Assembly: GCA_021810805.1 (NCBI GenBank)
Contig: JAJZHW010000009.1
Span: 1-57,775, forward strand
Length of the DNA stretch: 57,775 nucleotides
Reading direction: 5' to 3'
From: Nitrospirota bacterium
Lineage (GTDB): Bacteria; Nitrospirota; Leptospirillia; Leptospirillales; Leptospirillaceae
A model generated the notes under the pieces. It saw only the letters and a program-made list of their open reading frames with translations. It was not told where the DNA came from and made no database searches. A program made the translations under genes and the position numbers. Shown piece after piece: positions 1 through 57,775 of the stretch (positions are counted from its first letter, which is position 1; every line of letters starts with the position of its first letter).

Positions 1-672
1 GCGGTTCGTCATCCGTCCCAACTGGTCGGGAAGTCCTTGCTTGAGGGCGGCGAGAGCCTCCCGGAGACGTTCCTCGGCCAGGGCATAGACCAGGAGAGCC
101 ATCGCCATGACGGTGATGAGTGCCATGATCCGGGACTCCTTCTTGAGGAAGAAGCTCTCGGCATAGAGACGCGGATCCTTGAGGAAGCGGTTGCTCCCCT
201 CGATCGTCGATCCCTGGGCCTTGTAGGTGGAGATCAGGGAGCCAGACGAGAGTGAGGCGTCGTCGACATTGTTGGTGGCCAGCACGAAGAGGCCCTTTTT
301 GCTGAGGGCCGTCGCGATCTTCTTCGGGTCTTCCATGAGAGGCGCCGAGATCTGAACCCCCTGAAGCGGGGGTTCGGCTCCCTTCTTGGGTCGCCCCTTT
401 GAGGCGTAGCCCCGGACCTCTGTCAGGATCGCCTCTCCGGCCGTGTGGTACTTGGCCGTCTTGAAGAGGGCCTGCAGAGTTTTCCGGGCATCCTCCGGAC
501 AGGAAAAGTGACGGGAGGAGAGCTCGTCAAGGGCTGATGCCAGAGACCGGCGTTCTTTGTCGATCCGCGTCTCGAGCGTCTTCTTCTCCTGGAGGAAGTT
601 CTTTATGGTTCCCGCCACAATGCCTAGGTGGTCGAGGCGCTTGATGGTCAGAGGGTTGGGATGCTTGAACAT
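1..672 (-). pseudogene. Internally deleted IS1634-family transposase, cut by the window edge
   Basis: The minus strand is open for all 224 codons from ATG 672 to the window edge. The first ~23 residues (core KRLDHLGIVAG) match the N-terminal DUF4277 segment of IS1634-family transposases. The next residues (FLQEKKTLETRIDKE) belong to the middle of such proteins, and the rest (FLKDPRLYAESFFLKK, then a hydrophobic LLVYALAEERLREAL) is the usual C-terminal half. About 300 residues, including much of the DDE catalytic core, therefore seem to be missing near position 600, yet the frame is kept. Full-length members have about 500-570 residues. The remnant is probably inactive. Whether terminal repeats survive cannot be seen because the far end lies outside the window. 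The ~275 nt to its right (673-949) are AT-rich and hold no gene I can support. Confidence 0.7.
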
Positions 673-949
673 GATGTCAGAGCCTCCAGAGAAAGAGGAA
701 CGTGAGGAGGATACCTCCTTGAAGTCCCCACTCCTCCGAAAGAAAAGGCACATGTTCAGTCATGGTAAGAGTTTAATGTTTAACGTTTTTTGCGTTTTTC
801 TTAAATATTTTAGAAAAGGTGTTATTGAACAGGCACTTAAAATTGAGAAAATTCGCGGTCGAGAAATGACGAAGGTGGGACGCAGTATTTTAGAAAAGAA
901 AGAAAACTGAGCTTTCGTTGGTCTGCCTAGTGATTTTTGATCGTTTCAA

Positions 950-1165
950 TTAAGTCCTGGCCAAGACTTGAGCGGGAATCTGTTCGAAGGAGAAATGGGG
1001 AATATCCGCATGTTCGCCAGCATGTTCCACTGTAATGGCGCAAATCTGCCCTTTCTGATCAAGGTCAATCATTGTGTTTTCGTCCAGATCCCGAGTTTCG
1101 GATACTTCCGATTTCCTAAATTCGATATAAAGCGTGTCCGTGTCTTTAAAATATTTGACTTTCAT
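950..1165 (-). CDS. DUF2283 family small protein
   Basis: A 71-residue protein whose opening MKVKYFKDTDTLYIEFR, central LDENTMIDLD and following GQICAITVEHA are the hallmarks of DUF2283. These are small proteins often encoded right after a DUF4258 gene and suspected, but not proven in general, to form toxin-antitoxin pairs. The start codon overlaps the stop of the broken DUF4258-like gene upstream (ATGA), the arrangement expected of a coupled pair. With its partner broken, this protein may be an orphan. Molecular function is unknown. Confidence 0.75.
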   Translation of the reverse strand: MKVKYFKDTDTLYIEFRKSEVSETRDLDENTMIDLDQKGQICAITVEHAGEHADIPHFSFEQIPAQVLART

Positions 1166-1345
1166 GGCTCAAACCTCCGGTCAAAAAAAGCATTAAGGAC
1201 AGTTTCCCTATCATCCAACAAAATCACCCTCAAACATTTCCCCTCAAACTCTGGAGCATTCCCTTCACATGCGAATCCGCCCATCTTCCTGAACGATTTC
1301 CTTCATTGGATTTTGAATTACTCTTTCGAACCAACTCCTTCATCA
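1162..1345 (-). pseudogene. Decayed DUF4258-like gene (partner of DUF2283)
   Basis: No single frame is open, but two frames together spell a DUF4258-like C-terminal half. One reads ERVIQNPMKEIVQEDGRIRM and then stops. The next frame reads GKCLRVILLDDRETVLNAF and FDRRFEP, ending in a TGA that overlaps the DUF2283 start. The shift lies at about 1266-1275 and fits a 2-nt loss or 1-nt gain after the Arg-Met codons. The N-terminal third is not recognisable. Intact relatives have about 90-100 residues and are RelE-like in presumed fold. Confidence 0.6.
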
Positions 1346-1371
1346 GAGGTTCTTTTTTATTTCCAATAATT

Positions 1372-1804
1372 TTTTGCACAAAATTCAGTACATTACCGAT
1401 GGGATGACCTGGTATCCTCCACCAGCGGGGTGACGACTCTTTGGGAGATCCGGTCTGCTACTGCGAATATTGCTAATTTTGCTACTGATCCCATCACCCT
1501 GGCAGAGCGAGTTGGAATCCGATTCGAGGCGGAGACCCCGGAGAGCCTGGGCAATCCCATCTTCTAGTACCGGGGACATATTCTCGCTTGGGAGAACGAC
1601 ACGCCGGAAACCAAGGTCTACGCCTGGGGCTTGGTCAATCTCTTTCCGGGACGGCCTTTGAGCGTTGATGCTGAACCTGTGGGCCGATTGCTTGGGCTGT
1701 CCCCCCGAGCGGTTCGGGAGACCCTGGCCAGGCTGACAAAGGACGGGGATCTTGTCCGCACGAGGGAGAGAGGCCGGGAGCTATTTCACTTGAGCATTCA
1801 ATAA
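1372..1804 (+). pseudogene. Broken gene with C-terminal winged-helix domain
   Basis: One frame is open from a TAA near 1370 to a TAA at 1802-1804 except for a single in-frame TAG at 1565-1567. Downstream of the TAG it encodes WENDTPETKVYAWGLVNL and then VGRLLGLSPRAVRETLARL with a basic wing (VRTRERGRELFHL), a typical winged-helix DNA-binding domain. No ATG lies upstream in frame, so the gene is probably truncated at its 5' end and also interrupted. The upstream part (about 60 codons) has no family I recognise. It could instead be a short domain started from a TTG after the stop, but no Shine-Dalgarno sequence is visible there. Confidence 0.45.
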
Positions 1805-1820
1805 CCGAAAGGAGGAAGGG

Positions 1821-1898
1821 ATGTTCGTTTTAGAGCAGGGAGTTTTTGTCATGGGGCTTGCGGTCTGCACGCTGGCCCTCATGGACAGGGGGCGGTGA
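1821..1898 (+). CDS. Possible 25-residue hydrophobic peptide
   Basis: A very strong ribosome-binding site (AAAGGAGG, 5 nt spacer) precedes ATG 1821, opening a 25-codon frame that encodes a mostly hydrophobic peptide (EQGVFVMGLAVCTLALM) ending in charged DRGR. It follows the broken winged-helix gene by 16 nt and could be the tail of the same transcript. Nothing identifies its function. The Shine-Dalgarno quality is the only real support, so this may be a remnant. Confidence 0.35.
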   Translation: MFVLEQGVFVMGLAVCTLALMDRGR

Positions 1899-1906
1899 CA
1901 TGTCAC

Positions 1907-1940
1907 GAAACAGAAAAGGCCCCGGAGAGACCCGAGGCCC
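1907..1940 (-). terminator. Rho-independent terminator of the outer-membrane protein gene
   Basis: Read on the minus strand: GGCCTCGG (1939-1932), a 6-nt loop, CCGGGGCC (1925-1918), then TTTTCTGTTT. The 8-bp stem has one G-U pair. It lies 24 nt past the stop at 1964, as expected for the barrel-protein gene. Confidence 0.65.
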
Positions 1941-2332
1941 TAAATCATCGATGAATTTTAAAATCATGACTTAGAATAAAACCACATTCGATAGTCAAAA
2001 CCAAATAACACAAAGAAGGTGCTGATATTTGTCGATCCAGTTCCAGAGATGTAGGCATTATTTCCCGCTAAAGTCATTGATGATGTCGGGTCATTAAATA
2101 GATATCCGATCTCGGTATTGAGGGAAAGATTTGGAGTGACATAATAATCAGTACCAAGAGCAACCCGAAGGCCCAAGGAGGTTCCTGGACTCACAACACA
2201 TGAAATGCTATCTGCTGAGCAGACCGCATTCAGAGATGCACTATTTGTAAAACTGTTGGCATTAACTCCTATACCGAAGGAGCCATAAAAAGACCAGTTT
2301 TCCATTTTATCAGTGCGAAGTTCAATTGTAGG

Positions 2333-2340
2333 CAAAAATG
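2333..2340. repeat. Left target-site duplication of the mini-element
   Basis: CAAAAATG, identical to 2530-2537 on the other side of the element. Confidence 0.85.
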
Positions 2341-2529
2341 GTAACTACTCAGCTACAACATCTTGTGGGCAATACCATGGATGCTCACTACATTTTGTGG
2401 ATTCCATAGAGAAAAGCGATTGGAAATGCGTTGCATTTAAACAATTCCACACCTCAGTCGTCGCCGACTTATTAATAAATATCTGTGGTTGCGTGATTGG
2501 TGGTGATTAGCGCCCACCTGAGTAGTTAC
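2341..2529. mobile_element. 189-bp MITE-like element with IS66-type ends
   Basis: The element begins GTAACTACTCAG (2341-2352) and ends with its exact complement CTGAGTAGTTAC (2518-2529), a 12-bp perfect terminal inverted repeat. It is flanked by the direct repeat CAAAAATG at 2333-2340 and 2530-2537. Ends starting GTAA and 8-bp target duplications are characteristic of the IS66 family. It contains no credible gene, so it must have been moved in trans by a full-length relative. It interrupts the outer-membrane protein gene. Confidence 0.85.
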
Positions 2530-2537
2530 CAAAAATG
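2530..2537. repeat. Right target-site duplication of the mini-element
   Basis: CAAAAATG, identical to 2333-2340. Removing the element plus one copy restores the host reading frame. Confidence 0.85.
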
Positions 2538-3113
2538 AAACGGATGTTGCTTCCCCGAAATTAAAACCAGAAGATATTACATTGACTGGGTGGCCTGAAA
2601 TATTAATATCAAGTCCAACAAGAGTATTTAGTGGGATGGTGTCAAAATGGGAAACTCCATAAAGGGCACTGAAGTTGACCATATAATCGACTGCGGATCC
2701 TAACACTGAATCGATGTTTTGAGTGGGAGCCCCGAATCCACCTTGTATTCCTAATAAGACGGATCCAGTGTAATCGTTTCTTCCGCTATTTTTCTTTAAA
2801 TCCTCATTCATTTTAGCAGTCTGAGAGTCGTTACCTTCATTAGATTGAGGCGTTGTTGATGAGGAGGAAGGCGAAGCCCCCTCAGCATTTGAACTTGCTC
2901 CAAATGAAGTGTGTGGACTCCCGATCAACACAAGAAGGCTTAATAAGGCAAACATGCTCCACAAGCTAAAACGTTGTCGTGCCATATTTTCTCCTTTGTA
3001 CTTTATGTATTGAGGAAATCGGAGGAATAAAAATCCGAACAGATTCTACCAAAGTTTTTGCTTGTTTAATATCCTGAATTGGGTTATGGGTTTTAGAGTG
3101 AAAAAATTAGGGC

Positions 3114-3365
3114 ATGACTTTTCGCCCTGCCCACCAAAAACTCGGAGAATACCTTCGAGACCTTAGAATGTCTGAAGGACTAAAACAGTCAGACCTTGCT
3201 TTGCTTTTAGGAAAACCACAATCCTATATCTCCAAATTTGAAACGGCAGAACGGCGTTTGGACATTTTTGAACTAATCGAAATTTGCCGAAGCCTCAATA
3301 AAGACCCTGTTCACGTTATTGAACACATCATTGAGAAAGTGGATGTGTGGGGAAACGGTGATTAG
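3114..3365 (+). CDS. Small XRE-family transcriptional regulator
   Basis: An 83-residue protein made almost entirely of one Cro/CI-type helix-turn-helix. LGEYLRDLRMSEGLKQSDLA is helix 1-2 and LLGKPQSYISKFETAERRLD is the recognition helix and its cap, followed by a C-terminal helix pair (LIEICRSLNKDPVHVIEHI). It is likely a cytoplasmic repressor of its own or a neighbouring accessory gene. Its target is not evident: no toxin-like partner lies beside it, and the gene convergent with it overlaps its 3' end by 4 nt. The ATG is preceded only by a weak TTAGGG. Confidence 0.8.
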   Translation: MTFRPAHQKLGEYLRDLRMSEGLKQSDLALLLGKPQSYISKFETAERRLDIFELIEICRSLNKDPVHVIEHIIEKVDVWGNGD

Positions 3366-3664
3366 CCCCCACTCCGAAGGAACGACAGGGCCTTTTTTCG
3401 ACCACTAGACCCTGAAAATCTCTCCCGGGGGGACGCCCCCTTTCCCAGCCGTCTCCTCCGGGATTCCATCTGGGCCATTTCAGCCAGCTGTAGCGCAATC
3501 TCGGGAGGCACGCCAATCCGCTCAATCTCGGTCACCGGAATTCGCCATCCTGCCCTTCCCGGGAGCTTGAAAGCCTGAAGCTTCCCCTTCCGAATCCACC
3601 GCCGAATTGTCTCGGACGTGATTCCCAAAACATCACTGGCTTCCCATAGAGAAAGGGCAATCAT
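3362..3664 (-). CDS. Excisionase-like helix-turn-helix protein
   Basis: A 100-residue protein. Its N-terminal half, with WEASDVLGITSETIRRWIRK and a following GWRIPVTEIERIG, is the MerR/excisionase (BldC-like) winged helix found in Xis-type recombination directionality factors and plasmid or phage regulators. The C-terminal half is basic and unstructured. The ATG overlaps the stop of the preceding gene (ATGA), so the two are translationally coupled. With that neighbour it resembles a remnant of an integrated element, but no integrase or attachment site is visible here. Confidence 0.7.
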   Translation of the reverse strand: MIALSLWEASDVLGITSETIRRWIRKGKLQAFKLPGRAGWRIPVTEIERIGVPPEIALQLAEMAQMESRRRRLGKGASPRERFSGSSGRKKALSFLRSGG

Positions 3665-3900
3665 TCCTGCCCCCCTTCCATATAGGCACGACGCTTCTCC
3701 GGACCGCCAAAAGATCGGATCATTTTCAGGTCTTCAGCCATGAGAACCTTCTCAATCGTCCCCCGCCTGGACAATTTCCAGAAAGCCGCCAGCCTCTCCA
3801 AGGCGTGAAAGGCCGGGATGGGAAGTTGGATTGCCATCCATCTCCACCGTTGGACCTGCCTCCAAGATCGGTGCTTCCGTTGCCTTTCGGCATCCGTCAT
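3661..3900 (-). CDS. Small basic protein, possible ribbon-helix-helix type
   Basis: A 79-residue protein beginning MTDAERQRKHRSWRQ, a basic opening common in small mobile-element proteins. It continues with IPAFHALERLAAFWKLSRRG and TIEKVL, resembling a ribbon-helix-helix DNA-binding segment. I chose ATG 3900 because a GGGGGGAG purine run lies 7 nt upstream; a TTG at 3930 could extend it by ten residues. It is first in a two-gene operon with the excisionase-like gene and sits just downstream of a good -10 element flanked by an inverted repeat. Exact function unknown. Confidence 0.55.
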   Translation of the reverse strand: MTDAERQRKHRSWRQVQRWRWMAIQLPIPAFHALERLAAFWKLSRRGTIEKVLMAEDLKMIRSFGGPEKRRAYMEGGQE

Positions 3901-3922
3901 CCCCATTCTCCCCCCTTTGCCA

Positions 3923-3960
3923 TGTGACAATGTGAGATAAGAGATTATAACACCGTCACA
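3923..3960 (-). promoter_or_regulatory. Promoter with flanking inverted repeat (possible operator)
   Basis: On the minus strand a consensus -10 hexamer TATAAT (3949-3944) is bracketed by TGTGAC (3960-3955) and GTCACA (3928-3923). The half-sites are perfect complements. The -35 region is only TTTTAA at a 17-nt spacing. The layout would let a regulator, perhaps one of the two proteins of the downstream operon, repress its own promoter. Confidence 0.5.
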
Positions 3961-4127
3961 AGTATTTTAAAAAAAATGTCTATATTTAACAATTATTTCG
4001 CTTATTCTACGGGGACTGGATTAGGCTATACCGCCTCGTGGATATCCCCGAGGGGTGGCTCGATTCTTTTGGAGAACCCCCAAGCCCTAGGGATCTCCTA
4101 AATGCATCCAACGACAATGGAGAATCG

Positions 4128-4342
4128 ATGAGAGAAGAAACGATGACTCTGGAATATTGGGAAGACGAGGGATGGTTGTCGGTCATCTTGTCGAATGCCC
4201 GAAGGTCGCCAGTCAGGGGAAAACGCTGGAGGAACTGGCGGAGAACGTTCGGGACACTTATCGGCTGATCCGTCCTGACGAAAGACGGCCTTCCCGTATT
4301 CGGAAATCCTGTCGGTCATCACCTAGAAGAAACGGGCCTTAA
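4128..4342 (+). pseudogene. Frameshifted HicB-like antitoxin gene
   Basis: From ATG 4128 the frame reads MREETMTLEYWEDEGWL. A +1 shift at about 4176-4182 is then needed to continue as VGHLVECPKVASQGKTLEEL and AENVRDTYRLI, the partial-RNase-H-like HicB domain. A single lost G (TTGTCGG where TTGGTCGG is expected) explains the break. The C-terminal tail after YRLI no longer looks like HicB. No hicA mRNA-interferase gene is recognisable beside it. This is a dead half of a toxin-antitoxin module. Confidence 0.65.
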
Positions 4343-4501
4343 AACGCAAAAACGGGGCATGATTTACAGATTCGTCCCTCGAATGAGATGCCGTGGATAG
4401 CCATAAGGCAAAAAGGGGCATTTCTCTCGCCGGAAATGGAATATGTATGGAACAGGATGGAAGAGAGGAAAGAGTAGAACTGCCTAAGTTCCTGTGAAAT
4501 T

Positions 4502-4577
4502 TGGTGGCGATGGAGGGATTCGAACCCCCGACCGAGTGATTATGATTCACCTGCTCTGCCGACTGAGCTACATCGCC
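4502..4577 (-). tRNA. tRNA-Met (CAT), elongator type
   Basis: On the minus strand the 7-bp acceptor GGCGATG pairs with CATCGCC. The D-stem is GCTC/GAGC, the anticodon stem GGTGA/TCACT carries loop ATCATAA with anticodon CAT, and the T-arm is normal. CCA is encoded (4504-4502). The G1-C72 pair excludes an initiator. The ATCATAA loop is typical of bacterial elongator Met tRNAs, although a CAT anticodon could also be an Ile tRNA modified to lysidine. A promoter lies about 40 nt upstream. Confidence 0.92.
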
Positions 4578-4618
4578 TTTAAGAAGAGAGTCTTGCTTCG
4601 TTGCGGAAAAACTTTTGT

Positions 4619-4647
4619 ACTATAGCACGCGAAAGAACCCAGAGCAA
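4619..4647 (-). promoter_or_regulatory. Sigma-70-type promoter of tRNA-Met
   Basis: On the minus strand TTGCTC (4647-4642), a 17-nt spacer and TATAGT (4624-4619), with the tRNA 5' end at 4577. Confidence 0.6.
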
Positions 4648-4680
4648 TCCACCCGATCGATTCCTGGGGAGCAGGAACCC

Positions 4681-5112
4681 TTAGTGGTGATTCTTTTCGA
4701 AGTGCCCTTCACGGGTCAGTCGAGCATGCTCCTTCATGATGCACTTGTCCATGACAACTGCCATGCCGGCAATCTCCGCCATACGTGCCCCCTCTTCACT
4801 AACGATTCCCTCCTGAATCCACAGACGAGGAACGGCTGTTGCGACCGCTTCCCGCACAACATCAGGAACATCCGATGCCTTTCTGAAAATAACAACCAGA
4901 TCCGGCGTCACAGGGAGACTCTTCAGGTCTGGGAAGCAAGGAACATGAGCCACAGATGTCAGATTTGGGTTAACAGGAAGCACATCAAATCCATGATCTT
5001 TAAGGTAGCTCGCCACCGTGAGGCTCGGACGACCGAGCTTATCGGAAATCCCAACAACAGCCACGGTTTTTGAATCCTTCAAAATCGAATGAATTAAATC
5101 ATCTTGTGCCAT
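4681..5112 (-). CDS. CoA-binding domain protein (YccU-like)
   Basis: A protein of 143 residues from ATG 5112, chosen because GAGAGG lies 8 nt upstream and the family motif follows at the normal distance; an in-frame ATG at 5166 would add 18 residues without similarity. SKTVAVVGISDKLGRPSLTV is the nucleotide-binding turn of the CoA-binding Rossmann domain (also seen in succinyl-CoA synthetase alpha subunits), and ending segments such as RLWIQEGIVSEEGA are diagnostic. These stand-alone proteins bind CoA in the cytoplasm; their physiological role is not established. The gene runs toward tRNA-Met and appears monocistronic. Confidence 0.85.
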   Translation of the reverse strand: MAQDDLIHSILKDSKTVAVVGISDKLGRPSLTVASYLKDHGFDVLPVNPNLTSVAHVPCFPDLKSLPVTPDLVVIFRKASDVPDVVREAVATAVPRLWIQEGIVSEEGARMAEIAGMAVVMDKCIMKEHARLTREGHFEKNHH

Positions 5113-5390
5113 AGTCAAAACCTCTCCGACGCGCTTCATCTCATGAGTTTTGATGAAAAAGAACAAAGATCATTAAAATGACAGGAGAAATCACTTGCCT
5201 GACGAAAGATCTGATGGCGGGATCCCTTATGAAGAGAGCCACTCCGATTCCCTTCATGCTATCATAGAATGGTGGCTGGCAGGAACCCGGAGAGGAAAAT
5301 GTTCCAGGAATGAACTGCCTGCCATATGAAAATCAGAGGGGTCTCCGTCCCAAGGAAACGGACAGCTCCACACACCCGAGGAACCTCGAG

Positions 5391-6548
5391 ATGATCTCTC
5401 TTCATACCGATGCAATGCCCTTTTTCCGACCGGGAGTTCGGGAGGCAATACTGAAGGAGCTTGACGATACTGTCGTTCCAACCGCCCGGGTCAGAAAAGG
5501 CCTAAAAAAGGCTGAGCGTCTGGAGACTTATCGGGATGAAGTGGCTCAATATGCGCAGTGCCGCCCGGAAGAGGTTGCCTTTGTTTCCTCTGCTACCGAA
5601 GCCAACGTCTGGGCCATCCGAGGAGTTCGGTTCCCTGGGAATTCTACACCTGATCATATTCTGCTTTCGCCCCTTGAACATCTTTCCATTCTTCGCAGTG
5701 CAGAAGCCCTCTCCCGGGAGACCAGCGCAACCATAAAATGGATGCCTCTCACTCCACGGGGGGAGGTCGACATCGAAGCCCTACGCAAATCCTGGCCGAG
5801 CGGTCGAACCCTGGTCTCATTACAACGAGTCAACACTGAAACAGGGCTCCTTCAACCGCTCAAGGAGGTTGCCCAACTGGTTCGGGAAAAGGGCGGCATT
5901 CTCCACAGTGACGCCTCAGGATCTCATGGCTGGGAACTCCCCCTTTTTTCAAATGGTGGGCCAGACCTCATTTCACTTTCTTCTGCAGCGACCGGTGGGC
6001 CGGCCGGAGTTGCAGCACTCATCATTCGTCGAGGCATCCGCATCAATCCTTGGCTACTGGGTGGGGCACAAGAAGAGGGGCGCCGGGCGGGAAGTCAGCC
6101 TGTTTTCCTGGCGGCAGGCTTCGCCAGAGCCCTCACCCACGAAAAAGAGTCCCTTGAAGAAGAGCGAAAGCGACTTCTTAACTTGGATAGAACCTTCCTC
6201 TCTTCCATCACGAACGACCACCCGGATATAACGGTCGTAGGACGAGAGGGACATCGCCGTCCAGGAATGATTAACCTTCTTGTCCCCGAAGTCGATGGCC
6301 AGGCCCTTCTCTCCCTTCTCGACAGAGAGGGTGTGGAGGTAGGAACGGGGGCCAGCTGTTCGGCTCAATCCCTCACCGTATCACACGTATTGACGGCCCT
6401 TGGCCATCCCGCACGCCGGGCCCAGGGATCGATTGTCCTCTCGCTCGGGTGGTGGAACAGGGAGTCCGACCTTAAACCGTTCCTTACGGCATTGAGAAAG
6501 TCTCGGGAGATCCTTTCCCGGATCAACGTTTCCGGAGCCACCGCCTAG
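5391..6548 (+). CDS. Cysteine desulfurase homologue lacking the PLP lysine
   Basis: A class V aminotransferase-fold protein of 385 residues from ATG 5391. That start gives the family opening ISLHTDAMPFFRPGVREAI; an ATG at 5310 would add 27 unrelated residues. The usual IscS/NifS landmarks are present: EH (H97), HSDASGS (D174, the pyridine-nitrogen Asp) and the catalytic-loop Cys in GTGASCSAQSL (C323). However, the Schiff-base segment SLSAHKIYGPKG of IscS is SLSSAATGGPAG here, so both the His and the Lys are Ala (A199, A200). The substrate-binding Arg pair near the C-terminus (IRFSLGRF in IscS) is IVLSLGWW. It therefore probably cannot bind PLP covalently or act as an ordinary desulfurase. A sulfur carrier, partner or regulatory role is inference. 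The frame is intact, so selection seems to maintain it. Confidence 0.75.
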   Translation: MISLHTDAMPFFRPGVREAILKELDDTVVPTARVRKGLKKAERLETYRDEVAQYAQCRPEEVAFVSSATEANVWAIRGVRFPGNSTPDHILLSPLEHLSILRSAEALSRETSATIKWMPLTPRGEVDIEALRKSWPSGRTLVSLQRVNTETGLLQPLKEVAQLVREKGGILHSDASGSHGWELPLFSNGGPDLISLSSAATGGPAGVAALIIRRGIRINPWLLGGAQEEGRRAGSQPVFLAAGFARALTHEKESLEEERKRLLNLDRTFLSSITNDHPDITVVGREGHRRPGMINLLVPEVDGQALLSLLDREGVEVGTGASCSAQSLTVSHVLTALGHPARRAQGSIVLSLGWWNRESDLKPFLTALRKSREILSRINVSGATA

Positions 6549-6634
6549 AATCTGAGGAGGGAAAGCGTGGTCCCTCGCATGAGAACCATCTTTTCCTCCC
6601 CCACAGCCATCGGGAACAGACCCTTGAGGAGTCC

Positions 6635-7540
6635 ATGATGAGTGCCAATATCGGGCAGGAAGTCCATGCAATTATCGGGGGAACAGGGTTTGTCGGACGC
6701 TATCTGGCCGAGGCTCTCCGGGCGGAAAGAAAAGTCCGAATTCGGCTTATGGCAAGGAAACATCCCGATTTTCTTCCCCCGGACACAGAGTTCTTCCCTG
6801 CTGATGCCGTCTCGGGAAAAGGACTCAAGGATGGACTCTCCAACGCAACGGTTGTCTGGTACCTTCCAGGACTTCTCGCAGAAACCCGCGAACAATCCTA
6901 TGAGTTGGTCCACCATCAGGGGGTCGTCAACACATTGGCGGCAGTGAATCGAGATTGCCTCAAGAGATTTATACACATGAGTGCTGTCGGCACCGCCCCC
7001 AATGCTCCTAGTGCTTACCATCGGACAAAGGCGCGCGGAGAAGAGGTCATTAGAAAGAGCGGACTCCCTTACACAATCGTGCGGCCCTCACTCGTTTTCG
7101 GAAAAGGGGACCGCTCCATCAATCAGTTTCTCGATTTGGCCCGACTCTTTCACATTCTTCCCATGATTGGTCCGGGAACAGCTCGGGTCCAGCCGATTTT
7201 TGCCGGCGATCTTGGCAAACTATGCGCGCTGATTTCCTCCCGCGAAGATACTGCGGGAAAAATCTATGAAGCGGGAGGTCCTCGAATTTACACCTACCGG
7301 CAAATGATGGAGGCGATAAAATCCTCCCGACATCTTCATGCCCTTATACTTGGGGCCCCAGTTGGGATCATGATGGCCTCTGCCTTGGCACAGAAAGTTC
7401 TCCTTCCTCGCCCCTTCCTGACCCCTGATGTTCTTAGAATGGCCATTTCAGACAACGTTCCTGTGAAAAACGCATGTGTCGCCGACTTTGGGATGACCCT
7501 TCTTGGACTTGAGGCTTGGCTCGAGAAGGCCGAGGGGTGA
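6635..7540 (+). CDS. NAD(P)-binding epimerase/NDUFA9-like protein
   Basis: A 301-residue extended/atypical short-chain dehydrogenase. The N-terminal IIGGTGFVGRYLAEAL is the GxxGxxG nucleotide-binding turn, RFIHMSAVGT carries the central Ser and AYHRTKARGEEVIRKSGLPY the YxxxK-like position (Y followed by HRTK), with IVRPSLVFG after it. This pattern matches the NDUFA9-like branch, cytoplasmic proteins linked in other organisms to quinone biosynthesis or complex I. GAGGAG lies 7 nt before ATG 6635. It is downstream of the desulfurase-like gene by 86 nt and abuts the dioxygenase gene, suggesting an operon. The exact substrate is unknown. Confidence 0.8.
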   Translation: MMSANIGQEVHAIIGGTGFVGRYLAEALRAERKVRIRLMARKHPDFLPPDTEFFPADAVSGKGLKDGLSNATVVWYLPGLLAETREQSYELVHHQGVVNTLAAVNRDCLKRFIHMSAVGTAPNAPSAYHRTKARGEEVIRKSGLPYTIVRPSLVFGKGDRSINQFLDLARLFHILPMIGPGTARVQPIFAGDLGKLCALISSREDTAGKIYEAGGPRIYTYRQMMEAIKSSRHLHALILGAPVGIMMASALAQKVLLPRPFLTPDVLRMAISDNVPVKNACVADFGMTLLGLEAWLEKAEG

Positions 7541-7544
7541 TGGG

Positions 7545-8330
7545 ATGGGAAAGATTCGATCCCTTTTTCTTTCCCATGGGGCGCCCAGCTCCATTGAGGA
7601 TGCCGAATGGATGGCCGCACTCAAAAACTTCGGGGAAAGCCTTGAAAAAATCAACGGCGTACTCGTACTCTCCGCCCACTGGGTAGAAAAGAGCCTTTAT
7701 GCCGGCCCGCTGACTCCGACTCCCCTTATTTATGATTTTTGGGGATTTCCCGAGAGGCTCTATCGCGTCCGCTACTCCGCCCCGATTGGCTCCAACATCT
7801 TGGACGCCCTGCAGGATCTTCCCGGAATCGGCCCCATAATGCCTGCCCCCGAACGGGGACTCGACCACGGAATGTGGGTCCCCATGACAGGACTCTTTCC
7901 TTCGGCTGACATCCCGGTCCTAGGGCTTTCCCTTCCGGGAACCGATCCCGGTCGTCTTTATGCCCTGGGGCAGACATTGGCCCCCCTGCGGGAAAAGGGC
8001 ATCCTCGTGGTGGGCAGCGGGGGCATGACGCACAATCTTGGAGCCTTAATATCTAACGATAAGGCCCCGGTCGTCCATTGGGCGCACGCCTTTGATCGCT
8101 GGGCCACAGAAAAGATTCAATCCCGAGACCACACTTCACTAATAAATTTCTGGAAAGAAGCGCCAAACGCCTCATTAGCCCACCCGACAATCGAACACTT
8201 TGCCCCTCTTTTCGTGGCGATGGGCGCGGCCGGAGAGGAAAGTCAGCCCTCATTTCCAGTCGACATGTTCCGCTATGGATCTCTCTCCCTTCGTTCAGTG
8301 GCATTTTGGAGTCCGGACGCCCCTTCGTGA
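7545..8330 (+). CDS. DODA-type extradiol ring-opening dioxygenase
   Basis: A 261-residue LigB-superfamily protein of the class III extradiol dioxygenases (YgiD/4,5-DOPA dioxygenase type). Conserved His positions are FLSHGAPS (H11), VLSAHW (H45), LDHGMWVP (H108) and GMTHNLG (H163); in this family such His residues bind the divalent metal. ATG 7545 lies 4 nt after the stop of the preceding gene and is preceded by GAGGGG. A start 42 nt earlier would overlap that gene. The physiological substrate of bacterial members is usually unknown; aromatic catechol cleavage in the cytoplasm is the family activity. Confidence 0.85.
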   Translation: MGKIRSLFLSHGAPSSIEDAEWMAALKNFGESLEKINGVLVLSAHWVEKSLYAGPLTPTPLIYDFWGFPERLYRVRYSAPIGSNILDALQDLPGIGPIMPAPERGLDHGMWVPMTGLFPSADIPVLGLSLPGTDPGRLYALGQTLAPLREKGILVVGSGGMTHNLGALISNDKAPVVHWAHAFDRWATEKIQSRDHTSLINFWKEAPNASLAHPTIEHFAPLFVAMGAAGEESQPSFPVDMFRYGSLSLRSVAFWSPDAPS

Positions 8331-8439
8331 TCCTCAGATTTTCCTCGACCTTGAAGCCACTCGGCCTATTCGGATACAATAGCTTCTCGACACAAGGATT
8401 TTATGTTGTCTTTTTTAAGGTCTTACCCGGAGGACATCA

Positions 8440-8796
8440 ATGGAAAACAAAAAAAATATCACGATCAAGGCCTACCTTAAACCTAGCTGTGGATGGAGCC
8501 GAGGTGTTCGGGCGGTCTTCACAAAGTATTCCCTTCCCTACAATGACATCAACATCATCGGTGATGCTGAAGCCTATAGTGAAATGGTGCGCAAGTCCGG
8601 ACAGCGCCTCTCCCCCTGTGTCGAAATTGACGGAGTGATGCTTGCGGACGTGAGCGGCGAAGAGGTTGAAAACTACCTGATTTCCCGGGGACTCGTTGCA
8701 CCAGTCGAAGCAAATGATTCAACCCCTCTCGACAGGGGCTGTCAAGATGGAGAACCGGTTGAAATGGGATCATGGGGAGCGACAAAGGGCTCCTGA
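8440..8796 (+). CDS. Monothiol (CGWS) glutaredoxin-like protein
   Basis: A 118-residue thioredoxin-fold protein. TIKAYLKPSCGWSRGVRAVF places a CxxS motif (C17, S20) where glutaredoxins have CPYC. LPYNDINIIGDAEAY and the turn LSPCVEIDGVML (Pro in the cis-Pro position, followed by Cys) complete the fold, then EEVENYLISRGLV. A C-terminal tail of about 30 residues is extra. CGWS is uncommon; monothiol glutaredoxins usually have CGFS and carry Fe-S clusters, so a redox or cluster-related role is inference. A clear CGGAGGACATCA precedes the ATG. Confidence 0.75.
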   Translation: MENKKNITIKAYLKPSCGWSRGVRAVFTKYSLPYNDINIIGDAEAYSEMVRKSGQRLSPCVEIDGVMLADVSGEEVENYLISRGLVAPVEANDSTPLDRGCQDGEPVEMGSWGATKGS

Positions 8797-8857
8797 CCCT
8801 CTCATGCTTGGCATGAAGGCAAACAGGAGATCATAAGGCTGATAAACGGGGAGATGC

Positions 8858-9073
8858 ATGATGCAACAAGTGGAGTTGATGGAGTCGAATGGGGTGGTCT
8901 CTGGAACAGAGGGTCTGTCCAAAGGAGCCAAGTGGAAAGAGGTGGCCCTTGTCGTAGGAGCCTTCGTTTGGATTCCTGCCACACTCTACTTGCTTCTTTT
9001 TGCCCCGCTGCCCATGGTTCACGACATGGTGCATCCGGTACGCCACGCCTTTAGCTTTGTCATGTGCCACTAA
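8858..9073 (+). CDS. CbtB-like small membrane protein
   Basis: A 71-residue protein with one membrane segment (VALVVGAFVWIPATLYLLLF) followed by the periplasmic-side signature HDMVHPVRHAFSFVMCH. His-rich HxxxHxxRHxxxxxCH tails are diagnostic of CbtB, the small subunit of a proposed cobalt transporter, where the tail is thought to bind metal. No CbtA gene is adjacent and no cobalamin riboswitch is evident upstream. ATG 8858 follows GGGGAG by 5 nt; an earlier overlapping ATG in another frame is ignored. Confidence 0.7.
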   Translation: MMQQVELMESNGVVSGTEGLSKGAKWKEVALVVGAFVWIPATLYLLLFAPLPMVHDMVHPVRHAFSFVMCH

Positions 9074-9112
9074 TCTGCAGACAAGAGCTCTCCTGACATA
9101 TGGGGGCGAACG

Positions 9113-9135
9113 GGAAGATCCTATCGGGATCTTCC
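9113..9135 (+). terminator. Stem-loop after the cbtB-like gene
   Basis: A perfect 9-bp stem GGAAGATCC / GGATCTTCC with loop TATCG, followed by a pyrimidine-rich TCTCGTCCCTTTCTCTTTTT. The U-tract is delayed, so termination may be weak. It separates the cbtB-like gene from tRNA-Arg. Confidence 0.5.
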
Positions 9136-9164
9136 TCTCGTCCCTTTCTCTTTTTCCCCCTCAT

Positions 9165-9241
9165 GCGCTCGTAGCTCAGTCGGATAGAGCAACAGCCTTC
9201 TAAGCTGTGGGTCGCTGGTTCGATTCCAGCCGGGCGCACCA
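9165..9241 (+). tRNA. tRNA-Arg (TCT)
   Basis: Acceptor GCGCTCG pairs with CGGGCGC (one U-G), D-stem GCTC/GAGC, anticodon stem ACAGC/GCTGT with loop CTTCTAA (anticodon TCT), normal T-arm, encoded CCA at 9239-9241. It reads AGA codons, which are rare in the surrounding GC-rich genes. It is convergent with fliM. Confidence 0.95.
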
Positions 9242-9287
9242 TCATTTTCCTAAATATCGACAGCTGAAATCACAACCGCCGTCAAGC

Positions 9288-10313
9288 CTAACCTTCCTCT
9301 TCCTCATCACCGCGTTTGACATCCGTCAGGTCAGGGAAGACCCTCTCCTCGATCCTCACCGCCCGTGCGGAGCGATAGACCCCAGGACGAGCCTTGAAGC
9401 GAAGAGCTTTCTCCACGGTGATCTTGATCGGATCATCCACATACTGATCAAGAGTGATCATATCTCCCGGCTTCCAGGCAAGAACCTCGGAGAGCCGAGC
9501 CTTCGTCGTTCCGAGCTCCGCAACAACATTGATCGGAACACTGTCGATCTGCTGTCGCAGACGAAGGATCCACCGGTGGTCGACCTCATACTGATCGCTC
9601 TGGAATCCTGTATAGAGCTTTTCCTTGATCGGTTCGATGGTGGAGTATGGAATACAGATGTAGACGGGGCGACCCTGACCGTCAATATCAAGACGGTAGG
9701 TGAGGGCGATCACCATTTCTGTCGGGCTCACAATCGCCGAGAACTGGGGATTGATTTCAGAGCGAATGTAGGAGACTCCGATATGGTGAACGGGAGCCCA
9801 GGCCTTCTCAAAGTCTCCGATTGCCTGGTTCAGGATATTTCGGGTAATCCTGTTTTCGATGGGAGAAAAGTCCCGCCCCTCCACCTTGACATGACCTCGC
9901 CCGACACCGCCAAAGAGGTGGTCGACCAGAAGATAAACCATGCGCGCATCGATGATGAGAAGGAAATTTCTCTTCATCGGCTCAAGGCGAAGAATGTTGA
10001 TATTGGACGGAAGGGGGATCTTCTTGATGAACTCCCCGAACTTGATCATCTCTGTGGAAACGGGAGAAAACTCGACGGCCTTTCTCAATGTGGAGGAGAG
10101 CGTGATCTGAAAAAACCGCGCGAACCGTTCGTTCACAATCTCAAGGGTCGGCATCCGACCGCGAATCACACGCTCCTGACTCGCCAGATTGTACTCACGG
10201 GTTTTCTTTCCCGGATCTTCCTTGACTTCCGGCTTGCTTGTCTCGACATCTCCCTCGACAATGCCTCGAAGAAGTGCGTTGACCTCATCCTGGGAGAGAA
10301 TGTTTTCAGCCAT
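9288..10313 (-). CDS. fliM: Flagellar motor switch protein FliM
   Basis: A 341-residue switch-complex protein that forms the C-ring with FliG and FliN and receives phospho-CheY. The N-terminal peptide ILSQDEVNALLRGI (residues 5-18) is the CheY-binding segment. The middle domain (about 45-240) is CheC-like and the C-terminal SpoA/FliN-like domain (about 260-335) includes VVAELGTTKARLSEVLAWKPGDMI. The acidic tail DEEEEG is extra. fliM stands alone here, about 7 kb from the main motility locus, between tRNA-Arg and a hydrolase gene. Fewer than 100 nt upstream is a 13-nt motif shared with the cheY leader. Confidence 0.95.
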   Translation of the reverse strand: MAENILSQDEVNALLRGIVEGDVETSKPEVKEDPGKKTREYNLASQERVIRGRMPTLEIVNERFARFFQITLSSTLRKAVEFSPVSTEMIKFGEFIKKIPLPSNINILRLEPMKRNFLLIIDARMVYLLVDHLFGGVGRGHVKVEGRDFSPIENRITRNILNQAIGDFEKAWAPVHHIGVSYIRSEINPQFSAIVSPTEMVIALTYRLDIDGQGRPVYICIPYSTIEPIKEKLYTGFQSDQYEVDHRWILRLRQQIDSVPINVVAELGTTKARLSEVLAWKPGDMITLDQYVDDPIKITVEKALRFKARPGVYRSARAVRIEERVFPDLTDVKRGDEEEEG

Positions 10314-10396
10314 AGCGTTCGATCCCCCGACACCCGTTCCAATTGATCTCTGGAAGGAAGCCCTCCCGGAGATGACAGTTTTCTTTCCTTGCCATT

Positions 10397-10409
10397 AACT
10401 TATCGGACA
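10397..10409 (-). promoter_or_regulatory. Motif TGTCCGATAAGTT upstream of fliM
   Basis: The 13-mer, identical to one upstream of cheY (50795-50807), contains TCCGATAA, close to the sigma-28 -10 box GCCGATAA. A TAAA -35 box is missing; instead both sites share TCA(C/G)GAAAA 10-11 nt further upstream. Confidence 0.4.
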
Positions 10410-10411
10410 AA

Positions 10412-11152
10412 TCATCCTTTTCGTGAAGAGATCGAATTCAGATGGGAATCAAGAAACTCCCGAAGAAGTGTTTCGGCCCGGTCTGCCGATTCTTTATGGT
10501 AGGATGGGCGATCTTCACAGAAGAAACCATGGCCCGCCTCTGAAAAGGTCTCCATACGGAAGGGGCGACCGGAGGCAGAAAGAGCTGCGGAGACAGCCTT
10601 GCGCTCCTCTTCGGGAATGAAGTCATCCTTTCCTCCGTAAAGGAGAAGAAGGTCCGCACGAATCGCCGGCACCAACGAAAGTGGAACCTCGGTATGGCCG
10701 GGGAAAAAGCCTTTAGGAGCACCGATTCCCCCTCCATAAAACGGAACGGCCGCCTTGATTTTTTCCCCAAACCAACCGGCCGACAGAAAGGCCAGGCGCC
10801 CCCCCATACAAAAACCCACCGTCCCGATCCGATCCTTGTCGACACGGGGATCGCTCCGGAGAATCTCGAGACACCGGGAAATATCCTCCTTGGACTCCTC
10901 GTCCTTCAGCCGAGACAGGTTCGCCATTGCGGTCTCCCTGTCGGAATATGCCACCACCCGTCTCTCCTCAGGAAATCTCCGGTAAAGATCGGGGACGAGA
11001 ACCGCATACCCCCATCCGGCAAGCCGTCCTGCCAAGCGTCTAAAATGATCGTTGACCCCATAGGCTTCCATTAAAAGGATAAGGCCAGGGAATTTTTTGT
11101 CCCCGGCGGGATAGTCCTTGAATGCCAGCCCCCGTTCAATCCATTCCCCCAT
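10412..11152 (-). CDS. Dienelactone hydrolase family protein
   Basis: A 246-residue cytoplasmic alpha/beta hydrolase. The Cys nucleophile elbow GFCMGG (C115), Asp in GGKDDF (D176) and His in AGHGFF (H208) form the triad of dienelactone hydrolase, and LLMEAYGVN carries the family Glu (E29) that tunes the Cys. Dienelactone hydrolase acts in chlorocatechol breakdown, but most genomic homologues have unknown substrates. The gene sits alone between fliM and a divergently spaced alcohol dehydrogenase. Start ATG 11152. Confidence 0.9.
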   Translation of the reverse strand: MGEWIERGLAFKDYPAGDKKFPGLILLMEAYGVNDHFRRLAGRLAGWGYAVLVPDLYRRFPEERRVVAYSDRETAMANLSRLKDEESKEDISRCLEILRSDPRVDKDRIGTVGFCMGGRLAFLSAGWFGEKIKAAVPFYGGGIGAPKGFFPGHTEVPLSLVPAIRADLLLLYGGKDDFIPEEERKAVSAALSASGRPFRMETFSEAGHGFFCEDRPSYHKESADRAETLLREFLDSHLNSISSRKG

Positions 11153-11248
11153 CGATCTTCACCTCCATTTGCCAAGTGATTGTGAGTGATTATTCACCGC
11201 CGAAAACCACCGGGATGCTTTATGCTACCGGTAAAGACAACCCAAGAC

Positions 11249-12298
11249 CTAAGGGCGGATTGTGGCTCCGTCGATGACAAAACGATAGCGCACATCTCCT
11301 GCCAACGTCCGTTCATAAGCCTCGTTCACCTTTTCCACTGGAATGACCTCCACATCGGAGACAATGCCTTGCTCGCCGCAATAGTCGAGCATTTTCTGCG
11401 TCTCACGAATTCCTCCGATCAGGGAGGCTGTCAGGTTCCGCCGACGGGAGATGAGCATGAAGGAGTGCACGGACAGAGGCTTTTCGGGGGCCCCCAGAAG
11501 GACCAGATTGCCATCCCGCTTCAAGGCTCCCAGATAGGGTCCCAGATCGTGATCTCCGGAAACGGCATCGAGAATGAGATTGAAGCGCCCGGCGACCGCA
11601 GCGCCCCACCCTGCCTTGCGGGTGAGGACGAAGTCGTGGGCTCCGAGAGTCGCCGCATCTTTTTCCTTGGCGGCGGAGGTGCTGAAGACCGTGACGCGGG
11701 CGCCCATCGAACGGGCAAACTTGATCGCCATGTGACCCAGCCCCCCCAAACCGACCACCCCCACATCCTGACCCGGTCCAGCCCCGAAGCGGGAGAGGGG
11801 GGAGTAGGTCGTAATCCCGGCACAAAGGAGAGGGGCGACATGGGACAGGGGAAGTGAGGCGGGAAGCTTCAGGACAAAGTCTTCGCGGACGACGATCACA
11901 TTGGAGTAACCGCCCTGGGTTCGGGTCTTTTTGTCCCGCTCAACGGAGTTATACGTCCACACCGGACCATCATCGCAGAACTGTTCGAGGCCCTCCTGAC
12001 AGGAGGAGCACACATGACAGGAATCGACCATGCATCCCACCCCGGCAAGATCACCCGGAGCAAATCGCGTGACTCCGGATCCAACCGCGGTCACCCTTCC
12101 AGCAATCTCATGGCCGGGAACCATGGGAAAGGTGGCCCCGCCCCACTCATCTCTGACCTGATGGATATCGGAGTGGCAAATCCCCGCATAGAGAATCTCG
12201 ATTACCACATCTCCCGGTCCAGGTTCCCTGCGGGTAAAGGTAAAGGGAGCGAGTGGAGCCTTGGGGGACGGGGCCGCATAGCCAAAAGCATTGATCAT
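11249..12298 (-). CDS. Zinc-dependent alcohol/aldehyde dehydrogenase (YahK-like)
   Basis: A 349-residue medium-chain dehydrogenase. C41 with H63-E64 (GHEIAG) gives the catalytic zinc site; C94, C97, C100 and C108 give the structural zinc lobe; GLGGLGHMAIKFA is the Rossmann turn. The sequence VFSTSAAKE after the second strand, with no acidic residue at its end, favours NADP(H). It matches the YahK/cinnamyl-alcohol-dehydrogenase branch that reduces a broad range of aldehydes. AAGGAGTTTCG precedes ATG 12298. Probably monocistronic. Confidence 0.9.
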   Translation of the reverse strand: MINAFGYAAPSPKAPLAPFTFTRREPGPGDVVIEILYAGICHSDIHQVRDEWGGATFPMVPGHEIAGRVTAVGSGVTRFAPGDLAGVGCMVDSCHVCSSCQEGLEQFCDDGPVWTYNSVERDKKTRTQGGYSNVIVVREDFVLKLPASLPLSHVAPLLCAGITTYSPLSRFGAGPGQDVGVVGLGGLGHMAIKFARSMGARVTVFSTSAAKEKDAATLGAHDFVLTRKAGWGAAVAGRFNLILDAVSGDHDLGPYLGALKRDGNLVLLGAPEKPLSVHSFMLISRRRNLTASLIGGIRETQKMLDYCGEQGIVSDVEVIPVEKVNEAYERTLAGDVRYRFVIDGATIRP

Positions 12299-12729
12299 CG
12301 AAACTCCTTTATATTTTTTTCATTATTGGACCTTTTCCTCCTCTCCTTTTGTGAAACTCCCTGCTTAGAGGATGCTTCCGAAAGGCAAGGATGTCTTTTT
12401 TCACAGCCATCATGGCCTAAAAAGTCACAGGAAGGTTTTTCGGATCTTAACTATCACAAGAAGTATACCTGAGAAGGCGCCAACAGGTGAAGCCAAACAG
12501 GGAGTCCGTGCGGCAAGGATGACTCATTCCCGATCGGTCCTTTCTCCTGTAATCGCCCTGCTCTTCATAAATCCGCATGACGCTCAGCCACTCCCAAGTC
12601 AGGACAGAGCCTTCTGATCTCAAACCCCTCCCCTTTCCGTCTCTCGCAAGAGAATGCTATACTTTTTCCGTCAGACCATCGCCCCTTGTCGAGTTTTTCT
12701 TTCATTTGCGGCCAACATCGGAGGACTGC
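12299..12729. other. Intergenic region between divergent adh and ppa genes
   Basis: This 431-nt spacer carries the promoters of two divergent genes and no gene I can support. A possible -10 (TATACT, 12658-12663) for the pyrophosphatase gene lies 67 nt before its start, with a poor -35 (TTTCCG). The AT-rich left edge (TTATATTTTTTTCATT) is next to the alcohol dehydrogenase ribosome-binding site. Confidence 0.4.
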
Positions 12730-13281
12730 ATGTTTAATCCCTGGCACGACCTGTCCCTGGGCGATAACGCCCCCCACGAAATCCAGGCCCTCATCGAAAT
12801 TCCGGCGCGCTCCCGGGTGAAGTACGAGCTCGACAAGGACACGGGACTTATCCGTGTCGACCGGATCCTCCACAGTGCGGTCTACTATCCGGCAAACTAC
12901 GGACTCATTCCCCAGACCTACTGCGAGGACAATGATCCCCTCGATGTCTTCGTTCTCGCTTCGGAGCCACTTCAGTCCAACTCGATCGTCTCCATCCGGC
13001 CTATCGGCTTGATCAACATGGAAGACGGCGGGGAGAAAGATGACAAAATTGTGGCTGTTCTGATCAAGGATCCGGAATGGGGACAATACCGCCACATCGA
13101 AGACATCATCCCCCACCGCGTCCGAGAGCTGACGCAGTTTCTCAAGGACTACAAGACCCTCGAGAACAAGCAGGTCAACGTCAGCGATGTTCTGGGCAAT
13201 GCAGAGGCCAAGAAGGTCATCGAGGCGGCCATTAGCCTTTACAATTCAAAGAAGAGCCACCTCGTCAAGAAAACACGGTAA
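12730..13281 (+). CDS. ppa: Inorganic pyrophosphatase (family I)
   Basis: A 183-residue soluble pyrophosphatase that hydrolyses PPi to two phosphates, pulling biosynthetic reactions forward. The family signature is EDNDPLDV (D67, D69, D72 bind Mg2+), with YYPANYGLIPQTY before it and KDPEWGQY and HFF-equivalent RELTQFLKDYK after it. I chose ATG 12730 because CGGAGGACTGC precedes it and the protein then has the usual length; earlier in-frame ATGs add sequence unlike the family. It is followed after 19 nt by an ABC transporter gene. Confidence 0.95.
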   Translation: MFNPWHDLSLGDNAPHEIQALIEIPARSRVKYELDKDTGLIRVDRILHSAVYYPANYGLIPQTYCEDNDPLDVFVLASEPLQSNSIVSIRPIGLINMEDGGEKDDKIVAVLIKDPEWGQYRHIEDIIPHRVRELTQFLKDYKTLENKQVNVSDVLGNAEAKKVIEAAISLYNSKKSHLVKKTR

Positions 13282-13300
13282 AGCGGAATCCCATCAGATC

Positions 13301-13999
13301 ATGATGAATATCGACGGCCCCGGGATCTCCCTCCGGCTCGAGGCCGTCACCAAAATCTACTCCGTCTCCGGAGAAGAGCTTCCTGCACTCAGAGGGGTCT
13401 CCCTCTCGATTGACGGGGGAGAGTCCGTGGCGATTGTCGGCAGCTCAGGCTCTGGCAAGTCGACCCTTCTTCATCTCATGGGTCTCCTCGACCGACCGAC
13501 CTCGGGCACTCTGACCTTTGGAGATCGCCGGGTGGACAACCTGTCCTCCACCGATCGTGCCGTCCTCCGCAATCGCTCCATCGGGTTTATCTTTCAGAAC
13601 TTCCAGCTGATTCCCCGCACCTCGGCCCTTGAAAATGTGGAGATGCCGCTTCTCTATCGGGGAATTCCCGCCCGGGAGCGCCGGGAACGGGCTCGGGATC
13701 TCCTCGCTTCTGTCGGAATGGGAGACCGGGAACGCCATACCTCTTCACAGCTCTCGGGAGGGCAGCAACAACGGGTGGCCATCGCCCGTGCCATTGCCGG
13801 CTCTCCCGGCCTCCTGTTGGCCGACGAGCCTACAGGCAACCTCGACAGCCGTTCCGCATCGACCATCCTCGACCTTCTGCTCTCACTCCGGGATCGATTT
13901 AAAACCACCCTCGTCCTCGTCACGCATGACATGGAGGTGGCCAAGCATCTGAGCCGGACGGTTCGCGTCAAGGACGGACGGCTGGAGGGTCATGCATGA
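13301..13999 (+). CDS. MacB/LolD-type ABC transporter ATPase
   Basis: A 232-residue ABC ATPase of the LolD/MacB/YknY group. Walker A GSSGSGKS (47-54), Q-loop FQNFQLIP, signature LSGGQQQR (151-158), Walker B LLLADEPTGNLD, H-loop VTHD. This branch powers mechanotransmission rather than transmembrane transport and works with FtsX-type permeases. The stop overlaps the start of the permease gene (ATGA), and a membrane-fusion gene follows, so this is a three-gene export system. ATG 13301 or 13304 are both possible starts. Confidence 0.92.
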   Translation: MMNIDGPGISLRLEAVTKIYSVSGEELPALRGVSLSIDGGESVAIVGSSGSGKSTLLHLMGLLDRPTSGTLTFGDRRVDNLSSTDRAVLRNRSIGFIFQNFQLIPRTSALENVEMPLLYRGIPARERRERARDLLASVGMGDRERHTSSQLSGGQQQRVAIARAIAGSPGLLLADEPTGNLDSRSASTILDLLLSLRDRFKTTLVLVTHDMEVAKHLSRTVRVKDGRLEGHA

Positions 14000-15204
14000 C
14001 CCTCATCGCCTTGGGGATCCGATCTCTTCTGAAAAATCCCTATCGTTCTCTTCTCACCTCCCTGGGCATCCTGATCGGGGTCCTTTCTGTCGTTGTTCTC
14101 ACCGGAATTGCCTCCGGCGCCAAGGCCCTTGTTCTTCAGAGCATCCAAAATCTCGGCCCCAATCTCCTCGTCGTTATCCCCGGGAGCGTGACCGACTCCG
14201 GCGCTCAGGTCGGTGGAGGCACCGACACGACCCTGACTGCGGATGATGCTCAGGCAATCCGGACACAGTGCCCTGACATTTGGAATGCCTCGGGGGCCCT
14301 GCGAACAGCCGCACAGGTCCAAAGCCCGCACGCCAACTGGTCCACCGTGATACTCGGGGCAGAACCGAGTTATCTTCCCGTCCGCGACTGGCGACTGGCC
14401 CGAGGAGGCTTCTTCGGAGACCAGGAGGAACGAGGAATGGCCCGTGTTGCCGTCCTTGGTCGGATTGTTGCCTCCCGGCTCTTCGGACTTTCCAACCCCA
14501 TCGGGAAGTTTGTCCAGATCAACCATTCCCCCTTTCGGGTCATCGGGATTCTCTCTTCCAAGGGACAATCCCCCATGGGGATGAACCAGGACGATATGGT
14601 GGTGGTTCCCCTGACGACTCTCCAAAGCCAGATCATGGGAGTGACCTATGTCGGAGTGATCCTGGCCGCCGCCACCTCGCCCGAGAGGATTGGTGCCGCC
14701 CGAAGGGAGATCGAGGGAATTCTGAGACTTCGCCACCACATCCCCTCCGGCGGACGTCCCGACTTCGAGATCCAGGCCATGAGCGACATCGCCAAAACAG
14801 CCGGAAGGCTCTCCCTCATTCTGACCGTTCTCCTGGCGCTGATCGCCTCGATCTCCCTTGTGGTGGGGGGAGTGGGAATTCTTAACATCATGCTGGTCTC
14901 GGTCCGGGAGCGCACCCGGGAGATCGGGATCCGGATGGCGATCGGTGCCCGGCCGAGGGACATTCTTGTCCAGTTTCTTTCGGAGGCCGCAGCCCTCTCC
15001 TTTTTTGGGGCCGTTGCCGGGGGGGCGGGAGGAGTCCTCTTTCTCCTGGGGATTCATCTGGCCGTGGGATGGCCCACCCCTGTTCCCTGGGAGGGACTCA
15101 TGCTGACCGTGGCAGGTGCCACTCTCTTGGGCATCCTTTTTGGGCTTTACCCGGCGTGGCGTGCCTCTCGTCTCGACCCGATGGAGGCGCTGAGGTACGA
15201 ATAA
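13996..15204 (+). CDS. MacB-type ABC transporter permease
   Basis: A 402-residue inner-membrane protein. One membrane helix near the N-terminus (SLGILIGVLSVVVLTGIASG) is followed by a large periplasmic MacB_PCD domain (about 45-265) and an FtsX domain with three helices (LILTVLLALIASISLVVGGV, then the 330s and 370s). NIMLVSVRERTREIGIRMAI is the coupling segment found in all these permeases. It should form a homodimer with two copies of the ATPase. The substrate could be lipoprotein, peptide or antibiotic-like; nothing in the sequence decides. Confidence 0.92.
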   Translation: MTLIALGIRSLLKNPYRSLLTSLGILIGVLSVVVLTGIASGAKALVLQSIQNLGPNLLVVIPGSVTDSGAQVGGGTDTTLTADDAQAIRTQCPDIWNASGALRTAAQVQSPHANWSTVILGAEPSYLPVRDWRLARGGFFGDQEERGMARVAVLGRIVASRLFGLSNPIGKFVQINHSPFRVIGILSSKGQSPMGMNQDDMVVVPLTTLQSQIMGVTYVGVILAAATSPERIGAARREIEGILRLRHHIPSGGRPDFEIQAMSDIAKTAGRLSLILTVLLALIASISLVVGGVGILNIMLVSVRERTREIGIRMAIGARPRDILVQFLSEAAALSFFGAVAGGAGGVLFLLGIHLAVGWPTPVPWEGLMLTVAGATLLGILFGLYPAWRASRLDPMEALRYE

Positions 15205-15297
15205 GCCCGAACCACGGACGACAAACCCGGTATACTAGAAGCCAAGCCCCATCTTTTGCCCTCTGGGGCCTTGCGGTCCATCGTTCTGGAGACCTCG

Positions 15298-16437
15298 ATG
15301 AAATCTTCCCTTAAAAAACCTCTCGTCTGGATTCCCTTGGTTCTTCTGGCAGGAGGAATGCTCACTCTCTTTTTTCCCCGCCACCACTCCAAGAACCCTC
15401 CCTTTGTCACCCGTCCTGTGGTGGTTGGCACCCTGAAGAAAACAGTCACGGCAACAGGACGCCTCAAAGCGTTGAAGACTGTCCATGTGGGCGCCCAGGT
15501 GAGCGGGATCATCATGAAGATCAATGTCGACTTCAATTCACATGTGACCAAGGGCGAGGTCCTCGCCCAGATCGACCCGGCCATCTACCAGGCCCAAGTC
15601 GCCCAGGCCGAATCCAACCTCTCCAAAATTTCCACAAAGATTTCCCTCGACAAGATCCAGCTCAACCGTGATCGGGACCTCCTCGATCACCACATCATTG
15701 CCCGAAGCACCTATGACTCCGACCAGGCACAGATGATGATGGACAAGGCTTCCCAGCGACAGCTTCAGGCGGCCTTGAATCTCGCCCGAACCGATCTCTC
15801 CTACACAACAATCCGCTCACCCATTGATGGTGTCGTCATTTCCCGCAAGGTCCAGATCGGTCAGACCGTCACCTCGGCCTTCAAAACCCCCCGGCTCTTC
15901 ACCATCGCCCATGATCTTCGCATGATGAGACTTGATACGAGGGTTTCGGAGGCCGACATCGGATCCATCGTCTCAGGCCAGCAGGTCACCTTCCGTGTTC
16001 CGGCCTATCCTGACCGACTTTTTTCGGGGTCGGTCACCGTCGTCCGAGACCATCCGAGAACGGTCTCCCATGTGGTGACCTATGACGTTCTCTCCACAGT
16101 TCCCAATCCCGATACCGCCCTCAAGCCAGGGATGACCGCCACTGTGACGATCCATACGGGAGAGATAGCGGGAGCGCTGATTGTCCCCAACGGGGCCCTC
16201 GTTTACCGCCCCCCCACCCGTTACCTTAAAGACAAAAAGATCCTGCGCACCAAAAACGTCACCTATCTCTTTCTCCTGAAGAGATCGCGGACCGCCTGGT
16301 CCATCTCCCCGGTCCCGGTGACGGTGGGGGCCACCGACGGTATCCGCACCCAAGTCACCGGACCCATTCCCTCCGGAGCGCAGGTGATTGTTCGCGACCG
16401 TCGGACAGCGCACCACGGAGGAGGACTCATCCCTTGA
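15298..16437 (+). CDS. MacA/HlyD-type periplasmic adaptor
   Basis: A 379-residue membrane-fusion protein from ATG 15298 (GGAG 7 nt upstream; an earlier ATG at 15256 would precede the signal anchor with unrelated residues). It has an N-terminal anchor (WIPLVLLAGGMLTLFF), two lipoyl half-motifs (VHVGAQVSGIIMKINVDFN and TIRSPIDGVVISRKVQIGQ), a coiled-coil hairpin between them, a beta-barrel and a membrane-proximal domain. It bridges the MacB-type permease to an outer-membrane channel, which is not encoded here, so a TolC-like protein must come from elsewhere. The gene is 93 nt after the permease and convergent with the motility locus. Confidence 0.9.
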   Translation: MKSSLKKPLVWIPLVLLAGGMLTLFFPRHHSKNPPFVTRPVVVGTLKKTVTATGRLKALKTVHVGAQVSGIIMKINVDFNSHVTKGEVLAQIDPAIYQAQVAQAESNLSKISTKISLDKIQLNRDRDLLDHHIIARSTYDSDQAQMMMDKASQRQLQAALNLARTDLSYTTIRSPIDGVVISRKVQIGQTVTSAFKTPRLFTIAHDLRMMRLDTRVSEADIGSIVSGQQVTFRVPAYPDRLFSGSVTVVRDHPRTVSHVVTYDVLSTVPNPDTALKPGMTATVTIHTGEIAGALIVPNGALVYRPPTRYLKDKKILRTKNVTYLFLLKRSRTAWSISPVPVTVGATDGIRTQVTGPIPSGAQVIVRDRRTAHHGGGLIP

Positions 16438-16572
16438 GATCTCAAAGGCATGGAGACCCTCAGACCTCCACAATCCATCGACGCAGGACCCTTTCGGAAG
16501 CCGGATCCTTTTGTCAGACAGGATGCGAGCGCCTATTCTTTGAGTCGAGGAATTATCGAAGCAGGTGACGAG

Positions 16573-17157
16573 TCAGGAGGGGGTGACGTGGGAGCGAAAG
16601 GCCAGGATCTCTCGCTGGCGAAGAATAAGGTATTGGAGAAGATTTTCATGCATCTCTCCTTCCAGCCCCTTCCAAAGGGCCGTCACGAGGTTGCCCCCGG
16701 AGGGCTGGGGCTGGCAGGATATGACAGCCACGGGGCAATCAATCTCGAAGACCGGAAGAGTGGGGAGCTCCACGAGGAGTCGTCCGGAGCTTCCGGGCGG
16801 GGGAGATGTTCGGGTGGGGAAGGTAGCGGCCACCTCTGAAAGCCTGATCGGAAGAACTTCGGGAAGAAGGAGTGGCTCCCCCCGCGACAGTCGCCCCAGA
16901 CTGTCAAGTATGCGGCCCAGACGCATGTCCAATGACTGAAAGAGCCCCACCCAGGGGACCTCAGACTCAGGCAGTGAGGCGGCACGGGGAAAAGCAATCA
17001 GGGGACGTCGGCGAAAGGCCGGGGAGGAGAGCGGAAGAGTCGGCTCTTGGCCATCATCAGGGAGAAAGAGAAGGGGAAGTCGATCCTCTACATTGAGGGA
17101 GGGGTGTGAGGAAGGTTCTCCGAGAGGAGAGGCGGAGGCTTCAGGCAAAAAAATCAA
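16573..17157 (-). CDS. Probable PilZ-type domain protein
   Basis: A protein of about 190 residues, started from a TTG (17157 or 17148) overlapping the end of the preceding gene; the open frame continues upstream but there it shadows that gene. The second half has the outline of atypical PilZ domains: a helix QSLDMRLGRILDSL, then PIRLSEVAATF in the DxSxxG position, PPGSSGRLLVELPTL, and the terminal helix HENLLQYLILRQREILA that closes many PilZ proteins. Classic RxxxR residues for cyclic-di-GMP are not obvious, so binding is uncertain. It ends the motility locus and is convergent with the macA-like gene. Function inferred from fold-like pattern and location. Confidence 0.5.
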   Translation of the reverse strand: MIFLPEASASPLGEPSSHPSLNVEDRLPLLFLPDDGQEPTLPLSSPAFRRRPLIAFPRAASLPESEVPWVGLFQSLDMRLGRILDSLGRLSRGEPLLLPEVLPIRLSEVAATFPTRTSPPPGSSGRLLVELPTLPVFEIDCPVAVISCQPQPSGGNLVTALWKGLEGEMHENLLQYLILRQREILAFRSHVTPS

Positions 17158-17350
17158 CCCGCCGGCGGGGAGTTGCCCGGGAGGACTCCTCCTTCTGGGA
17201 TTCCTGCTCGAAAGTGCGAGCGCGCTCCTCTTCGTGGCGAGAGGTCTCCTCGCGCTTTTGAACTGCCGTCCGTTCCTCAACGCGGGAGCGAGGCTCAACC
17301 CTCCCGACGGGCTGGTCGAGGTTGGTCACATTATTCACCCCAAAAGCCAT
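17141..17350 (-). CDS. Small charged protein of the motility locus
   Basis: A 69-residue, highly charged protein: MAFGVNNVTNLDQPVGRVEP, then an Arg/Glu-rich helical stretch and a basic end RRRVDFFA. The pattern of a short ordered N-terminus, a charged linker and a hydrophobic C-terminal tetrapeptide recurs in other small proteins of this locus (see 43829-44149). It starts with ATG preceded by CAGGAGAG, and its stop overlaps the PilZ-like gene. No known family. Confidence 0.5.
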   Translation of the reverse strand: MAFGVNNVTNLDQPVGRVEPRSRVEERTAVQKREETSRHEEERARTFEQESQKEESSRATPRRRVDFFA

Positions 17351-17430
17351 CGGACACTCTCCTGAACTCGAATCAATACATCAATCACGTCCACCATGAA
17401 AGATCCGGGATAAAGACATTCTCCAGAGCA

Positions 17431-18021
17431 TCAGGCCGTCTGATTGAGCTTCATTCCCTGAAACATCATATAGGCTTCGCGGGCGGCATTGCGGCTTTCT
17501 TCATAGGCCCCCACACGAAGTCCCGCACTCCCGATTCCGTTGTCCACGGGGGGAGCCGGGGCCGGAGCCTGAGCACTCTGCCAGTGGTTCCCGATTTTCT
17601 TCGTCCCATCCCCCTGGTCGGTTTCATGCACCACCACATCGGTGACAATACTTCGACCCATGGGCTGGGAGTAGACAGAGACCTCGGCAGGAGCCGACCC
17701 CACCGCATCGATCCCGGCAAGAACCCGGGAGACAACTCCGGAGTCAGAGGTCGTCTCTGCATTCAGTCGGGGAGACCTCCCACCCTCCATCTGAGGTTGG
17801 GCCCCTGACAGACCCGACAGGAGGGAGAGCTGGGGGCGGGACCGCTTGTCTTCGGCAAGAAGCGGAACCTGCAGGAGCGAACCGGTCGATGTTCCGGAAA
17901 CCCCAGAGACCGATGGCCGCAAGGACGCAACCGTGGCAGAGGCCGACAAGGGGCCATAGGACCGTTCCCCTCCGGCTTGACCCGCCACAATGTCCGAACT
18001 CCTTAGCGGTGCGATACTCAT
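17431..18021 (-). CDS. Hypothetical protein of the motility locus
   Basis: A 196-residue, Ser/Ala/Gly-rich, largely disordered protein with no membrane segment. The C-terminus (ESRNAAREAYMMFQGMKLNQ) looks like an amphipathic helix. An optimal ribosome-binding site (AGGAGG, 6 nt before ATG) and a good sigma-70-type promoter upstream support expression. Its codon usage resembles the neighbouring flagellar genes. No family is recognised. By position it may be an accessory or exported flagellar protein, but that is inference. Confidence 0.6.
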   Translation of the reverse strand: MSIAPLRSSDIVAGQAGGERSYGPLSASATVASLRPSVSGVSGTSTGSLLQVPLLAEDKRSRPQLSLLSGLSGAQPQMEGGRSPRLNAETTSDSGVVSRVLAGIDAVGSAPAEVSVYSQPMGRSIVTDVVVHETDQGDGTKKIGNHWQSAQAPAPAPPVDNGIGSAGLRVGAYEESRNAAREAYMMFQGMKLNQTA

Positions 18022-18076
18022 CAGGATCCTCCTGATATCACAGACTCACGTCGCACTTCCCCATTAACTCACCTTT

Positions 18077-18104
18077 ATTCTATCACGAAAATGCCCTCCG
18101 TCAA
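18077..18104 (-). promoter_or_regulatory. Sigma-70-type promoter upstream of 17431-18021
   Basis: On the minus strand TTGACG (18104-18099), 16 nt, TAGAAT (18082-18077). Just upstream an inverted repeat AAGACAA-N14-TTGTCTT overlaps the -35 edge and could be an operator or a weak hairpin ending the upstream gene. Confidence 0.55.
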
Positions 18105-18152
18105 GACAACGGAAAAATGTGTATTGTCTTTACGATCAGAAAAAGTCCCCTT

Positions 18153-18833
18153 CTAGGCGACGACCCGATTCTCTTCCCTCAAAATCTCGACCTGACGGGA
18201 GAGGGCCTCCGACGCCTTTCCCCTTCCCCGCTGAAGGATGGGGAGGATCTCGTACTCCACAAGGTCGGCCAACAGGATCCAGTCCTGATTCTCCTGGGCT
18301 CCGAGCATTCCCGACAGTATCGAATCAATACGGTCGCTCTCCTCGATAAACGAAAGCCGGAAGCTGTCATGGCCAGCCTGACGCTCGATCCGACCCACCT
18401 CCTCGACGAGGACCTGGGTCGCCACGATTCCTTCGAGGCCCTGCATATAGACCCCACCGGTTTCATCTTTTTTGTCTGGGGAGCCAAAGACGGCCGTCAA
18501 TGTCCCCCGACGCAGGTTTGCCCCGATCTCCCCAAAGACCAGCAAGAGGCTGTCGATGTGGTGAAGCAGATCGGAGAGGACCTCCTCGAGCAGAAGCGAA
18601 AGGGCCTCCGTCTCGATCTCCAGAGTAAACATCTCCTCATGGCAGTCGGCCACCTGAGCCCGACCGGCAGAGGCCCCATTGAGTTTGACCCCCACAATCG
18701 TCCGATCCTTGGGAATCTCTCCAATGATCCGATCCAGAACATCCGCCAGGTTCTCTCCCTCATTTCGGGTCCAATTCACGGCTGTCCCGTCCATCAAAAT
18801 CTGTCCCTTCTTCTCCTGGTTCATCCCATCCAT
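18153..18833 (-). CDS. Hypothetical protein at the end of the glycosylation operon
   Basis: A 226-residue soluble protein from ATG 18833 (AAGGAG 6 nt upstream; a GTG 24 nt earlier is possible). It is acidic and mostly helical with no signal or membrane segment. Segments such as NWTRNEGENLADVLDRIIGEI and LLLEEVLSDLLHHIDSLLLV suggest a helical bundle, and DSFRLSFIEESDRIDSILSG a further helical pair. It follows the last glycosyltransferase by only 34 nt, so it is probably cotranscribed. No family recognised. Confidence 0.65.
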   Translation of the reverse strand: MDGMNQEKKGQILMDGTAVNWTRNEGENLADVLDRIIGEIPKDRTIVGVKLNGASAGRAQVADCHEEMFTLEIETEALSLLLEEVLSDLLHHIDSLLLVFGEIGANLRRGTLTAVFGSPDKKDETGGVYMQGLEGIVATQVLVEEVGRIERQAGHDSFRLSFIEESDRIDSILSGMLGAQENQDWILLADLVEYEILPILQRGRGKASEALSRQVEILREENRVVA

Positions 18834-18867
18834 TCCTGACTCCTTCGTTGTCGGCACATTGCCGGTT

Positions 18868-20715
18868 TTATCCTCGCAAGGCCCGAGCCGTCATCTTGCC
18901 GAGCCCCGTGGTGCTGAGTTTCCGATCCTTCCCCTCCGTTTCCGGCTTATTCCCTGCAAACCAGCGGTCAGCCAGACGGATAAGCCGATCGACCCTTAGA
19001 GTTCCCTGCCGATAGACCTTCCCAACCGACTCGACCATTTCCAGAAGGCGAAGGGGATCATCGATAGCCACCGCCTCCTTTTCGATTCCGAAGAGAGTCG
19101 TTACCGGACCCAGGGAGGGAGCCACCCACCCCTTTTCCCGAATCTTCTGGTCGAGCTCTTCAAGGGATCCGGCCCTTCTGGAGAGATTCTCCTTGTCCGA
19201 CTCTCCGATGGCCCCCTCCGAGAGCGACTGTGCGATCGAGAAGCACAGACTCTCTCCCTCTCGGAACATTCCTCCCAGCTCCAGCGCCTGAGAACGGATA
19301 TCTTCCCATAGTGGTCGGGGAAAGCCAGATGGCTCAAAGTCCTCCAGAAAAATGCTCCGTTGACTCTCCCAGTCGACAAGGGCGCCCATCTCCATTGCAA
19401 AGATTTGCCGGTAGAGACCGCGAAAGAGATCTTCGACCGTCATGGGGTATCGCAACAACGGACGATAGAGAAGGCTTCCCCTCGAATCAAACTCCGAACG
19501 AGCCACAAGAATCTGGGGCCCCGGAGGATTCTCCGACAGGAATCCGTCGAGAGCCTCCCTAGGAGTCTTCTTTTCTTTCTCTGAATCGCTGGAGTCGCCA
19601 CAGCTCCGCTCTCCCAAGGCCACCACAAGTCGGGCCACCCATTCCGGATCCATTTCCTCCCGGCAGACGGGGTTGAGGCAGACAGCATCGAGGCCGCAGG
19701 GGGCACAGGCTCTTCGGCTCTGGATCACCACGTGTCCCTCCCCGTAGGGAGCCGTCTCATGGTAGTAAAGGTTGGCAAAGGAAAGGGCGACGACCGGCGT
19801 CCCCATGGCCGCGGCCACATGCATCGCCCCGGTGTCATTGGAGATGAGGCGATCCACACGGCGAAGCACCCCAGCAAGAGCCGCCACGGTCGTTTTCCCG
19901 GTGAGATTGAGGAGTCGTCCGGCCGACCAGCGGTCCTCAAGGGCGGCCACGATCCGGCGATTTCGAGCAATATCTTCAGCACCGGCCCCGATCAGGACCA
20001 CTCCCCATTCAGGGGCTCGGGACAGGAGATGGGCAATCATCCGGACAAAGGCCTGCTCCGGCCATCGTTTGATGTCGACCGATGCCCCCGTCTGGACGGC
20101 AATCCATCTCCGGCCGGCCGGCAGAAGTCCCGAATCCTCCACTCCCATCTTGTCCGAGAGGACCAGCCCCCGGGGAGGAGGCACCTGCCCGACCCGAAGA
20201 AAGAGATCCACGAGGTTGGTATCGTTGTAGAGCCGATTCTGGACCATTTGACCAAAGTAGGCGATGGCCGGATCGAGAAAGGCCCGGAAGCCATCCCGCG
20301 TAAGGGTCACTCCCCGCACCTCGCGAGCCCGGACGAGATAGCCAAGCACCGCTCCGATCCGATTGGGGGTCAGGTTGATCAAAAGATCCACAGGGGAAGA
20401 GCTCCACCCCTGCGTCATTTCCTTGACTTGCCGGATCTTATCCCGAAAAGAGACCTGATCGTCGTAAATCATGGTACGAAGGGCCACCGCATCGACGAGG
20501 TAGAGGTCGTCAAAGAGTCCCAGCCCGACCGCCGTCTCGCCGAACTCACGATAGGCCACCAGTGAGATACGACAATCTTTGTGGCGCTCCCGAAGAGAGG
20601 CCACCATGGGGGCCATCTGAAAGAGATCGCCCATGCGGGTCATCGCAATGATCAGGATTCGCATCCCCTCCCCCACCACTTGCCCAAAGTCGAGCTCTCC
20701 CATGTCCTGGCTCAT
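18868..20715 (-). CDS. Glycosyltransferase family 9 protein with C-terminal extension
   Basis: A 615-residue protein. Residues ~18-375 form a heptosyltransferase-like GT9 fold: MRILIIAMTRMGDLFQMAP at the N-terminus, IAVQTGASVDIKRWPEQAF, and LISNDTGAMHVAAAMGTPVV, the donor-binding signature. A Cys cluster (CAPC-x5-C-x4-C) follows, where other GT9 proteins in motility loci also carry Cys. The last ~230 residues, from GPQILVARSEF on, are an all-helical extension shared with the GT9 protein at 22498-24123. ATG 20715 overlaps the upstream stop; the ATG at 20664 with a strong GGGGAGGGG also fits. Likely adds a sugar to flagellin or to a lipid-linked glycan in the cytoplasm; acceptor unknown. Confidence 0.8.
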   Translation of the reverse strand: MSQDMGELDFGQVVGEGMRILIIAMTRMGDLFQMAPMVASLRERHKDCRISLVAYREFGETAVGLGLFDDLYLVDAVALRTMIYDDQVSFRDKIRQVKEMTQGWSSSPVDLLINLTPNRIGAVLGYLVRAREVRGVTLTRDGFRAFLDPAIAYFGQMVQNRLYNDTNLVDLFLRVGQVPPPRGLVLSDKMGVEDSGLLPAGRRWIAVQTGASVDIKRWPEQAFVRMIAHLLSRAPEWGVVLIGAGAEDIARNRRIVAALEDRWSAGRLLNLTGKTTVAALAGVLRRVDRLISNDTGAMHVAAAMGTPVVALSFANLYYHETAPYGEGHVVIQSRRACAPCGLDAVCLNPVCREEMDPEWVARLVVALGERSCGDSSDSEKEKKTPREALDGFLSENPPGPQILVARSEFDSRGSLLYRPLLRYPMTVEDLFRGLYRQIFAMEMGALVDWESQRSIFLEDFEPSGFPRPLWEDIRSQALELGGMFREGESLCFSIAQSLSEGAIGESDKENLSRRAGSLEELDQKIREKGWVAPSLGPVTTLFGIEKEAVAIDDPLRLLEMVESVGKVYRQGTLRVDRLIRLADRWFAGNKPETEGKDRKLSTTGLGKMTARALRG

Positions 20716-22514
20716 GCCTCCACCTCCCGGGCAAATTCCCTGAGCAGAAGAACGGCCGCCTCTGTCTCGGAGAGGGGGGCCTCCTGCGGATGGATTCCCC
20801 GTTCAAGATCGTCAAGGTCGACCGACCCAAAGCATCGGAATCTGTCGAAGAACCCGGAGAGCTCCGGATCCCCCTCCGATGCCGCCACCAGATCGGAAAC
20901 ACTCTGGCGTCCGGGGAAAGCCGCCCCCCGAGGGCGAAATCCTTGAGCATAGAGATGGTCGAGCCATGTCTCCATTCGGCGTTCGATCGTGTGGTCCTGC
21001 AGGGTCCTTTTCAGCCCTGCATGAGCAATGGCAATCCTCTCCTGAGCATGGGACTGATAATGCTGAACGAGCTTGCGACAGCTCTCCTCGTCCTCAAAGA
21101 CCGCAACCTCCTCGCCCGGCACAAGAAGCTCAGGGAGCAAAGAGCGTCGATCCACAAGCTGGAATCCCCCGCAGGCGGCGATTTCGAAGGTGCGCGGATT
21201 GACGAAGTCTCCGTCGGGGTTGACGCCCCGGTGGTAGACCGAGGAGTGAAGGTTCAGGTTGATCACGGAATTCCGGTAGATCTGCGCCGCCTCTTCCGGG
21301 AGAATTCTCTTTCCCGCAGCCCTCAGGTAGGGGCCCAGAGGATCGGTGATCTCCCAGTCGGCCCCCCAGATTCCCAGGCCCAGATCCGAAAGATGGCGAA
21401 GAAAGTGCTGGCGATTGTAGTAGCCGGCTCCCATGAAGGCCAAGGGAGCCGAGAATCTCACAGGATCCTCTCCTGGCACCGGCTCAGGACGGAAGATGGT
21501 CGAGTCGGCAGCGGTGGGGAGGTAGAGGACATTGGAGAGACCCCGCCCTTCGAGGCGAGGGATCCACTCCTCCTTCTGAATCACGGCAAAGGAGGTCACC
21601 AGGGGAGCAATGCGTTCCCAGTAGGTGGCAATCCGGAAGTCCTCGACAAACCAGTAAGCCACCGGAATATTCATCCCGCGAAGTTTTTCCAGAAGATCCG
21701 TCGACAGCGGTGACTGTGCCAGCCCCACGATCAAGTCGGGCTTTTCTTGGAAGACCCGGGCCAGGATCATCTCCGACATGAAGTTCTGAAAGAGACCCCG
21801 AAGCTGGGCCCGGTGCATATCGATCCGGGTTTGCGACCCGATGGCCCGAAGGGATCCGGCAAAGTCCCCCGCATCGAAGAGGGCGGCGCGGTGCCCCATC
21901 CCCGACAGAGCTCTGACCACCCCATGGGCAATGGGATAGGAGCCCCCGGAGACGGGGGAGACCACCAGGATCCGCAAGGAATGCGCAGATGCCCCCATCT
22001 CGCCACCCACCAGATTCCTGGCCGAGCGATAGGCCTCGGGCCGAACCTTTTCGGAAGGGGCATGAATCGCCACAAAGAAGCCCTCGACCTTTCCCCGAAG
22101 AGCCCCGGGATCTGTGGCAAAGCGGATCCGCTCAGACCAGCGGGACCAGGGGATAAGGCGAAAAGAGGCGCGAAGGATATCGGGGTTGGCCTCGAAGACG
22201 ACAATGGGAAGGGTCGTCCGGGCCAGCAGGGCTTCGACGTGGTACCCCAGACCCAGACCCAGAACCAGAATCCCCCGACTCTCCCCCGGAATCTTTCCGG
22301 CAATTTCATCCGCCCAGCGGACCCCTTCGGCCTCAGGGGCATACCGGCTGTGGAGGCTGGCACCATCCCAGAGAAGGGTGGGAGAGCTTTCCTTTGAGGG
22401 AACGATCTCCCACCGCTCCCGGCTTCTATCGGGGCGAACCAGCACCTCACGGAGCTCGTCTCGCCCAAAGGCGTCGAGGTTGTTCCGGAACACGTTCTCA
22501 TCGAACTTCCGCAT
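20712..22514 (-). CDS. Maf-like N-domain fused to CgeB-type glycosyltransferase
   Basis: A 600-residue protein from ATG 22514 (AAGGAGG 6 nt upstream). Residues ~45-130 (TLLWDGASLHSRYAPEAEG, ILVLGLGLGYHVEALL, VVFEANPDIL) resemble the N-terminal part of motility accessory factor (Maf) proteins, which glycosylate flagellin with nonulosonic acids. Residues ~180-560 form a two-domain glycosyltransferase of the CgeB/DUF3880 type, ending in the donor-site signature NPRTFEIAACGGFQLVDRR. It overlaps both neighbours. The Maf-like part argues that this island acts on flagellin. Sugar donor unknown. Confidence 0.7.
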   Translation of the reverse strand: MRKFDENVFRNNLDAFGRDELREVLVRPDRSRERWEIVPSKESSPTLLWDGASLHSRYAPEAEGVRWADEIAGKIPGESRGILVLGLGLGYHVEALLARTTLPIVVFEANPDILRASFRLIPWSRWSERIRFATDPGALRGKVEGFFVAIHAPSEKVRPEAYRSARNLVGGEMGASAHSLRILVVSPVSGGSYPIAHGVVRALSGMGHRAALFDAGDFAGSLRAIGSQTRIDMHRAQLRGLFQNFMSEMILARVFQEKPDLIVGLAQSPLSTDLLEKLRGMNIPVAYWFVEDFRIATYWERIAPLVTSFAVIQKEEWIPRLEGRGLSNVLYLPTAADSTIFRPEPVPGEDPVRFSAPLAFMGAGYYNRQHFLRHLSDLGLGIWGADWEITDPLGPYLRAAGKRILPEEAAQIYRNSVINLNLHSSVYHRGVNPDGDFVNPRTFEIAACGGFQLVDRRSLLPELLVPGEEVAVFEDEESCRKLVQHYQSHAQERIAIAHAGLKRTLQDHTIERRMETWLDHLYAQGFRPRGAAFPGRQSVSDLVAASEGDPELSGFFDRFRCFGSVDLDDLERGIHPQEAPLSETEAAVLLLREFAREVEA

Positions 22515-24123
22515 GAAATTCCTCCTTTTCGGGAATATCCCGACTCTGCCCTCGTCCGAACAGGCGTCCCGCACTTGTGGTCTCCCAGGAGAGTGCTGCT
22601 CCGGCCCTCAGGAGGGAGGGATGGTCTCCCTGTCCCCCCTCCACTCGCTCCAGATGGTGCAGGAGAGGCCAAAGTGCCGGAAAATCTCCGGCCAGACGTT
22701 CAACCATCCGCTCCCGTTCGCCCCGGTGAAGTGATCGCTCTCGAAGCCCCAGGTAGAGGTCGACCCCCCGTTCGAGGCGAACAAACCAGAGGGGATCGAT
22801 CCCTTCCTTCTCTGCACCGGAGGAGCTTTTCCCGAGACAAGAGAGCTCCCGGACATTTCTTGAGTCCTCACAAGCAAGACTCATGCCGGAGAGAGCCAGC
22901 TCCTGGGCAAGGGAGGGAAGAGAGACATCCGGATTAAGGTAGCGAACGACAAATCGACGAAAAAGAACTGCCAAAAGACCTTCTTTCGACAGGAGTCCCG
23001 GGGAGACGGACTCCTGGAGCAACCCTGAGGGTGTTTCCCGGGCAACGAGGATTTGGCTGCCTGTCAAATAGTCCGACAGTCGGCGGACGATCCGGTACAC
23101 CGGCTCTCCCCGACGAAGCCCGGCCACAATCCTCGCCAACACGTCGGGCTCGGGGCTGTTCCGACAGGAGAGAGACGAACACGACGACCCCTCTCCTCCG
23201 CAGGGATAACAGTCTTCCCGGGTCACCACCGATACGGCCCCCTCCCGATAGGCCCCGGTTTCAAAGGGAATGGCGCTGGCAAAGAAGAGGCCGACCGTCG
23301 GGACTCCTTGCGAGGCGGCCAGATGGATGGTGGCCGTATCCGGAGAGAGAACAACGCCAGCCTCTGCGATCAGCGCTGCGAGTTCTCCCACCCCTGTCTG
23401 ACCTGCAGTATTGACCACCTGGGAGCCACACTCTGCGGCAATGGCTTCGCCCAGAGCCCGATCCTCAGCCCCCCCGGAGAGAATCACCGGATATCCATCG
23501 AACCGGACGAGGGCCGACACAAGACGGGAAAGGGCCGACGGGGCCAACCTCCGAAAGGGGCTCCTCCCGCCCAAGACCACCACCGTCGGACCGGTTCTTT
23601 CTTTCGTCGCATCCACCGGGACCGGTCGTGGGAAAAATGCACCAGGGCCTGCAAATCCCCGCCACATATCCGACAGGTGAATCCGGTTGAGCGCCCGGAC
23701 TCCCCGAGAGGAGGCCACCAGATAGGCCGGCCAACCCGCAAGCGGTACCGTCCCCCCATCTCCCCGATCGAAGAGATGGTCAAAGCCCAAGAGGGGAATT
23801 CCCAGAGCCTTTGCCAAGGCAATCCCCGTCCCGTGGTGATTCAGGACGATCGCGCGGGAGAATCCCTGCCGGCGCATCTTTCGGATAAAATCCCTCGACC
23901 CGGCGATCCGTTCATGAAACGACTGAGGAACGGCCGGATTTCCAAAGTCTGGCCAAGAGAGTATCTCCGGCGCCACACCCAGTGCCCTCGCCCCCTCACA
24001 GACTCCCGGGCGCACCAGAACCGTAGGACTTCCCCCCTCAGCGGAGATCCTCTGAATCAGGGGCCCGCTCTGAATCAGATCCCCGAGTCGAGCCTCCTGG
24101 ATGATCAAGACCTTGTCCGACAT
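22498..24123 (-). CDS. Glycosyltransferase family 9 protein with C-terminal extension
   Basis: A 541-residue paralogue of the product of 18868-20715. MSDKVLIIQEARLGDLIQSG opens the GT9 Rossmann fold, TVVVLGGRSPFRRLAPSA begins the second, and VLSPDTATIHLAASQGVPTV is the donor-binding signature. The Cys cluster is CYPC-x6-C-x4-C. The last ~200 residues start with GSQILVARE, matching the (P/S)QILVAR boundary of the paralogue's extension. It lies 16 nt after the trifunctional gene and overlaps the next gene by 17 nt, so it is part of one operon. Confidence 0.8.
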   Translation of the reverse strand: MSDKVLIIQEARLGDLIQSGPLIQRISAEGGSPTVLVRPGVCEGARALGVAPEILSWPDFGNPAVPQSFHERIAGSRDFIRKMRRQGFSRAIVLNHHGTGIALAKALGIPLLGFDHLFDRGDGGTVPLAGWPAYLVASSRGVRALNRIHLSDMWRGFAGPGAFFPRPVPVDATKERTGPTVVVLGGRSPFRRLAPSALSRLVSALVRFDGYPVILSGGAEDRALGEAIAAECGSQVVNTAGQTGVGELAALIAEAGVVLSPDTATIHLAASQGVPTVGLFFASAIPFETGAYREGAVSVVTREDCYPCGGEGSSCSSLSCRNSPEPDVLARIVAGLRRGEPVYRIVRRLSDYLTGSQILVARETPSGLLQESVSPGLLSKEGLLAVLFRRFVVRYLNPDVSLPSLAQELALSGMSLACEDSRNVRELSCLGKSSSGAEKEGIDPLWFVRLERGVDLYLGLRERSLHRGERERMVERLAGDFPALWPLLHHLERVEGGQGDHPSLLRAGAALSWETTSAGRLFGRGQSRDIPEKEEFHAEVR

Positions 24124-24139
24124 GGCTCTCTCCTGGCCT

Positions 24140-26473
24140 CTAGGCCTTTAGAGCCAGTGCAGGGTCCATCGAATCTGCCTTTGTCACGATTTCGGCAGCC
24201 ACGCTGTTCTTGGGGTCACGAAGAAGGATCTCCCGGGAGATCTGAAGGGCCTCCTCCTGTTGTCCGGATTCGTCGAGAAGGCGAGCGTAGAGGGCGCGAA
24301 AGCCAGTTTTGAAGGGGTTTCGCAAGAGGAACTCCCGAACCCGTCCCATGGCAGCTTCAGGCCGTCGGATGGCAAGTGACATATCCACCAAAAGCCGCAG
24401 GACCTCTTCCTGGTCGGAGTCAATGCCCAGAGATTGGTCATAGTAGTAAACCGCCTCTTCGTAGTTCCCCAGCTCCTGACAGACCATGCCGAAGCCAGAA
24501 AGGGCCGCATGGGATCGGGGATTCTTTTCGAAGGCCCGTTTGAAGTCCGACAGGGAGTCTGCAAAGTCTCCCATCAGAAGTGCGACCACCGCCCGTCCCT
24601 GGTAGGCCCGCTCGTCAGCCACCACCGGGAGAGCTCGGTCAAAGGCCTCCCGGGCTCCCGCCAAATCCCCGCTTCGGGTGAGGATCTCTCCCAGCTTGAT
24701 CTCCACCTCTCCCCGCTCTTCCCGGGTCAGACCCGGATCGCCGAGGGCTCCGCGGAGAAGCTCCTCCACTCCGTCGGTGATTCCTGCCCCGATCATGTCG
24801 TCGACTCTCTCAATAATTCCGAAGACTCTTCTCCGAGCTGTCACCAGGTACTGCATGACAAAGAGATCCCGGATTTCCTCCGGCGACTGGTCCCGAAGAA
24901 CGATCGTCCCGAGATCGATGTCGGTCCGCGCCTCTCCCCGACGAGCCAGCTCTTCGGCCATCTTCGAGAACTCGCTGGAGACGTTGGCTCCCAGCGTTTC
25001 GATCTGGAGGCCGGTCTGTTCGAGCAGCTCCACGAGAGTCTTCCGGGTAAAGAATCGCAGGTGGCTTCGGTCGAGGATTCCCTGCTCCTGATAGTCGAAG
25101 CGGCCTTGGGCAAGCCCTCCCAGAACCTCGTGGTAGCGCACATTGGGAACCGAAAGGACCAATACCCCCTGGGGAGAGAGATAGGGCACATATTTTTTGA
25201 GAAGCTTGACGGGGTCCTCCACATGTTCGAGAACATCGGCCATGACGATGGCATCGAAGCTCTCTTCGCTGAAGTCCGGTTCCCAGGCAGATGCGTCGGC
25301 AATGATCACCCGATCGTAGTAGGCCTTGGCCTCGAATCCACGGGCGGCCTCCTTTTCGATTCCCACCAGGGTGACATTCCCCCAGCGGGTCCTGATCCCT
25401 CGTCCCATGCTTCCCGTCCCGCACCCGATGTCGAGAATGCGGTTGGCTCCGGCCGGGATACGGTCGATGACCTCTCCCCGCTCCTTGCGATAGACCTGCT
25501 TGGGCTTCCAGATCGCCACTTTCTGATTGATGAGCCGCTCCCAGCTTTCGAGGAATCGATCGATGGGAAACTCCCGAGCCACGATCTCCCGGGAGGCCGC
25601 CCCCATGTGCAACGCCATCTGCCGATTGTCGAGAAGGCTCTGCACATAAGCTCTCAGATCATCCACCCGATCGGCCTGAAAGCCGTTGATGCCATCCTTG
25701 ACAGGGGATCCTGCATGGGTAAGCGCCACGATGGGCATCCCGGTAGCCATGGCTTCGAGTAGAGAGAAGTTGTAGCCGTCCTCCCAGGGCTCAACGGTGG
25801 TATGAAGAAGGAGGCGGTGGTGGCGCATCTGATCCTTCAGGTCCTCGAGGTTTTTTGAAGGGTGTGCACCGGGAATCCGGGGATTGAGCCCCAATGTGGT
25901 ATGGGGAATCCCGTCAAGAACCTGAGACGAAAGAGTCGCCCCCAGCATCAGGTCACGCTCTTCGATGAAGTTCCCGATCCGAAGGGCCCGTTCGTCGGTC
26001 CCGTCGTAGCCTCCCCACTCCGCGATATCGATCCCGGGCAGGATGACCGGCCCCGAAAACCCCCACGATTCCTTCTTGGAGGCCGAGATGAAGACAGGAG
26101 TGAGATCGCTGACCTGCGCCATGAGGTCGGCAAGGGCCTTCCGGTATTCCCGGGGGTCGATGGCATTTTTTCCCAGGGCAATCATGGTGTCGAGACGGTT
26201 GTGGAAGACCATGAACTGGGGAACCGCAGACTTGCGAGTGAGAAGAAGGTCGCTCATGTCATGGCAGATGATGGCGTCATACTCCTCCCGGGCCAGATGG
26301 CCCATCGCCGTCTTGAAGTCGACAATCCGGGAGCCTCGGGGACAGGGACGAAATTCCGTCATCCAGCGGTCATATCCCCCCTTCGATCTTTCGACGATAT
26401 CGAAGGTGACAGGAAGCTTGCCCAGAAGGGAGATGTATCCTTCATGCCAGTTAAACGTAAGAATGCGCAGCAT
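24140..26473 (-). CDS. Trifunctional glycosyltransferase-methyltransferase-TPR protein
   Basis: A 777-residue protein from ATG 26473 (AAGGAG 7 nt upstream). Residues ~1-320 are a GT4-like glycosyltransferase; WEDGYNFSLLEAMATGMPIV (230-249) is the E-x7-E donor-site region. Residues ~340-540 are a class I SAM methyltransferase (ILDIGCGTGSMGRGI at 346-360, VMADVLEHVEDP at 410-421). Residues ~580-770 are TPR-like helical repeats that may hold the protein substrate. Adding a sugar and methylating it in one polypeptide fits the methylated glycans seen on some flagellins, but that is inference. It overlaps the upstream gene by 23 nt. Confidence 0.8.
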   Translation of the reverse strand: MLRILTFNWHEGYISLLGKLPVTFDIVERSKGGYDRWMTEFRPCPRGSRIVDFKTAMGHLAREEYDAIICHDMSDLLLTRKSAVPQFMVFHNRLDTMIALGKNAIDPREYRKALADLMAQVSDLTPVFISASKKESWGFSGPVILPGIDIAEWGGYDGTDERALRIGNFIEERDLMLGATLSSQVLDGIPHTTLGLNPRIPGAHPSKNLEDLKDQMRHHRLLLHTTVEPWEDGYNFSLLEAMATGMPIVALTHAGSPVKDGINGFQADRVDDLRAYVQSLLDNRQMALHMGAASREIVAREFPIDRFLESWERLINQKVAIWKPKQVYRKERGEVIDRIPAGANRILDIGCGTGSMGRGIRTRWGNVTLVGIEKEAARGFEAKAYYDRVIIADASAWEPDFSEESFDAIVMADVLEHVEDPVKLLKKYVPYLSPQGVLVLSVPNVRYHEVLGGLAQGRFDYQEQGILDRSHLRFFTRKTLVELLEQTGLQIETLGANVSSEFSKMAEELARRGEARTDIDLGTIVLRDQSPEEIRDLFVMQYLVTARRRVFGIIERVDDMIGAGITDGVEELLRGALGDPGLTREERGEVEIKLGEILTRSGDLAGAREAFDRALPVVADERAYQGRAVVALLMGDFADSLSDFKRAFEKNPRSHAALSGFGMVCQELGNYEEAVYYYDQSLGIDSDQEEVLRLLVDMSLAIRRPEAAMGRVREFLLRNPFKTGFRALYARLLDESGQQEEALQISREILLRDPKNSVAAEIVTKADSMDPALALKA

Positions 26474-27416
26474 TGTCTTCTCCTTGTGTTTTGACGGAAG
26501 TTCCGTCGGAAAGTGTCCGGACGATCGAAAGCGCCCGGTGACGGTATGTGTGAGATTCAAGAACCTTTTTTCTTCCCTGGGCACCAATCCGATTGGCCAC
26601 CTCCGGGTGATCGAGGAGGAACCGGACACGATCGACAAGGTCCGCATCCTCGTAGACCACGAGGTCTTCATCGGGGACAAAGAGGTCGGCCAGTCCGGGC
26701 ACCGAATCGGTCAGAAGGCATTTGCCGATGGCCAGACTCTCGAAGACTCTCATGTTCAGATCATCCTTGACGGCCGAATTGAAGAGGAGACGCGAAGAGG
26801 AGAGAAAGCGGGCCATGTCGTCAAAGAAGAGCCGACGCACGCCCACCGAGTATCGGATCCCCAGACGGGCGAGACGGCGGGATCGTCTGTCCGTCTTTTC
26901 GGGGGAGGTACAGATGGCAACATCGAAGACTTCGGGGACATCGTGGGGGCGATGAATTTCGGGGTCGCAGGCCAGGGGGAGCCAGAAGACGGGCTTTCCC
27001 AGGCGTTCCCGGAAGATATCGACATAGGCCTTCTGGGCGAGGAAGACAACATCAAAGCGGCTGGCGATCTGAAGGTGGTCTGCCGCCTGAAGGTGGGTGT
27101 CGATCAGATAGCAGGCCTTGGGGAGGGTCGGATCCGACAGGATCGGCATCTCGAACCAAACACCGCTCTCCACAAAGAGGAGCCAGTCCGGGCGAAAACC
27201 TTCCAGACCTCGCTTGATCTCATGAATCGTCCCCTCTCTCAACTCGATGTCGTGAGGGATGACCCGGTCGGCGATTCCTTCGAGGTCCCAGGCCCGGAGC
27301 GTCCAGTCTGCGATCGTGGGTCCGCAGGTTTTTACGTTGGCCACCCCTCGCAGTGCCTTTTCGAGGTAGGCTCCGGTCGTATGGGGCATGGATGTGTACA
27401 TCATCAGGATGTTCAT
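26451..27416 (-). CDS. CgeB-type glycosyltransferase
   Basis: A 321-residue single-polypeptide GT-B protein from ATG 27416 (AAGGAGG 6 nt upstream). The N-terminal half has WLLFVESGVWFEMP and ACYLIDTHLQ, the C-terminal half VFDVAICTSPEKTD and LNMRVFESLAIGKCLLTD, the conserved donor-binding strand-helix of CgeB/DUF3880 enzymes. It is the first gene of the glycosyltransferase operon and sits about 25 nt after a sigma-54 promoter, which ties it to flagellar assembly. Its extreme 3' end overlaps the trifunctional gene. Confidence 0.75.
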   Translation of the reverse strand: MNILMMYTSMPHTTGAYLEKALRGVANVKTCGPTIADWTLRAWDLEGIADRVIPHDIELREGTIHEIKRGLEGFRPDWLLFVESGVWFEMPILSDPTLPKACYLIDTHLQAADHLQIASRFDVVFLAQKAYVDIFRERLGKPVFWLPLACDPEIHRPHDVPEVFDVAICTSPEKTDRRSRRLARLGIRYSVGVRRLFFDDMARFLSSSRLLFNSAVKDDLNMRVFESLAIGKCLLTDSVPGLADLFVPDEDLVVYEDADLVDRVRFLLDHPEVANRIGAQGRKKVLESHTYRHRALSIVRTLSDGTSVKTQGEDNAAHSYV

Positions 27417-27440
27417 GGCAACCTCCTTGCCCTGCATCAA

Positions 27441-27455
27441 GCACGATCCGTGCCA
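27441..27455 (-). promoter_or_regulatory. Sigma-54 promoter of the glycosyltransferase operon
   Basis: On the minus strand TGGCACG-N4-GTGCTT matches the -24/-12 consensus TGGCACG-N4-TTGCW, with the invariant GG and GC 10 nt apart. The predicted start is 11-12 nt further on, directly before CAAGGAGG, giving a leader of about 14 nt. The flgF promoter has the same geometry. Confidence 0.75.
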
Positions 27456-27638
27456 GCCCATGCAGACAAGAAGGAAACCTTCGAGGATGGTTTGATGGAT
27501 AAAGAAATTTCTGAGGGAGTTCTAAAAAACTTGAGGTCAAGAGAGAGAGGAGGAGATTTTTTCCCGGTTCCCCGGGAGGGGAGGGAATTTCTTCCCGTCA
27601 GAAGTTTGACGGACGGAAGGAGCGAGAGGGGAGGAGGG

Positions 27639-28127
27639 TCAGGCCCGACCCAGAATCTTCCGGCCAAAGAGCTTTCCGGAGTCCCGACCGGCCTTTCGGT
27701 AGGCTCCCTCCGGCCCCTGCCCGGTAATGGCGGCGATCCGGGAGGCCAGCGGGCCGCTGGGGGCTGCGAAGGGGGCCAAAACGGCACTCAGGCGCTCGAT
27801 GCGATGGGAGAGGAGGAGGAGCTCCGGGAGAGGCAAGGACATCAGGGCCTCGGGACCCTCCCGGTCGAGGGCTGCCTGGGCAGACAGGAGTGGAGCAAGG
27901 TCCATCTCCTCCACCCGGGCAAGGGTGACCGGGCCCCCCTCCTCTTGTCCTGCAAAGAGAAACTCGAGCAGGGTCCCGAGCTGGAGAAGAAACTCCCGGG
28001 CGGCGGTCGCCGACGGGGAGCTCTCAGGAGAGTCGCCCGACAATCGTTCCTCGCCGATTCCTGACTCCCGGCCCTCCAAAGGCGCCTTCTTCTCCCCAGA
28101 TGGCGGGGCCCCTTTCGTGGAACTCAT
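27639..28127 (-). CDS. Putative flagellar chaperone-like protein downstream of fliS
   Basis: A 162-residue protein whose ATG overlaps the fliS stop (ATGA). After a disordered, Pro/Ser-rich first third it is helical and Leu-rich (ATAAREFLLQLGTLLEFLF, SLPLPELLLLSHRIERLSAVL). Position after fliD-fliS and the helical make-up suggest a FliT-like secretion chaperone, but sequence similarity is too weak to say so firmly. A 200-nt spacer follows before the glycosyltransferase operon. Confidence 0.6.
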   Translation of the reverse strand: MSSTKGAPPSGEKKAPLEGRESGIGEERLSGDSPESSPSATAAREFLLQLGTLLEFLFAGQEEGGPVTLARVEEMDLAPLLSAQAALDREGPEALMSLPLPELLLLSHRIERLSAVLAPFAAPSGPLASRIAAITGQGPEGAYRKAGRDSGKLFGRKILGRA

Positions 28128-28576
28128 CCCCGCACCGACAAGGTCCGGCGAGGAAGGCCCCCGTCCGGAAAGGCCGCTGCCGGGGAGGAAGGGAGGGAGC
28201 CTCCCCGTGAGGAGGCGGCGGCGGTCTTCCATGTCCCCAGGAGGTCGACCAGGATCTCCCGAACAGCCCCCAGGCGCTCGGCCTCACCCGCCACATTGGC
28301 CAGGGTCACCTCCTGAATGAGAAAGAGGTAGAGAGAGACAAGGGAGTCCGAAAGCTCCTTGGGCTCCTGCCCGTCCACGGCCGAGGCCAGCTCGGAGAAA
28401 ATCCCCGTCAGCCGGTTGACGGCATCGGAGCGGCGGGGGATGTCGCCGGAGCTCATCGCCTCCTTCATGATGTCGACAAGGCGAACCGATCCCTCGTAAA
28501 GCCGGATCAGAAGATCGGCCGGAGGGAGGGTTCTCTCAAGTGTTTCCCGGTAGGTGGCGGCGGCGTAAGCGTTCAT
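28124..28576 (-). CDS. fliS: Flagellin chaperone FliS
   Basis: A 150-residue cytoplasmic chaperone that keeps flagellin monomers unfolded and bound for export. MNAYAAATYRETLERTLPPADLLIRLYEGSV is the conserved N-terminal cap and first helix (Y9, PADLLIRLYEG), followed by the four-helix bundle (LTGIFSELASAVD, SLVSLYLFLIQEVTLANV). The Ser/Ala-rich last 30 residues are longer than usual. It follows fliD by 57 nt and is coupled to the next gene. Confidence 0.92.
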   Translation of the reverse strand: MNAYAAATYRETLERTLPPADLLIRLYEGSVRLVDIMKEAMSSGDIPRRSDAVNRLTGIFSELASAVDGQEPKELSDSLVSLYLFLIQEVTLANVAGEAERLGAVREILVDLLGTWKTAAASSRGGSLPSSPAAAFPDGGLPRRTLSVRG

Positions 28577-28633
28577 CTCGAATCCTCATCATGGCTCATC
28601 TTGGGGTGGTCACCGGGAGGGAGCTCCCCTCCC

Positions 28634-30085
28634 CTAGATCACTCCTCGGGCGATTTGCTGCTGAACATAAGCCTGCTTCTGGTTCAAGCCTCCCAGAAGC
28701 CCCTGAAGCCCCGAATACTTCTCTTCGAGCTGGTCCTTGAGGTTGGCCAGCTCGTCCTGCTTGCGCGTCATCTCGCGAACATTCGTCCTCTCCTGGTCGT
28801 TGATGTCGGTGATCTCGCTGGCCAATGGCCCGCTGGCCGGATTGGCAAACTGCAGGAGAAGATCATGGACCCCCGAGACGATCCCGGGGGTCGCCCCCTG
28901 GCCGGTCATCAGGTGAACGACGTCATCGTAGTTTGACGCCAGGGCCTTGTCGAACTTTCCTGAATCAAAGGAGAGGTGGCCATTCCTCTGGAAGCTGATC
29001 CCCACATCGGCCAGGGTCCGGAGCTTTCCCGTCACCTTGTCCGACAGAGGCCGCGTCAGAACCGTTCCCAGACGGTTTCTGAGATCCACCACCGAGTAGG
29101 CGCCCAGGAGGGGGCCCCCCTGGCCGGTGGCGGGGTTGACCTGAGTCTCCTTGTCGAGGAAGTCGAGAAGGTCGTTGTAGCTTTTGACGAAGGCCCCGAC
29201 ATTCGTCTTGATCGTCTTGGTGTTGTGCACGATCGAGGCGGTTGTCGGCGTCGCGCCGGTGGTCTGGCGAAGGTGAATGACGGAACCGGGAATGGCGTCG
29301 GCCACGTCGTTCGACTCCGACTGCACCGGGACCCCGTTGACCGTCAGGTGAGCCAGCGAGGCCTTCTGGACCGTCTTGAAGGTAAAATCGAGCCCCTCCT
29401 GCTCCATGACCCGGAAGTTCATTCCATTTTTTGTGGAGGAGAGGGAAAGGGAGTAGGGAGCTCCCGGAGCTCCGGTGCGCATCACCATGGCGTGAATGCC
29501 GATGTGGGCATCGTTGATGGCTCCCGCCAGGCTGTCGAGGGTAAATCCGGTACTCTGGTCGAGGCGGACGGTTTTGAGCTTTCCCCCCACCAGATGGTCC
29601 CCGATCAGGAAGGTCAGGGTGGCATGGGAAAAGGCCCCATCGGGAGGAATGTTCAGGACGGAGGTCTTGTCCTTGTCGGGAACCCCCGAGGAGACGAGGA
29701 CCCCGGGACGGGCCAGGGAGGCGACGGAGACGCTGTACGATCCAAGGGAGGCCCCCGGACCGGGGGTCACGGTAAAGGCCGCATGGGGAGGAACGACACT
29801 CTTGAAAGCATTGAAATCCTGACGCAGGTGAAGATTGCCCGCCGACTTGAGAAAGCCGTCGAGCTTGCTCTGAACCTGCCGCCATATGGCCGACTTCGAC
29901 TCGAGCTCAGCCTGCTGCTGCTGCATCTGCTCGAGGGGAATGGCCGCAGCCTGAAGGTTCGCATTGACGAGCTTTTCCGTATCCAGCCCCTGCGAGAGGG
30001 CCGACATGTTGGTGATCCTCATGCGGCGAGGGGCGGAGGAAGCCCCTCCGTCGGCGCCGGGAATCGACCCGGAAATTCCGCTCAA
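28634..30085 (-). CDS. fliD: Flagellar cap protein FliD
   Basis: A protein of about 483 residues that caps the filament and folds incoming flagellin. The N-terminal D0 coiled region includes MSALSQGLDTEKLVNANLQA, the middle holds FliD domains (SYSVSVASLARPGVLVSS), and the C-terminal helix (QDELANLKDQLEEKYSGLQG, NQKQAYVQQQIA) mediates pentamer formation. There is no ATG at the natural start: GTG 30088 and TTG 30085 are adjacent, and the Shine-Dalgarno GGAGG is spaced correctly (6 nt) only for TTG. The chosen TTG is an inference from that spacing. Confidence 0.9.
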   Translation of the reverse strand: MSGISGSIPGADGGASSAPRRMRITNMSALSQGLDTEKLVNANLQAAAIPLEQMQQQQAELESKSAIWRQVQSKLDGFLKSAGNLHLRQDFNAFKSVVPPHAAFTVTPGPGASLGSYSVSVASLARPGVLVSSGVPDKDKTSVLNIPPDGAFSHATLTFLIGDHLVGGKLKTVRLDQSTGFTLDSLAGAINDAHIGIHAMVMRTGAPGAPYSLSLSSTKNGMNFRVMEQEGLDFTFKTVQKASLAHLTVNGVPVQSESNDVADAIPGSVIHLRQTTGATPTTASIVHNTKTIKTNVGAFVKSYNDLLDFLDKETQVNPATGQGGPLLGAYSVVDLRNRLGTVLTRPLSDKVTGKLRTLADVGISFQRNGHLSFDSGKFDKALASNYDDVVHLMTGQGATPGIVSGVHDLLLQFANPASGPLASEITDINDQERTNVREMTRKQDELANLKDQLEEKYSGLQGLLGGLNQKQAYVQQQIARGVI

Positions 30086-30195
30086 CACTCACCTCCATCC
30101 CCAGGCCGCCTCGGCGGGAGGGGCTCTTCCCCTCTCCCCGGGACGGCCGGAGGAGTCCTGGTTCATGACAATTGCAAACGCGCGCCCTGGAGGAC

Positions 30196-30230
30196 GCTAA
30201 AAATAGGGCCGGCCGACGTTTCCGCCGGCC
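30196..30230 (-). terminator. Rho-independent terminator of flagellin 1
   Basis: On the minus strand GGCCGGCG (30230-30223), loop GAAA, CGTCGGCC (30218-30211) with one G-U, then GGCCCTATTTTTAG. It separates the flagellin transcript from fliD. Confidence 0.8.
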
Positions 30231-30258
30231 GATCCCTAGGCCCGACGGGCGGGCCTGG

Positions 30259-31086
30259 CTAAGGGAGCAGCTTGATGGCTGCCTGTGGAATCAGGTTCGA
30301 CTGAGCCAGAACCGCCGCACCCGACTGCGACAGAATCTGCCGCTTGGTGAACTTGGCGGTCTCTCCGGCGAAATCCACGTCGCGGATTCCGGCACGGCTG
30401 GCCTGAACGTTTGTGGTGGCGGTGTTCAGGTTCCGGATCGTCCACTCCATACGGTCCTGGATGGCACCGATGTTACCTTGAAGCTCGTTGATCTTGTCCA
30501 ACGCCTTGTCCAGCTTTTCAACTGAATTCTTGGCGTCGTTGCGGTTCATGATGTCCGTCCCGCTGATGCCGAGGGCATCGGCATCGACCTTGCCGACCTT
30601 GACGTGCAGACGGTCGCTGAAGGAGGTGTAGATACCCACGTGAAACTTGAAGTCCTCATGGCTTCCGTCGAGGAGCTTCATGCCGTTGAAGTCGGTCACC
30701 TTGGCGATACGGGTGATTTCCGACTTGAGGTGCTGGTACTCCTGGTTGAGCACCTTGAGATCCTTCGGGGAGTAGGTGCTGTTGGCCGCTTCGATGGCCA
30801 GCTGCCGCATCTTCAGGATGATGGTGTTGTCGGTCTGAAGAGCCCCGTTCGTCGTCTGCAGGAGGCTCGATCCGTCATTGGCATTCCGGATGGCCGCCGC
30901 ATAGGACTTGACCTGTCCGCCCATACGCTGGGAGATCGCGTAACCGGCCGGGTCGTCCGCTGGGCTGTTCACGCGGTACCCGGAGGAGAGCCGGTTGATG
31001 TGCTTCGCCAGAGCACGCTGGGTTTCGTTCAGGTTGTACTGCGCATTCATCGACGCAATGTTGTCATTGATGACTAAACCGCTCAT
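30259..31086 (-). CDS. fliC: Flagellin 1
   Basis: A 275-residue flagellin. The conserved D0/D1 N-terminus (MNAQYNLNETQRALAKHINR, LSSGYRVNSPADDPAGYAIS) and C-terminus (NLNTATTNVQASRAGIRDVD, QSGAAVLAQSNLIPQAAIKL) are joined by a short central domain, so it is a minimal filament protein. It has its own sigma-28 promoter and terminator and a 90-nt leader with several GGA motifs. AAGGAGG precedes ATG 31086. It is about 50 percent similar to the second flagellin. The gene directly after the csrA-fliW fusion suggests post-transcriptional control. Confidence 0.95.
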   Translation of the reverse strand: MSGLVINDNIASMNAQYNLNETQRALAKHINRLSSGYRVNSPADDPAGYAISQRMGGQVKSYAAAIRNANDGSSLLQTTNGALQTDNTIILKMRQLAIEAANSTYSPKDLKVLNQEYQHLKSEITRIAKVTDFNGMKLLDGSHEDFKFHVGIYTSFSDRLHVKVGKVDADALGISGTDIMNRNDAKNSVEKLDKALDKINELQGNIGAIQDRMEWTIRNLNTATTNVQASRAGIRDVDFAGETAKFTKRQILSQSGAAVLAQSNLIPQAAIKLLP

Positions 31087-31175
31087 TGTTCCCTCCTTGG
31101 TTGATTCGGCCTTATCCCTGGCCTTGTCCTTTTGGTGCCCGGCGACGTGACCGGGGAGGCGATCCTCTTCGCCTC
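31087..31175 (-). promoter_or_regulatory. Flagellin 1 leader with candidate CsrA sites
   Basis: The 5' leader holds AAAAGGACAAGG, CAGGGATAAGG and, at the ribosome-binding site, CAAGGAGGGA. CsrA recognises A-N-GGA, best in a hairpin loop, and represses flagellin in Bacillus by covering such a site. Overlap with the Shine-Dalgarno is seen; binding is inferred. Confidence 0.45.
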
Positions 31176-31182
31176 AAGGACC

Positions 31183-31210
31183 TTTTCGGCAGGGGGCCAA
31201 AAAAACTTTA
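31183..31210 (-). promoter_or_regulatory. Sigma-28 promoter of flagellin 1
   Basis: On the minus strand TAAA (31210-31207), 16 nt, GCCGAAAA (31190-31183). The -35 shares its TAA with the stop codon of the csrA-fliW fusion. The enterobacterial spacing is 15; the flgM promoter here also uses 16, so the local factor may prefer it. Confidence 0.8.
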
Positions 31211-31906
31211 GGGGGTCTCCGAATTTTTTTTCGGAAGAAAAATCGGCTGGCGGAGCCACTCCTCAGACTCAGCCAAAATCACCTGCCGGCCGAGCCTTTC
31301 AGCCTCACGAACCAGGAGGGGGGCAAGAAGGTTGGCCGTGGCGGTCTCTCCGGAAAAGGTCACGATCACCATCGCTGTCAGCTCAGTGGACGGAATCGGC
31401 GAGAAAAACTCCCGGTCCCACTCGGGAAGAACGAGCCGGGACAGGTAGTCCGGAACGAGCAGGACCGGATCCATGACCACAAAGGCCAGCGCCGGATCGT
31501 CGAGGGACTGGAGCCAGTAAAAGACCTGCTCTTCCCCCGTCTCAAGAAGAAGAAAGCGCTGGGCTCCCGGAAATCCCGGAAGGCCGTCGGGAAAGCGGAT
31601 CACCCCCGATTCCGACACCGGGATCTCTCCGAAGCGAACTGTTTTGAATGTCGACATGGCCTCCCTGCCCTTGTCCGTTTTCCCGGCCGGCTGGTGAACG
31701 TCCCCGGCCACACTCTCTCTTGGGCTGTCCATCGCATTGCGGTTTTCCTCCTCGATGCGACGGAGGACCTCGTCCCGATGGACACGGACGCCTTCCGGCG
31801 CCTCGATGCCCAGACGGACAGAGCTTCCCTTCACCTCCAGCACCACCACCCGAACCGACGTTCCGATGGTGATGCCCTCCCCATTTTTTCTCGTCAGGAT
31901 AAGTAT
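31208..31906 (-). CDS. CsrA-FliW fusion protein
   Basis: One uninterrupted frame encodes 232 residues. Residues 1-58 are a full CsrA (LILTRKNGEGITIG, VVLEVKGSSVRLGIEAP, VHRDEVLRRIEEE, with the RNA-binding R44). A linker of about 25 residues follows, then residues 84-232 are FliW (VRFGEIPVSESGVIRFPDGL, WLQSLDDPALAFVVMDP). No ATG, GTG or TTG stands at the CsrA start. An ATA at 31906-31904 takes the place of the usual ATG and has GGAGG at the ideal 5 nt. FliW also has its own AGGGAGG and ATG (31657), so free FliW may be made too. CsrA blocks translation of flagellin mRNA and FliW sequesters CsrA until flagellin binds FliW. The gene lies between flgL and flagellin 1. Confidence 0.85.
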   Translation of the reverse strand: MLILTRKNGEGITIGTSVRVVVLEVKGSSVRLGIEAPEGVRVHRDEVLRRIEEENRNAMDSPRESVAGDVHQPAGKTDKGREAMSTFKTVRFGEIPVSESGVIRFPDGLPGFPGAQRFLLLETGEEQVFYWLQSLDDPALAFVVMDPVLLVPDYLSRLVLPEWDREFFSPIPSTELTAMVIVTFSGETATANLLAPLLVREAERLGRQVILAESEEWLRQPIFLPKKNSETP

Positions 31907-31935
31907 GGCGTCCTCCCTTCCCTGGGCGTACGGTT

Positions 31936-32877
31936 TTAGTGGAACAACACGTTCTGGACGTTCTGGAGAATGTTGCGGCTGGCCTTGGCGCTCACCTCGA
32001 GGAGATTTTGAGAGAGAGCCATTCGGGAAGCCGCCCGGGGGATGTCCACATCCTCGGTCTGGCTCCGGAGGACCTTGAGGTCGGTCCGGTACTTCTCCAG
32101 CCGGGAGATGGTGCTGCGGAGAGCGCGTTCGTAAGTTCCCAGAACCGCCGAGCGCTCGGAGACCTTTCTCACGGCCGTGTCGAGCTCGCCGATGGCGGAC
32201 TGGATCGCCTTGTCGTCATTGTTCTTGAGCCCCACGATGAAGCGTCGGAGGGCAGGAAAGGCCAGGTTGGCATTGGGGGCTTTTTTGGAGTCTCCGAGAA
32301 GCTTGTCTCCGGCCATTGTGGTCTTCAGAAGACCCGCCTGTCGAAACGAAGGGGTAAAGCCCTGCTGGATCGTCGAGCTCTTGTGGTTTCCCTGGTAGGA
32401 AACCACAAAGGGCTCCTCCTTCTGCGGGTCGGAAAGCAGGAAGGGGGGGACGCTGATGTTCGTCCCCCCGAAGAGGTACTGTTCGCCTCCCCGGGTGTTG
32501 GCCAGGGCGACCGTTTGTTCCAGGAGCCTCTCCGCCTCTTCGGCGGCGATCCGCCGGTCCTGGGAGTCCATGGTGCCGTTGGCCTGCCGGATGGCCAGCC
32601 CCTTGGCCCGGATCATGATGTTGTCGATCTGTGTCAGGATGCTTTCCATCAGGGCGATGCGGGTGGCTCCCTCCCGGGCGTTCTGGATGATCTGTCCGGT
32701 GACGGCCAGGGAGCGGTTGACCCGAAGGACCTCGCTCATCGCCTCAGGGGCATCCCCCGGGGTATCGGCACGAAGCCCGGAAGAAACCTGCTTTTCCGCC
32801 TCGTAGAGATTCTCCGTGGCCCGGTCATGGTTCGCCATGAGGGAGCGGTCGGTCATCAGCCCTGTCACACGAATCAT
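31936..32877 (-). CDS. flgL: Hook-filament junction protein FlgL
   Basis: A 313-residue flagellin-like junction protein. N-terminal MIRVTGLMTDRSLMANHDRA and VSSGLRADTPGDAPEAMSEV are the D0/D1 helices, EQYLFGGTNISVPPF the typical mid-segment, and RAASRMALSQNLLEVSAKAS, the C-terminal D1/D0 helices. It joins FlgK to the filament. It follows flgK by 13 nt and precedes the csrA-fliW fusion by 30 nt, so flgK, flgL and csrA-fliW are probably one transcript from the flgM promoter. Confidence 0.93.
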   Translation of the reverse strand: MIRVTGLMTDRSLMANHDRATENLYEAEKQVSSGLRADTPGDAPEAMSEVLRVNRSLAVTGQIIQNAREGATRIALMESILTQIDNIMIRAKGLAIRQANGTMDSQDRRIAAEEAERLLEQTVALANTRGGEQYLFGGTNISVPPFLLSDPQKEEPFVVSYQGNHKSSTIQQGFTPSFRQAGLLKTTMAGDKLLGDSKKAPNANLAFPALRRFIVGLKNNDDKAIQSAIGELDTAVRKVSERSAVLGTYERALRSTISRLEKYRTDLKVLRSQTEDVDIPRAASRMALSQNLLEVSAKASRNILQNVQNVLFH

Positions 32878-32889
32878 GGTCGTCCTCCG

Positions 32890-34569
32890 CTATCCGCTAT
32901 TGGGAAGGCGGACCAGCGTGTCGAGAAGCCGGTTCACCATTTGAATGAGGTTGGCGGAGGCCTGGTAGGCCTTCTCAAAACGGATGATCTTGGCCGATTC
33001 ATTGGCGATCGAAACCCCCGAGACGGCCTGACGCTGGGTCTCGAGGCTCTGGGAGATGGCCACCTGCGCCTTGTCGTTCAGCCGGGACTGACGGGCCCAG
33101 GCGCCGATCTTGGCCACGCCGGAGGCATAGTACTCGTAAATCGACGCCGGCTCGTCCTCCCCCGGAAAGTGAAGGTGCTTTTGGGACAGATAAAAGATCT
33201 TGTGGGCATTGGCGTTGTCGCCCTCGTTGGTCCCCGGACTGGCGGGGGAGCCGGCAGCTGCCACATCATCGGCCGAAAGGCCGGTGACGTCGAGATGAAG
33301 GGCCGTCCCGGCCACATGGGTGCCGCCCGACACGGTATAGGTTTCGGAGCCCTTCTTCGGCGCCAGCACCCGCAGGGAGTATCCCCCGGCACTGACCGTG
33401 GCCACGCCGTCCTTGACGACCCCGCTCCCGATGAGAACGTGGTCCTTGGCTCCGTAAACCCGGACTCCGGCCGCATCGGTCTCCACCAGGATCTTCGGAA
33501 GCACCGCGGAGGCATCCTCGACGTTGGCCACAAGCGATCCTGAGCCATCTCCGCCCGTACGGGCGACCTCCACCGTGGGCGTAAAGAAGTTCACGCCGGT
33601 CTGACCCGACAGGCCGTATCCCCCGGAATGGATCGAGTTGACGCTGTTGGCCACCTGAAAGGCCAGGAGATCGAGATGGTGCTGCATGGACTTGATCTTG
33701 TGGTCGCGCACATCGATGTAGCCGCCCAGAACCCCTCCCTTGACCCGGTCGGTGATATCGATGGGGGCCCCAGAATGGGAGGGGGGAGCAAAGGTGATCC
33801 GGTATCGGTCGTGGACCGGGTCAAAGACGGCCGCCATGTGGCCCACCTGCTGCTCGGAGAAGGCCGCTTGGCCTCCAATGTGCAGGTTCAGGGAGCCATC
33901 CTTGTCGTGAAAGAAATGGGCATTGGTCAATCGGGAAACCTCTCCCGCGATCCGGGCGCGCTCGTCGAGGAAGGTGTTCGGATCCTCCCCCCGGCCCCGG
34001 GCCGCCAGGATCGAATGGTTCAGGACGGCGATCCGAGAGATGCGGGCATTGATTTTCTTGACCTGATCCTCGATTTGGTGGCCCAGGCGATTGCGGGACT
34101 CGGCATAGAGGGCGGTCATCTGGTGGAAGTCCTGACCCAGATTGTGGCCATAGGTGATGAGCGTCGCCCGGGCAGCGCGATCGGCCGGGTGGTTGGCCAC
34201 CGTTTCCCAGTGGTTGAAGAATCGGGAGAGGTCCCGGGACAGCCCTTCGGACTGGGCATGAAAGTAATAGGAATCGATCTCCCCCAGGGAAATGCGGGAG
34301 GACTCCCAAAATCCCAGAGTCGTCTTCTGGCGGGTCGACTGATTTTCGAGGAAGTGGTTGACGACGCGACGGATGCGGGCGGCATCGACCCCCGTCCCCA
34401 TCATTCCGGGGTGGTTGATGTCGGGGACGTGCTGCTCGAACATCACGCGCTCCCGGGAGTAGCCGGGCGTGTTGACGTTCGACAGGTTATGGCCGGCGGT
34501 CTTCAGGGCGGCCTCGTTGGCCTCGATCCCTGTCTGACCGATATTCATGACCCCTATGATGCCAGACAT
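32890..34569 (-). CDS. flgK: Hook-associated protein FlgK (HAP1)
   Basis: A 559-residue protein from ATG 34569 (CGGAGGG 6 nt upstream); upstream in-frame codons shadow flgN. MNIGQTGIEANEAALKTAGH and NLSNVNTPGYSRERVMFEQH are the conserved N-terminal rod/hook motif. The C-terminus (GVSIANESAKIIRFEKAYQA, SANLIQMVNRLLDTLV) is the matching D0 helix. The middle domains are divergent and repetitive. It forms the first junction zone on the hook, exported with help from FlgN encoded just upstream. Confidence 0.93.
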   Translation of the reverse strand: MSGIIGVMNIGQTGIEANEAALKTAGHNLSNVNTPGYSRERVMFEQHVPDINHPGMMGTGVDAARIRRVVNHFLENQSTRQKTTLGFWESSRISLGEIDSYYFHAQSEGLSRDLSRFFNHWETVANHPADRAARATLITYGHNLGQDFHQMTALYAESRNRLGHQIEDQVKKINARISRIAVLNHSILAARGRGEDPNTFLDERARIAGEVSRLTNAHFFHDKDGSLNLHIGGQAAFSEQQVGHMAAVFDPVHDRYRITFAPPSHSGAPIDITDRVKGGVLGGYIDVRDHKIKSMQHHLDLLAFQVANSVNSIHSGGYGLSGQTGVNFFTPTVEVARTGGDGSGSLVANVEDASAVLPKILVETDAAGVRVYGAKDHVLIGSGVVKDGVATVSAGGYSLRVLAPKKGSETYTVSGGTHVAGTALHLDVTGLSADDVAAAGSPASPGTNEGDNANAHKIFYLSQKHLHFPGEDEPASIYEYYASGVAKIGAWARQSRLNDKAQVAISQSLETQRQAVSGVSIANESAKIIRFEKAYQASANLIQMVNRLLDTLVRLPNSG

Positions 34570-34600
34570 CGTCGTCCCTCCGGTAAAGATCGGTCGGGGG

Positions 34601-35062
34601 TCATCCCCGGGTCGAGACCAGGGTGGGGGAGGTCCGGCGGGCAGGATCGACCGACCCGCTCGCCCCATAGGTTCCCCCGCCCTCCGCATCGAGGCTGATC
34701 TCCCGCAGGAGCTGGCCCACAATCTGCGAAGATTCCCGGGCAATGGCCAAGTTCACGGCCGTCAGTTCGGAAAGATGCAAAAGGGCACTCCGGAGTGCGG
34801 AGCCCTCCTCTTCCCCGACCTGCGCCCTCTCTTCGGGGGATAGCTCTGACAGGAGTTCGCCCAGGGATCGTCCCAGTGTCTCCTTGGCTTCGGTGAGGGC
34901 GTCGAGCCCCTCCCAATCGCCTGAGACGAGGAGATCTCTTTCCTGCTCGAGAACGGGAACAAGCTTGCCCACCACGGCAAGAGCCTCCTCCCGCAACGAG
35001 GAGGGATCTACGCTGCGCGCTCCTTCAACGTTCGGACTTCCATCAGAGATGTCCACCTTCAT
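34601..35062 (-). CDS. flgN: FlgN-like export chaperone
   Basis: A 153-residue helical protein. LREEALAVVGKLVPVLEQER, DLLVSGDWEGLDALTEAKET and LGRSLGELLSELSPEERAQV are the long helices of FlgN, which binds FlgK and FlgL C-termini before secretion. Its place between flgM and flgK is the standard one. The Gly/Ser-rich C-terminal tail is not conserved. Start ATG 35062 has AAGGGTGG upstream. Confidence 0.8.
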   Translation of the reverse strand: MKVDISDGSPNVEGARSVDPSSLREEALAVVGKLVPVLEQERDLLVSGDWEGLDALTEAKETLGRSLGELLSELSPEERAQVGEEEGSALRSALLHLSELTAVNLAIARESSQIVGQLLREISLDAEGGGTYGASGSVDPARRTSPTLVSTRG

Positions 35063-35137
35063 CCACCCTTCCCAGACTCCCCCAGGGGCGAGTCCGCATT
35101 CGCTTCCGGCCCTCTCCCTTTCAGGACAGGCCTGTCG

Positions 35138-35494
35138 CTATCCTGACGACGGCGAGGTTCCGCCGTGGTCCCGGCCCCACTCGATCATCTTTCGGGCCAC
35201 TTCGCGCGAAGGAACGGCGTAGGTCCCGGATTTGATCCTGGCCTTGATGTCAGCAATCCGTTCTTCCCGCACGTCAGGCACTTTCGCGATCTCCTCACGC
35301 AGTTTGGCCACCTGCCTTGCCGGCCCCGAGATTTCCAGAACATCGGACTCCACCAGGCGCGTGACGGCATCCACACTTTTTGGTCCAGCCGACCCAGCCA
35401 CCTTGGCCGCTTCCAACTTTTTCTTGCCCGAGACTCCCGCCGGCCGCTCAGGCAGGGGGGACGAACTCGAGGATGTGATCTTCGTGTCGCTCAT
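35138..35494 (-). CDS. flgM: Anti-sigma-28 factor FlgM
   Basis: A 118-residue protein from ATG 35494 (GGGAGG 9 nt upstream). The disordered Ser/Pro-rich N-terminus is followed by the sigma-28-binding helices, with VREERIADIKARIKSGTYAV and REVARKMIEW matching the FlgM core. FlgM holds FliA inactive until it is secreted through the finished hook-basal body. The gene has its own sigma-28 promoter, closing the usual feedback loop with fliA (50814-51659). Confidence 0.88.
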   Translation of the reverse strand: MSDTKITSSSSSPLPERPAGVSGKKKLEAAKVAGSAGPKSVDAVTRLVESDVLEISGPARQVAKLREEIAKVPDVREERIADIKARIKSGTYAVPSREVARKMIEWGRDHGGTSPSSG

Positions 35495-35536
35495 CGATGT
35501 ACCTCCCAATGGTGTGGGCACACACCTTCAAGTCTC

Positions 35537-35564
35537 CTATCGGCAGTTCATGATCAAGACTTTA
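35537..35564 (-). promoter_or_regulatory. Sigma-28 promoter of flgM
   Basis: On the minus strand TAAA (35564-35561), 16 nt, GCCGATAG (35544-35537). It lies 43 nt before the flgM start, in the gap after flagellin 2. Confidence 0.8.
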
Positions 35565-35603
35565 GCAAGGTTATTCCCACAAATCCATCGGAGCTGTCAC
35601 CCC

Positions 35604-36464
35604 TTACGGAATCAGCTTGATCGCTGCCTGGGGGATCTGGTTGGCCTGGGCCAGGACCGCCGTTCCCGACTGCTGGAGAATGCGATCCCGCACAAACCGC
35701 GAGGTCTCCTTGGCGAAGTTGGCGTCCTTGATCTGGGACTTGGTGGCCGCAATATTGACGAGAGCGGTATTCAGGTTCCGGATCGTCCAGGTCATTCTCT
35801 GCTGGAAGGCGCCGAGAGTTCCCTGAATCCGGTTCAGCTCGTCGAGGGCTCCATCGATGGCAGAGACGGCCGAAAGGGCCATCTGGCTGTTGATGACCGA
35901 TGTCATCCCCAGCGGCATCATAAGGGTGCTCCCCTGGTAGAGACCCAGAACGTCGGTGCTGATGGACGGTACGGCGATCACGAGGCGGTTTTCGCCTTCA
36001 GTACCCACGTCGACCTGGAAGGTCAGCCCTCCCTCGAGGCTTCCGTCAAGCACCTTCCGCCCGTTGAAGTTGGCGACCTTGGCGATACGGTTGATTTCGC
36101 TCTGGAGGTTCTGGTATTCGTTCTGCAGGGTCGACAGATCGGTGTCGTTGTACGTCCCGTTGGCGGCCTGAATGGCCAGGGACCTCATTTTGATGAGGAT
36201 CTCGTTGTCGGTGAGAAGGGCCCCGCCGATGGTCTGGATCAGGTTCGCCCCGTCGTTCGCATTCCGAACCGCCTGCTGGACCGACTTCATATAGGCAGTC
36301 ATGACCTGGCCGATGGAGTATCCGGCGGGATCGTCGGCCGGGGTGTTCACCCGATAGCCGGACGAAAGCCGGTTGATCGTCTGGTTGATGCGGTTCTGGG
36401 TTTCGTTCAGGTTGTACTGGGCTCCGAGAGACGCCGCATTGGTGTTGATGACCAATCCACTCAT
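35604..36464 (-). CDS. fliC: Flagellin 2
   Basis: A 286-residue flagellin paralogue. The terminal regions (LNETQNRINQTINRLSSGYR, VNTPADDPAGYSIGQ, and SGTAVLAQANQIPQAAIKLI) match flagellin 1; the central domain differs. It is 12 nt downstream of flgJ and has no sigma-28 promoter of its own; ATG 36464 is preceded by GAGGAGGTGA. It therefore appears to be expressed with the rod/ring operon, earlier than flagellin 1, perhaps as the hook-proximal filament protein (inference). Confidence 0.93.
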   Translation of the reverse strand: MSGLVINTNAASLGAQYNLNETQNRINQTINRLSSGYRVNTPADDPAGYSIGQVMTAYMKSVQQAVRNANDGANLIQTIGGALLTDNEILIKMRSLAIQAANGTYNDTDLSTLQNEYQNLQSEINRIAKVANFNGRKVLDGSLEGGLTFQVDVGTEGENRLVIAVPSISTDVLGLYQGSTLMMPLGMTSVINSQMALSAVSAIDGALDELNRIQGTLGAFQQRMTWTIRNLNTALVNIAATKSQIKDANFAKETSRFVRDRILQQSGTAVLAQANQIPQAAIKLIP

Positions 36465-36475
36465 GATTCACCTCC

Positions 36476-36829
36476 TCATACTGTGACCGACACAATGGCC
36501 GGCCGGACAGGAGAGCCTTCCGGCTCCTTCGGCATCGCGAGGCCCTTTCGGGCATCCTCGACAATCTGACGGGCCAGACCGAACCCGCCTGCTGCAACAA
36601 GTTCCTTCGAAAGCTCCTTCTGATAGAGCTCCTGGGCGAGAGAGAGCCCGGCAGAGCGACCCTCCTCCCTCGAGACGGGAATCGTCTTCCACATCTCCCG
36701 AACCATCCCCTCGACCACCATGGACTCAAAATTCCTGGCGGCCTTGTCGAGGGGGCCTTCCGGACCCTTCGCCGTCGGCGCCGTTGCGCCGCGGTGACCC
36801 TGCATTCCTAGTGGCGACACGCCATTCAT
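36476..36829 (-). CDS. flgJ: Rod-binding protein FlgJ, N-terminal type
   Basis: A 117-residue protein corresponding to the N-terminal, rod-binding half of FlgJ: KAARNFESMVVEGMVREMWK, LAQELYQKELSKELVAAGGF and GLARQIVEDARKGL. The C-terminal peptidoglycan hydrolase domain of enterobacterial FlgJ is absent, as in many bacteria where a separate lytic enzyme opens the wall. AGGAGATCGCG precedes the ATG. It follows flgI by 9 nt. Confidence 0.88.
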   Translation of the reverse strand: MNGVSPLGMQGHRGATAPTAKGPEGPLDKAARNFESMVVEGMVREMWKTIPVSREEGRSAGLSLAQELYQKELSKELVAAGGFGLARQIVEDARKGLAMPKEPEGSPVRPAIVSVTV

Positions 36830-36838
36830 CGCGATCTC

Positions 36839-37921
36839 CTATCCCACCACGCGGATTTCGGCTTCCAGCGCCCCCGAGGCCTTGAGGGCTTCGAGGATCG
36901 CGATCATGTCCTCGGTGCGGGTCCCCAATGAGGAGAGGGCTGTGACCAGCGACCTGAGGGTGACGCTTCGGGCCAGATAGGTCAGCGGCACGCTGGCATC
37001 CTTCGCCGGGGGCACAACTTTCTTGCCTTTGACCACCACCGAGAGATCCCGGTGGCTGACCGCACACTCCGAAACGCGCACTCCCCGACCGATGACAATG
37101 GTTCCCGTCTGCTCGTTGATGACCACCAGCGGGATCCGGTCGGGGGTCACCCGGAGATTCAGGATCCGGGCCATATACCCCACAACATCGCCCCTGGCGC
37201 CGTCCGGAATGCTCACCTGGACGCTCCGTCCGTCTTCCGCGACCGCAGGACGTCCACCGGTGGCGGCATTGATGGCCCGGGCAATCCGGGCCGCCGTGGT
37301 GAAGTTTGCCCGATCGAGGCTGATCCAGAGATGGTGGCGGCCATTGAAGGCGACCGGCACTCCCCTGACGACAAGCCCACCCTGATCGACCATCCCGCTC
37401 GTCCTTTTCCCCTCGGGAGGATCAGCCGAGCGGACCCTCTCGCCGATGCGTCCGGGGGCGCTGGCATCCACCGGCCCCTGGGCGGTGGCGAAGACCTCAC
37501 CGTTCGGAGCCCGAAGGGAGGTGAGCAGAAGCGTACCCCCCACTAGGGAGGTGGCATCTCCCACAGAGGCCACCCGCACTGTGAAGTGCCCTCCCTTCCT
37601 CATAAAGGGGGAGAGGCGGGCGGTCACCATCACCGCGGCCACATTGTGCCCACGGATTCCCGCCACCAAGTCCCGGGCATTGACACCAAGCCTTGAGATG
37701 GCCGAGACGAGGGAGCGACGGGTGAAGGGGCTCTGCTTCGTGTCCCCGGTCCCCGGGAGGCCAACGACCAGCCCGTAACCGACGAGGGGGTTGTCTGTCA
37801 CCCCCTGGACCCGGGCCAGATCACCGATCCTCTCGGCTGCCGCATTACCATAAGCACTACAAGCAAATAGCATGCCAATTCCTGCAAGCCCCGACATCAT
37901 TCCTAGAAAAAAGCCCTTCAT
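36839..37921 (-). CDS. flgI: Flagellar P-ring protein FlgI
   Basis: A 360-residue periplasmic protein with a signal peptide (FFLGMMSGLAGIGMLFACSAYG) and the signature ERIGDLARVQGVTDNPLVGY, GLVVGLPGTGDTK, then VINEQTGTIVIGRGVRVSEC and DMIAILEALKASGALEAEI at the C-terminus. It forms the P ring around the rod in the peptidoglycan. The stop of flgH overlaps its start (ATGA). Confidence 0.95.
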   Translation of the reverse strand: MKGFFLGMMSGLAGIGMLFACSAYGNAAAERIGDLARVQGVTDNPLVGYGLVVGLPGTGDTKQSPFTRRSLVSAISRLGVNARDLVAGIRGHNVAAVMVTARLSPFMRKGGHFTVRVASVGDATSLVGGTLLLTSLRAPNGEVFATAQGPVDASAPGRIGERVRSADPPEGKRTSGMVDQGGLVVRGVPVAFNGRHHLWISLDRANFTTAARIARAINAATGGRPAVAEDGRSVQVSIPDGARGDVVGYMARILNLRVTPDRIPLVVINEQTGTIVIGRGVRVSECAVSHRDLSVVVKGKKVVPPAKDASVPLTYLARSVTLRSLVTALSSLGTRTEDMIAILEALKASGALEAEIRVVG

Positions 37922-38535
37922 GGCGTGGTTCCTTTTCCAGCTTGTGGTTGCGTCGCCTTGGCGATCTTTTTGGCAACTCCGGCCGCCGCCCTGCTCAGAG
38001 CGGGAGGGGCGGAAAAGTTTCGTTTGGGCCCGCCCCCCGATTCGCTATCCGAACGAAACCGGAGCATGGAGATCTCCGACACCGGAACCTCATTCGAGCT
38101 CTCGATCGAGCTTTGCGAGACCCTCCCCACCAGGACGATTCGACGCAAGGAACCTCCGTCGCGGATGGTTCTCTGGGCGGAGACAAGGAGGCGTCCCGAA
38201 GGTTCGACCCGCACCACCTCTCCCGTCAGGCGGGTGGTCCGGCTCTGGGGAATTCCGGGGTAGCCATTTTTCGGCCCGAAGCGCACCACGATGGGATCCC
38301 CAATTCGGGAGGCCACGTCGTCGCTGGCCAGGTCGCCCAGCTCCCCCGGAGCATAGAGGGAGCCATCGAAGAATTTTTCTCTCTGCAGAGGCGGCAGAGG
38401 ATGGGGAGCGGTGTCGGCAAAGTTGACATGGCTCACCGGAGCCTTCTGGATCATGCAGCCTCCCAGGAGGAGGGTGCCGAGAGCCAGAAGAGCGGATAGC
38501 TTGGCAGAGGTGGCCGCCGAGAGTTGGGATTTCAC
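37918..38535 (-). CDS. flgH: Flagellar L-ring protein FlgH
   Basis: A 205-residue outer-membrane lipoprotein. The signal peptide ends in the lipobox LLGGC (C27). The family segments are GSLYAPGELGDLASDDVASR, IGDPIVVRF and LLVSAQRTI with a C-terminal strand VPVSEISMLRF. It is a divergent FlgH, but position between flgA and flgI and the lipobox support the call. Its presence confirms an outer membrane. Confidence 0.82.
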   Translation of the reverse strand: MKSQLSAATSAKLSALLALGTLLLGGCMIQKAPVSHVNFADTAPHPLPPLQREKFFDGSLYAPGELGDLASDDVASRIGDPIVVRFGPKNGYPGIPQSRTTRLTGEVVRVEPSGRLLVSAQRTIRDGGSLRRIVLVGRVSQSSIESSNEVPVSEISMLRFRSDSESGGGPKRNFSAPPALSRAAAGVAKKIAKATQPQAGKGTTP

Positions 38536-39185
38536 GAGCGTCCCCCTCCCAACTGGACCACGACGGCATCGTGGCCCGTCACCTCTCCCGACATGCTGGC
38601 ACCCGACACGGGGTTGACCACCGGCACCGATTCCCCCACCCCTCCGTCCCCCTGGGCAATCCCGGAGAACCGGATCAGGAAGCCATCACCCCGGGCCGTC
38701 ACATGCACGGTATCGCCGGCCCGAACCAGGGATTCGCCGCCACGTTCCTCATTGGCCAATGCGGCACTTCCGGTTGATGAGCCGATGGTCCGCCCCCCCG
38801 ACGCATTCTCAAGAACTCTCACATTGAGGTAGAAGGATTCCCGCGCCACACCGTCCTTCATAAGATCCAGCAGGTAAAGATAACGACCTCCTCCTTCGTC
38901 GGCCTCCCGGGTCAGGACCGCCGAGAGATTCGAGCCCCTGGGTCCCTTCACGGAAGAGGGAAGATGGGAGATCCGGATCCGTGCAAGTGGCGACAGGGCC
39001 AGATCCTGGCGAATCCGCTCCTCGATGGCCTGGCGCTTGATGACAAGGTCTCCCGAGACATTTTTCGCATACAGCGGGAGATCCCCCGCCCGCACATCGG
39101 ATCGGTCCCCTCCCGCCAAAGAGGCGAAGAGCGACATGGCAGCGAATCCGACAAGAACCCCATAGACAAGACGTGGCATCTTCAT
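38532..39185 (-). CDS. flgA: P-ring assembly chaperone FlgA
   Basis: A 217-residue periplasmic protein. An N-terminal signal (YGVLVGFAAMSLFASLAGG) is followed by two SAF-like domains; ESLVRAGDTVHVTARGDGFL, VPVVNPVSGASMSGEV and HDAVVVQLGGG at the C-terminus are typical. FlgA helps FlgI assemble. Its stop overlaps the flgH start. Confidence 0.88.
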   Translation of the reverse strand: MKMPRLVYGVLVGFAAMSLFASLAGGDRSDVRAGDLPLYAKNVSGDLVIKRQAIEERIRQDLALSPLARIRISHLPSSVKGPRGSNLSAVLTREADEGGGRYLYLLDLMKDGVARESFYLNVRVLENASGGRTIGSSTGSAALANEERGGESLVRAGDTVHVTARGDGFLIRFSGIAQGDGGVGESVPVVNPVSGASMSGEVTGHDAVVVQLGGGRS

Positions 39186-39194
39186 GGCATCCTC

Positions 39195-39980
39195 CTAGAG
39201 AGTCGCGGTATAACCCAGCATGCGGTTCACCGTCCGGATGCTCGAGGCATCCATCTGGTAGGCCCGCTGGCCGATCACCATGTTGACGAGCTCTTCGGCG
39301 ACATTGACATTCGAGGCCTCGAGGAATCCCGACTGCAAGCGGCCGGCCCCGTTGACGCCGGGGCTCGACAAGGTCGGCTTGCCCGAGGCGGCGGTCTCCA
39401 TAAAAAGGTTGTTTCCCCGCGAGGAAAGTCCGGCCGGATTAATGAACTGCGAAAGGACGAGCTGCCCCAACTTGACCGGAGCGCTCTGCCCCGCCACGGT
39501 GGCCGTCACCTCTCCATCCGGGGCGATATGGATCGATTTGGCGGTCTTGGGAACGACAATCTGGGGATCGGTCGTCAGCCCCTCCGGAGTCACGATCCGG
39601 CCCTGACTGTCGATATTGAAGGTCCCGTCACGGGTATAGGCCTGACGTCCATCGGGGAGCTTCACCGTAAAGAACCCGTTGCCCTGAATCGCCACATCGA
39701 GGGGGTTGTTCGTTGTCCGGAGCGACCCCTGGAGAAAGACCTTCTGAACCGAGGCGAGCCGGCTTCCCATACCCACCTGAAGCCCTGTGGGAACCTGATT
39801 CCCTTCAAGGGACGAGGCCTCTCCCGGAGGAACCATCGTCTGGTACATCAGGTCCTGAAAATTGGCTCTCTGGCGTTTGTATCCCGTGGTATTCACGTTG
39901 GCCAGATTGTTGGTGATGACATCGAGGTTGGCCTGCTGCGACTCCATGCCCGATGCCGCATTCCAGAGTGAGCGAAACAT
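39195..39980 (-). CDS. flgG: Distal rod protein FlgG
   Basis: A 261-residue rod protein. MFRSLWNAASGMESQQANLD and VITNNLANVNTTGYKRQRAN are the N-terminal rod motif; NPLDVAIQGNGFFTVKLPDG and the C-terminal ELVNMVIGQRAYQMDASSIR, TVNRMLGYTATL complete it. Length is the standard 260. It follows flgF by 23 nt. Confidence 0.96.
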   Translation of the reverse strand: MFRSLWNAASGMESQQANLDVITNNLANVNTTGYKRQRANFQDLMYQTMVPPGEASSLEGNQVPTGLQVGMGSRLASVQKVFLQGSLRTTNNPLDVAIQGNGFFTVKLPDGRQAYTRDGTFNIDSQGRIVTPEGLTTDPQIVVPKTAKSIHIAPDGEVTATVAGQSAPVKLGQLVLSQFINPAGLSSRGNNLFMETAASGKPTLSSPGVNGAGRLQSGFLEASNVNVAEELVNMVIGQRAYQMDASSIRTVNRMLGYTATL

Positions 39981-40003
39981 AGATCCTCCCGTGATTCAGC
40001 GAT

Positions 40004-40801
40004 TCAGGCGATGACCGTCATGTCGTTGACAGTCCGGTTCGTCAGATCGTTCAGTGTGTGCAGCGCCTGGAGATCGGTCTGGTATGTCCGCATTCCCTGA
40101 ATCATCCGAACCATCTCCGACGTTCCCTTCACATTGGAGCCTTCCACCCCCCCATCGCGGACGACCGCCTCTCCCTTTACAAGACCATCGGGAGAAAAAA
40201 ACAGTCCGTTTCCCACCTTGGTCAGGCTCTCGAGCCCTCCCGCAGGAAAGCTGATGGATATCTGCCCCACCATCTTTTCACCCGAGAAGACCTTGCCGGC
40301 CGAGTCGATACGGATCCGGTCCGCCCCGGGAGGAAGATGGATCTCCTTCCCGTCGACTCCCACCAGGGGATAGCCTTCATGGGTGGCAAGACGCCCCTGG
40401 CCATCGACGGTAAGATGTCCGCCTCTCGTGAGGAGTGTGCCGCCCGAGGTCTTGACTGTCAGAAATCCCTGTCCCGACAAGGCCACGTCAAGAGGATTCC
40501 CGGTGCTCTGGAACTCCCCCTCCTCATAGCGCACATAGATCCGGTCCACCCCGGAATGGGGAATATCGGATCCCGCCATTCCCCAGGGGGTCGGAAAGGT
40601 CCCATAGGGGGTCAGGTTGAACCCGGGACGCTCGGAAGGGGTCCGATGGAGATACTCCCGGTGGGGAAGATAGGTTCGAAATGTCACCCGGTCCTTTCTA
40701 AACCCTGGCGTATTCACATTCGCCAGATTGTTCGACAGGACATCCATCATCTGTTCCTGACCCTGGGCACCCGACACGAGGGCAAATTCGGCTCGTCTCA
40801 T
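40004..40801 (-). CDS. flgF: Proximal rod protein FlgF
   Basis: A 265-residue paralogue of FlgG with the same N-terminal (MMDVLSNNLANVNTPGFRKD) and C-terminal (SEMVRMIQGMRTYQTDLQAL) motifs and NPLDVALSGQGFLTVKTSGG between. It is the first gene of the operon flgF-flgG-flgA-flgH-flgI-flgJ-flagellin 2 and has a sigma-54 promoter 27 nt upstream of its start. Confidence 0.92.
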   Translation of the reverse strand: MRRAEFALVSGAQGQEQMMDVLSNNLANVNTPGFRKDRVTFRTYLPHREYLHRTPSERPGFNLTPYGTFPTPWGMAGSDIPHSGVDRIYVRYEEGEFQSTGNPLDVALSGQGFLTVKTSGGTLLTRGGHLTVDGQGRLATHEGYPLVGVDGKEIHLPPGADRIRIDSAGKVFSGEKMVGQISISFPAGGLESLTKVGNGLFFSPDGLVKGEAVVRDGGVEGSNVKGTSEMVRMIQGMRTYQTDLQALHTLNDLTNRTVNDMTVIA

Positions 40802-40827
40802 GACACATCCTCCTTGGCACCCTTATT

Positions 40828-40843
40828 AGCAATAGACATGCCA
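40828..40843 (-). promoter_or_regulatory. Sigma-54 promoter of the flgF operon
   Basis: On the minus strand TGGCATG-TCTA-TTGCT matches the consensus with the -24 GG and -12 GC 10 nt apart. The predicted start precedes CCAAGGAGG, leaving a leader of about 16 nt. Upstream (40844-40880) is very AT-rich, as often seen around enhancer-dependent promoters. Confidence 0.8.
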
Positions 40844-41110
40844 AATTAAATTTATTTAAATTTTAAATATAGTTAAGTACTACTACCCTTAGACTCGGCA
40901 TTTTCTTCCCAAGAAAGGGGGAAAAATTTTCCTCCTCGAAAATTCCTTGATGACACCAAGGTTTGGAGGATGCAAAAAAGAGGCCAGAGAGGGAAGAAGC
41001 ACGGAGAGGAATCAGCGCGAAATGGGCGCAGAGGCAGGCCGAACAATCAAGGGAAAAGAGGTTTTTTCAAGGCGGAGAAAAGAACAAAGATGGAAAAGGA
41101 ACGTCGCGCT
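40844..41110. other. Gap upstream of flgF, AT-rich then purine-rich
   Basis: This 267-nt stretch holds no gene I can support. The first ~40 nt are almost pure A+T (possible bending or activator-binding region for the sigma-54 promoter). The right half is purine-rich on the + strand. No clear terminator for the HTH gene at 41111 was found. Confidence 0.4.
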
Positions 41111-41746
41111 TCAGAACCCCAGTCGCCGGGCGGCTTCGGTGGGATCGATGCCTTCAGCCCAGAGGCGTTCAAAGAGTCGCTCGTAGGTCCACTCCTTTGA
41201 GGAGGAGGAAAGAGGAGGAAGAAGCCTGTCGAGAGGATCCATCGAGAGATCCGGATCCCGAAGGAGGGCCATCTCGGAGGGGGCGAGAAGAATCTCCCTG
41301 AGAGAAGCGGAATCTTCGCCAAGGCTGTGGGCAAGGGCCACCGGATCCACCCCGGATGACTCCGGGATCTCCAGGAGAATCCGGACATTTTCCCGGGAGA
41401 GGAGAAGTATCTGGCCCGAGAAGAGACCGGGGCCCGAGTGGGCCAGGGTGATTTCCAAAGGAGAGAGGCCCAGTGTGATGAGAACCGGAGCCAGGAGCAA
41501 GGCAGTCTCCCGATCGAGGCTCCAGCGATGAAGCCCCGAGCGGAGCCCCCCGGTCTCCCTGTCAAGGCCCACCACAGCAAGAACCCGCTCCAGTCGGGTC
41601 TGGGAGAGCCTCGACGGAAAACCGCGAATCCATTCGCGAAGGTTCGACGAGGCCGTAATCCCGGATCTCTGGGCAAGTTCTCGGGTTGACAGGGAGAGCA
41701 GGCTGCGAAGGCTGTCCACAAGCACTGGGAGGGAAAGGGGTTCCAT
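41111..41746 (-). CDS. Helix-turn-helix protein of the motility locus
   Basis: A 211-residue protein. LLSLSTRELAQRSGITASSN followed by LREWIRGFPSRLSQTRLERV resembles a Cro/CI-like helix-turn-helix. Later parts, including DPVALAHSLGEDSASLREIL and the end YERLFERLWAEGIDPTEAARRLGF, suggest a second helical unit. A 224-residue frame overlapping on the same strand is a shadow because it is Pro/Ser-rich and matches nothing. It lies between the flhB2-like gene and the flgF operon and might regulate the latter (inference). Confidence 0.55.
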   Translation of the reverse strand: MEPLSLPVLVDSLRSLLSLSTRELAQRSGITASSNLREWIRGFPSRLSQTRLERVLAVVGLDRETGGLRSGLHRWSLDRETALLLAPVLITLGLSPLEITLAHSGPGLFSGQILLLSRENVRILLEIPESSGVDPVALAHSLGEDSASLREILLAPSEMALLRDPDLSMDPLDRLLPPLSSSSKEWTYERLFERLWAEGIDPTEAARRLGF

Positions 41747-41870
41747 GAAGTTGAGTCTAGCAGAAGACCATCGGAGAGAAAAGAATCGAAGGGATGCCCC
41801 CCCGACCGAAAAGCACCTTCATCGTGTCGGCGACCTCGACGTCATTTTTTTGGCACTAGGGAGATTGTCC

Positions 41871-42185
41871 TCAGGAAAGCGGGGCGTTCGAGGAGGGAAG
41901 ATTTCCCGAGACGAACAGGGTGGCGAGAATCACGGCAACGGCCTCATAGAGCTCTTCGGGGACGGGGTGACCTGGGGGAACCCGAAGAAGCTGTCGGGAG
42001 AGCTCGGGATCGGTGACCACCGGAATCTTGAGGCTTTGGGCCAAGAGAACAATTCCCCGGGCGATCTCCCCCTGTCCGCTCACCAGAACCAGAGGAGCCT
42101 CATCGACCCCCGGAAGGTACCGCAGGGCCACCGAGAGCATCATCTTTCCCGAGCCTTCTTCCTGCACTTCTCCTTCGGGACTCAT
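41871..42185 (-). CDS. FlhB2-like protein (FlhB C-terminal domain homologue)
   Basis: A 104-residue protein matching the cytoplasmic domain of FlhB/YscU after the autocleavage site: SVALRYLPGVDEAPLVLVSG, QGEIARGIVLLAQSLKIPVV and VPEELYEAVAVILATLF. The NPTH cleavage motif itself is absent. Such stand-alone homologues are often encoded beside fliK and can substitute for the cleaved FlhB fragment in other bacteria. The start overlaps the upstream gene stop. Confidence 0.8.
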   Translation of the reverse strand: MSPEGEVQEEGSGKMMLSVALRYLPGVDEAPLVLVSGQGEIARGIVLLAQSLKIPVVTDPELSRQLLRVPPGHPVPEELYEAVAVILATLFVSGNLPSSNAPLS

Positions 42186-43123
42186 CCCTTTCTTCCTCCC
42201 GCATCCGCTCCTGGCAGCAAAAGCCGCAGCGCCACCCCGGGAAAGGTCCGAAGGCTTTCTTCGAGAATCCCCCGGCGTGCCAAAAGATGGTGACGAAAGG
42301 ATTCGGGAAGGGCTGAGGCAGAAAGCTCCACCGATCCCGCCATCTGGTATCGCCCCATGAGGCGGACGCTCTTTGACTGTCCGGACCCTTCAGGATCCGC
42401 CCAGGGAATGTCGAGGGTAAAGACAATGTCCCCCCTCCCCACCTGGCCAGGCGCCGTTGATTCCCCCTCCGCCTCTTCAGGGGAGACCCATCGCACGGAG
42501 AATTCGATCGTCTGCCCGGGAATGAAGGCCGGCCAAGCCATTACCGGACCACTTCCCTTGGCTCCTCCCGCTCCGATTGTCCCTCGCAGAATTCCGGCCC
42601 CAAAGACCCGATCCCCCGACACCGACTCCTCAGAGAGAGAGGAAAGGGTTCCGGACAGCCACCCGTCGGATCCTTGGAGGGGAGGGCTCCCGTCAGAATA
42701 TACGGGGGAGGGGGTGGAAGGAGACGGCTCCGTCCAGGGTTGAAGCGCCACTGCACCGCTTCGAGACTGGAGGAGATCGGAGCGAAACGTTGTCTGGAGA
42801 TCCTTCCCCGAGAAGATCCATTCGAGGCCGTTCTCATGGCGGGTCACGAGGAGATTGATGCGAGGGGCCCCGCTCGAAAGGTCGGGGGAAGAGAGAACCC
42901 GGAGGAGGGGACGGCTTAACGGGGGGGGAAGAGGTAGAAATCGAAGGGGACCCGCTCCCTCCGCGGAGAGGGCGCGTTCGAGGAGTGATGGGGTAAATGT
43001 GGCGGCAACCGATGCTCCGGCAACCCCTCCCTTGGAGAGGTCAAGGAGCCGAAGAAGAAACTCGATGGGCCGGGAGGCGGGATCTGGTAGGACGATTGGT
43101 CGGCTCTGCCCCACAGGATCCAT
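42182..43123 (-). CDS. FliK-like hook-length control candidate
   Basis: A 313-residue soluble protein, Pro/Ser-rich in the middle (SPSTPSPVYSDGSPP) with a structured C-terminal part containing GDIVFTLDIPWADPEG and SVRLMGRYQMAGSVELSASA, then LARRGILEESLRTF. The C-terminal strand-helix order and its pairing with an FlhB2-like gene fit FliK-type proteins, whose C-domain switches export specificity. Similarity is weak, so the name is tentative. Confidence 0.5.
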   Translation of the reverse strand: MDPVGQSRPIVLPDPASRPIEFLLRLLDLSKGGVAGASVAATFTPSLLERALSAEGAGPLRFLPLPPPLSRPLLRVLSSPDLSSGAPRINLLVTRHENGLEWIFSGKDLQTTFRSDLLQSRSGAVALQPWTEPSPSTPSPVYSDGSPPLQGSDGWLSGTLSSLSEESVSGDRVFGAGILRGTIGAGGAKGSGPVMAWPAFIPGQTIEFSVRWVSPEEAEGESTAPGQVGRGDIVFTLDIPWADPEGSGQSKSVRLMGRYQMAGSVELSASALPESFRHHLLARRGILEESLRTFPGVALRLLLPGADAGGRKG

Positions 43124-43220
43124 CTCGTTCCTCCGGTCGTCGCTCCCTATCTTTCCTCGCGGAAACCGCTGCCCCCGGAAGACGACGGGAGAGCGCTATC
43201 TCATCCAAGACTTAAAGGAG

Positions 43221-43811
43221 TCAGCCCCCCTGACCGACCTTTTCCATGGAAAGCAGGAAGGAGACCTCCCCTTCGCTCCGGCCGATCGCCGCGGCGATCT
43301 CGGGAACGGAATGCCCTTTCCGCGAAAGGTTCAACACGGTCTCCTTGAGCGGAAGGTCATCCACCATCACTTTATGGGGAGGTGAGGCAGGTTCCCCGTC
43401 CGGCGGGAGGATATACATCCCTCCGTTTTCTTCTTCATGTGGCGGGGAAGAGATAGAGATTTCAACGGGGGGGGATCCGGATTTCATCGCCGCCAGGTCA
43501 TCGACCAGGCCTTCAATGTCATGAAAAAGAACCTGAAGTTCGGCCCGCATGCGTTCAGCATCACGGATCAGGGTTTGGAATCGGGCTCGCTCTCTCTCCA
43601 TCTCCCGGCGAAAGGAGGCCTCTTTCTCAATCAGATCCGCAGGCGCCGCGACAGGAGCGAGAGAGAATGCCGGAGAGGAAGAGTCCTCCTTAGGCTTGCG
43701 ACGCTTCAGGCTCTTCCGAACCATTCCCACCCGGACAAGAAGGACGACCCCCATCACGGCAAGAAGGGCATCCACCGCCCCGGAGATCACCTCAAATTCG
43801 GACAGTCCCAT
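43221..43811 (-). CDS. DUF2802-like membrane protein
   Basis: A 196-residue protein with an N-terminal membrane helix (AVDALLAVMGVVLLVRVGMV), a coiled-coil (EKEASFRREMERERARFQTL to DDLAAM), a disordered stretch and a C-terminal helix-turn-helix-like end (ETVLNLSRKGHSVPEIAAAI, GRSEGEVSFLLSM) like DUF2802. Such proteins sit next to flagellar and chemotaxis genes in many proteobacteria; their role is unknown. Confidence 0.7.
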   Translation of the reverse strand: MGLSEFEVISGAVDALLAVMGVVLLVRVGMVRKSLKRRKPKEDSSSPAFSLAPVAAPADLIEKEASFRREMERERARFQTLIRDAERMRAELQVLFHDIEGLVDDLAAMKSGSPPVEISISSPPHEEENGGMYILPPDGEPASPPHKVMVDDLPLKETVLNLSRKGHSVPEIAAAIGRSEGEVSFLLSMEKVGQGG

Positions 43812-43828
43812 CCTTCTCCCTGCCTTCC

Positions 43829-44149
43829 TCAGGCCCTGATGTCCAGGCGGTGGCGCTGCATTTTTCCTCCGGGACCCCGCGTCCCCCTCGAAGAACGACT
43901 CTTCTTTCCGACAGGATACTCTGATTCATCCTCTTTCTCCAGATCGCCTTCCGTTCCCCCCTCCTCGCCCACAGGGTCGACAGGACGAACCCCCTCGACG
44001 GGGGGAGATCCGGCATTGTCTCCTGTCAGCTTCGGGGAGCCCGTCGCGGGAGGCCCCTCCTCTTTTTTCTGGTCGCGAACCCTCTCTCCCATGAGTGCGG
44101 GAGATTGGGCAATCACCTGCTCGAGACCGACGACGGGAAGGATGGCCAT
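43829..44149 (-). CDS. Small disordered motility-locus protein
   Basis: A 106-residue, highly charged and mostly disordered protein with an ordered N-terminus (MAILPVVGLEQVIAQSPALM) and basic C-terminal tail ending HRLDIRA. It is 10 nt after motB and 17 nt before the DUF2802-like gene, so likely part of the same operon. The short conserved-looking ends with a charged linker recall the product of 17141-17350. No known family. Confidence 0.6.
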   Translation of the reverse strand: MAILPVVGLEQVIAQSPALMGERVRDQKKEEGPPATGSPKLTGDNAGSPPVEGVRPVDPVGEEGGTEGDLEKEDESEYPVGKKSRSSRGTRGPGGKMQRHRLDIRA

Positions 44150-44159
44150 TGGCGCCCCC

Positions 44160-45014
44160 TCAGATTTTGGGTGCCGGGAGCTCGGTCGGCACCGGAGGAA
44201 CGGGCGAAGGAGCCGCCGGAGAGGGCGGAGCGCCTCCCCCTCCGCCCATATCGCTCGGGGCGATGTCCTCCAGGGGGGAGGTCACGGCGGGAACGGGCGA
44301 GGGGGAGGGAAGTGCTGCCGGAGTTTTTTCCTTCAACACTACGATCTCCACTCGCCGGTTCTTCTGGCGGTTTTCCGGTGTCGTGTTGGGAACGAGAGGA
44401 CGATACTGGCCGTAACCTGCGGCACTGGCTCGCTGTGGATCGATGTTTCCAAGGGAGATCAGGGTTGTCACCACATTGACGGCTCGCATGGAGGAAAGTG
44501 CCCAGTTGTTTTTGTATTTCCCATGGATGGGCACATTGTCGGTGTGTCCCTCCACCCGAATGTCCCGCTTGGTCTTGGAGAGGAGCGTGGCGATATTCTT
44601 GAGGACGGGAAGGGCCTGTTTTCGCACGGAGGCGTGCCCTGTCCTGAAGAGAAAGGCCGCCTGGATCTGGATGCGGATTCCCTCGCTCGACTGGACGACC
44701 TTCATCGCCCCATGGGAGGAGGATTTGTCCTGAACAAGCTGCATCGCCCGAAAGAGGACGGTCTTGACCTTGGGGTTGGCCTTGCCCGGGGTGACCCGGC
44801 TGTGGGGGATGATGACGTGCATGTGGGCGGTGACGGTCTTGTGGGTAAAGGTCGCCACGATGGCATTGGAGAGGACCTTGTATTTTCCCGTGTTCACCGC
44901 GGAGATGGCGTACATCATCACGAAGAAGGTAAACAGGAGGGTGATGAAGTCGGCATACGAAACAAGCCAGCGCTCGAGGTTCTCGTGCTCCTCGTGCTTC
45001 GCCTTCTTGGCCAT
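44160..45014 (-). CDS. motB: Flagellar motor protein MotB
   Basis: A 284-residue stator protein. The single membrane helix carries the proton-binding Asp (YADFITLLFTFFVMMYAIS, D22). The OmpA-like peptidoglycan-binding domain includes DIRVEGHTDNVPIH, NWALSSMRAVNVVTTLI and ASAAGYGQYRPLVPN, RQKNRRVEIVVL. A Pro-rich tail is extra. It pairs with MotA encoded 33 nt upstream. Confidence 0.95.
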   Translation of the reverse strand: MAKKAKHEEHENLERWLVSYADFITLLFTFFVMMYAISAVNTGKYKVLSNAIVATFTHKTVTAHMHVIIPHSRVTPGKANPKVKTVLFRAMQLVQDKSSSHGAMKVVQSSEGIRIQIQAAFLFRTGHASVRKQALPVLKNIATLLSKTKRDIRVEGHTDNVPIHGKYKNNWALSSMRAVNVVTTLISLGNIDPQRASAAGYGQYRPLVPNTTPENRQKNRRVEIVVLKEKTPAALPSPSPVPAVTSPLEDIAPSDMGGGGGAPPSPAAPSPVPPVPTELPAPKI

Positions 45015-45047
45015 GGCGGACCTCCCCTCCGGATCGAACCGGAGGGG

Positions 45048-45842
45048 CTACTTGCCCTTCCGGTAGGTTTGTTCGTATTTGACGCGCTCGCCCTCGTTGA
45101 GAAATCCCAGAAGGCGCTCCTCGATCATGCCGGGGTTTTCTCCCTGGCCGATTCCCACGAGACCGTCGACGATGATTTCCCGAAGCTTTCCCTCGCCGCG
45201 ACCTTTCAGCTTGAGCTTGCCCCCGATGGGAAGATAGACGAGGTTGGCGGAGCCCACGCCATAGACCGTGGCCACAAAGGCGGTGGCAATTCCTTCGGCG
45301 AGCTTTCCGGGATCGCCCATATTGCTCATGACGTGGATGAGACCCAGCACGGCTCCGAGAATTCCGATCGTGGGAGCGTACCCCCCCAGCGACTCGAAGA
45401 CCTTGTAGACGACCCCTTCCTCTTCCTCGATGTAGTGGGCCTCCACCTCCAAGGCCTCCCGCACCTTGGTGATCTCCGTTCCATCCATCACCATCCGGAC
45501 GCCCCGGGCAAAGTAGGCATCCTCCTTGATCTCGGGATCTTCAAGGTGGGCTTCGAGCTTCAGCAGCCCCTCCTTGCGGCTCGTCTTGGACAGATCCTGA
45601 ATCTTCTGGATGATGGGACCGGGATCGACATTCTTGGAGAAGAAGACCCGGGGCGACATCTTGATTGCCTTGATGATGAAATTCAGGGGAAACTGCAGGA
45701 GCGCCGCCCCGAAGGTTCCCCCGAAGACGATCATCGCCGCCGTCGGCTGAAGGATGGTCGTGAGCGGCAAGCCTTCGAGGGTGGCCCCCAGAAGAATGGC
45801 TCCGATGCCGATCACAATCCCAAGAATCGTCGTAATATCCAT
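45048..45842 (-). CDS. motA: Flagellar motor protein MotA
   Basis: A 264-residue stator subunit with four membrane helices (two near the N-terminus, two at about 150-205), including GGYAPTIGILGAVLGLIHVM and AFVATVYGVGSANLVYLPI. The Pro residues of the proton channel lie in YAPTIG and NLVYLPI. The large cytoplasmic loop (about 70-145) contacts FliG. It is followed by motB. Confidence 0.94.
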   Translation of the reverse strand: MDITTILGIVIGIGAILLGATLEGLPLTTILQPTAAMIVFGGTFGAALLQFPLNFIIKAIKMSPRVFFSKNVDPGPIIQKIQDLSKTSRKEGLLKLEAHLEDPEIKEDAYFARGVRMVMDGTEITKVREALEVEAHYIEEEEGVVYKVFESLGGYAPTIGILGAVLGLIHVMSNMGDPGKLAEGIATAFVATVYGVGSANLVYLPIGGKLKLKGRGEGKLREIIVDGLVGIGQGENPGMIEERLLGFLNEGERVKYEQTYRKGK

Positions 45843-45869
45843 CGGGGTCCCCTAGTCTTCCCGGTTCAC

Positions 45870-46415
45870 CTAGCGCCGGCCCGCATCGCGCTGGATGGTT
45901 TCAAGAAGCTTCGGCAGCTCCAGAAGAACGACGAGCCGGTCGCCCAGGTGGGCCACGCCGGCCATCACGGCATCGAGAACATTTCCCAAACCGATCCCCT
46001 CGTTCTTTTCGATCTTGTCCCTCCCGATACGGATGACCTGGAAGACCTGGTCCACCGCCAGCCCCACCATGACCCCTTCCTGGAAAACAACGATGGTCCG
46101 GGCCTCCTCCGGGTCGGTGGAGGAAGGTGGAAAGCCAAAGCGTTTTCGAAGGTTGATCACCGGCAAGATCTTGCCCCGGAGGTTCATGACTCCCTCCACA
46201 AAGTAGGGAGCCTTCGGAACTCGGGTCACATCGGAAATCCGGTTGATCTCCCGAACGTTCATGACGTCAAGGGCATACTCCTCCTCCCCCAGCTTGAAGC
46301 TGACCAGCTGGAGAACGCTGTCGCCGAAATCCATCATGCCGGGAGCGGCAGAGCGTTCGACGGAGAGATCTCCTGTCTCGTTCACCGGAACGACTGCCGT
46401 TTCCATCTTTTCCAT
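45870..46415 (-). CDS. cheW: Chemotaxis adaptor protein CheW
   Basis: A 181-residue CheW with a short N-terminal extension. VLQLVSFKLGEEEYALDVMN, VREINRISDVTRVPKAPYFV, EGVMNLRGKILPVINLRKRF and VVFQEGVMVGLAVDQVFQVI are the successive strands of the CheW fold. It couples the receptor encoded just upstream to CheA. Confidence 0.95.
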   Translation of the reverse strand: MEKMETAVVPVNETGDLSVERSAAPGMMDFGDSVLQLVSFKLGEEEYALDVMNVREINRISDVTRVPKAPYFVEGVMNLRGKILPVINLRKRFGFPPSSTDPEEARTIVVFQEGVMVGLAVDQVFQVIRIGRDKIEKNEGIGLGNVLDAVMAGVAHLGDRLVVLLELPKLLETIQRDAGRR

Positions 46416-46487
46416 CCCTTCGCTCCTTCGGATTTCAGTTGCGCCCGGACAATTCGTCCCTTGTCCGTCGGCATTCCCGATGTGGGA

Positions 46488-48176
46488 CTAAACCTTGAAC
46501 CGGGAAAGGTACTCGTTGAGCTCTTCCATCTGCTTCTGAAGGCCCTCTCCGGACTCCACCGCTTCGGCCACGTTCGAGACGGTTTCCCGGGCTTCGTGGG
46601 CCGTCTGATCGACCACCTTCCCCACCTGCTCGATGGAGCGGGTCTGCTCTCCCGTCCGTTCGACGATCTGGTTGACCCGCCCCGAGACATCCGAGGCCGA
46701 AGCCACAATCCGGGAGAAGACTTCGGCCGTTTTCTGGGTCTCTCCGATCAAAAGGCGCATTTCCTTCGACCCGCGATCCATGACCTTCACCGACTGATCC
46801 GTCAGCCCCTGAAGTTGCGAGATTGTTTCGGAGATCTCCCGAGTCGACCGTGTCGTTCGCTCGGCCAGCTTTCTCACCTCATCCGCCACGACGGCGAAGC
46901 CCCGACCCTGCTCCCCCGCCCGGGCCGCCTCGATGGCCGCATTGAGGGCGAGAAGATTGGTCTGCTCCGCAATTTCGTTGATGATGTTCACGATCTGGGA
47001 AATCTGGTCGGAGCGTTTTCCCAGATCAAGGATCTTCTCCCCGGCCTCCTGTATCACCGTCTCGATACGGCTAAGTTCGCGCACCATCTCCGAGACCGTT
47101 TCTCCTCCGGCATTCGCCTCCTGGCTGGCCTTGAGGGAGAGGTCCGAGGCTTGCCGGGTGACCTGGGCCACATCGGCCAGAGAGCGGCTCAGGTCGTCCA
47201 CGGCCTTCTTGGCCAGGTCGATCTGCTGCATCTGGACCGTCGCCTTCCCGCGGATCTTCTCGAGAGATCCGATCATGTTCTTCGATCCCACCTCGACGCA
47301 GGCGGACTCGTTCGTCACCTTCTTGACCAGATCCCGAAGGTGTTCGACCATCCGGCCGAAGTGGTTCACGAGATCGCCGACCTCGTCGCCGGCCTCGCTT
47401 GTCATGTGGTCGGTCAGATCGCCTTCCGCCGTGCGTTCGATGACCTTGACGAGTCCGCCGATGGGGCGAACGGCAATTGTGCGGACCAGCACGGTCAGGA
47501 TCAGAAGAAGCACGCCGATCGTGCTGAGGGCATACCCTGCGGCCTCAAGCCTTAACTTCGAGAGATCCCCGAGGAAGGAGCTCTGCTCCATGCTGATGCG
47601 AAGGACCGCCAGAGTCGGCTCATGGGAGGAGTAACCATGACAAAGCGCACAGTTTTTCTCGTAACGGATCGGGAAGAGCCTAGTCAGGACAGGTTTCCCG
47701 TCAATGACCTCTTTGTAGGTCTCCGATCTGGCATACTTCACGACATCCACAAAGTGGGGATCCGTTGCAATCTTGCGCTCGTCGTGGGCCGGATGGGCGA
47801 AAAACATGCGGGGAGAGTAGGCCTTGTAGTGGCGCCAGGCATTGACCCGGTTGATCGTGGCGTTGTCGTAAAAGGACTGGGTTCCATCAGGGCGGATCAC
47901 CTGAACCCGAACGACGCCCGGCAAGGACTTCTGATCGACCACGAGCTTCTGGGACAAGGCCGGGGCATTGATGGAGTACATGATCGTTCCAAGGCCCCGG
48001 ACGATGGACTGCCCCATCATCGTCATCTTCCCGGTTTCGATCCGGGAGAGGTCCTTCTTGGCCGATTGGTAGAACAACGTATAGGTCACGCCCAAGACGA
48101 CGACCAGGGCCAAGGCTGTGGCAATGCCAAGCTTGACGGATAGTCTCAGACGCAAATGGTGTCGCCGCTCCTCCAT
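46488..48176 (-). CDS. Chemoreceptor with periplasmic c-type heme motif
   Basis: A 562-residue methyl-accepting chemotaxis protein from ATG 48176 (GGAGGAACTCTT upstream). TM1 is ~14-35 and TM2 ~211-233. The periplasmic domain between them ends in NCALCHG (CxxCH, 176-180), a covalent heme c site placed like those of DcrA-type redox receptors, possibly a Tll0287/DUF3365-like domain. HAMP follows TM2; the signaling hairpin tip is [40 protein letters not shown]. It probably senses redox potential, oxygen or NO (inference). It lies between cheA and cheW. Confidence 0.92.
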
Positions 48177-48223
48177 AAGAGTTCCTCCTCCAGTCCCGAC
48201 CTGAACGCCGGCTCGCCACATCC

Positions 48224-48268
48224 TTCCCTGAGGGGCACCAGACATTTCCTCATCCACCCCTCAGGGAA
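48224..48268 (-). repeat. 12-bp perfect inverted repeat in the chemoreceptor leader
   Basis: TTCCCTGAGGGG (48224-48235) and CCCCTCAGGGAA (48257-48268), 21 nt apart, about 48 nt before the receptor start. No U-run follows, so it is not a classic terminator. It could be an operator or a stabilising or processing hairpin between cheA and the receptor gene. Confidence 0.6.
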
Positions 48269-48333
48269 TCCCCAAGGCGACCGTCTTCCGAATACTTATC
48301 TTCTTGTGCCTCCGGGCTTTCTGAGCCATCGGA

Positions 48334-50301
48334 CTATCGGACCGCGGCCCCCAAGGATCGGGGATCCATTCCATCCATCTGCGGCGTGGCCCCTCTCGTC
48401 CGGAGGGAGACATCCTGAAGGATCTCTCCCACATCGAGAATGATCACCACCTTTCCGTCCCCGGTGATCGTGGCTCCGGCCAGGCCCCGGATACCCGCCA
48501 ACACCGGGCCCATGGACTTGATCACCACCTCCTCCTGATAGGGAAGGCGATCGACGACGAGCCCCAGATTTTTGGAGCCGATCTGGACGACCACCACATA
48601 ACTGCCAGGAGGGGGTCCTCCCGTCTCTTCCTGCGGAACCTTGAATTCGTCCCGAAGACGGATCAGGGGAAGAACCTGGTGGCGAAGGTTCAGAACTTCG
48701 CTGCCGGAAATGGTCTTGATGTCCTTTTCGGTTATCTTGACCGTTTCCACCACACTCGCCAGCGGGATGGCATAGGTTTCAGGATGGATGGTGACCATGA
48801 GCGCCTGGATGATGGCGATGGTGAGGGGAAGGCGGATGGTGAATGTTGACCCCGCTCCCTTCTGGGTTGTCACCTCGACGGAGCCGTTTATCTTGCTGAT
48901 ATTGGTCCGGACAACATCCATCCCCACGCCGCGTCCGGAAACGTCCGTCACCTTGTCGGCCGTGGAGAAACCCGGCAGGAAGATGATGTTGACCGCCTCG
49001 GCATCGGTCATTCTCCGGGAATCCTCCTCGTTGATGATTCCTCGCTCAACGGCCTTTTTCTTGACCTTTTCCACATCGATCCCGCGGCCGTCATCGTTGA
49101 TTTCGATGACGATGGAGTTTCCCTCCTGATAGGCGGAGATGCGCACCATTCCTTCCGGATCCTTGCCATTGGCGACACGGTCGTCTGGAAGTTCGATGCC
49201 ATGGTCGATGGAGTTTCGGATGATATGGACCAGAGGGTCCCCGATCTCTTCGATCACCGATTTGTCGAGCTCCGTCTCCTCACCCACGAGTTCGAGGCGG
49301 ATGCTCTTCCCCATCTTCCGGGAAAGGTCGCGCACCATGCGGGGAAATTTCCCCAGAACCTTCTTGATGGGCTGCATCCGGGTCTTGATGACCGCTGTCT
49401 GGAGATCGGTGGTGACCCGGTTAAGCTGGGAGATGGCTTCGGCAACCTCTTTAATTCGCTGCTCGAAGTCCACCACTCCGTCGACGTCCCCCGAAAGCTT
49501 CACGAGCCTGTTTCTTCCGAGAACGAGCTCTCCGACAAGGTTCATCACGCTGTCAAGACGGCTGATCTCCACACGAATCGTCTGGTCGGATTCTCCCGCA
49601 GCTTCCCCTGTCTTCCCCCCAGGAGTCTCTCCTCCCTGAGCCTCTTCGCGAGAGGCGGCCGGGGTGACCCGCTGGGGCCCGGGGGCCGGGGGCGGAGCAA
49701 CAGGAGGGGGAGGCGGAGGGGGGGGCGCGGCGGGAGGCGCGGCAGCAGCAGGCGGCGAAGCGGCAGGTGTTTCCGGGGCGGGAGAGGTACCGGAGACCGC
49801 GGAGGCGACCCTGTCGATGGCCTGCTCCTCCCGAACTGCAGCGGCCATCTCCTCTCCTGCGGGCTCCTCCTTTGACGCCTCTCCGGAGCCTGTATCCTCT
49901 CCCCACTGCAAGAGGAGATCAAGCTTCATGTTGATCCCCTCGATATCGACATCGGCCTGCTCTCCGGTCTTGACTTCGTTGACCAGGACCTTAAGGGCGT
50001 CCATCGCCTCGAGGATGATGTCGACAACGGCCGGCTCCGCGCGCATGTTGCCGCCCCGAAGCTGGTTCAGAACGTTCTCCGCGTGGTGGGCGACTTCGAC
50101 AATGCGATTCAGACCGATGAATCCGGCTGAGCCCTTGATGCTGTGAGCGGTCCGGAAGATTTCGTTGAGAAGAGTTTTATCTTCGGGATTGTTCTCGAGC
50201 TGGACAAAGAAGTTGTCAAGCCCTTCGAGCATCTCCGTGGCTTCCTGAAGGAAATCCTGAACAATTTCCTTCATCTCGTCGTTATCGAAGCCATCCCCCA
50301 T
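48334..50301 (-). CDS. cheA: Chemotaxis histidine kinase CheA
   Basis: A 655-residue kinase. The Hpt domain has IFRTAHSIKGSAGFIG with phospho-acceptor H53. A Pro/Ala-rich linker (about 165-235) stands where the CheY-binding P2 domain often is. Dimerisation, HATPase (NSIDHGIELPDDR, DDGRGIDVEKVKKKAV, GRGVGMDVV) and CheW-like regulatory domains follow (PLTIAIIQALMVTIHPETYA to VVIILDVGEIL). It phosphorylates CheY, encoded 58 nt upstream. Confidence 0.96.
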   Translation of the reverse strand: MGDGFDNDEMKEIVQDFLQEATEMLEGLDNFFVQLENNPEDKTLLNEIFRTAHSIKGSAGFIGLNRIVEVAHHAENVLNQLRGGNMRAEPAVVDIILEAMDALKVLVNEVKTGEQADVDIEGINMKLDLLLQWGEDTGSGEASKEEPAGEEMAAAVREEQAIDRVASAVSGTSPAPETPAASPPAAAAPPAAPPPPPPPPVAPPPAPGPQRVTPAASREEAQGGETPGGKTGEAAGESDQTIRVEISRLDSVMNLVGELVLGRNRLVKLSGDVDGVVDFEQRIKEVAEAISQLNRVTTDLQTAVIKTRMQPIKKVLGKFPRMVRDLSRKMGKSIRLELVGEETELDKSVIEEIGDPLVHIIRNSIDHGIELPDDRVANGKDPEGMVRISAYQEGNSIVIEINDDGRGIDVEKVKKKAVERGIINEEDSRRMTDAEAVNIIFLPGFSTADKVTDVSGRGVGMDVVRTNISKINGSVEVTTQKGAGSTFTIRLPLTIAIIQALMVTIHPETYAIPLASVVETVKITEKDIKTISGSEVLNLRHQVLPLIRLRDEFKVPQEETGGPPPGSYVVVVQIGSKNLGLVVDRLPYQEEVVIKSMGPVLAGIRGLAGATITGDGKVVIILDVGEILQDVSLRTRGATPQMDGMDPRSLGAAVR

Positions 50302-50359
50302 GACAGTCTCCTCCTGCGGGTGGGAACCCTTTGCACTTCAGTGACGCTAAGGGACGCGT

Positions 50360-50743
50360 CTACTTTTCCTTGAAGATCTTTTTGATCTTTTCGTCAAGCG
50401 TCGCCACCGTAAAAGGCTTGACGATATAGTTCGAGACACCGGCCTTGATGGCCTCGACGATGTTTTCCTGCTTGGCTTCGGCGGTCACCATCAGAAAAGG
50501 GATATCTTTTATCTGCGGAGTGGCGCGAACCTTCCGGAGAAGATCGATGCCGGTCATATTCGGCATATTCCAATCGCTCACGACAAAGTCGAACTTCTCA
50601 ACGGAGAGCCTGTCATAGGCCTTCTGTCCGTCTTCCGCCTCCTCGATGTTCGTGAAGCCGATCTGGCGCAACGTGTTTTTCACGATCCGTCGCATCGTCG
50701 AAAAATCGTCCACCACCAGAACCCTCATCCCAAAATCGATCAT
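50360..50743 (-). CDS. cheY: Chemotaxis response regulator CheY
   Basis: A 127-residue single-domain receiver from ATG 50743 (GGAAGGAG 6 nt upstream). D12 and D13, phospho-acceptor D57 (VSDWNMPNMTG), T87 (VTAEA) and K109 (VKPF) are all present. Phospho-CheY binds the N-terminus of FliM. It heads the cheY-cheA-MCP-cheW-motA-motB operon. Confidence 0.95.
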   Translation of the reverse strand: MIDFGMRVLVVDDFSTMRRIVKNTLRQIGFTNIEEAEDGQKAYDRLSVEKFDFVVSDWNMPNMTGIDLLRKVRATPQIKDIPFLMVTAEAKQENIVEAIKAGVSNYIVKPFTVATLDEKIKKIFKEK

Positions 50744-50794
50744 CGAAACTCCTTCCTCGAAGGCATTGGGGGAGCCAAAAAGCATCCCTTTGAG

Positions 50795-50807
50795 AACTTA
50801 TCGGACA
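50795..50807 (-). promoter_or_regulatory. Motif TGTCCGATAAGTT upstream of cheY
   Basis: Identical to the 13-mer upstream of fliM (10397-10409), 51 nt before the cheY start and just after the fliA stop. See the fliM entry for its relation to a sigma-28 -10 box. Confidence 0.4.
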
Positions 50808-50813
50808 GATCCA

Positions 50814-51659
50814 TCATTTTCCTGAGCTCTGCTTTCTTTCCTGGCGCACAGGGTTGTGTCGACGCTCCTCAAGGAGGGTGCGAATTCCCCGAAGAGCCTG
50901 CGAGTGGATCTGGGAGACCCTCGACTCGCTGACTTCGAGAACCTGGGCAACCTCTTTCATCGTGAGCTCTTCGTAATAATAAAGAGTCAAAACAAGCCGT
51001 TGTTTTTCGGGCAGGGCCTCGAGGGCTCCGGTCAGGGACTCGAGAGCTTCGCCCTGAAGAAGGCGGGAGAGAGGGTCCTCCTCTCTTGGCCCTGGAATGC
51101 GCTCTCCCAGAGACTCCCCCTCCCCTTCGTCGGGTCCGAAGACCTCATCAAGGGAGAGAACAGGGTGCGGATCGATTTCCCAGAGGAGGGTATCGAGTTC
51201 ATCGCGAGAGATTCCCAGACGCTGGGCAAGCTCCCCATCGTCGGGTCGGCGACCCAACTCACGCTCCAAGACCTCTCTTGCCGACTGGACCTCTCCCTGC
51301 TTTTCCCGCACCGATCTGGGAACCCAGTCCATCGAGCGGATTTCATCGAGCATGGCTCCCCGAATTCGGTGTTCGGCCATCGTCTTGAACTTGAGCCCTC
51401 GGGACGGATCAAACCGTCGGGCACTTTCCACAAGGCTGTGGAGCCCAACGCTAATGAGATCCTCGACCCCAAGCTCCGGGGGCAGGCGATGGGCATAGCG
51501 CATCGCATGGTACTTGATCGTCCCGGCGAATTCCTTGATCATCTGGTCATCAAGTTCCAAGGCCATCTCTCCGCACTCCGCCTCTGTCGGAAATCCCACA
51601 CGCTTTCGGCTCCGACGAATGCTTTGTCGCTCCCCGGACGTCCGGACAAATTTTGCCAC
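50814..51659 (-). CDS. fliA: Flagellar sigma-28 factor FliA
   Basis: A 281-residue sigma factor. Region 2 includes DLISVGLHSLVESARRFDPS and RGLKFKTMAEHRIRGAMLDE, region 3 GELAQRLGISRDEL, and region 4 LPEKQRLVLTLYYYEELTMK and VAQVLEVSESRVSQIHSQAL. An N-terminal extension of ~25 residues is unusual. It directs RNA polymerase to the flgM and flagellin 1 promoters described here and is inhibited by FlgM. Confidence 0.95.
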   Translation of the reverse strand: MAKFVRTSGERQSIRRSRKRVGFPTEAECGEMALELDDQMIKEFAGTIKYHAMRYAHRLPPELGVEDLISVGLHSLVESARRFDPSRGLKFKTMAEHRIRGAMLDEIRSMDWVPRSVREKQGEVQSAREVLERELGRRPDDGELAQRLGISRDELDTLLWEIDPHPVLSLDEVFGPDEGEGESLGERIPGPREEDPLSRLLQGEALESLTGALEALPEKQRLVLTLYYYEELTMKEVAQVLEVSESRVSQIHSQALRGIRTLLEERRHNPVRQERKQSSGK

Positions 51660-51690
51660 TTCCGATCATTCTATCCATTCGATCAAGACT

Positions 51691-52626
51691 TCACAATAAG
51701 CCGCCCGCACTTCCTGGAGCCGAACCCAACTGCGAGGCAGCACTACCCTCGGCTCTCTCTCCGGTGGAGATGAGGCGCTTCATCCAGAGTCCGACCCCCC
51801 CTTCCCCTCCCGAACGGGGAGGGCGAGCGAGAAGGGTGCGGACCACCTGCTCCATGGATTTGGAAAAGGGCGCCCCGGGGAGCATCTCGGCAACGGCCCG
51901 CTGAGAGCGAACAGCCTGTGTCAGGGAGGGGTCGGCGGGAAGATGGCCGGCAAAAGAAAGGGCGAGGCCGGGCAGATAGCTGTCGGCAACCTTGGAGACC
52001 AGTTCGTACAAGGCCACTCCTTCCTGGCGATCCCGGACCATATTGGCAAGAAAAAGGAAAGGCTTTTCCGGCTGACGCCGGAAGAGGACCTTCATCAGGG
52101 CGAAGGCATCGGTCCGGCTCGTGGGTTCGGGGGTGACCACAACCACCGTCTCGCGGCTGGCGAGGTTGAAGGTCAGAACATTTTCCGAGATGCCGGCCCC
52201 GGTGTCGATCAGGAGGATGTCGAGGTCGAGGGAGAGATTTTCGAACTCTTCGAGGAGCAGGAGATTCTGTTCCGAGGAGAGGCTCGTCATCTCCTCCACG
52301 CCCGAGGCGGCCGGCAGAATGAGGATCCCTCCGGGCCCCTTGACCAGGATCTGGGAGAGGCGCATCTTTCCTGCCAGAACATCCTGAAGGGTGTGAGCTG
52401 GCCGGATATTGAAGAGAACGTCCATGTTTCCCAGCCCCAGGTCGGCATCAAGCACCATGACCCTGAGGCCAAACCGGGTCGCCATGATATAGGCCATATT
52501 GGCCGACACATTCGTCTTGCCGACTCCCCCCTTGCCGCTGGTGATCGAGATCACCCGCGGAAGGTGCAGCCTCTTCCCCCCCGGAGACCCTCCGTCCCCG
52601 CCTCTAAGCCCGGACGCCTGATCCAT
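51691..52626 (-). CDS. flhG: MinD-like ATPase FlhG (FleN)
   Basis: A 311-residue ParA/MinD-type ATPase. ITSGKGGVGKTNVSANMAY carries the deviant Walker A (31-38), MVLDADLGLGNMDVLF the next loop, and DILLIDTGAGISENVL Walker B. FlhG limits flagellar number and, with FlhF, gives a polar pattern. The last ~35 residues, after LLARPPRSGG, are low-complexity. It overlaps flhF by 23 nt. Confidence 0.93.
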   Translation of the reverse strand: MDQASGLRGGDGGSPGGKRLHLPRVISITSGKGGVGKTNVSANMAYIMATRFGLRVMVLDADLGLGNMDVLFNIRPAHTLQDVLAGKMRLSQILVKGPGGILILPAASGVEEMTSLSSEQNLLLLEEFENLSLDLDILLIDTGAGISENVLTFNLASRETVVVVTPEPTSRTDAFALMKVLFRRQPEKPFLFLANMVRDRQEGVALYELVSKVADSYLPGLALSFAGHLPADPSLTQAVRSQRAVAEMLPGAPFSKSMEQVVRTLLARPPRSGGEGGVGLWMKRLISTGERAEGSAASQLGSAPGSAGGLL

Positions 52627-53794
52627 CGCGACTCCATCCTTCGATCATCCACTCCGCCAGCCGCCCTCCATGGGCGACCTCGATGTCTTCCGGCACCTTC
52701 TGCCCCGTGGTCACGTAAGAGACAGGGAGCCTCCCGTGAGCCAACAGGCCGTACAGAGAACCCAAGGCTCCCGTCTCGTCGATCTTTGTCACCACAAGGG
52801 CCTCCGGACGAATTTTCTGGTAGGTGGCCGCTGTCCGCTCAAGATCCTTCGACTTCTGTCCGGCCGAGACGACCAGAACCACAGAAAGATCATACTCCTG
52901 TTTGGCCGAGAGCACTGACAGGAAGGGAAGAAGTTCCTCCCCTCCCCCTTCGGAGCGGCCCGCCGAGTCGACCAGAATGACATCATTTTCTGCGAGTCGA
53001 CCGATCGCCTCGGAAAGTCGTGAGGCGGTATTGGCCACCTCCACCGGGACCCCCATGAGATCCCCGTAAATTCTCAGCTGCTCCACCGCTCCGATCCGAT
53101 AGGTGTCAAGGTTGAGGAGCCCCACGCGCTTCTTGTGTCGCGCGACGAGACCCGCCCCAATCTTTGCCACCGTCGTGGTCTTCCCAACCCCTGTGGGCCC
53201 GACGAAAAGGATCACCTTGGGGCGGCCGGAACGCCCCTCCTCCGCAAAGAGAGAGCCGGTGACGTCGATCTTCTGGGAGACGAGAAACTGGAGAAGGGAG
53301 CGCACCTGCGAGGGGTTCCACTCCACAGGCTGATAAGAGAGGAGCCGGAACCCCTCAAGGATCTCAAAGCGATCCTGTTCGGAAAAGCCGGCCTCGACAA
53401 GAATCCTGGCCGCCTCTTCCTCCGGATCGAAGGGGGGAACCAAGGGCGCCACTCCTCCATCCGAGACGGCTCCCACACGGGAGATCAGCTCCCGAAGAGC
53501 CTGGGACGATCCCGGACCCCACTCCCGCTCCATCCGGTCGACCATCTCCCGGAGACCCTCCATCTCAGAGAGGCGGAGGCCCTCGGGAGAATCCTCGGGG
53601 GCTCCCGGAAGATGATGGGCCCAGGGAGGGTCGATCTGAGGAAGTCCCGCTGTCACAACGACCCCCTCCTTTCCTCCCCCCACCACATCGGAGGCCTTCC
53701 GGGAGGAGAGGATCACCGCATCTCCACCCAACTCCTTCTTGACCTTCTTCAGGGCCTCATTCATGTCGGCCCCCTCGAACGTCTTGATCAACAT
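52604..53794 (-). CDS. flhF: Flagellar GTPase FlhF
   Basis: A 396-residue SRP-type GTPase. The P-loop is GPTGVGKTT (199-207), followed by LLNLDTYRIGAVEQLRIYGD, VDSAGRSEG and VVTKIDETGALG. The N-terminal ~100 residues are the basic, linker-like B domain seen in FlhF. It places the flagellar base, usually at the pole. Confidence 0.94.
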   Translation of the reverse strand: MLIKTFEGADMNEALKKVKKELGGDAVILSSRKASDVVGGGKEGVVVTAGLPQIDPPWAHHLPGAPEDSPEGLRLSEMEGLREMVDRMEREWGPGSSQALRELISRVGAVSDGGVAPLVPPFDPEEEAARILVEAGFSEQDRFEILEGFRLLSYQPVEWNPSQVRSLLQFLVSQKIDVTGSLFAEEGRSGRPKVILFVGPTGVGKTTTVAKIGAGLVARHKKRVGLLNLDTYRIGAVEQLRIYGDLMGVPVEVANTASRLSEAIGRLAENDVILVDSAGRSEGGGEELLPFLSVLSAKQEYDLSVVLVVSAGQKSKDLERTAATYQKIRPEALVVTKIDETGALGSLYGLLAHGRLPVSYVTTGQKVPEDIEVAHGGRLAEWMIEGWSRDGSGVRA

Positions 53795-53797
53795 CCT

Positions 53798-55879
53798 CTA
53801 CGCCTCCTGATATCGTACGACATCCGACGACTGAATCGAAATATCCGCCGGGATCTCCTGGGGAGAGAGAACCGGCAGGGAGGGAAAGTATCTCTCCACC
53901 AGCCGGCGAACCCCGAATCGGGCCTGGGGGGCCACCAGAAGAACGGCCTGAACCCCCTTCTTCCCCTGGGTCTCGAGGACCCGTCCCAAATTGGTTAGCA
54001 ATTTCTGGACCAACCCCGGATCAAGGGCCAGAGGCCGCCCGGTGCCGCCCCCCCCGGAGGAGAGAGTTTTCTGGAGGAGCTCCTCCCAGCGTCCATCGAA
54101 GCTGATCACCGGAAGCTGTCGGCTGCGACCCGCAAGGTAGGGATTCACGATCGTCCGCCCCAGGGCCTGACGGACTCCTTCGGCAAGAAGGGAGACGTCC
54201 TTCGCATCCCGTCCCGAGGCGATCTGGTCCGAGAGGCTCTCGAGGATGGTCCTCATGTCCCGGATGGAGACCCTCTCCGAGAGAAGGGCATGGAGAACGG
54301 AGACCAGGGTCCCGAGATTGATCTGCCCCGGAACGAGGTCCTCCACGAGCTTGGGATAGTCCTTCGCCAGAGCGTCCAGGAGGCGCTGCGTCTCCTGGCG
54401 CCCCACCAGTTCGTCGGCGTGGGAGCGCAGGATCTCGGTCAAATGAGTGGCCAGCACGGTGACGGGGTCGACGACGGTGAGCCCCGACGATTCCGCGCTC
54501 TCCTGGTTTTCCGGATGGATCCATGTGGCGGGGAGGCCGAATGTCGGTTCCTTGACAGGGATGCCAGAGATCGCCTCACCTCCCCCTCCGGCGTTCATGG
54601 CCAGCATGAAGCCGGGCTTGAGCTCCCAGCGTCCCACCGGGTTGCCCTTGAGAAGGATCATGTACTCTTCGGGCTTGAGCTGGAGGTTGTCGCGAATATG
54701 GATCGGCGGAATGATGATTCCCAGCTCGCCTGCCAGCTGTCGCCGGATTCCCTTGATCCGCTCGGTCAGGTCTCCCCCCTCGCCCCCCTCCACCAGGCTC
54801 ACCAGTCCGTAACCCACGTTGATTTCCAGAAGGTCGAGCGAGAGAAACTGTTCGATGTTTTCTGCCGGAGGCGGAACTTTGGCCGCCTCCTCCTTTTGAA
54901 GGTCTTCCGTCTTCTTGCGGGTCCGACTCACCGACAGGGCGGCTCCTCCGATCAGCCCCCCCATCATGAGGAAGGCCAGATGCGGAAGACCCGGAACGGC
55001 CGAAAGAAAGAGCAGGATCGCCGATGCTCCTCCCAGAGCCCGGCTCCGGGAAAAGACCTGCTCCTGCATGTCCTTCCCGAGCTCGTTCTGGGAGGAGGAG
55101 CGCGTCACGACAATACCGGCCGCGACGCTCACGATGAGGGCAGGAATCTGGGCCACGAGCCCTTCACCGATGGTCAGGAGGGTATAGACCTGGAGGGCAT
55201 CCTCGACCGGCATCCCCATGAGGACCGTCCCGATGATGAGACCCCCCACGATGTTGATGAAGAGGATGAGGACTGCGGCCATGGCGTCTCCCCGAACGAA
55301 CTTGGAGGCACCGTCCATGGCCCCGTAGAACTCGGACTCCCGAGTGAGATCCTTCCGCCGCTTCCGGGCCTCCTCCTCCTTGATGGCGCCGGAGTTGAGG
55401 TCGGCGTCGATGGCCATCTGCTTTCCCGGCAAGGCGTCGAGGGTGAATCGGGCGGCGACTTCGGCGATACGTCCCGCTCCCCGGGTCACCACCACGAAGT
55501 TGATCACCACAAAGATCAGGAAGATCACAAGGCCGACGGCATACGATCCGCCGATGACAAAGCGTCCGAACGACTCGATCACATGTCCGGCCGCCACCGT
55601 CCCGTTCTGTCCATGGAGAAGGATGAGCCTCGTGCTGGCCACGTTGAGGGAGAGCCGAAAGAGGGTGGCCAAGAGCAGAATCGTGGGAAAAAGATTGAAC
55701 TCGAGGATCGAACGGGTCGTCAGCGCCACCAGGAGGATCACCAGGGAAAAGGCGATGTTGGTCGACAGAAGAAGATCGAGCATGAAGGAGGGCAAGGGAA
55801 CGATCATGATGGAAAGAAGCCCCACCACGCCCACAAAGACGAAGATATCGGCCGTCCGGACGGCGAGGAACGATTTCAT
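53798..55879 (-). CDS. flhA: Flagellar export gate protein FlhA
   Basis: A 693-residue inner-membrane protein. Eight membrane helices fill residues ~1-330, with the conserved FHIPEP-region loop VTRGAGRIAEVAARFTLDAL, PGKQMAIDADLNSGAI. The cytoplasmic C-domain (about 345-693) has PIHIRDNLQLKPEEYMILLK and the ring-forming end. It docks chaperone-substrate complexes and feeds them to the export channel. It starts 3 nt after flhB. Confidence 0.96.
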   Translation of the reverse strand: MKSFLAVRTADIFVFVGVVGLLSIMIVPLPSFMLDLLLSTNIAFSLVILLVALTTRSILEFNLFPTILLLATLFRLSLNVASTRLILLHGQNGTVAAGHVIESFGRFVIGGSYAVGLVIFLIFVVINFVVVTRGAGRIAEVAARFTLDALPGKQMAIDADLNSGAIKEEEARKRRKDLTRESEFYGAMDGASKFVRGDAMAAVLILFINIVGGLIIGTVLMGMPVEDALQVYTLLTIGEGLVAQIPALIVSVAAGIVVTRSSSQNELGKDMQEQVFSRSRALGGASAILLFLSAVPGLPHLAFLMMGGLIGGAALSVSRTRKKTEDLQKEEAAKVPPPAENIEQFLSLDLLEINVGYGLVSLVEGGEGGDLTERIKGIRRQLAGELGIIIPPIHIRDNLQLKPEEYMILLKGNPVGRWELKPGFMLAMNAGGGGEAISGIPVKEPTFGLPATWIHPENQESAESSGLTVVDPVTVLATHLTEILRSHADELVGRQETQRLLDALAKDYPKLVEDLVPGQINLGTLVSVLHALLSERVSIRDMRTILESLSDQIASGRDAKDVSLLAEGVRQALGRTIVNPYLAGRSRQLPVISFDGRWEELLQKTLSSGGGGTGRPLALDPGLVQKLLTNLGRVLETQGKKGVQAVLLVAPQARFGVRRLVERYFPSLPVLSPQEIPADISIQSSDVVRYQEA

Positions 55880-55882
55880 GGA

Positions 55883-56980
55883 CTACGACTCCCTGGCTGC
55901 CCGGAGGGGAACGTTCCCCCCGGAGCGCTGGTAGAGGATGGACAGGATCCGTGCGACCGCTTCGTAAAAGGTAAAGGGGATTTCCCGGTCGAGAGGGCAT
56001 TCCCGGAAGAGCCCCCGGGCGGTGGGAGGATCCTCCACCACCGGGACCCCCACCTCATGGGCAATTTCCCGGATGCGGAAGGCGACCTCGTCGGCCCCTT
56101 TGGCCACCACCACGGGAGCGGCCATGCTTTCGGGAAGATACTTGAGGACGACCGCAAAGTGGGTCGGGTTGGTGATGACCACCGTGGCACCCTTGATCTT
56201 CGACATCATGCGCCGGCGTGCCATGGCGCGCTGGATCGACCGGATCCGTGCCCGGACATGGGGATCTCCTTCCGTTTCCTTGGTCTCTTCCTTGATCTCG
56301 CTCCGGGTCATGCGCAGGCCCCGCATCATCATGAAGCGCTGGAAGAGATAGTCGCCGATCGCCAGGGCGGCATAAAGGGGCAAGAAGGAGACAAGCACCA
56401 CAAAGGTAAAGTGATAGAGCGCCCCCACCATCCGGTGGGCCCCGGTCTCCATGAGCGCAGGAAGGGTCATCCAGTCCTGCTTCAACGCATAGAAAAGAAT
56501 GAGAAGAGAGACAACGACCTTGATCGTGTACCGGAGAAGCTCCTCAAGAGCCTTCCAGGAAAAAAGGCGCTTGATCCCCTGGGAGGGAGAGACGCGGTTC
56601 CATTTGACCGCCGCGGCCTTGGGGGTCAGCATGAACCCTCCCTGGACAATGAAGGCGGCCACCCCGAAGACGAGGAATCCCCCCAGAAGAGGGAAGGTTC
56701 GGCCCATCTCGTGAATGACGAGAGATTTGACGAAGGGGGTGATTCCATCGGGAGTGAGGGAGATCTTTCCCGAATGCGAAAGGTAGTAGGACATGTCGTC
56801 CCTGAGGCCGGTGACGAGCCGGGCCCCATAGCTGGCCATGAGGACGAGAGAGGCCGCCAGAAAAAAGAAATATCCGACCTCGCGGCTTCGGGCGACCTGT
56901 CCTTCCTCGCGCGCCTTTTCCAGCCGCCGGCTTGTCGGCTCTTCCTGCCTTAGCTGTCCGTCGTTTTCATTGTCCGCCAT
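55883..56980 (-). CDS. flhB: Flagellar export specificity switch protein FlhB
   Basis: A 365-residue protein with four membrane helices in residues ~35-210 and a cytoplasmic domain containing the self-cleaving NPTH (271-274, in VVITNPTHFAVVLKY). It switches export from rod/hook to filament proteins with FliK. A shorter FlhB2-like protein is encoded at 41871-42185. Its start overlaps the fliR stop by 14 nt. Confidence 0.96.
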   Translation of the reverse strand: MADNENDGQLRQEEPTSRRLEKAREEGQVARSREVGYFFFLAASLVLMASYGARLVTGLRDDMSYYLSHSGKISLTPDGITPFVKSLVIHEMGRTFPLLGGFLVFGVAAFIVQGGFMLTPKAAAVKWNRVSPSQGIKRLFSWKALEELLRYTIKVVVSLLILFYALKQDWMTLPALMETGAHRMVGALYHFTFVVLVSFLPLYAALAIGDYLFQRFMMMRGLRMTRSEIKEETKETEGDPHVRARIRSIQRAMARRRMMSKIKGATVVITNPTHFAVVLKYLPESMAAPVVVAKGADEVAFRIREIAHEVGVPVVEDPPTARGLFRECPLDREIPFTFYEAVARILSILYQRSGGNVPLRAARES

Positions 56981-57775
56981 GGTCGGCCATCACTCTCAGA
57001 AGATCGTCAAGGGTCGGGGCAATCCGTCCCATCGCCTCCCCGAGAACCGTTCCCAGGAAGGGAAGTCCCAGGATCGTGAGAAGCAGCCCCCCGATCACCA
57101 TCACCGGAAGCCCCAGGGAGATCAGGTTCATCTGGGGCATCATCTTGGAGAGAAAGCCCAGAACGAGGTTCAGGACAACTCCCCCTACGATGAAGGGAGA
57201 TGCAAGAACCAGGCCAAGGGACATCATTCGTCCGAAGAGATGGGCGATCCCGGCAAAGTAGCTTCCCGAAAAGCTCGCCCCTCCCACGCCGACCACCTCG
57301 TAGGAGCGGGAGAGGGCCCAGAGCATCGCATACTGGGCGTTGGTCGCCAGAAAGATCAGGAAGGCCACCTGGGTCTGAAAGTTCCCCAGCAAGGGAACTT
57401 CGGCGACACCCAGGGGATTGATGACGTCCACGATCCCGAAGCCCGCCTGGACGCCAGCCAGCTGTCCTCCCAGTGCCACGGCCGCAAAGACAAGATAGGC
57501 GGCAAAGCCCATGGAGACGCCGACGACAAACTCGGTCAGGATGGACAGGAGCAGGGCATCGTACCCCGTCTCATGGAAGGCGACCCTCTGGCCCACCACG
57601 GGAAAGAGAAGGGCTGAGAGGGCAATGGCCACGAGTCCCTTCACCTTGGCCGGCACCGCCCGGGAGTTGAAGGCGGGCATCGCGATCAGGACCCCGCTTG
57701 TTCGGGCGAGGATCAGGACAAAGAGCTCCGGGTCCCACCGCGACAGAGAGAAAAGGGAGAGAAACGGGCTGTTCA
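56967..57775 (-). CDS. fliR: Flagellar export gate protein FliR (5' end cut by window)
   Basis: At least 268 residues with six predicted membrane helices, e.g. LFVLILARTSGVLIAMPAFN and AFLIFLATNAQYAMLWALS. The frame is open to the last base; its final in-window bases read ?TG AAC AGC, so the start codon probably begins one base beyond the window. FliR builds the export channel with FliP and FliQ. Translation is coupled to flhB through a 14-nt overlap. Confidence 0.93.
   Translation of the reverse strand, partial: NSPFLSLFSLSRWDPELFVLILARTSGVLIAMPAFNSRAVPAKVKGLVAIALSALLFPVVGQRVAFHETGYDALLLSILTEFVVGVSMGFAAYLVFAAVALGGQLAGVQAGFGIVDVINPLGVAEVPLLGNFQTQVAFLIFLATNAQYAMLWALSRSYEVVGVGGASFSGSYFAGIAHLFGRMMSLGLVLASPFIVGGVVLNLVLGFLSKMMPQMNLISLGLPVMVIGGLLLTILGLPFLGTVLGEAMGRIAPTLDDLLRVMADHGGQ

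Follow-up and report, generated by a model that had tools for sequence, protein, structure and literature searches.

The window, that is, the whole stretch of 57,775 nucleotides that was analysed, encodes CsrA and its antagonist FliW on a single polypeptide. One frame on the minus strand, read from 31906 to 31208, runs through CsrA (residues 1–58), a linker of 25 residues (59–83) and FliW (84–232); the plus strand of 31208–31906 translates to an unrelated peptide only. It is nearly certain that this fusion is encoded and conserved. We propose, with a probability of about 0.55, that the gene specifies a bifunctional CsrA–FliW regulator, in which a fusion made from a weak start and extra free FliW would together mediate a flagellin-released repression of flagellin. 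The arrangement appears to be a variant of the Hag–FliW–CsrA switch, of which the three-part form is already known.

Table 1. Positions of the csrA–fliW gene, its parts and the adjoining features in the window.
Feature	Position	Strand	Remarks
csrA–fliW fusion gene	31208..31906	-	232 codons and stop TAA (31208–31210); translation and domain matches
CsrA domain, residues 1–58	31733..31906	-	L4, R44, I51, N55 kept; dN/dS 0.03–0.10
Variable linker, residues 59–83	31658..31732	-	contains internal Shine-Dalgarno, 31660–31666
FliW domain, residues 84–232	31211..31657	-	Pfam match; dN/dS 0.09–0.19
ATA start of the CsrA part; most relatives have ATT	31904..31906	-
Shine-Dalgarno AGGGAGGA ahead of the ATA codon	31911..31918	-	by eye
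Internal FliW start codon, ATG here	31655..31657	-	codon 84
Flagellin leader, proposed CsrA target	31087..31207	-
Hairpin GGCC-AGGGAUAA-GGCC, GGA in loop	31108..31123	-
Flagellin Shine-Dalgarno AAGGAGGG, second GGA site	31091..31098	-
Flagellin, proposed regulated gene	30259..31086	-	Flagellin_N and Flagellin_C
flgL-like gene, upstream neighbour	31936..32877	-	Flagellin_N/C match

A fused csrA–fliW gene in the flagellar cluster

The earlier note had described an in-frame CsrA–linker–FliW protein that keeps R44, and this description was confirmed on the minus strand by Pfam matches and by the occurrence of the fusion in 12 genomes of the genus. The strand itself, the ATA first codon and the CsrA-type sites of the flagellin leader were absent from that note. 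Pfam CsrA (PF02599) matches residues 2–53 with 67 bits (cut-off 27), and Pfam FliW (PF02623) matches residues 103–222 with 98.2 bits (cut-off 25). The CsrA part also passes NCBIfam TIGR00202 (72.2 bits against 70.1) and NF002469 (74 against 73) and falls below the cut-off of NF001844 (43.9 against 106); the FliW part falls below every NCBIfam FliW equivalog cut-off, the best score being 92.9 bits against 130. Residues L4, R44, I51 and N55 of the CsrA part are present in 12/12 fusions, and L4 is a residue that we take to contact RNA. R44 is an RNA-contact residue of CsrA, and V51 and N55 of Campylobacter CsrA have been mapped as FliW contacts (PMC7829508); these two FliW-contact positions are occupied by I51 and N55 in all 12 fusions of the genus. 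Both domains are under strong purifying selection, with dN/dS values in clade A, clade B and all 12 fusions of 0.048, 0.031 and 0.100 for CsrA and of 0.138, 0.088 and 0.192 for FliW. The linker is much looser and little constrained (0.463, 0.544 and 0.522, respectively). A dead CsrA remnant was ruled out by the dN/dS of 0.03–0.10 together with the kept key residues.

The gene was said to sit between flgL and a flagellin gene; this location proved correct and is conserved in the genus. The minus-strand cluster reads FlgI, rod-binding protein, flagellin, FlgM, FlgN, FlgK, FlgL-like protein, fusion, flagellin, FliD and FliS, and from its position after FlgK we infer that the upstream neighbour is FlgL. 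A family search of the source genome (88.67% complete) returned a single CsrA and no second csrA; this CsrA, like the one match to the fused protein, lies at the fusion locus.

The 21 genomes examined are those available for the family, and equally for its class, and comprise 14 genomes in the genus and 7 in other genera. The fusion lies on one contig in 12 of the 14 and is stop-free in each, the contig of G005 ending at residue 218. G011 has its CsrA half at the end of one contig and its FliW half at the end of another; in G008 csrA–fliW was not matched. Flagellin in G008 consists of short fragments only (G008:C40:7507-7714), as if the locus had decayed or were missing from the assembly. Outside the genus, csrA and fliW are separate genes in 6/7 family genomes, and the seventh (G018, 64% complete) gave no match. 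The sister csrA has 93–94 codons in 7/7 copies from six sister genomes, and in each copy there is a 4-nt overlap between its TGA and the ATG or GTG of fliW, which lies in a different frame with a G-rich stretch ahead. The genus would therefore have exchanged this overlap for a covalent join. The overlap suggests an earlier translational coupling of csrA and fliW, of the kind shown for the Bacillus fliW–csrA pair (PMC6529632). In 19 outgroup loci, selected because one match extends over the two genes, csrA is followed by a stop and then by fliW in the same frame.

A match occurs in 220/395 genomes of a phylum sample, and among the matches listed the full-length stop-free ones all come from the genus. 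One partial stop-free match, in G121 (residues 26–212), was rejected: its CsrA and FliW domains lie in different frames. Domain profiles were applied to the open frames of 60 loci from outside the genus (54 distinct; L114 and L025 contain csrA only in part), and none of the 54 had both domains in one frame; the same test recovered the fusion in 4/4 genus controls. Among the 20 of 230 plasmid matches listed, the two covering at least 80% are separately annotated genes, and 32 pattern matches in viral contigs included no relative. No description of a natural CsrA–FliW fusion was found in the open-licence literature, which agrees with the earlier note's impression that no such system had been described; the fusions in PMC13407953 and PMC4682653 are, in the parts of these papers that treat them, laboratory constructs. 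A csrA gene with a rare start was likewise not found in that literature, and none of the Leptospirillum csrA titles concerns a fusion.

The codons at the two starts

No ATG, GTG or TTG is present in frame from the upstream stop to residue 20 of the window gene, as is seen from the mechanical ORF list, which begins the frame at GTG 31849. The window gene has ATA as its first codon; in 12 other scored genomes of the genus it is ATT (10) or ATG (2), and in the sister copies it is ATT in 7/7, giving 17 ATT, 1 ATA and 2 ATG for the family (n=20 copies). Outgroup csrA begins with ATG in 43 and with GTG in 3 of the 46 scorable loci (of 47, one being truncated). Elsewhere in the fusions isoleucine is encoded mostly by ATC (127/158). 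In clade B (G004, G006, G009 and G013) only 10 codons upstream remain before the frame closes, and no ATG, GTG or TTG is among them. An upstream ATG in G012, five codons before the CsrA start, was discarded; no Shine-Dalgarno is visible ahead of it by eye. A regulator–antagonist gene with an AUU/AUA start is thereby found across nearly the whole family, and a simple ORF list truncates such a gene.

The infC gene encodes IF3, and its autoregulation is known in other bacteria. In this family, the infC start position, placed by eye, reads ATT in 13 and ATC in 5 of the 18 loci scored (of 21), the rare start class also seen in csrA. Among the loci scored, ATT is the start in the genus and in G016, and ATC in the remaining five from sister genomes. 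Although G014 and G015 are placed in different genera, their infC starts (L094 and L095) are identical, suggesting that G014 is contaminated. IF3 represses ATT-class starts in other bacteria, and the AUU/AUA-type class is well characterised for infC and few other genes (PMC5472188); IF3 may also control the csrA–fliW start.

The internal ATG at 31657, preceded by AGGGAGG, stands as the earlier note gave it and is conserved; the Shine-Dalgarno, which that note called strong, is moderate, its predicted strength placing it no higher than the top 13% of the in-frame positions in the window gene. Ten of the 12 fusions have ATG at codon 84 and two have GTG, next to a linker whose identity is 14–18% in the two cross-clade pairs compared and whose length differs by exactly three codons among fusions. 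In simulations, the chance that 12/12 genes retain ATG, GTG or TTG at this codon was 0.0035 at half the third-position rate, and a less striking 0.05 and 0.17 at 0.25 and 0.15 of that rate. Predicted energies of the internal Shine-Dalgarno range from -4.3 to -12.2 kcal/mol across the 12 fusions and place it among the strongest 1–17% of in-frame positions in 11/12 genes, the weak one being that of G006 (-4.3 kcal/mol, 44%). Free FliW is likely to be made from codon 84. The rare AUU/AUA start of the fusion and the conserved internal ATG/GTG predict FliW in excess, and the strict 1:1 stoichiometry that had been expected of a covalent fusion is probably wrong.

The linker is variable and, by eye, rich in glycine and serine, and it is probably disordered; no conserved motif, a cleavage motif included, was seen by eye in the 12 sequences. 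That it is free of stops is weak evidence and proves little, because the other two frames are themselves nearly stop-free (stops in just 3/12 and 1/12) and a neutral simulation of a stop-free linker gave 0.014–0.086.

The flagellin leader as a candidate CsrA target

By sequence, 17/17 leaders of the adjacent flagellin have a hairpin with GGA in its loop and a second GGA at the Shine-Dalgarno, a CsrA-type layout. These are 11 genus and 6 sister leaders; the leaders of G005 and G013 and the second locus of G016 were left out. The hairpin lies ahead of the Shine-Dalgarno and has the form GGCC-AGGGAURA-GGCC in the 11 genus leaders and GGUCC-ANGGAUN-GGACC in the 6 sister leaders, and the Shine-Dalgarno is AAGGAGGG in all 17. 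With the hairpins aligned from their outer ends, we read a change from C-G to U-A at the third pair between the groups. The sister form lies directly 3' of fliW at every occurrence; 5 sister genomes have one copy each and G016 has two. G016 has two csrA–fliW loci (G016:C40 and G016:C6), each followed by the GGTCCACGGATTGGACC hairpin, a pattern that may reflect a strain mixture or a duplication. One genus genome, G012, has an extra sister-type hairpin elsewhere, and its reversed control has one too. Two CsrA sites have been described for hag, with a comparable layout for glgC (review, PMC7652899).

Four-pair stems that enclose a GGA in their loop are common by chance, being present in 559/3848 60-nt windows here (14.5%) and in 6.5–24% of the shuffled versions of four leaders; the weight therefore lies in the conservation of the hairpin. 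Folding support is mixed. The minimum-energy fold of the whole leader contains the hairpin in only 3/11 genus leaders versus 6/6 sisters, the window leader being among the 8/11 without it, and RNAalifold applied to the leaders returned trivial structure only, without the hairpin. Out of 200 shuffles, 13–15 matched the isolated genus hairpin, and 0 and 1 matched the two sister hairpins that were examined. A Shine-Dalgarno hairpin in the window leader reaches -0.7 kcal/mol and is absent in practice. As a mark of a wider regulon the hairpin was rejected, its one other site in the genome having one mismatch and lying, by eye, inside an opposite-strand gene. A second flagellin (35604–36464, minus strand) is 58% identical to the flagellin beside the fusion; by eye its leader is without the hairpin, and this gene is perhaps outside the switch.

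The proposed switch and competing readings

In the model that we propose, weak initiation at AUU (AUA in the window genome) would yield the CsrA–FliW fusion, and initiation at the conserved internal AUG or GUG behind its Shine-Dalgarno would yield free FliW, so that CsrA would always have an attached FliW and FliW would probably be in excess. At rest, FliW of the same or the partner chain would sit on the CsrA helix near I51 and N55 and prevent RNA binding by the CsrA dimer. Flagellin that accumulates unexported would bind FliW, the free pool first and the tethered copies next. The uncovered CsrA would then bridge the GGA of the leader hairpin and that of the Shine-Dalgarno on the adjacent flagellin mRNA and block its translation until export restarts. 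Flagellin-released autoinhibition of this kind is plausible, and it fits because I51 and N55 are kept and the flagellin leader has CsrA-type sites. A single FliW is enough to inhibit a CsrA dimer in B. subtilis (PMC6529632); if the same holds here, a fused dimer would inhibit itself until both FliW copies are drawn off. Tethering should thus raise the flagellin threshold unless the CsrA–FliW contact is weaker. A more tentative extension is that the tether acts as a flagellin sensor, with flagellin acting on CsrA–FliW itself and the unequal starts setting the threshold and placing the switch under IF3. If true, flagellin supply would be tied to the state of translation initiation, with no titration of a diffusing antagonist.

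The alternatives are compatible with one another and with parts of this model. An ancestral overlapping csrA–fliW pair may have lost its stop and its frame offset once, leaving a joined protein without any new property. Since the sister genera already overlap the two genes by 4 nt, the join may alter little, and the fast-evolving linker without a visible motif and the nearly stop-free alternative frames agree with this. However, the fusion has outlasted substantial divergence in 12/12 intact loci with the internal start kept beside it, and we consider such a neutral origin rather unlikely. It is also possible, if doubtful, that the gene chiefly yields free FliW, made from the internal start, and that the fusion is a minor isoform giving just enough CsrA. 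The conserved internal ATG/GTG and the IF3-repressed class to which ATT belongs in other bacteria (PMC5472188) favour this; yet, by eye, a G-rich Shine-Dalgarno precedes the AUU/AUA as well, two species have ATG as first codon, and in some species the internal Shine-Dalgarno has a moderate or weak predicted strength.

The variable, glycine- and serine-rich linker, probably disordered, would also suit a post-translational cut that separates CsrA from FliW, but no conserved cleavage motif was visible by eye in the 12 sequences, and this explanation is improbable. A sequencing or assembly artefact might be suspected because the genus genomes are draft assemblies; the identical fusion in 12 separate genomes, with linkers that differ in length by exactly three codons, led us to reject it.

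The preferred reading, a flagellin-released CsrA–FliW regulator, shares with Hag–FliW–CsrA of Bacillus subtilis the two domains and N55 (PMC6529632). The hag leader and the flagellin leader here each have one GGA upstream and one at the Shine-Dalgarno (PMC7652899), and csrA and fliW are overlapping genes in Bacillus as in the sister genera (PMC6529632). The Bacillus system consists of two separate polypeptides, encoded in the order fliW–csrA and with about one FliW per CsrA dimer (PMC6529632), whereas the gene here is a single frame for one polypeptide, in the order csrA–fliW and with an AUU/AUA start; carriage on one chain therefore implies two tethered FliW per dimer, with probable free FliW in addition. 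The Campylobacter jejuni proteins share the CsrA contact positions 51 and 55 but are separate and have V at 51, where the fusion has I51 (PMC7829508). In the Geobacillus FliW–CsrA crystal 5dmb, the FliW chain corresponds to residues 88–223 and the CsrA chain to residues 2–66 by sequence match alone, and 5dmb has two chains where the protein here has one. SigR–RsrA of Streptomyces is alike in that a rare, IF3-repressed regulator start helps to keep the antagonist in excess; it differs in its unrelated sigma and anti-sigma proteins, its GTC start and its unfused genes (PMC5472188), and a role of IF3 here is conjectural. The fusion would thus be a naturally occurring one-chain form of a three-part switch that has been well studied, and in it the amount of FliW and its affinity can be tested against each other as setters of the threshold.

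A further observation concerns the csrA messages themselves. By eye, GCC-AAGGAA-GGC surrounds the Shine-Dalgarno of csrA itself in 19/47 outgroup genes, and GGA repeats lie ahead of the fusion gene in the window (31907–31928, minus strand), as if CsrA might also repress its own mRNA.
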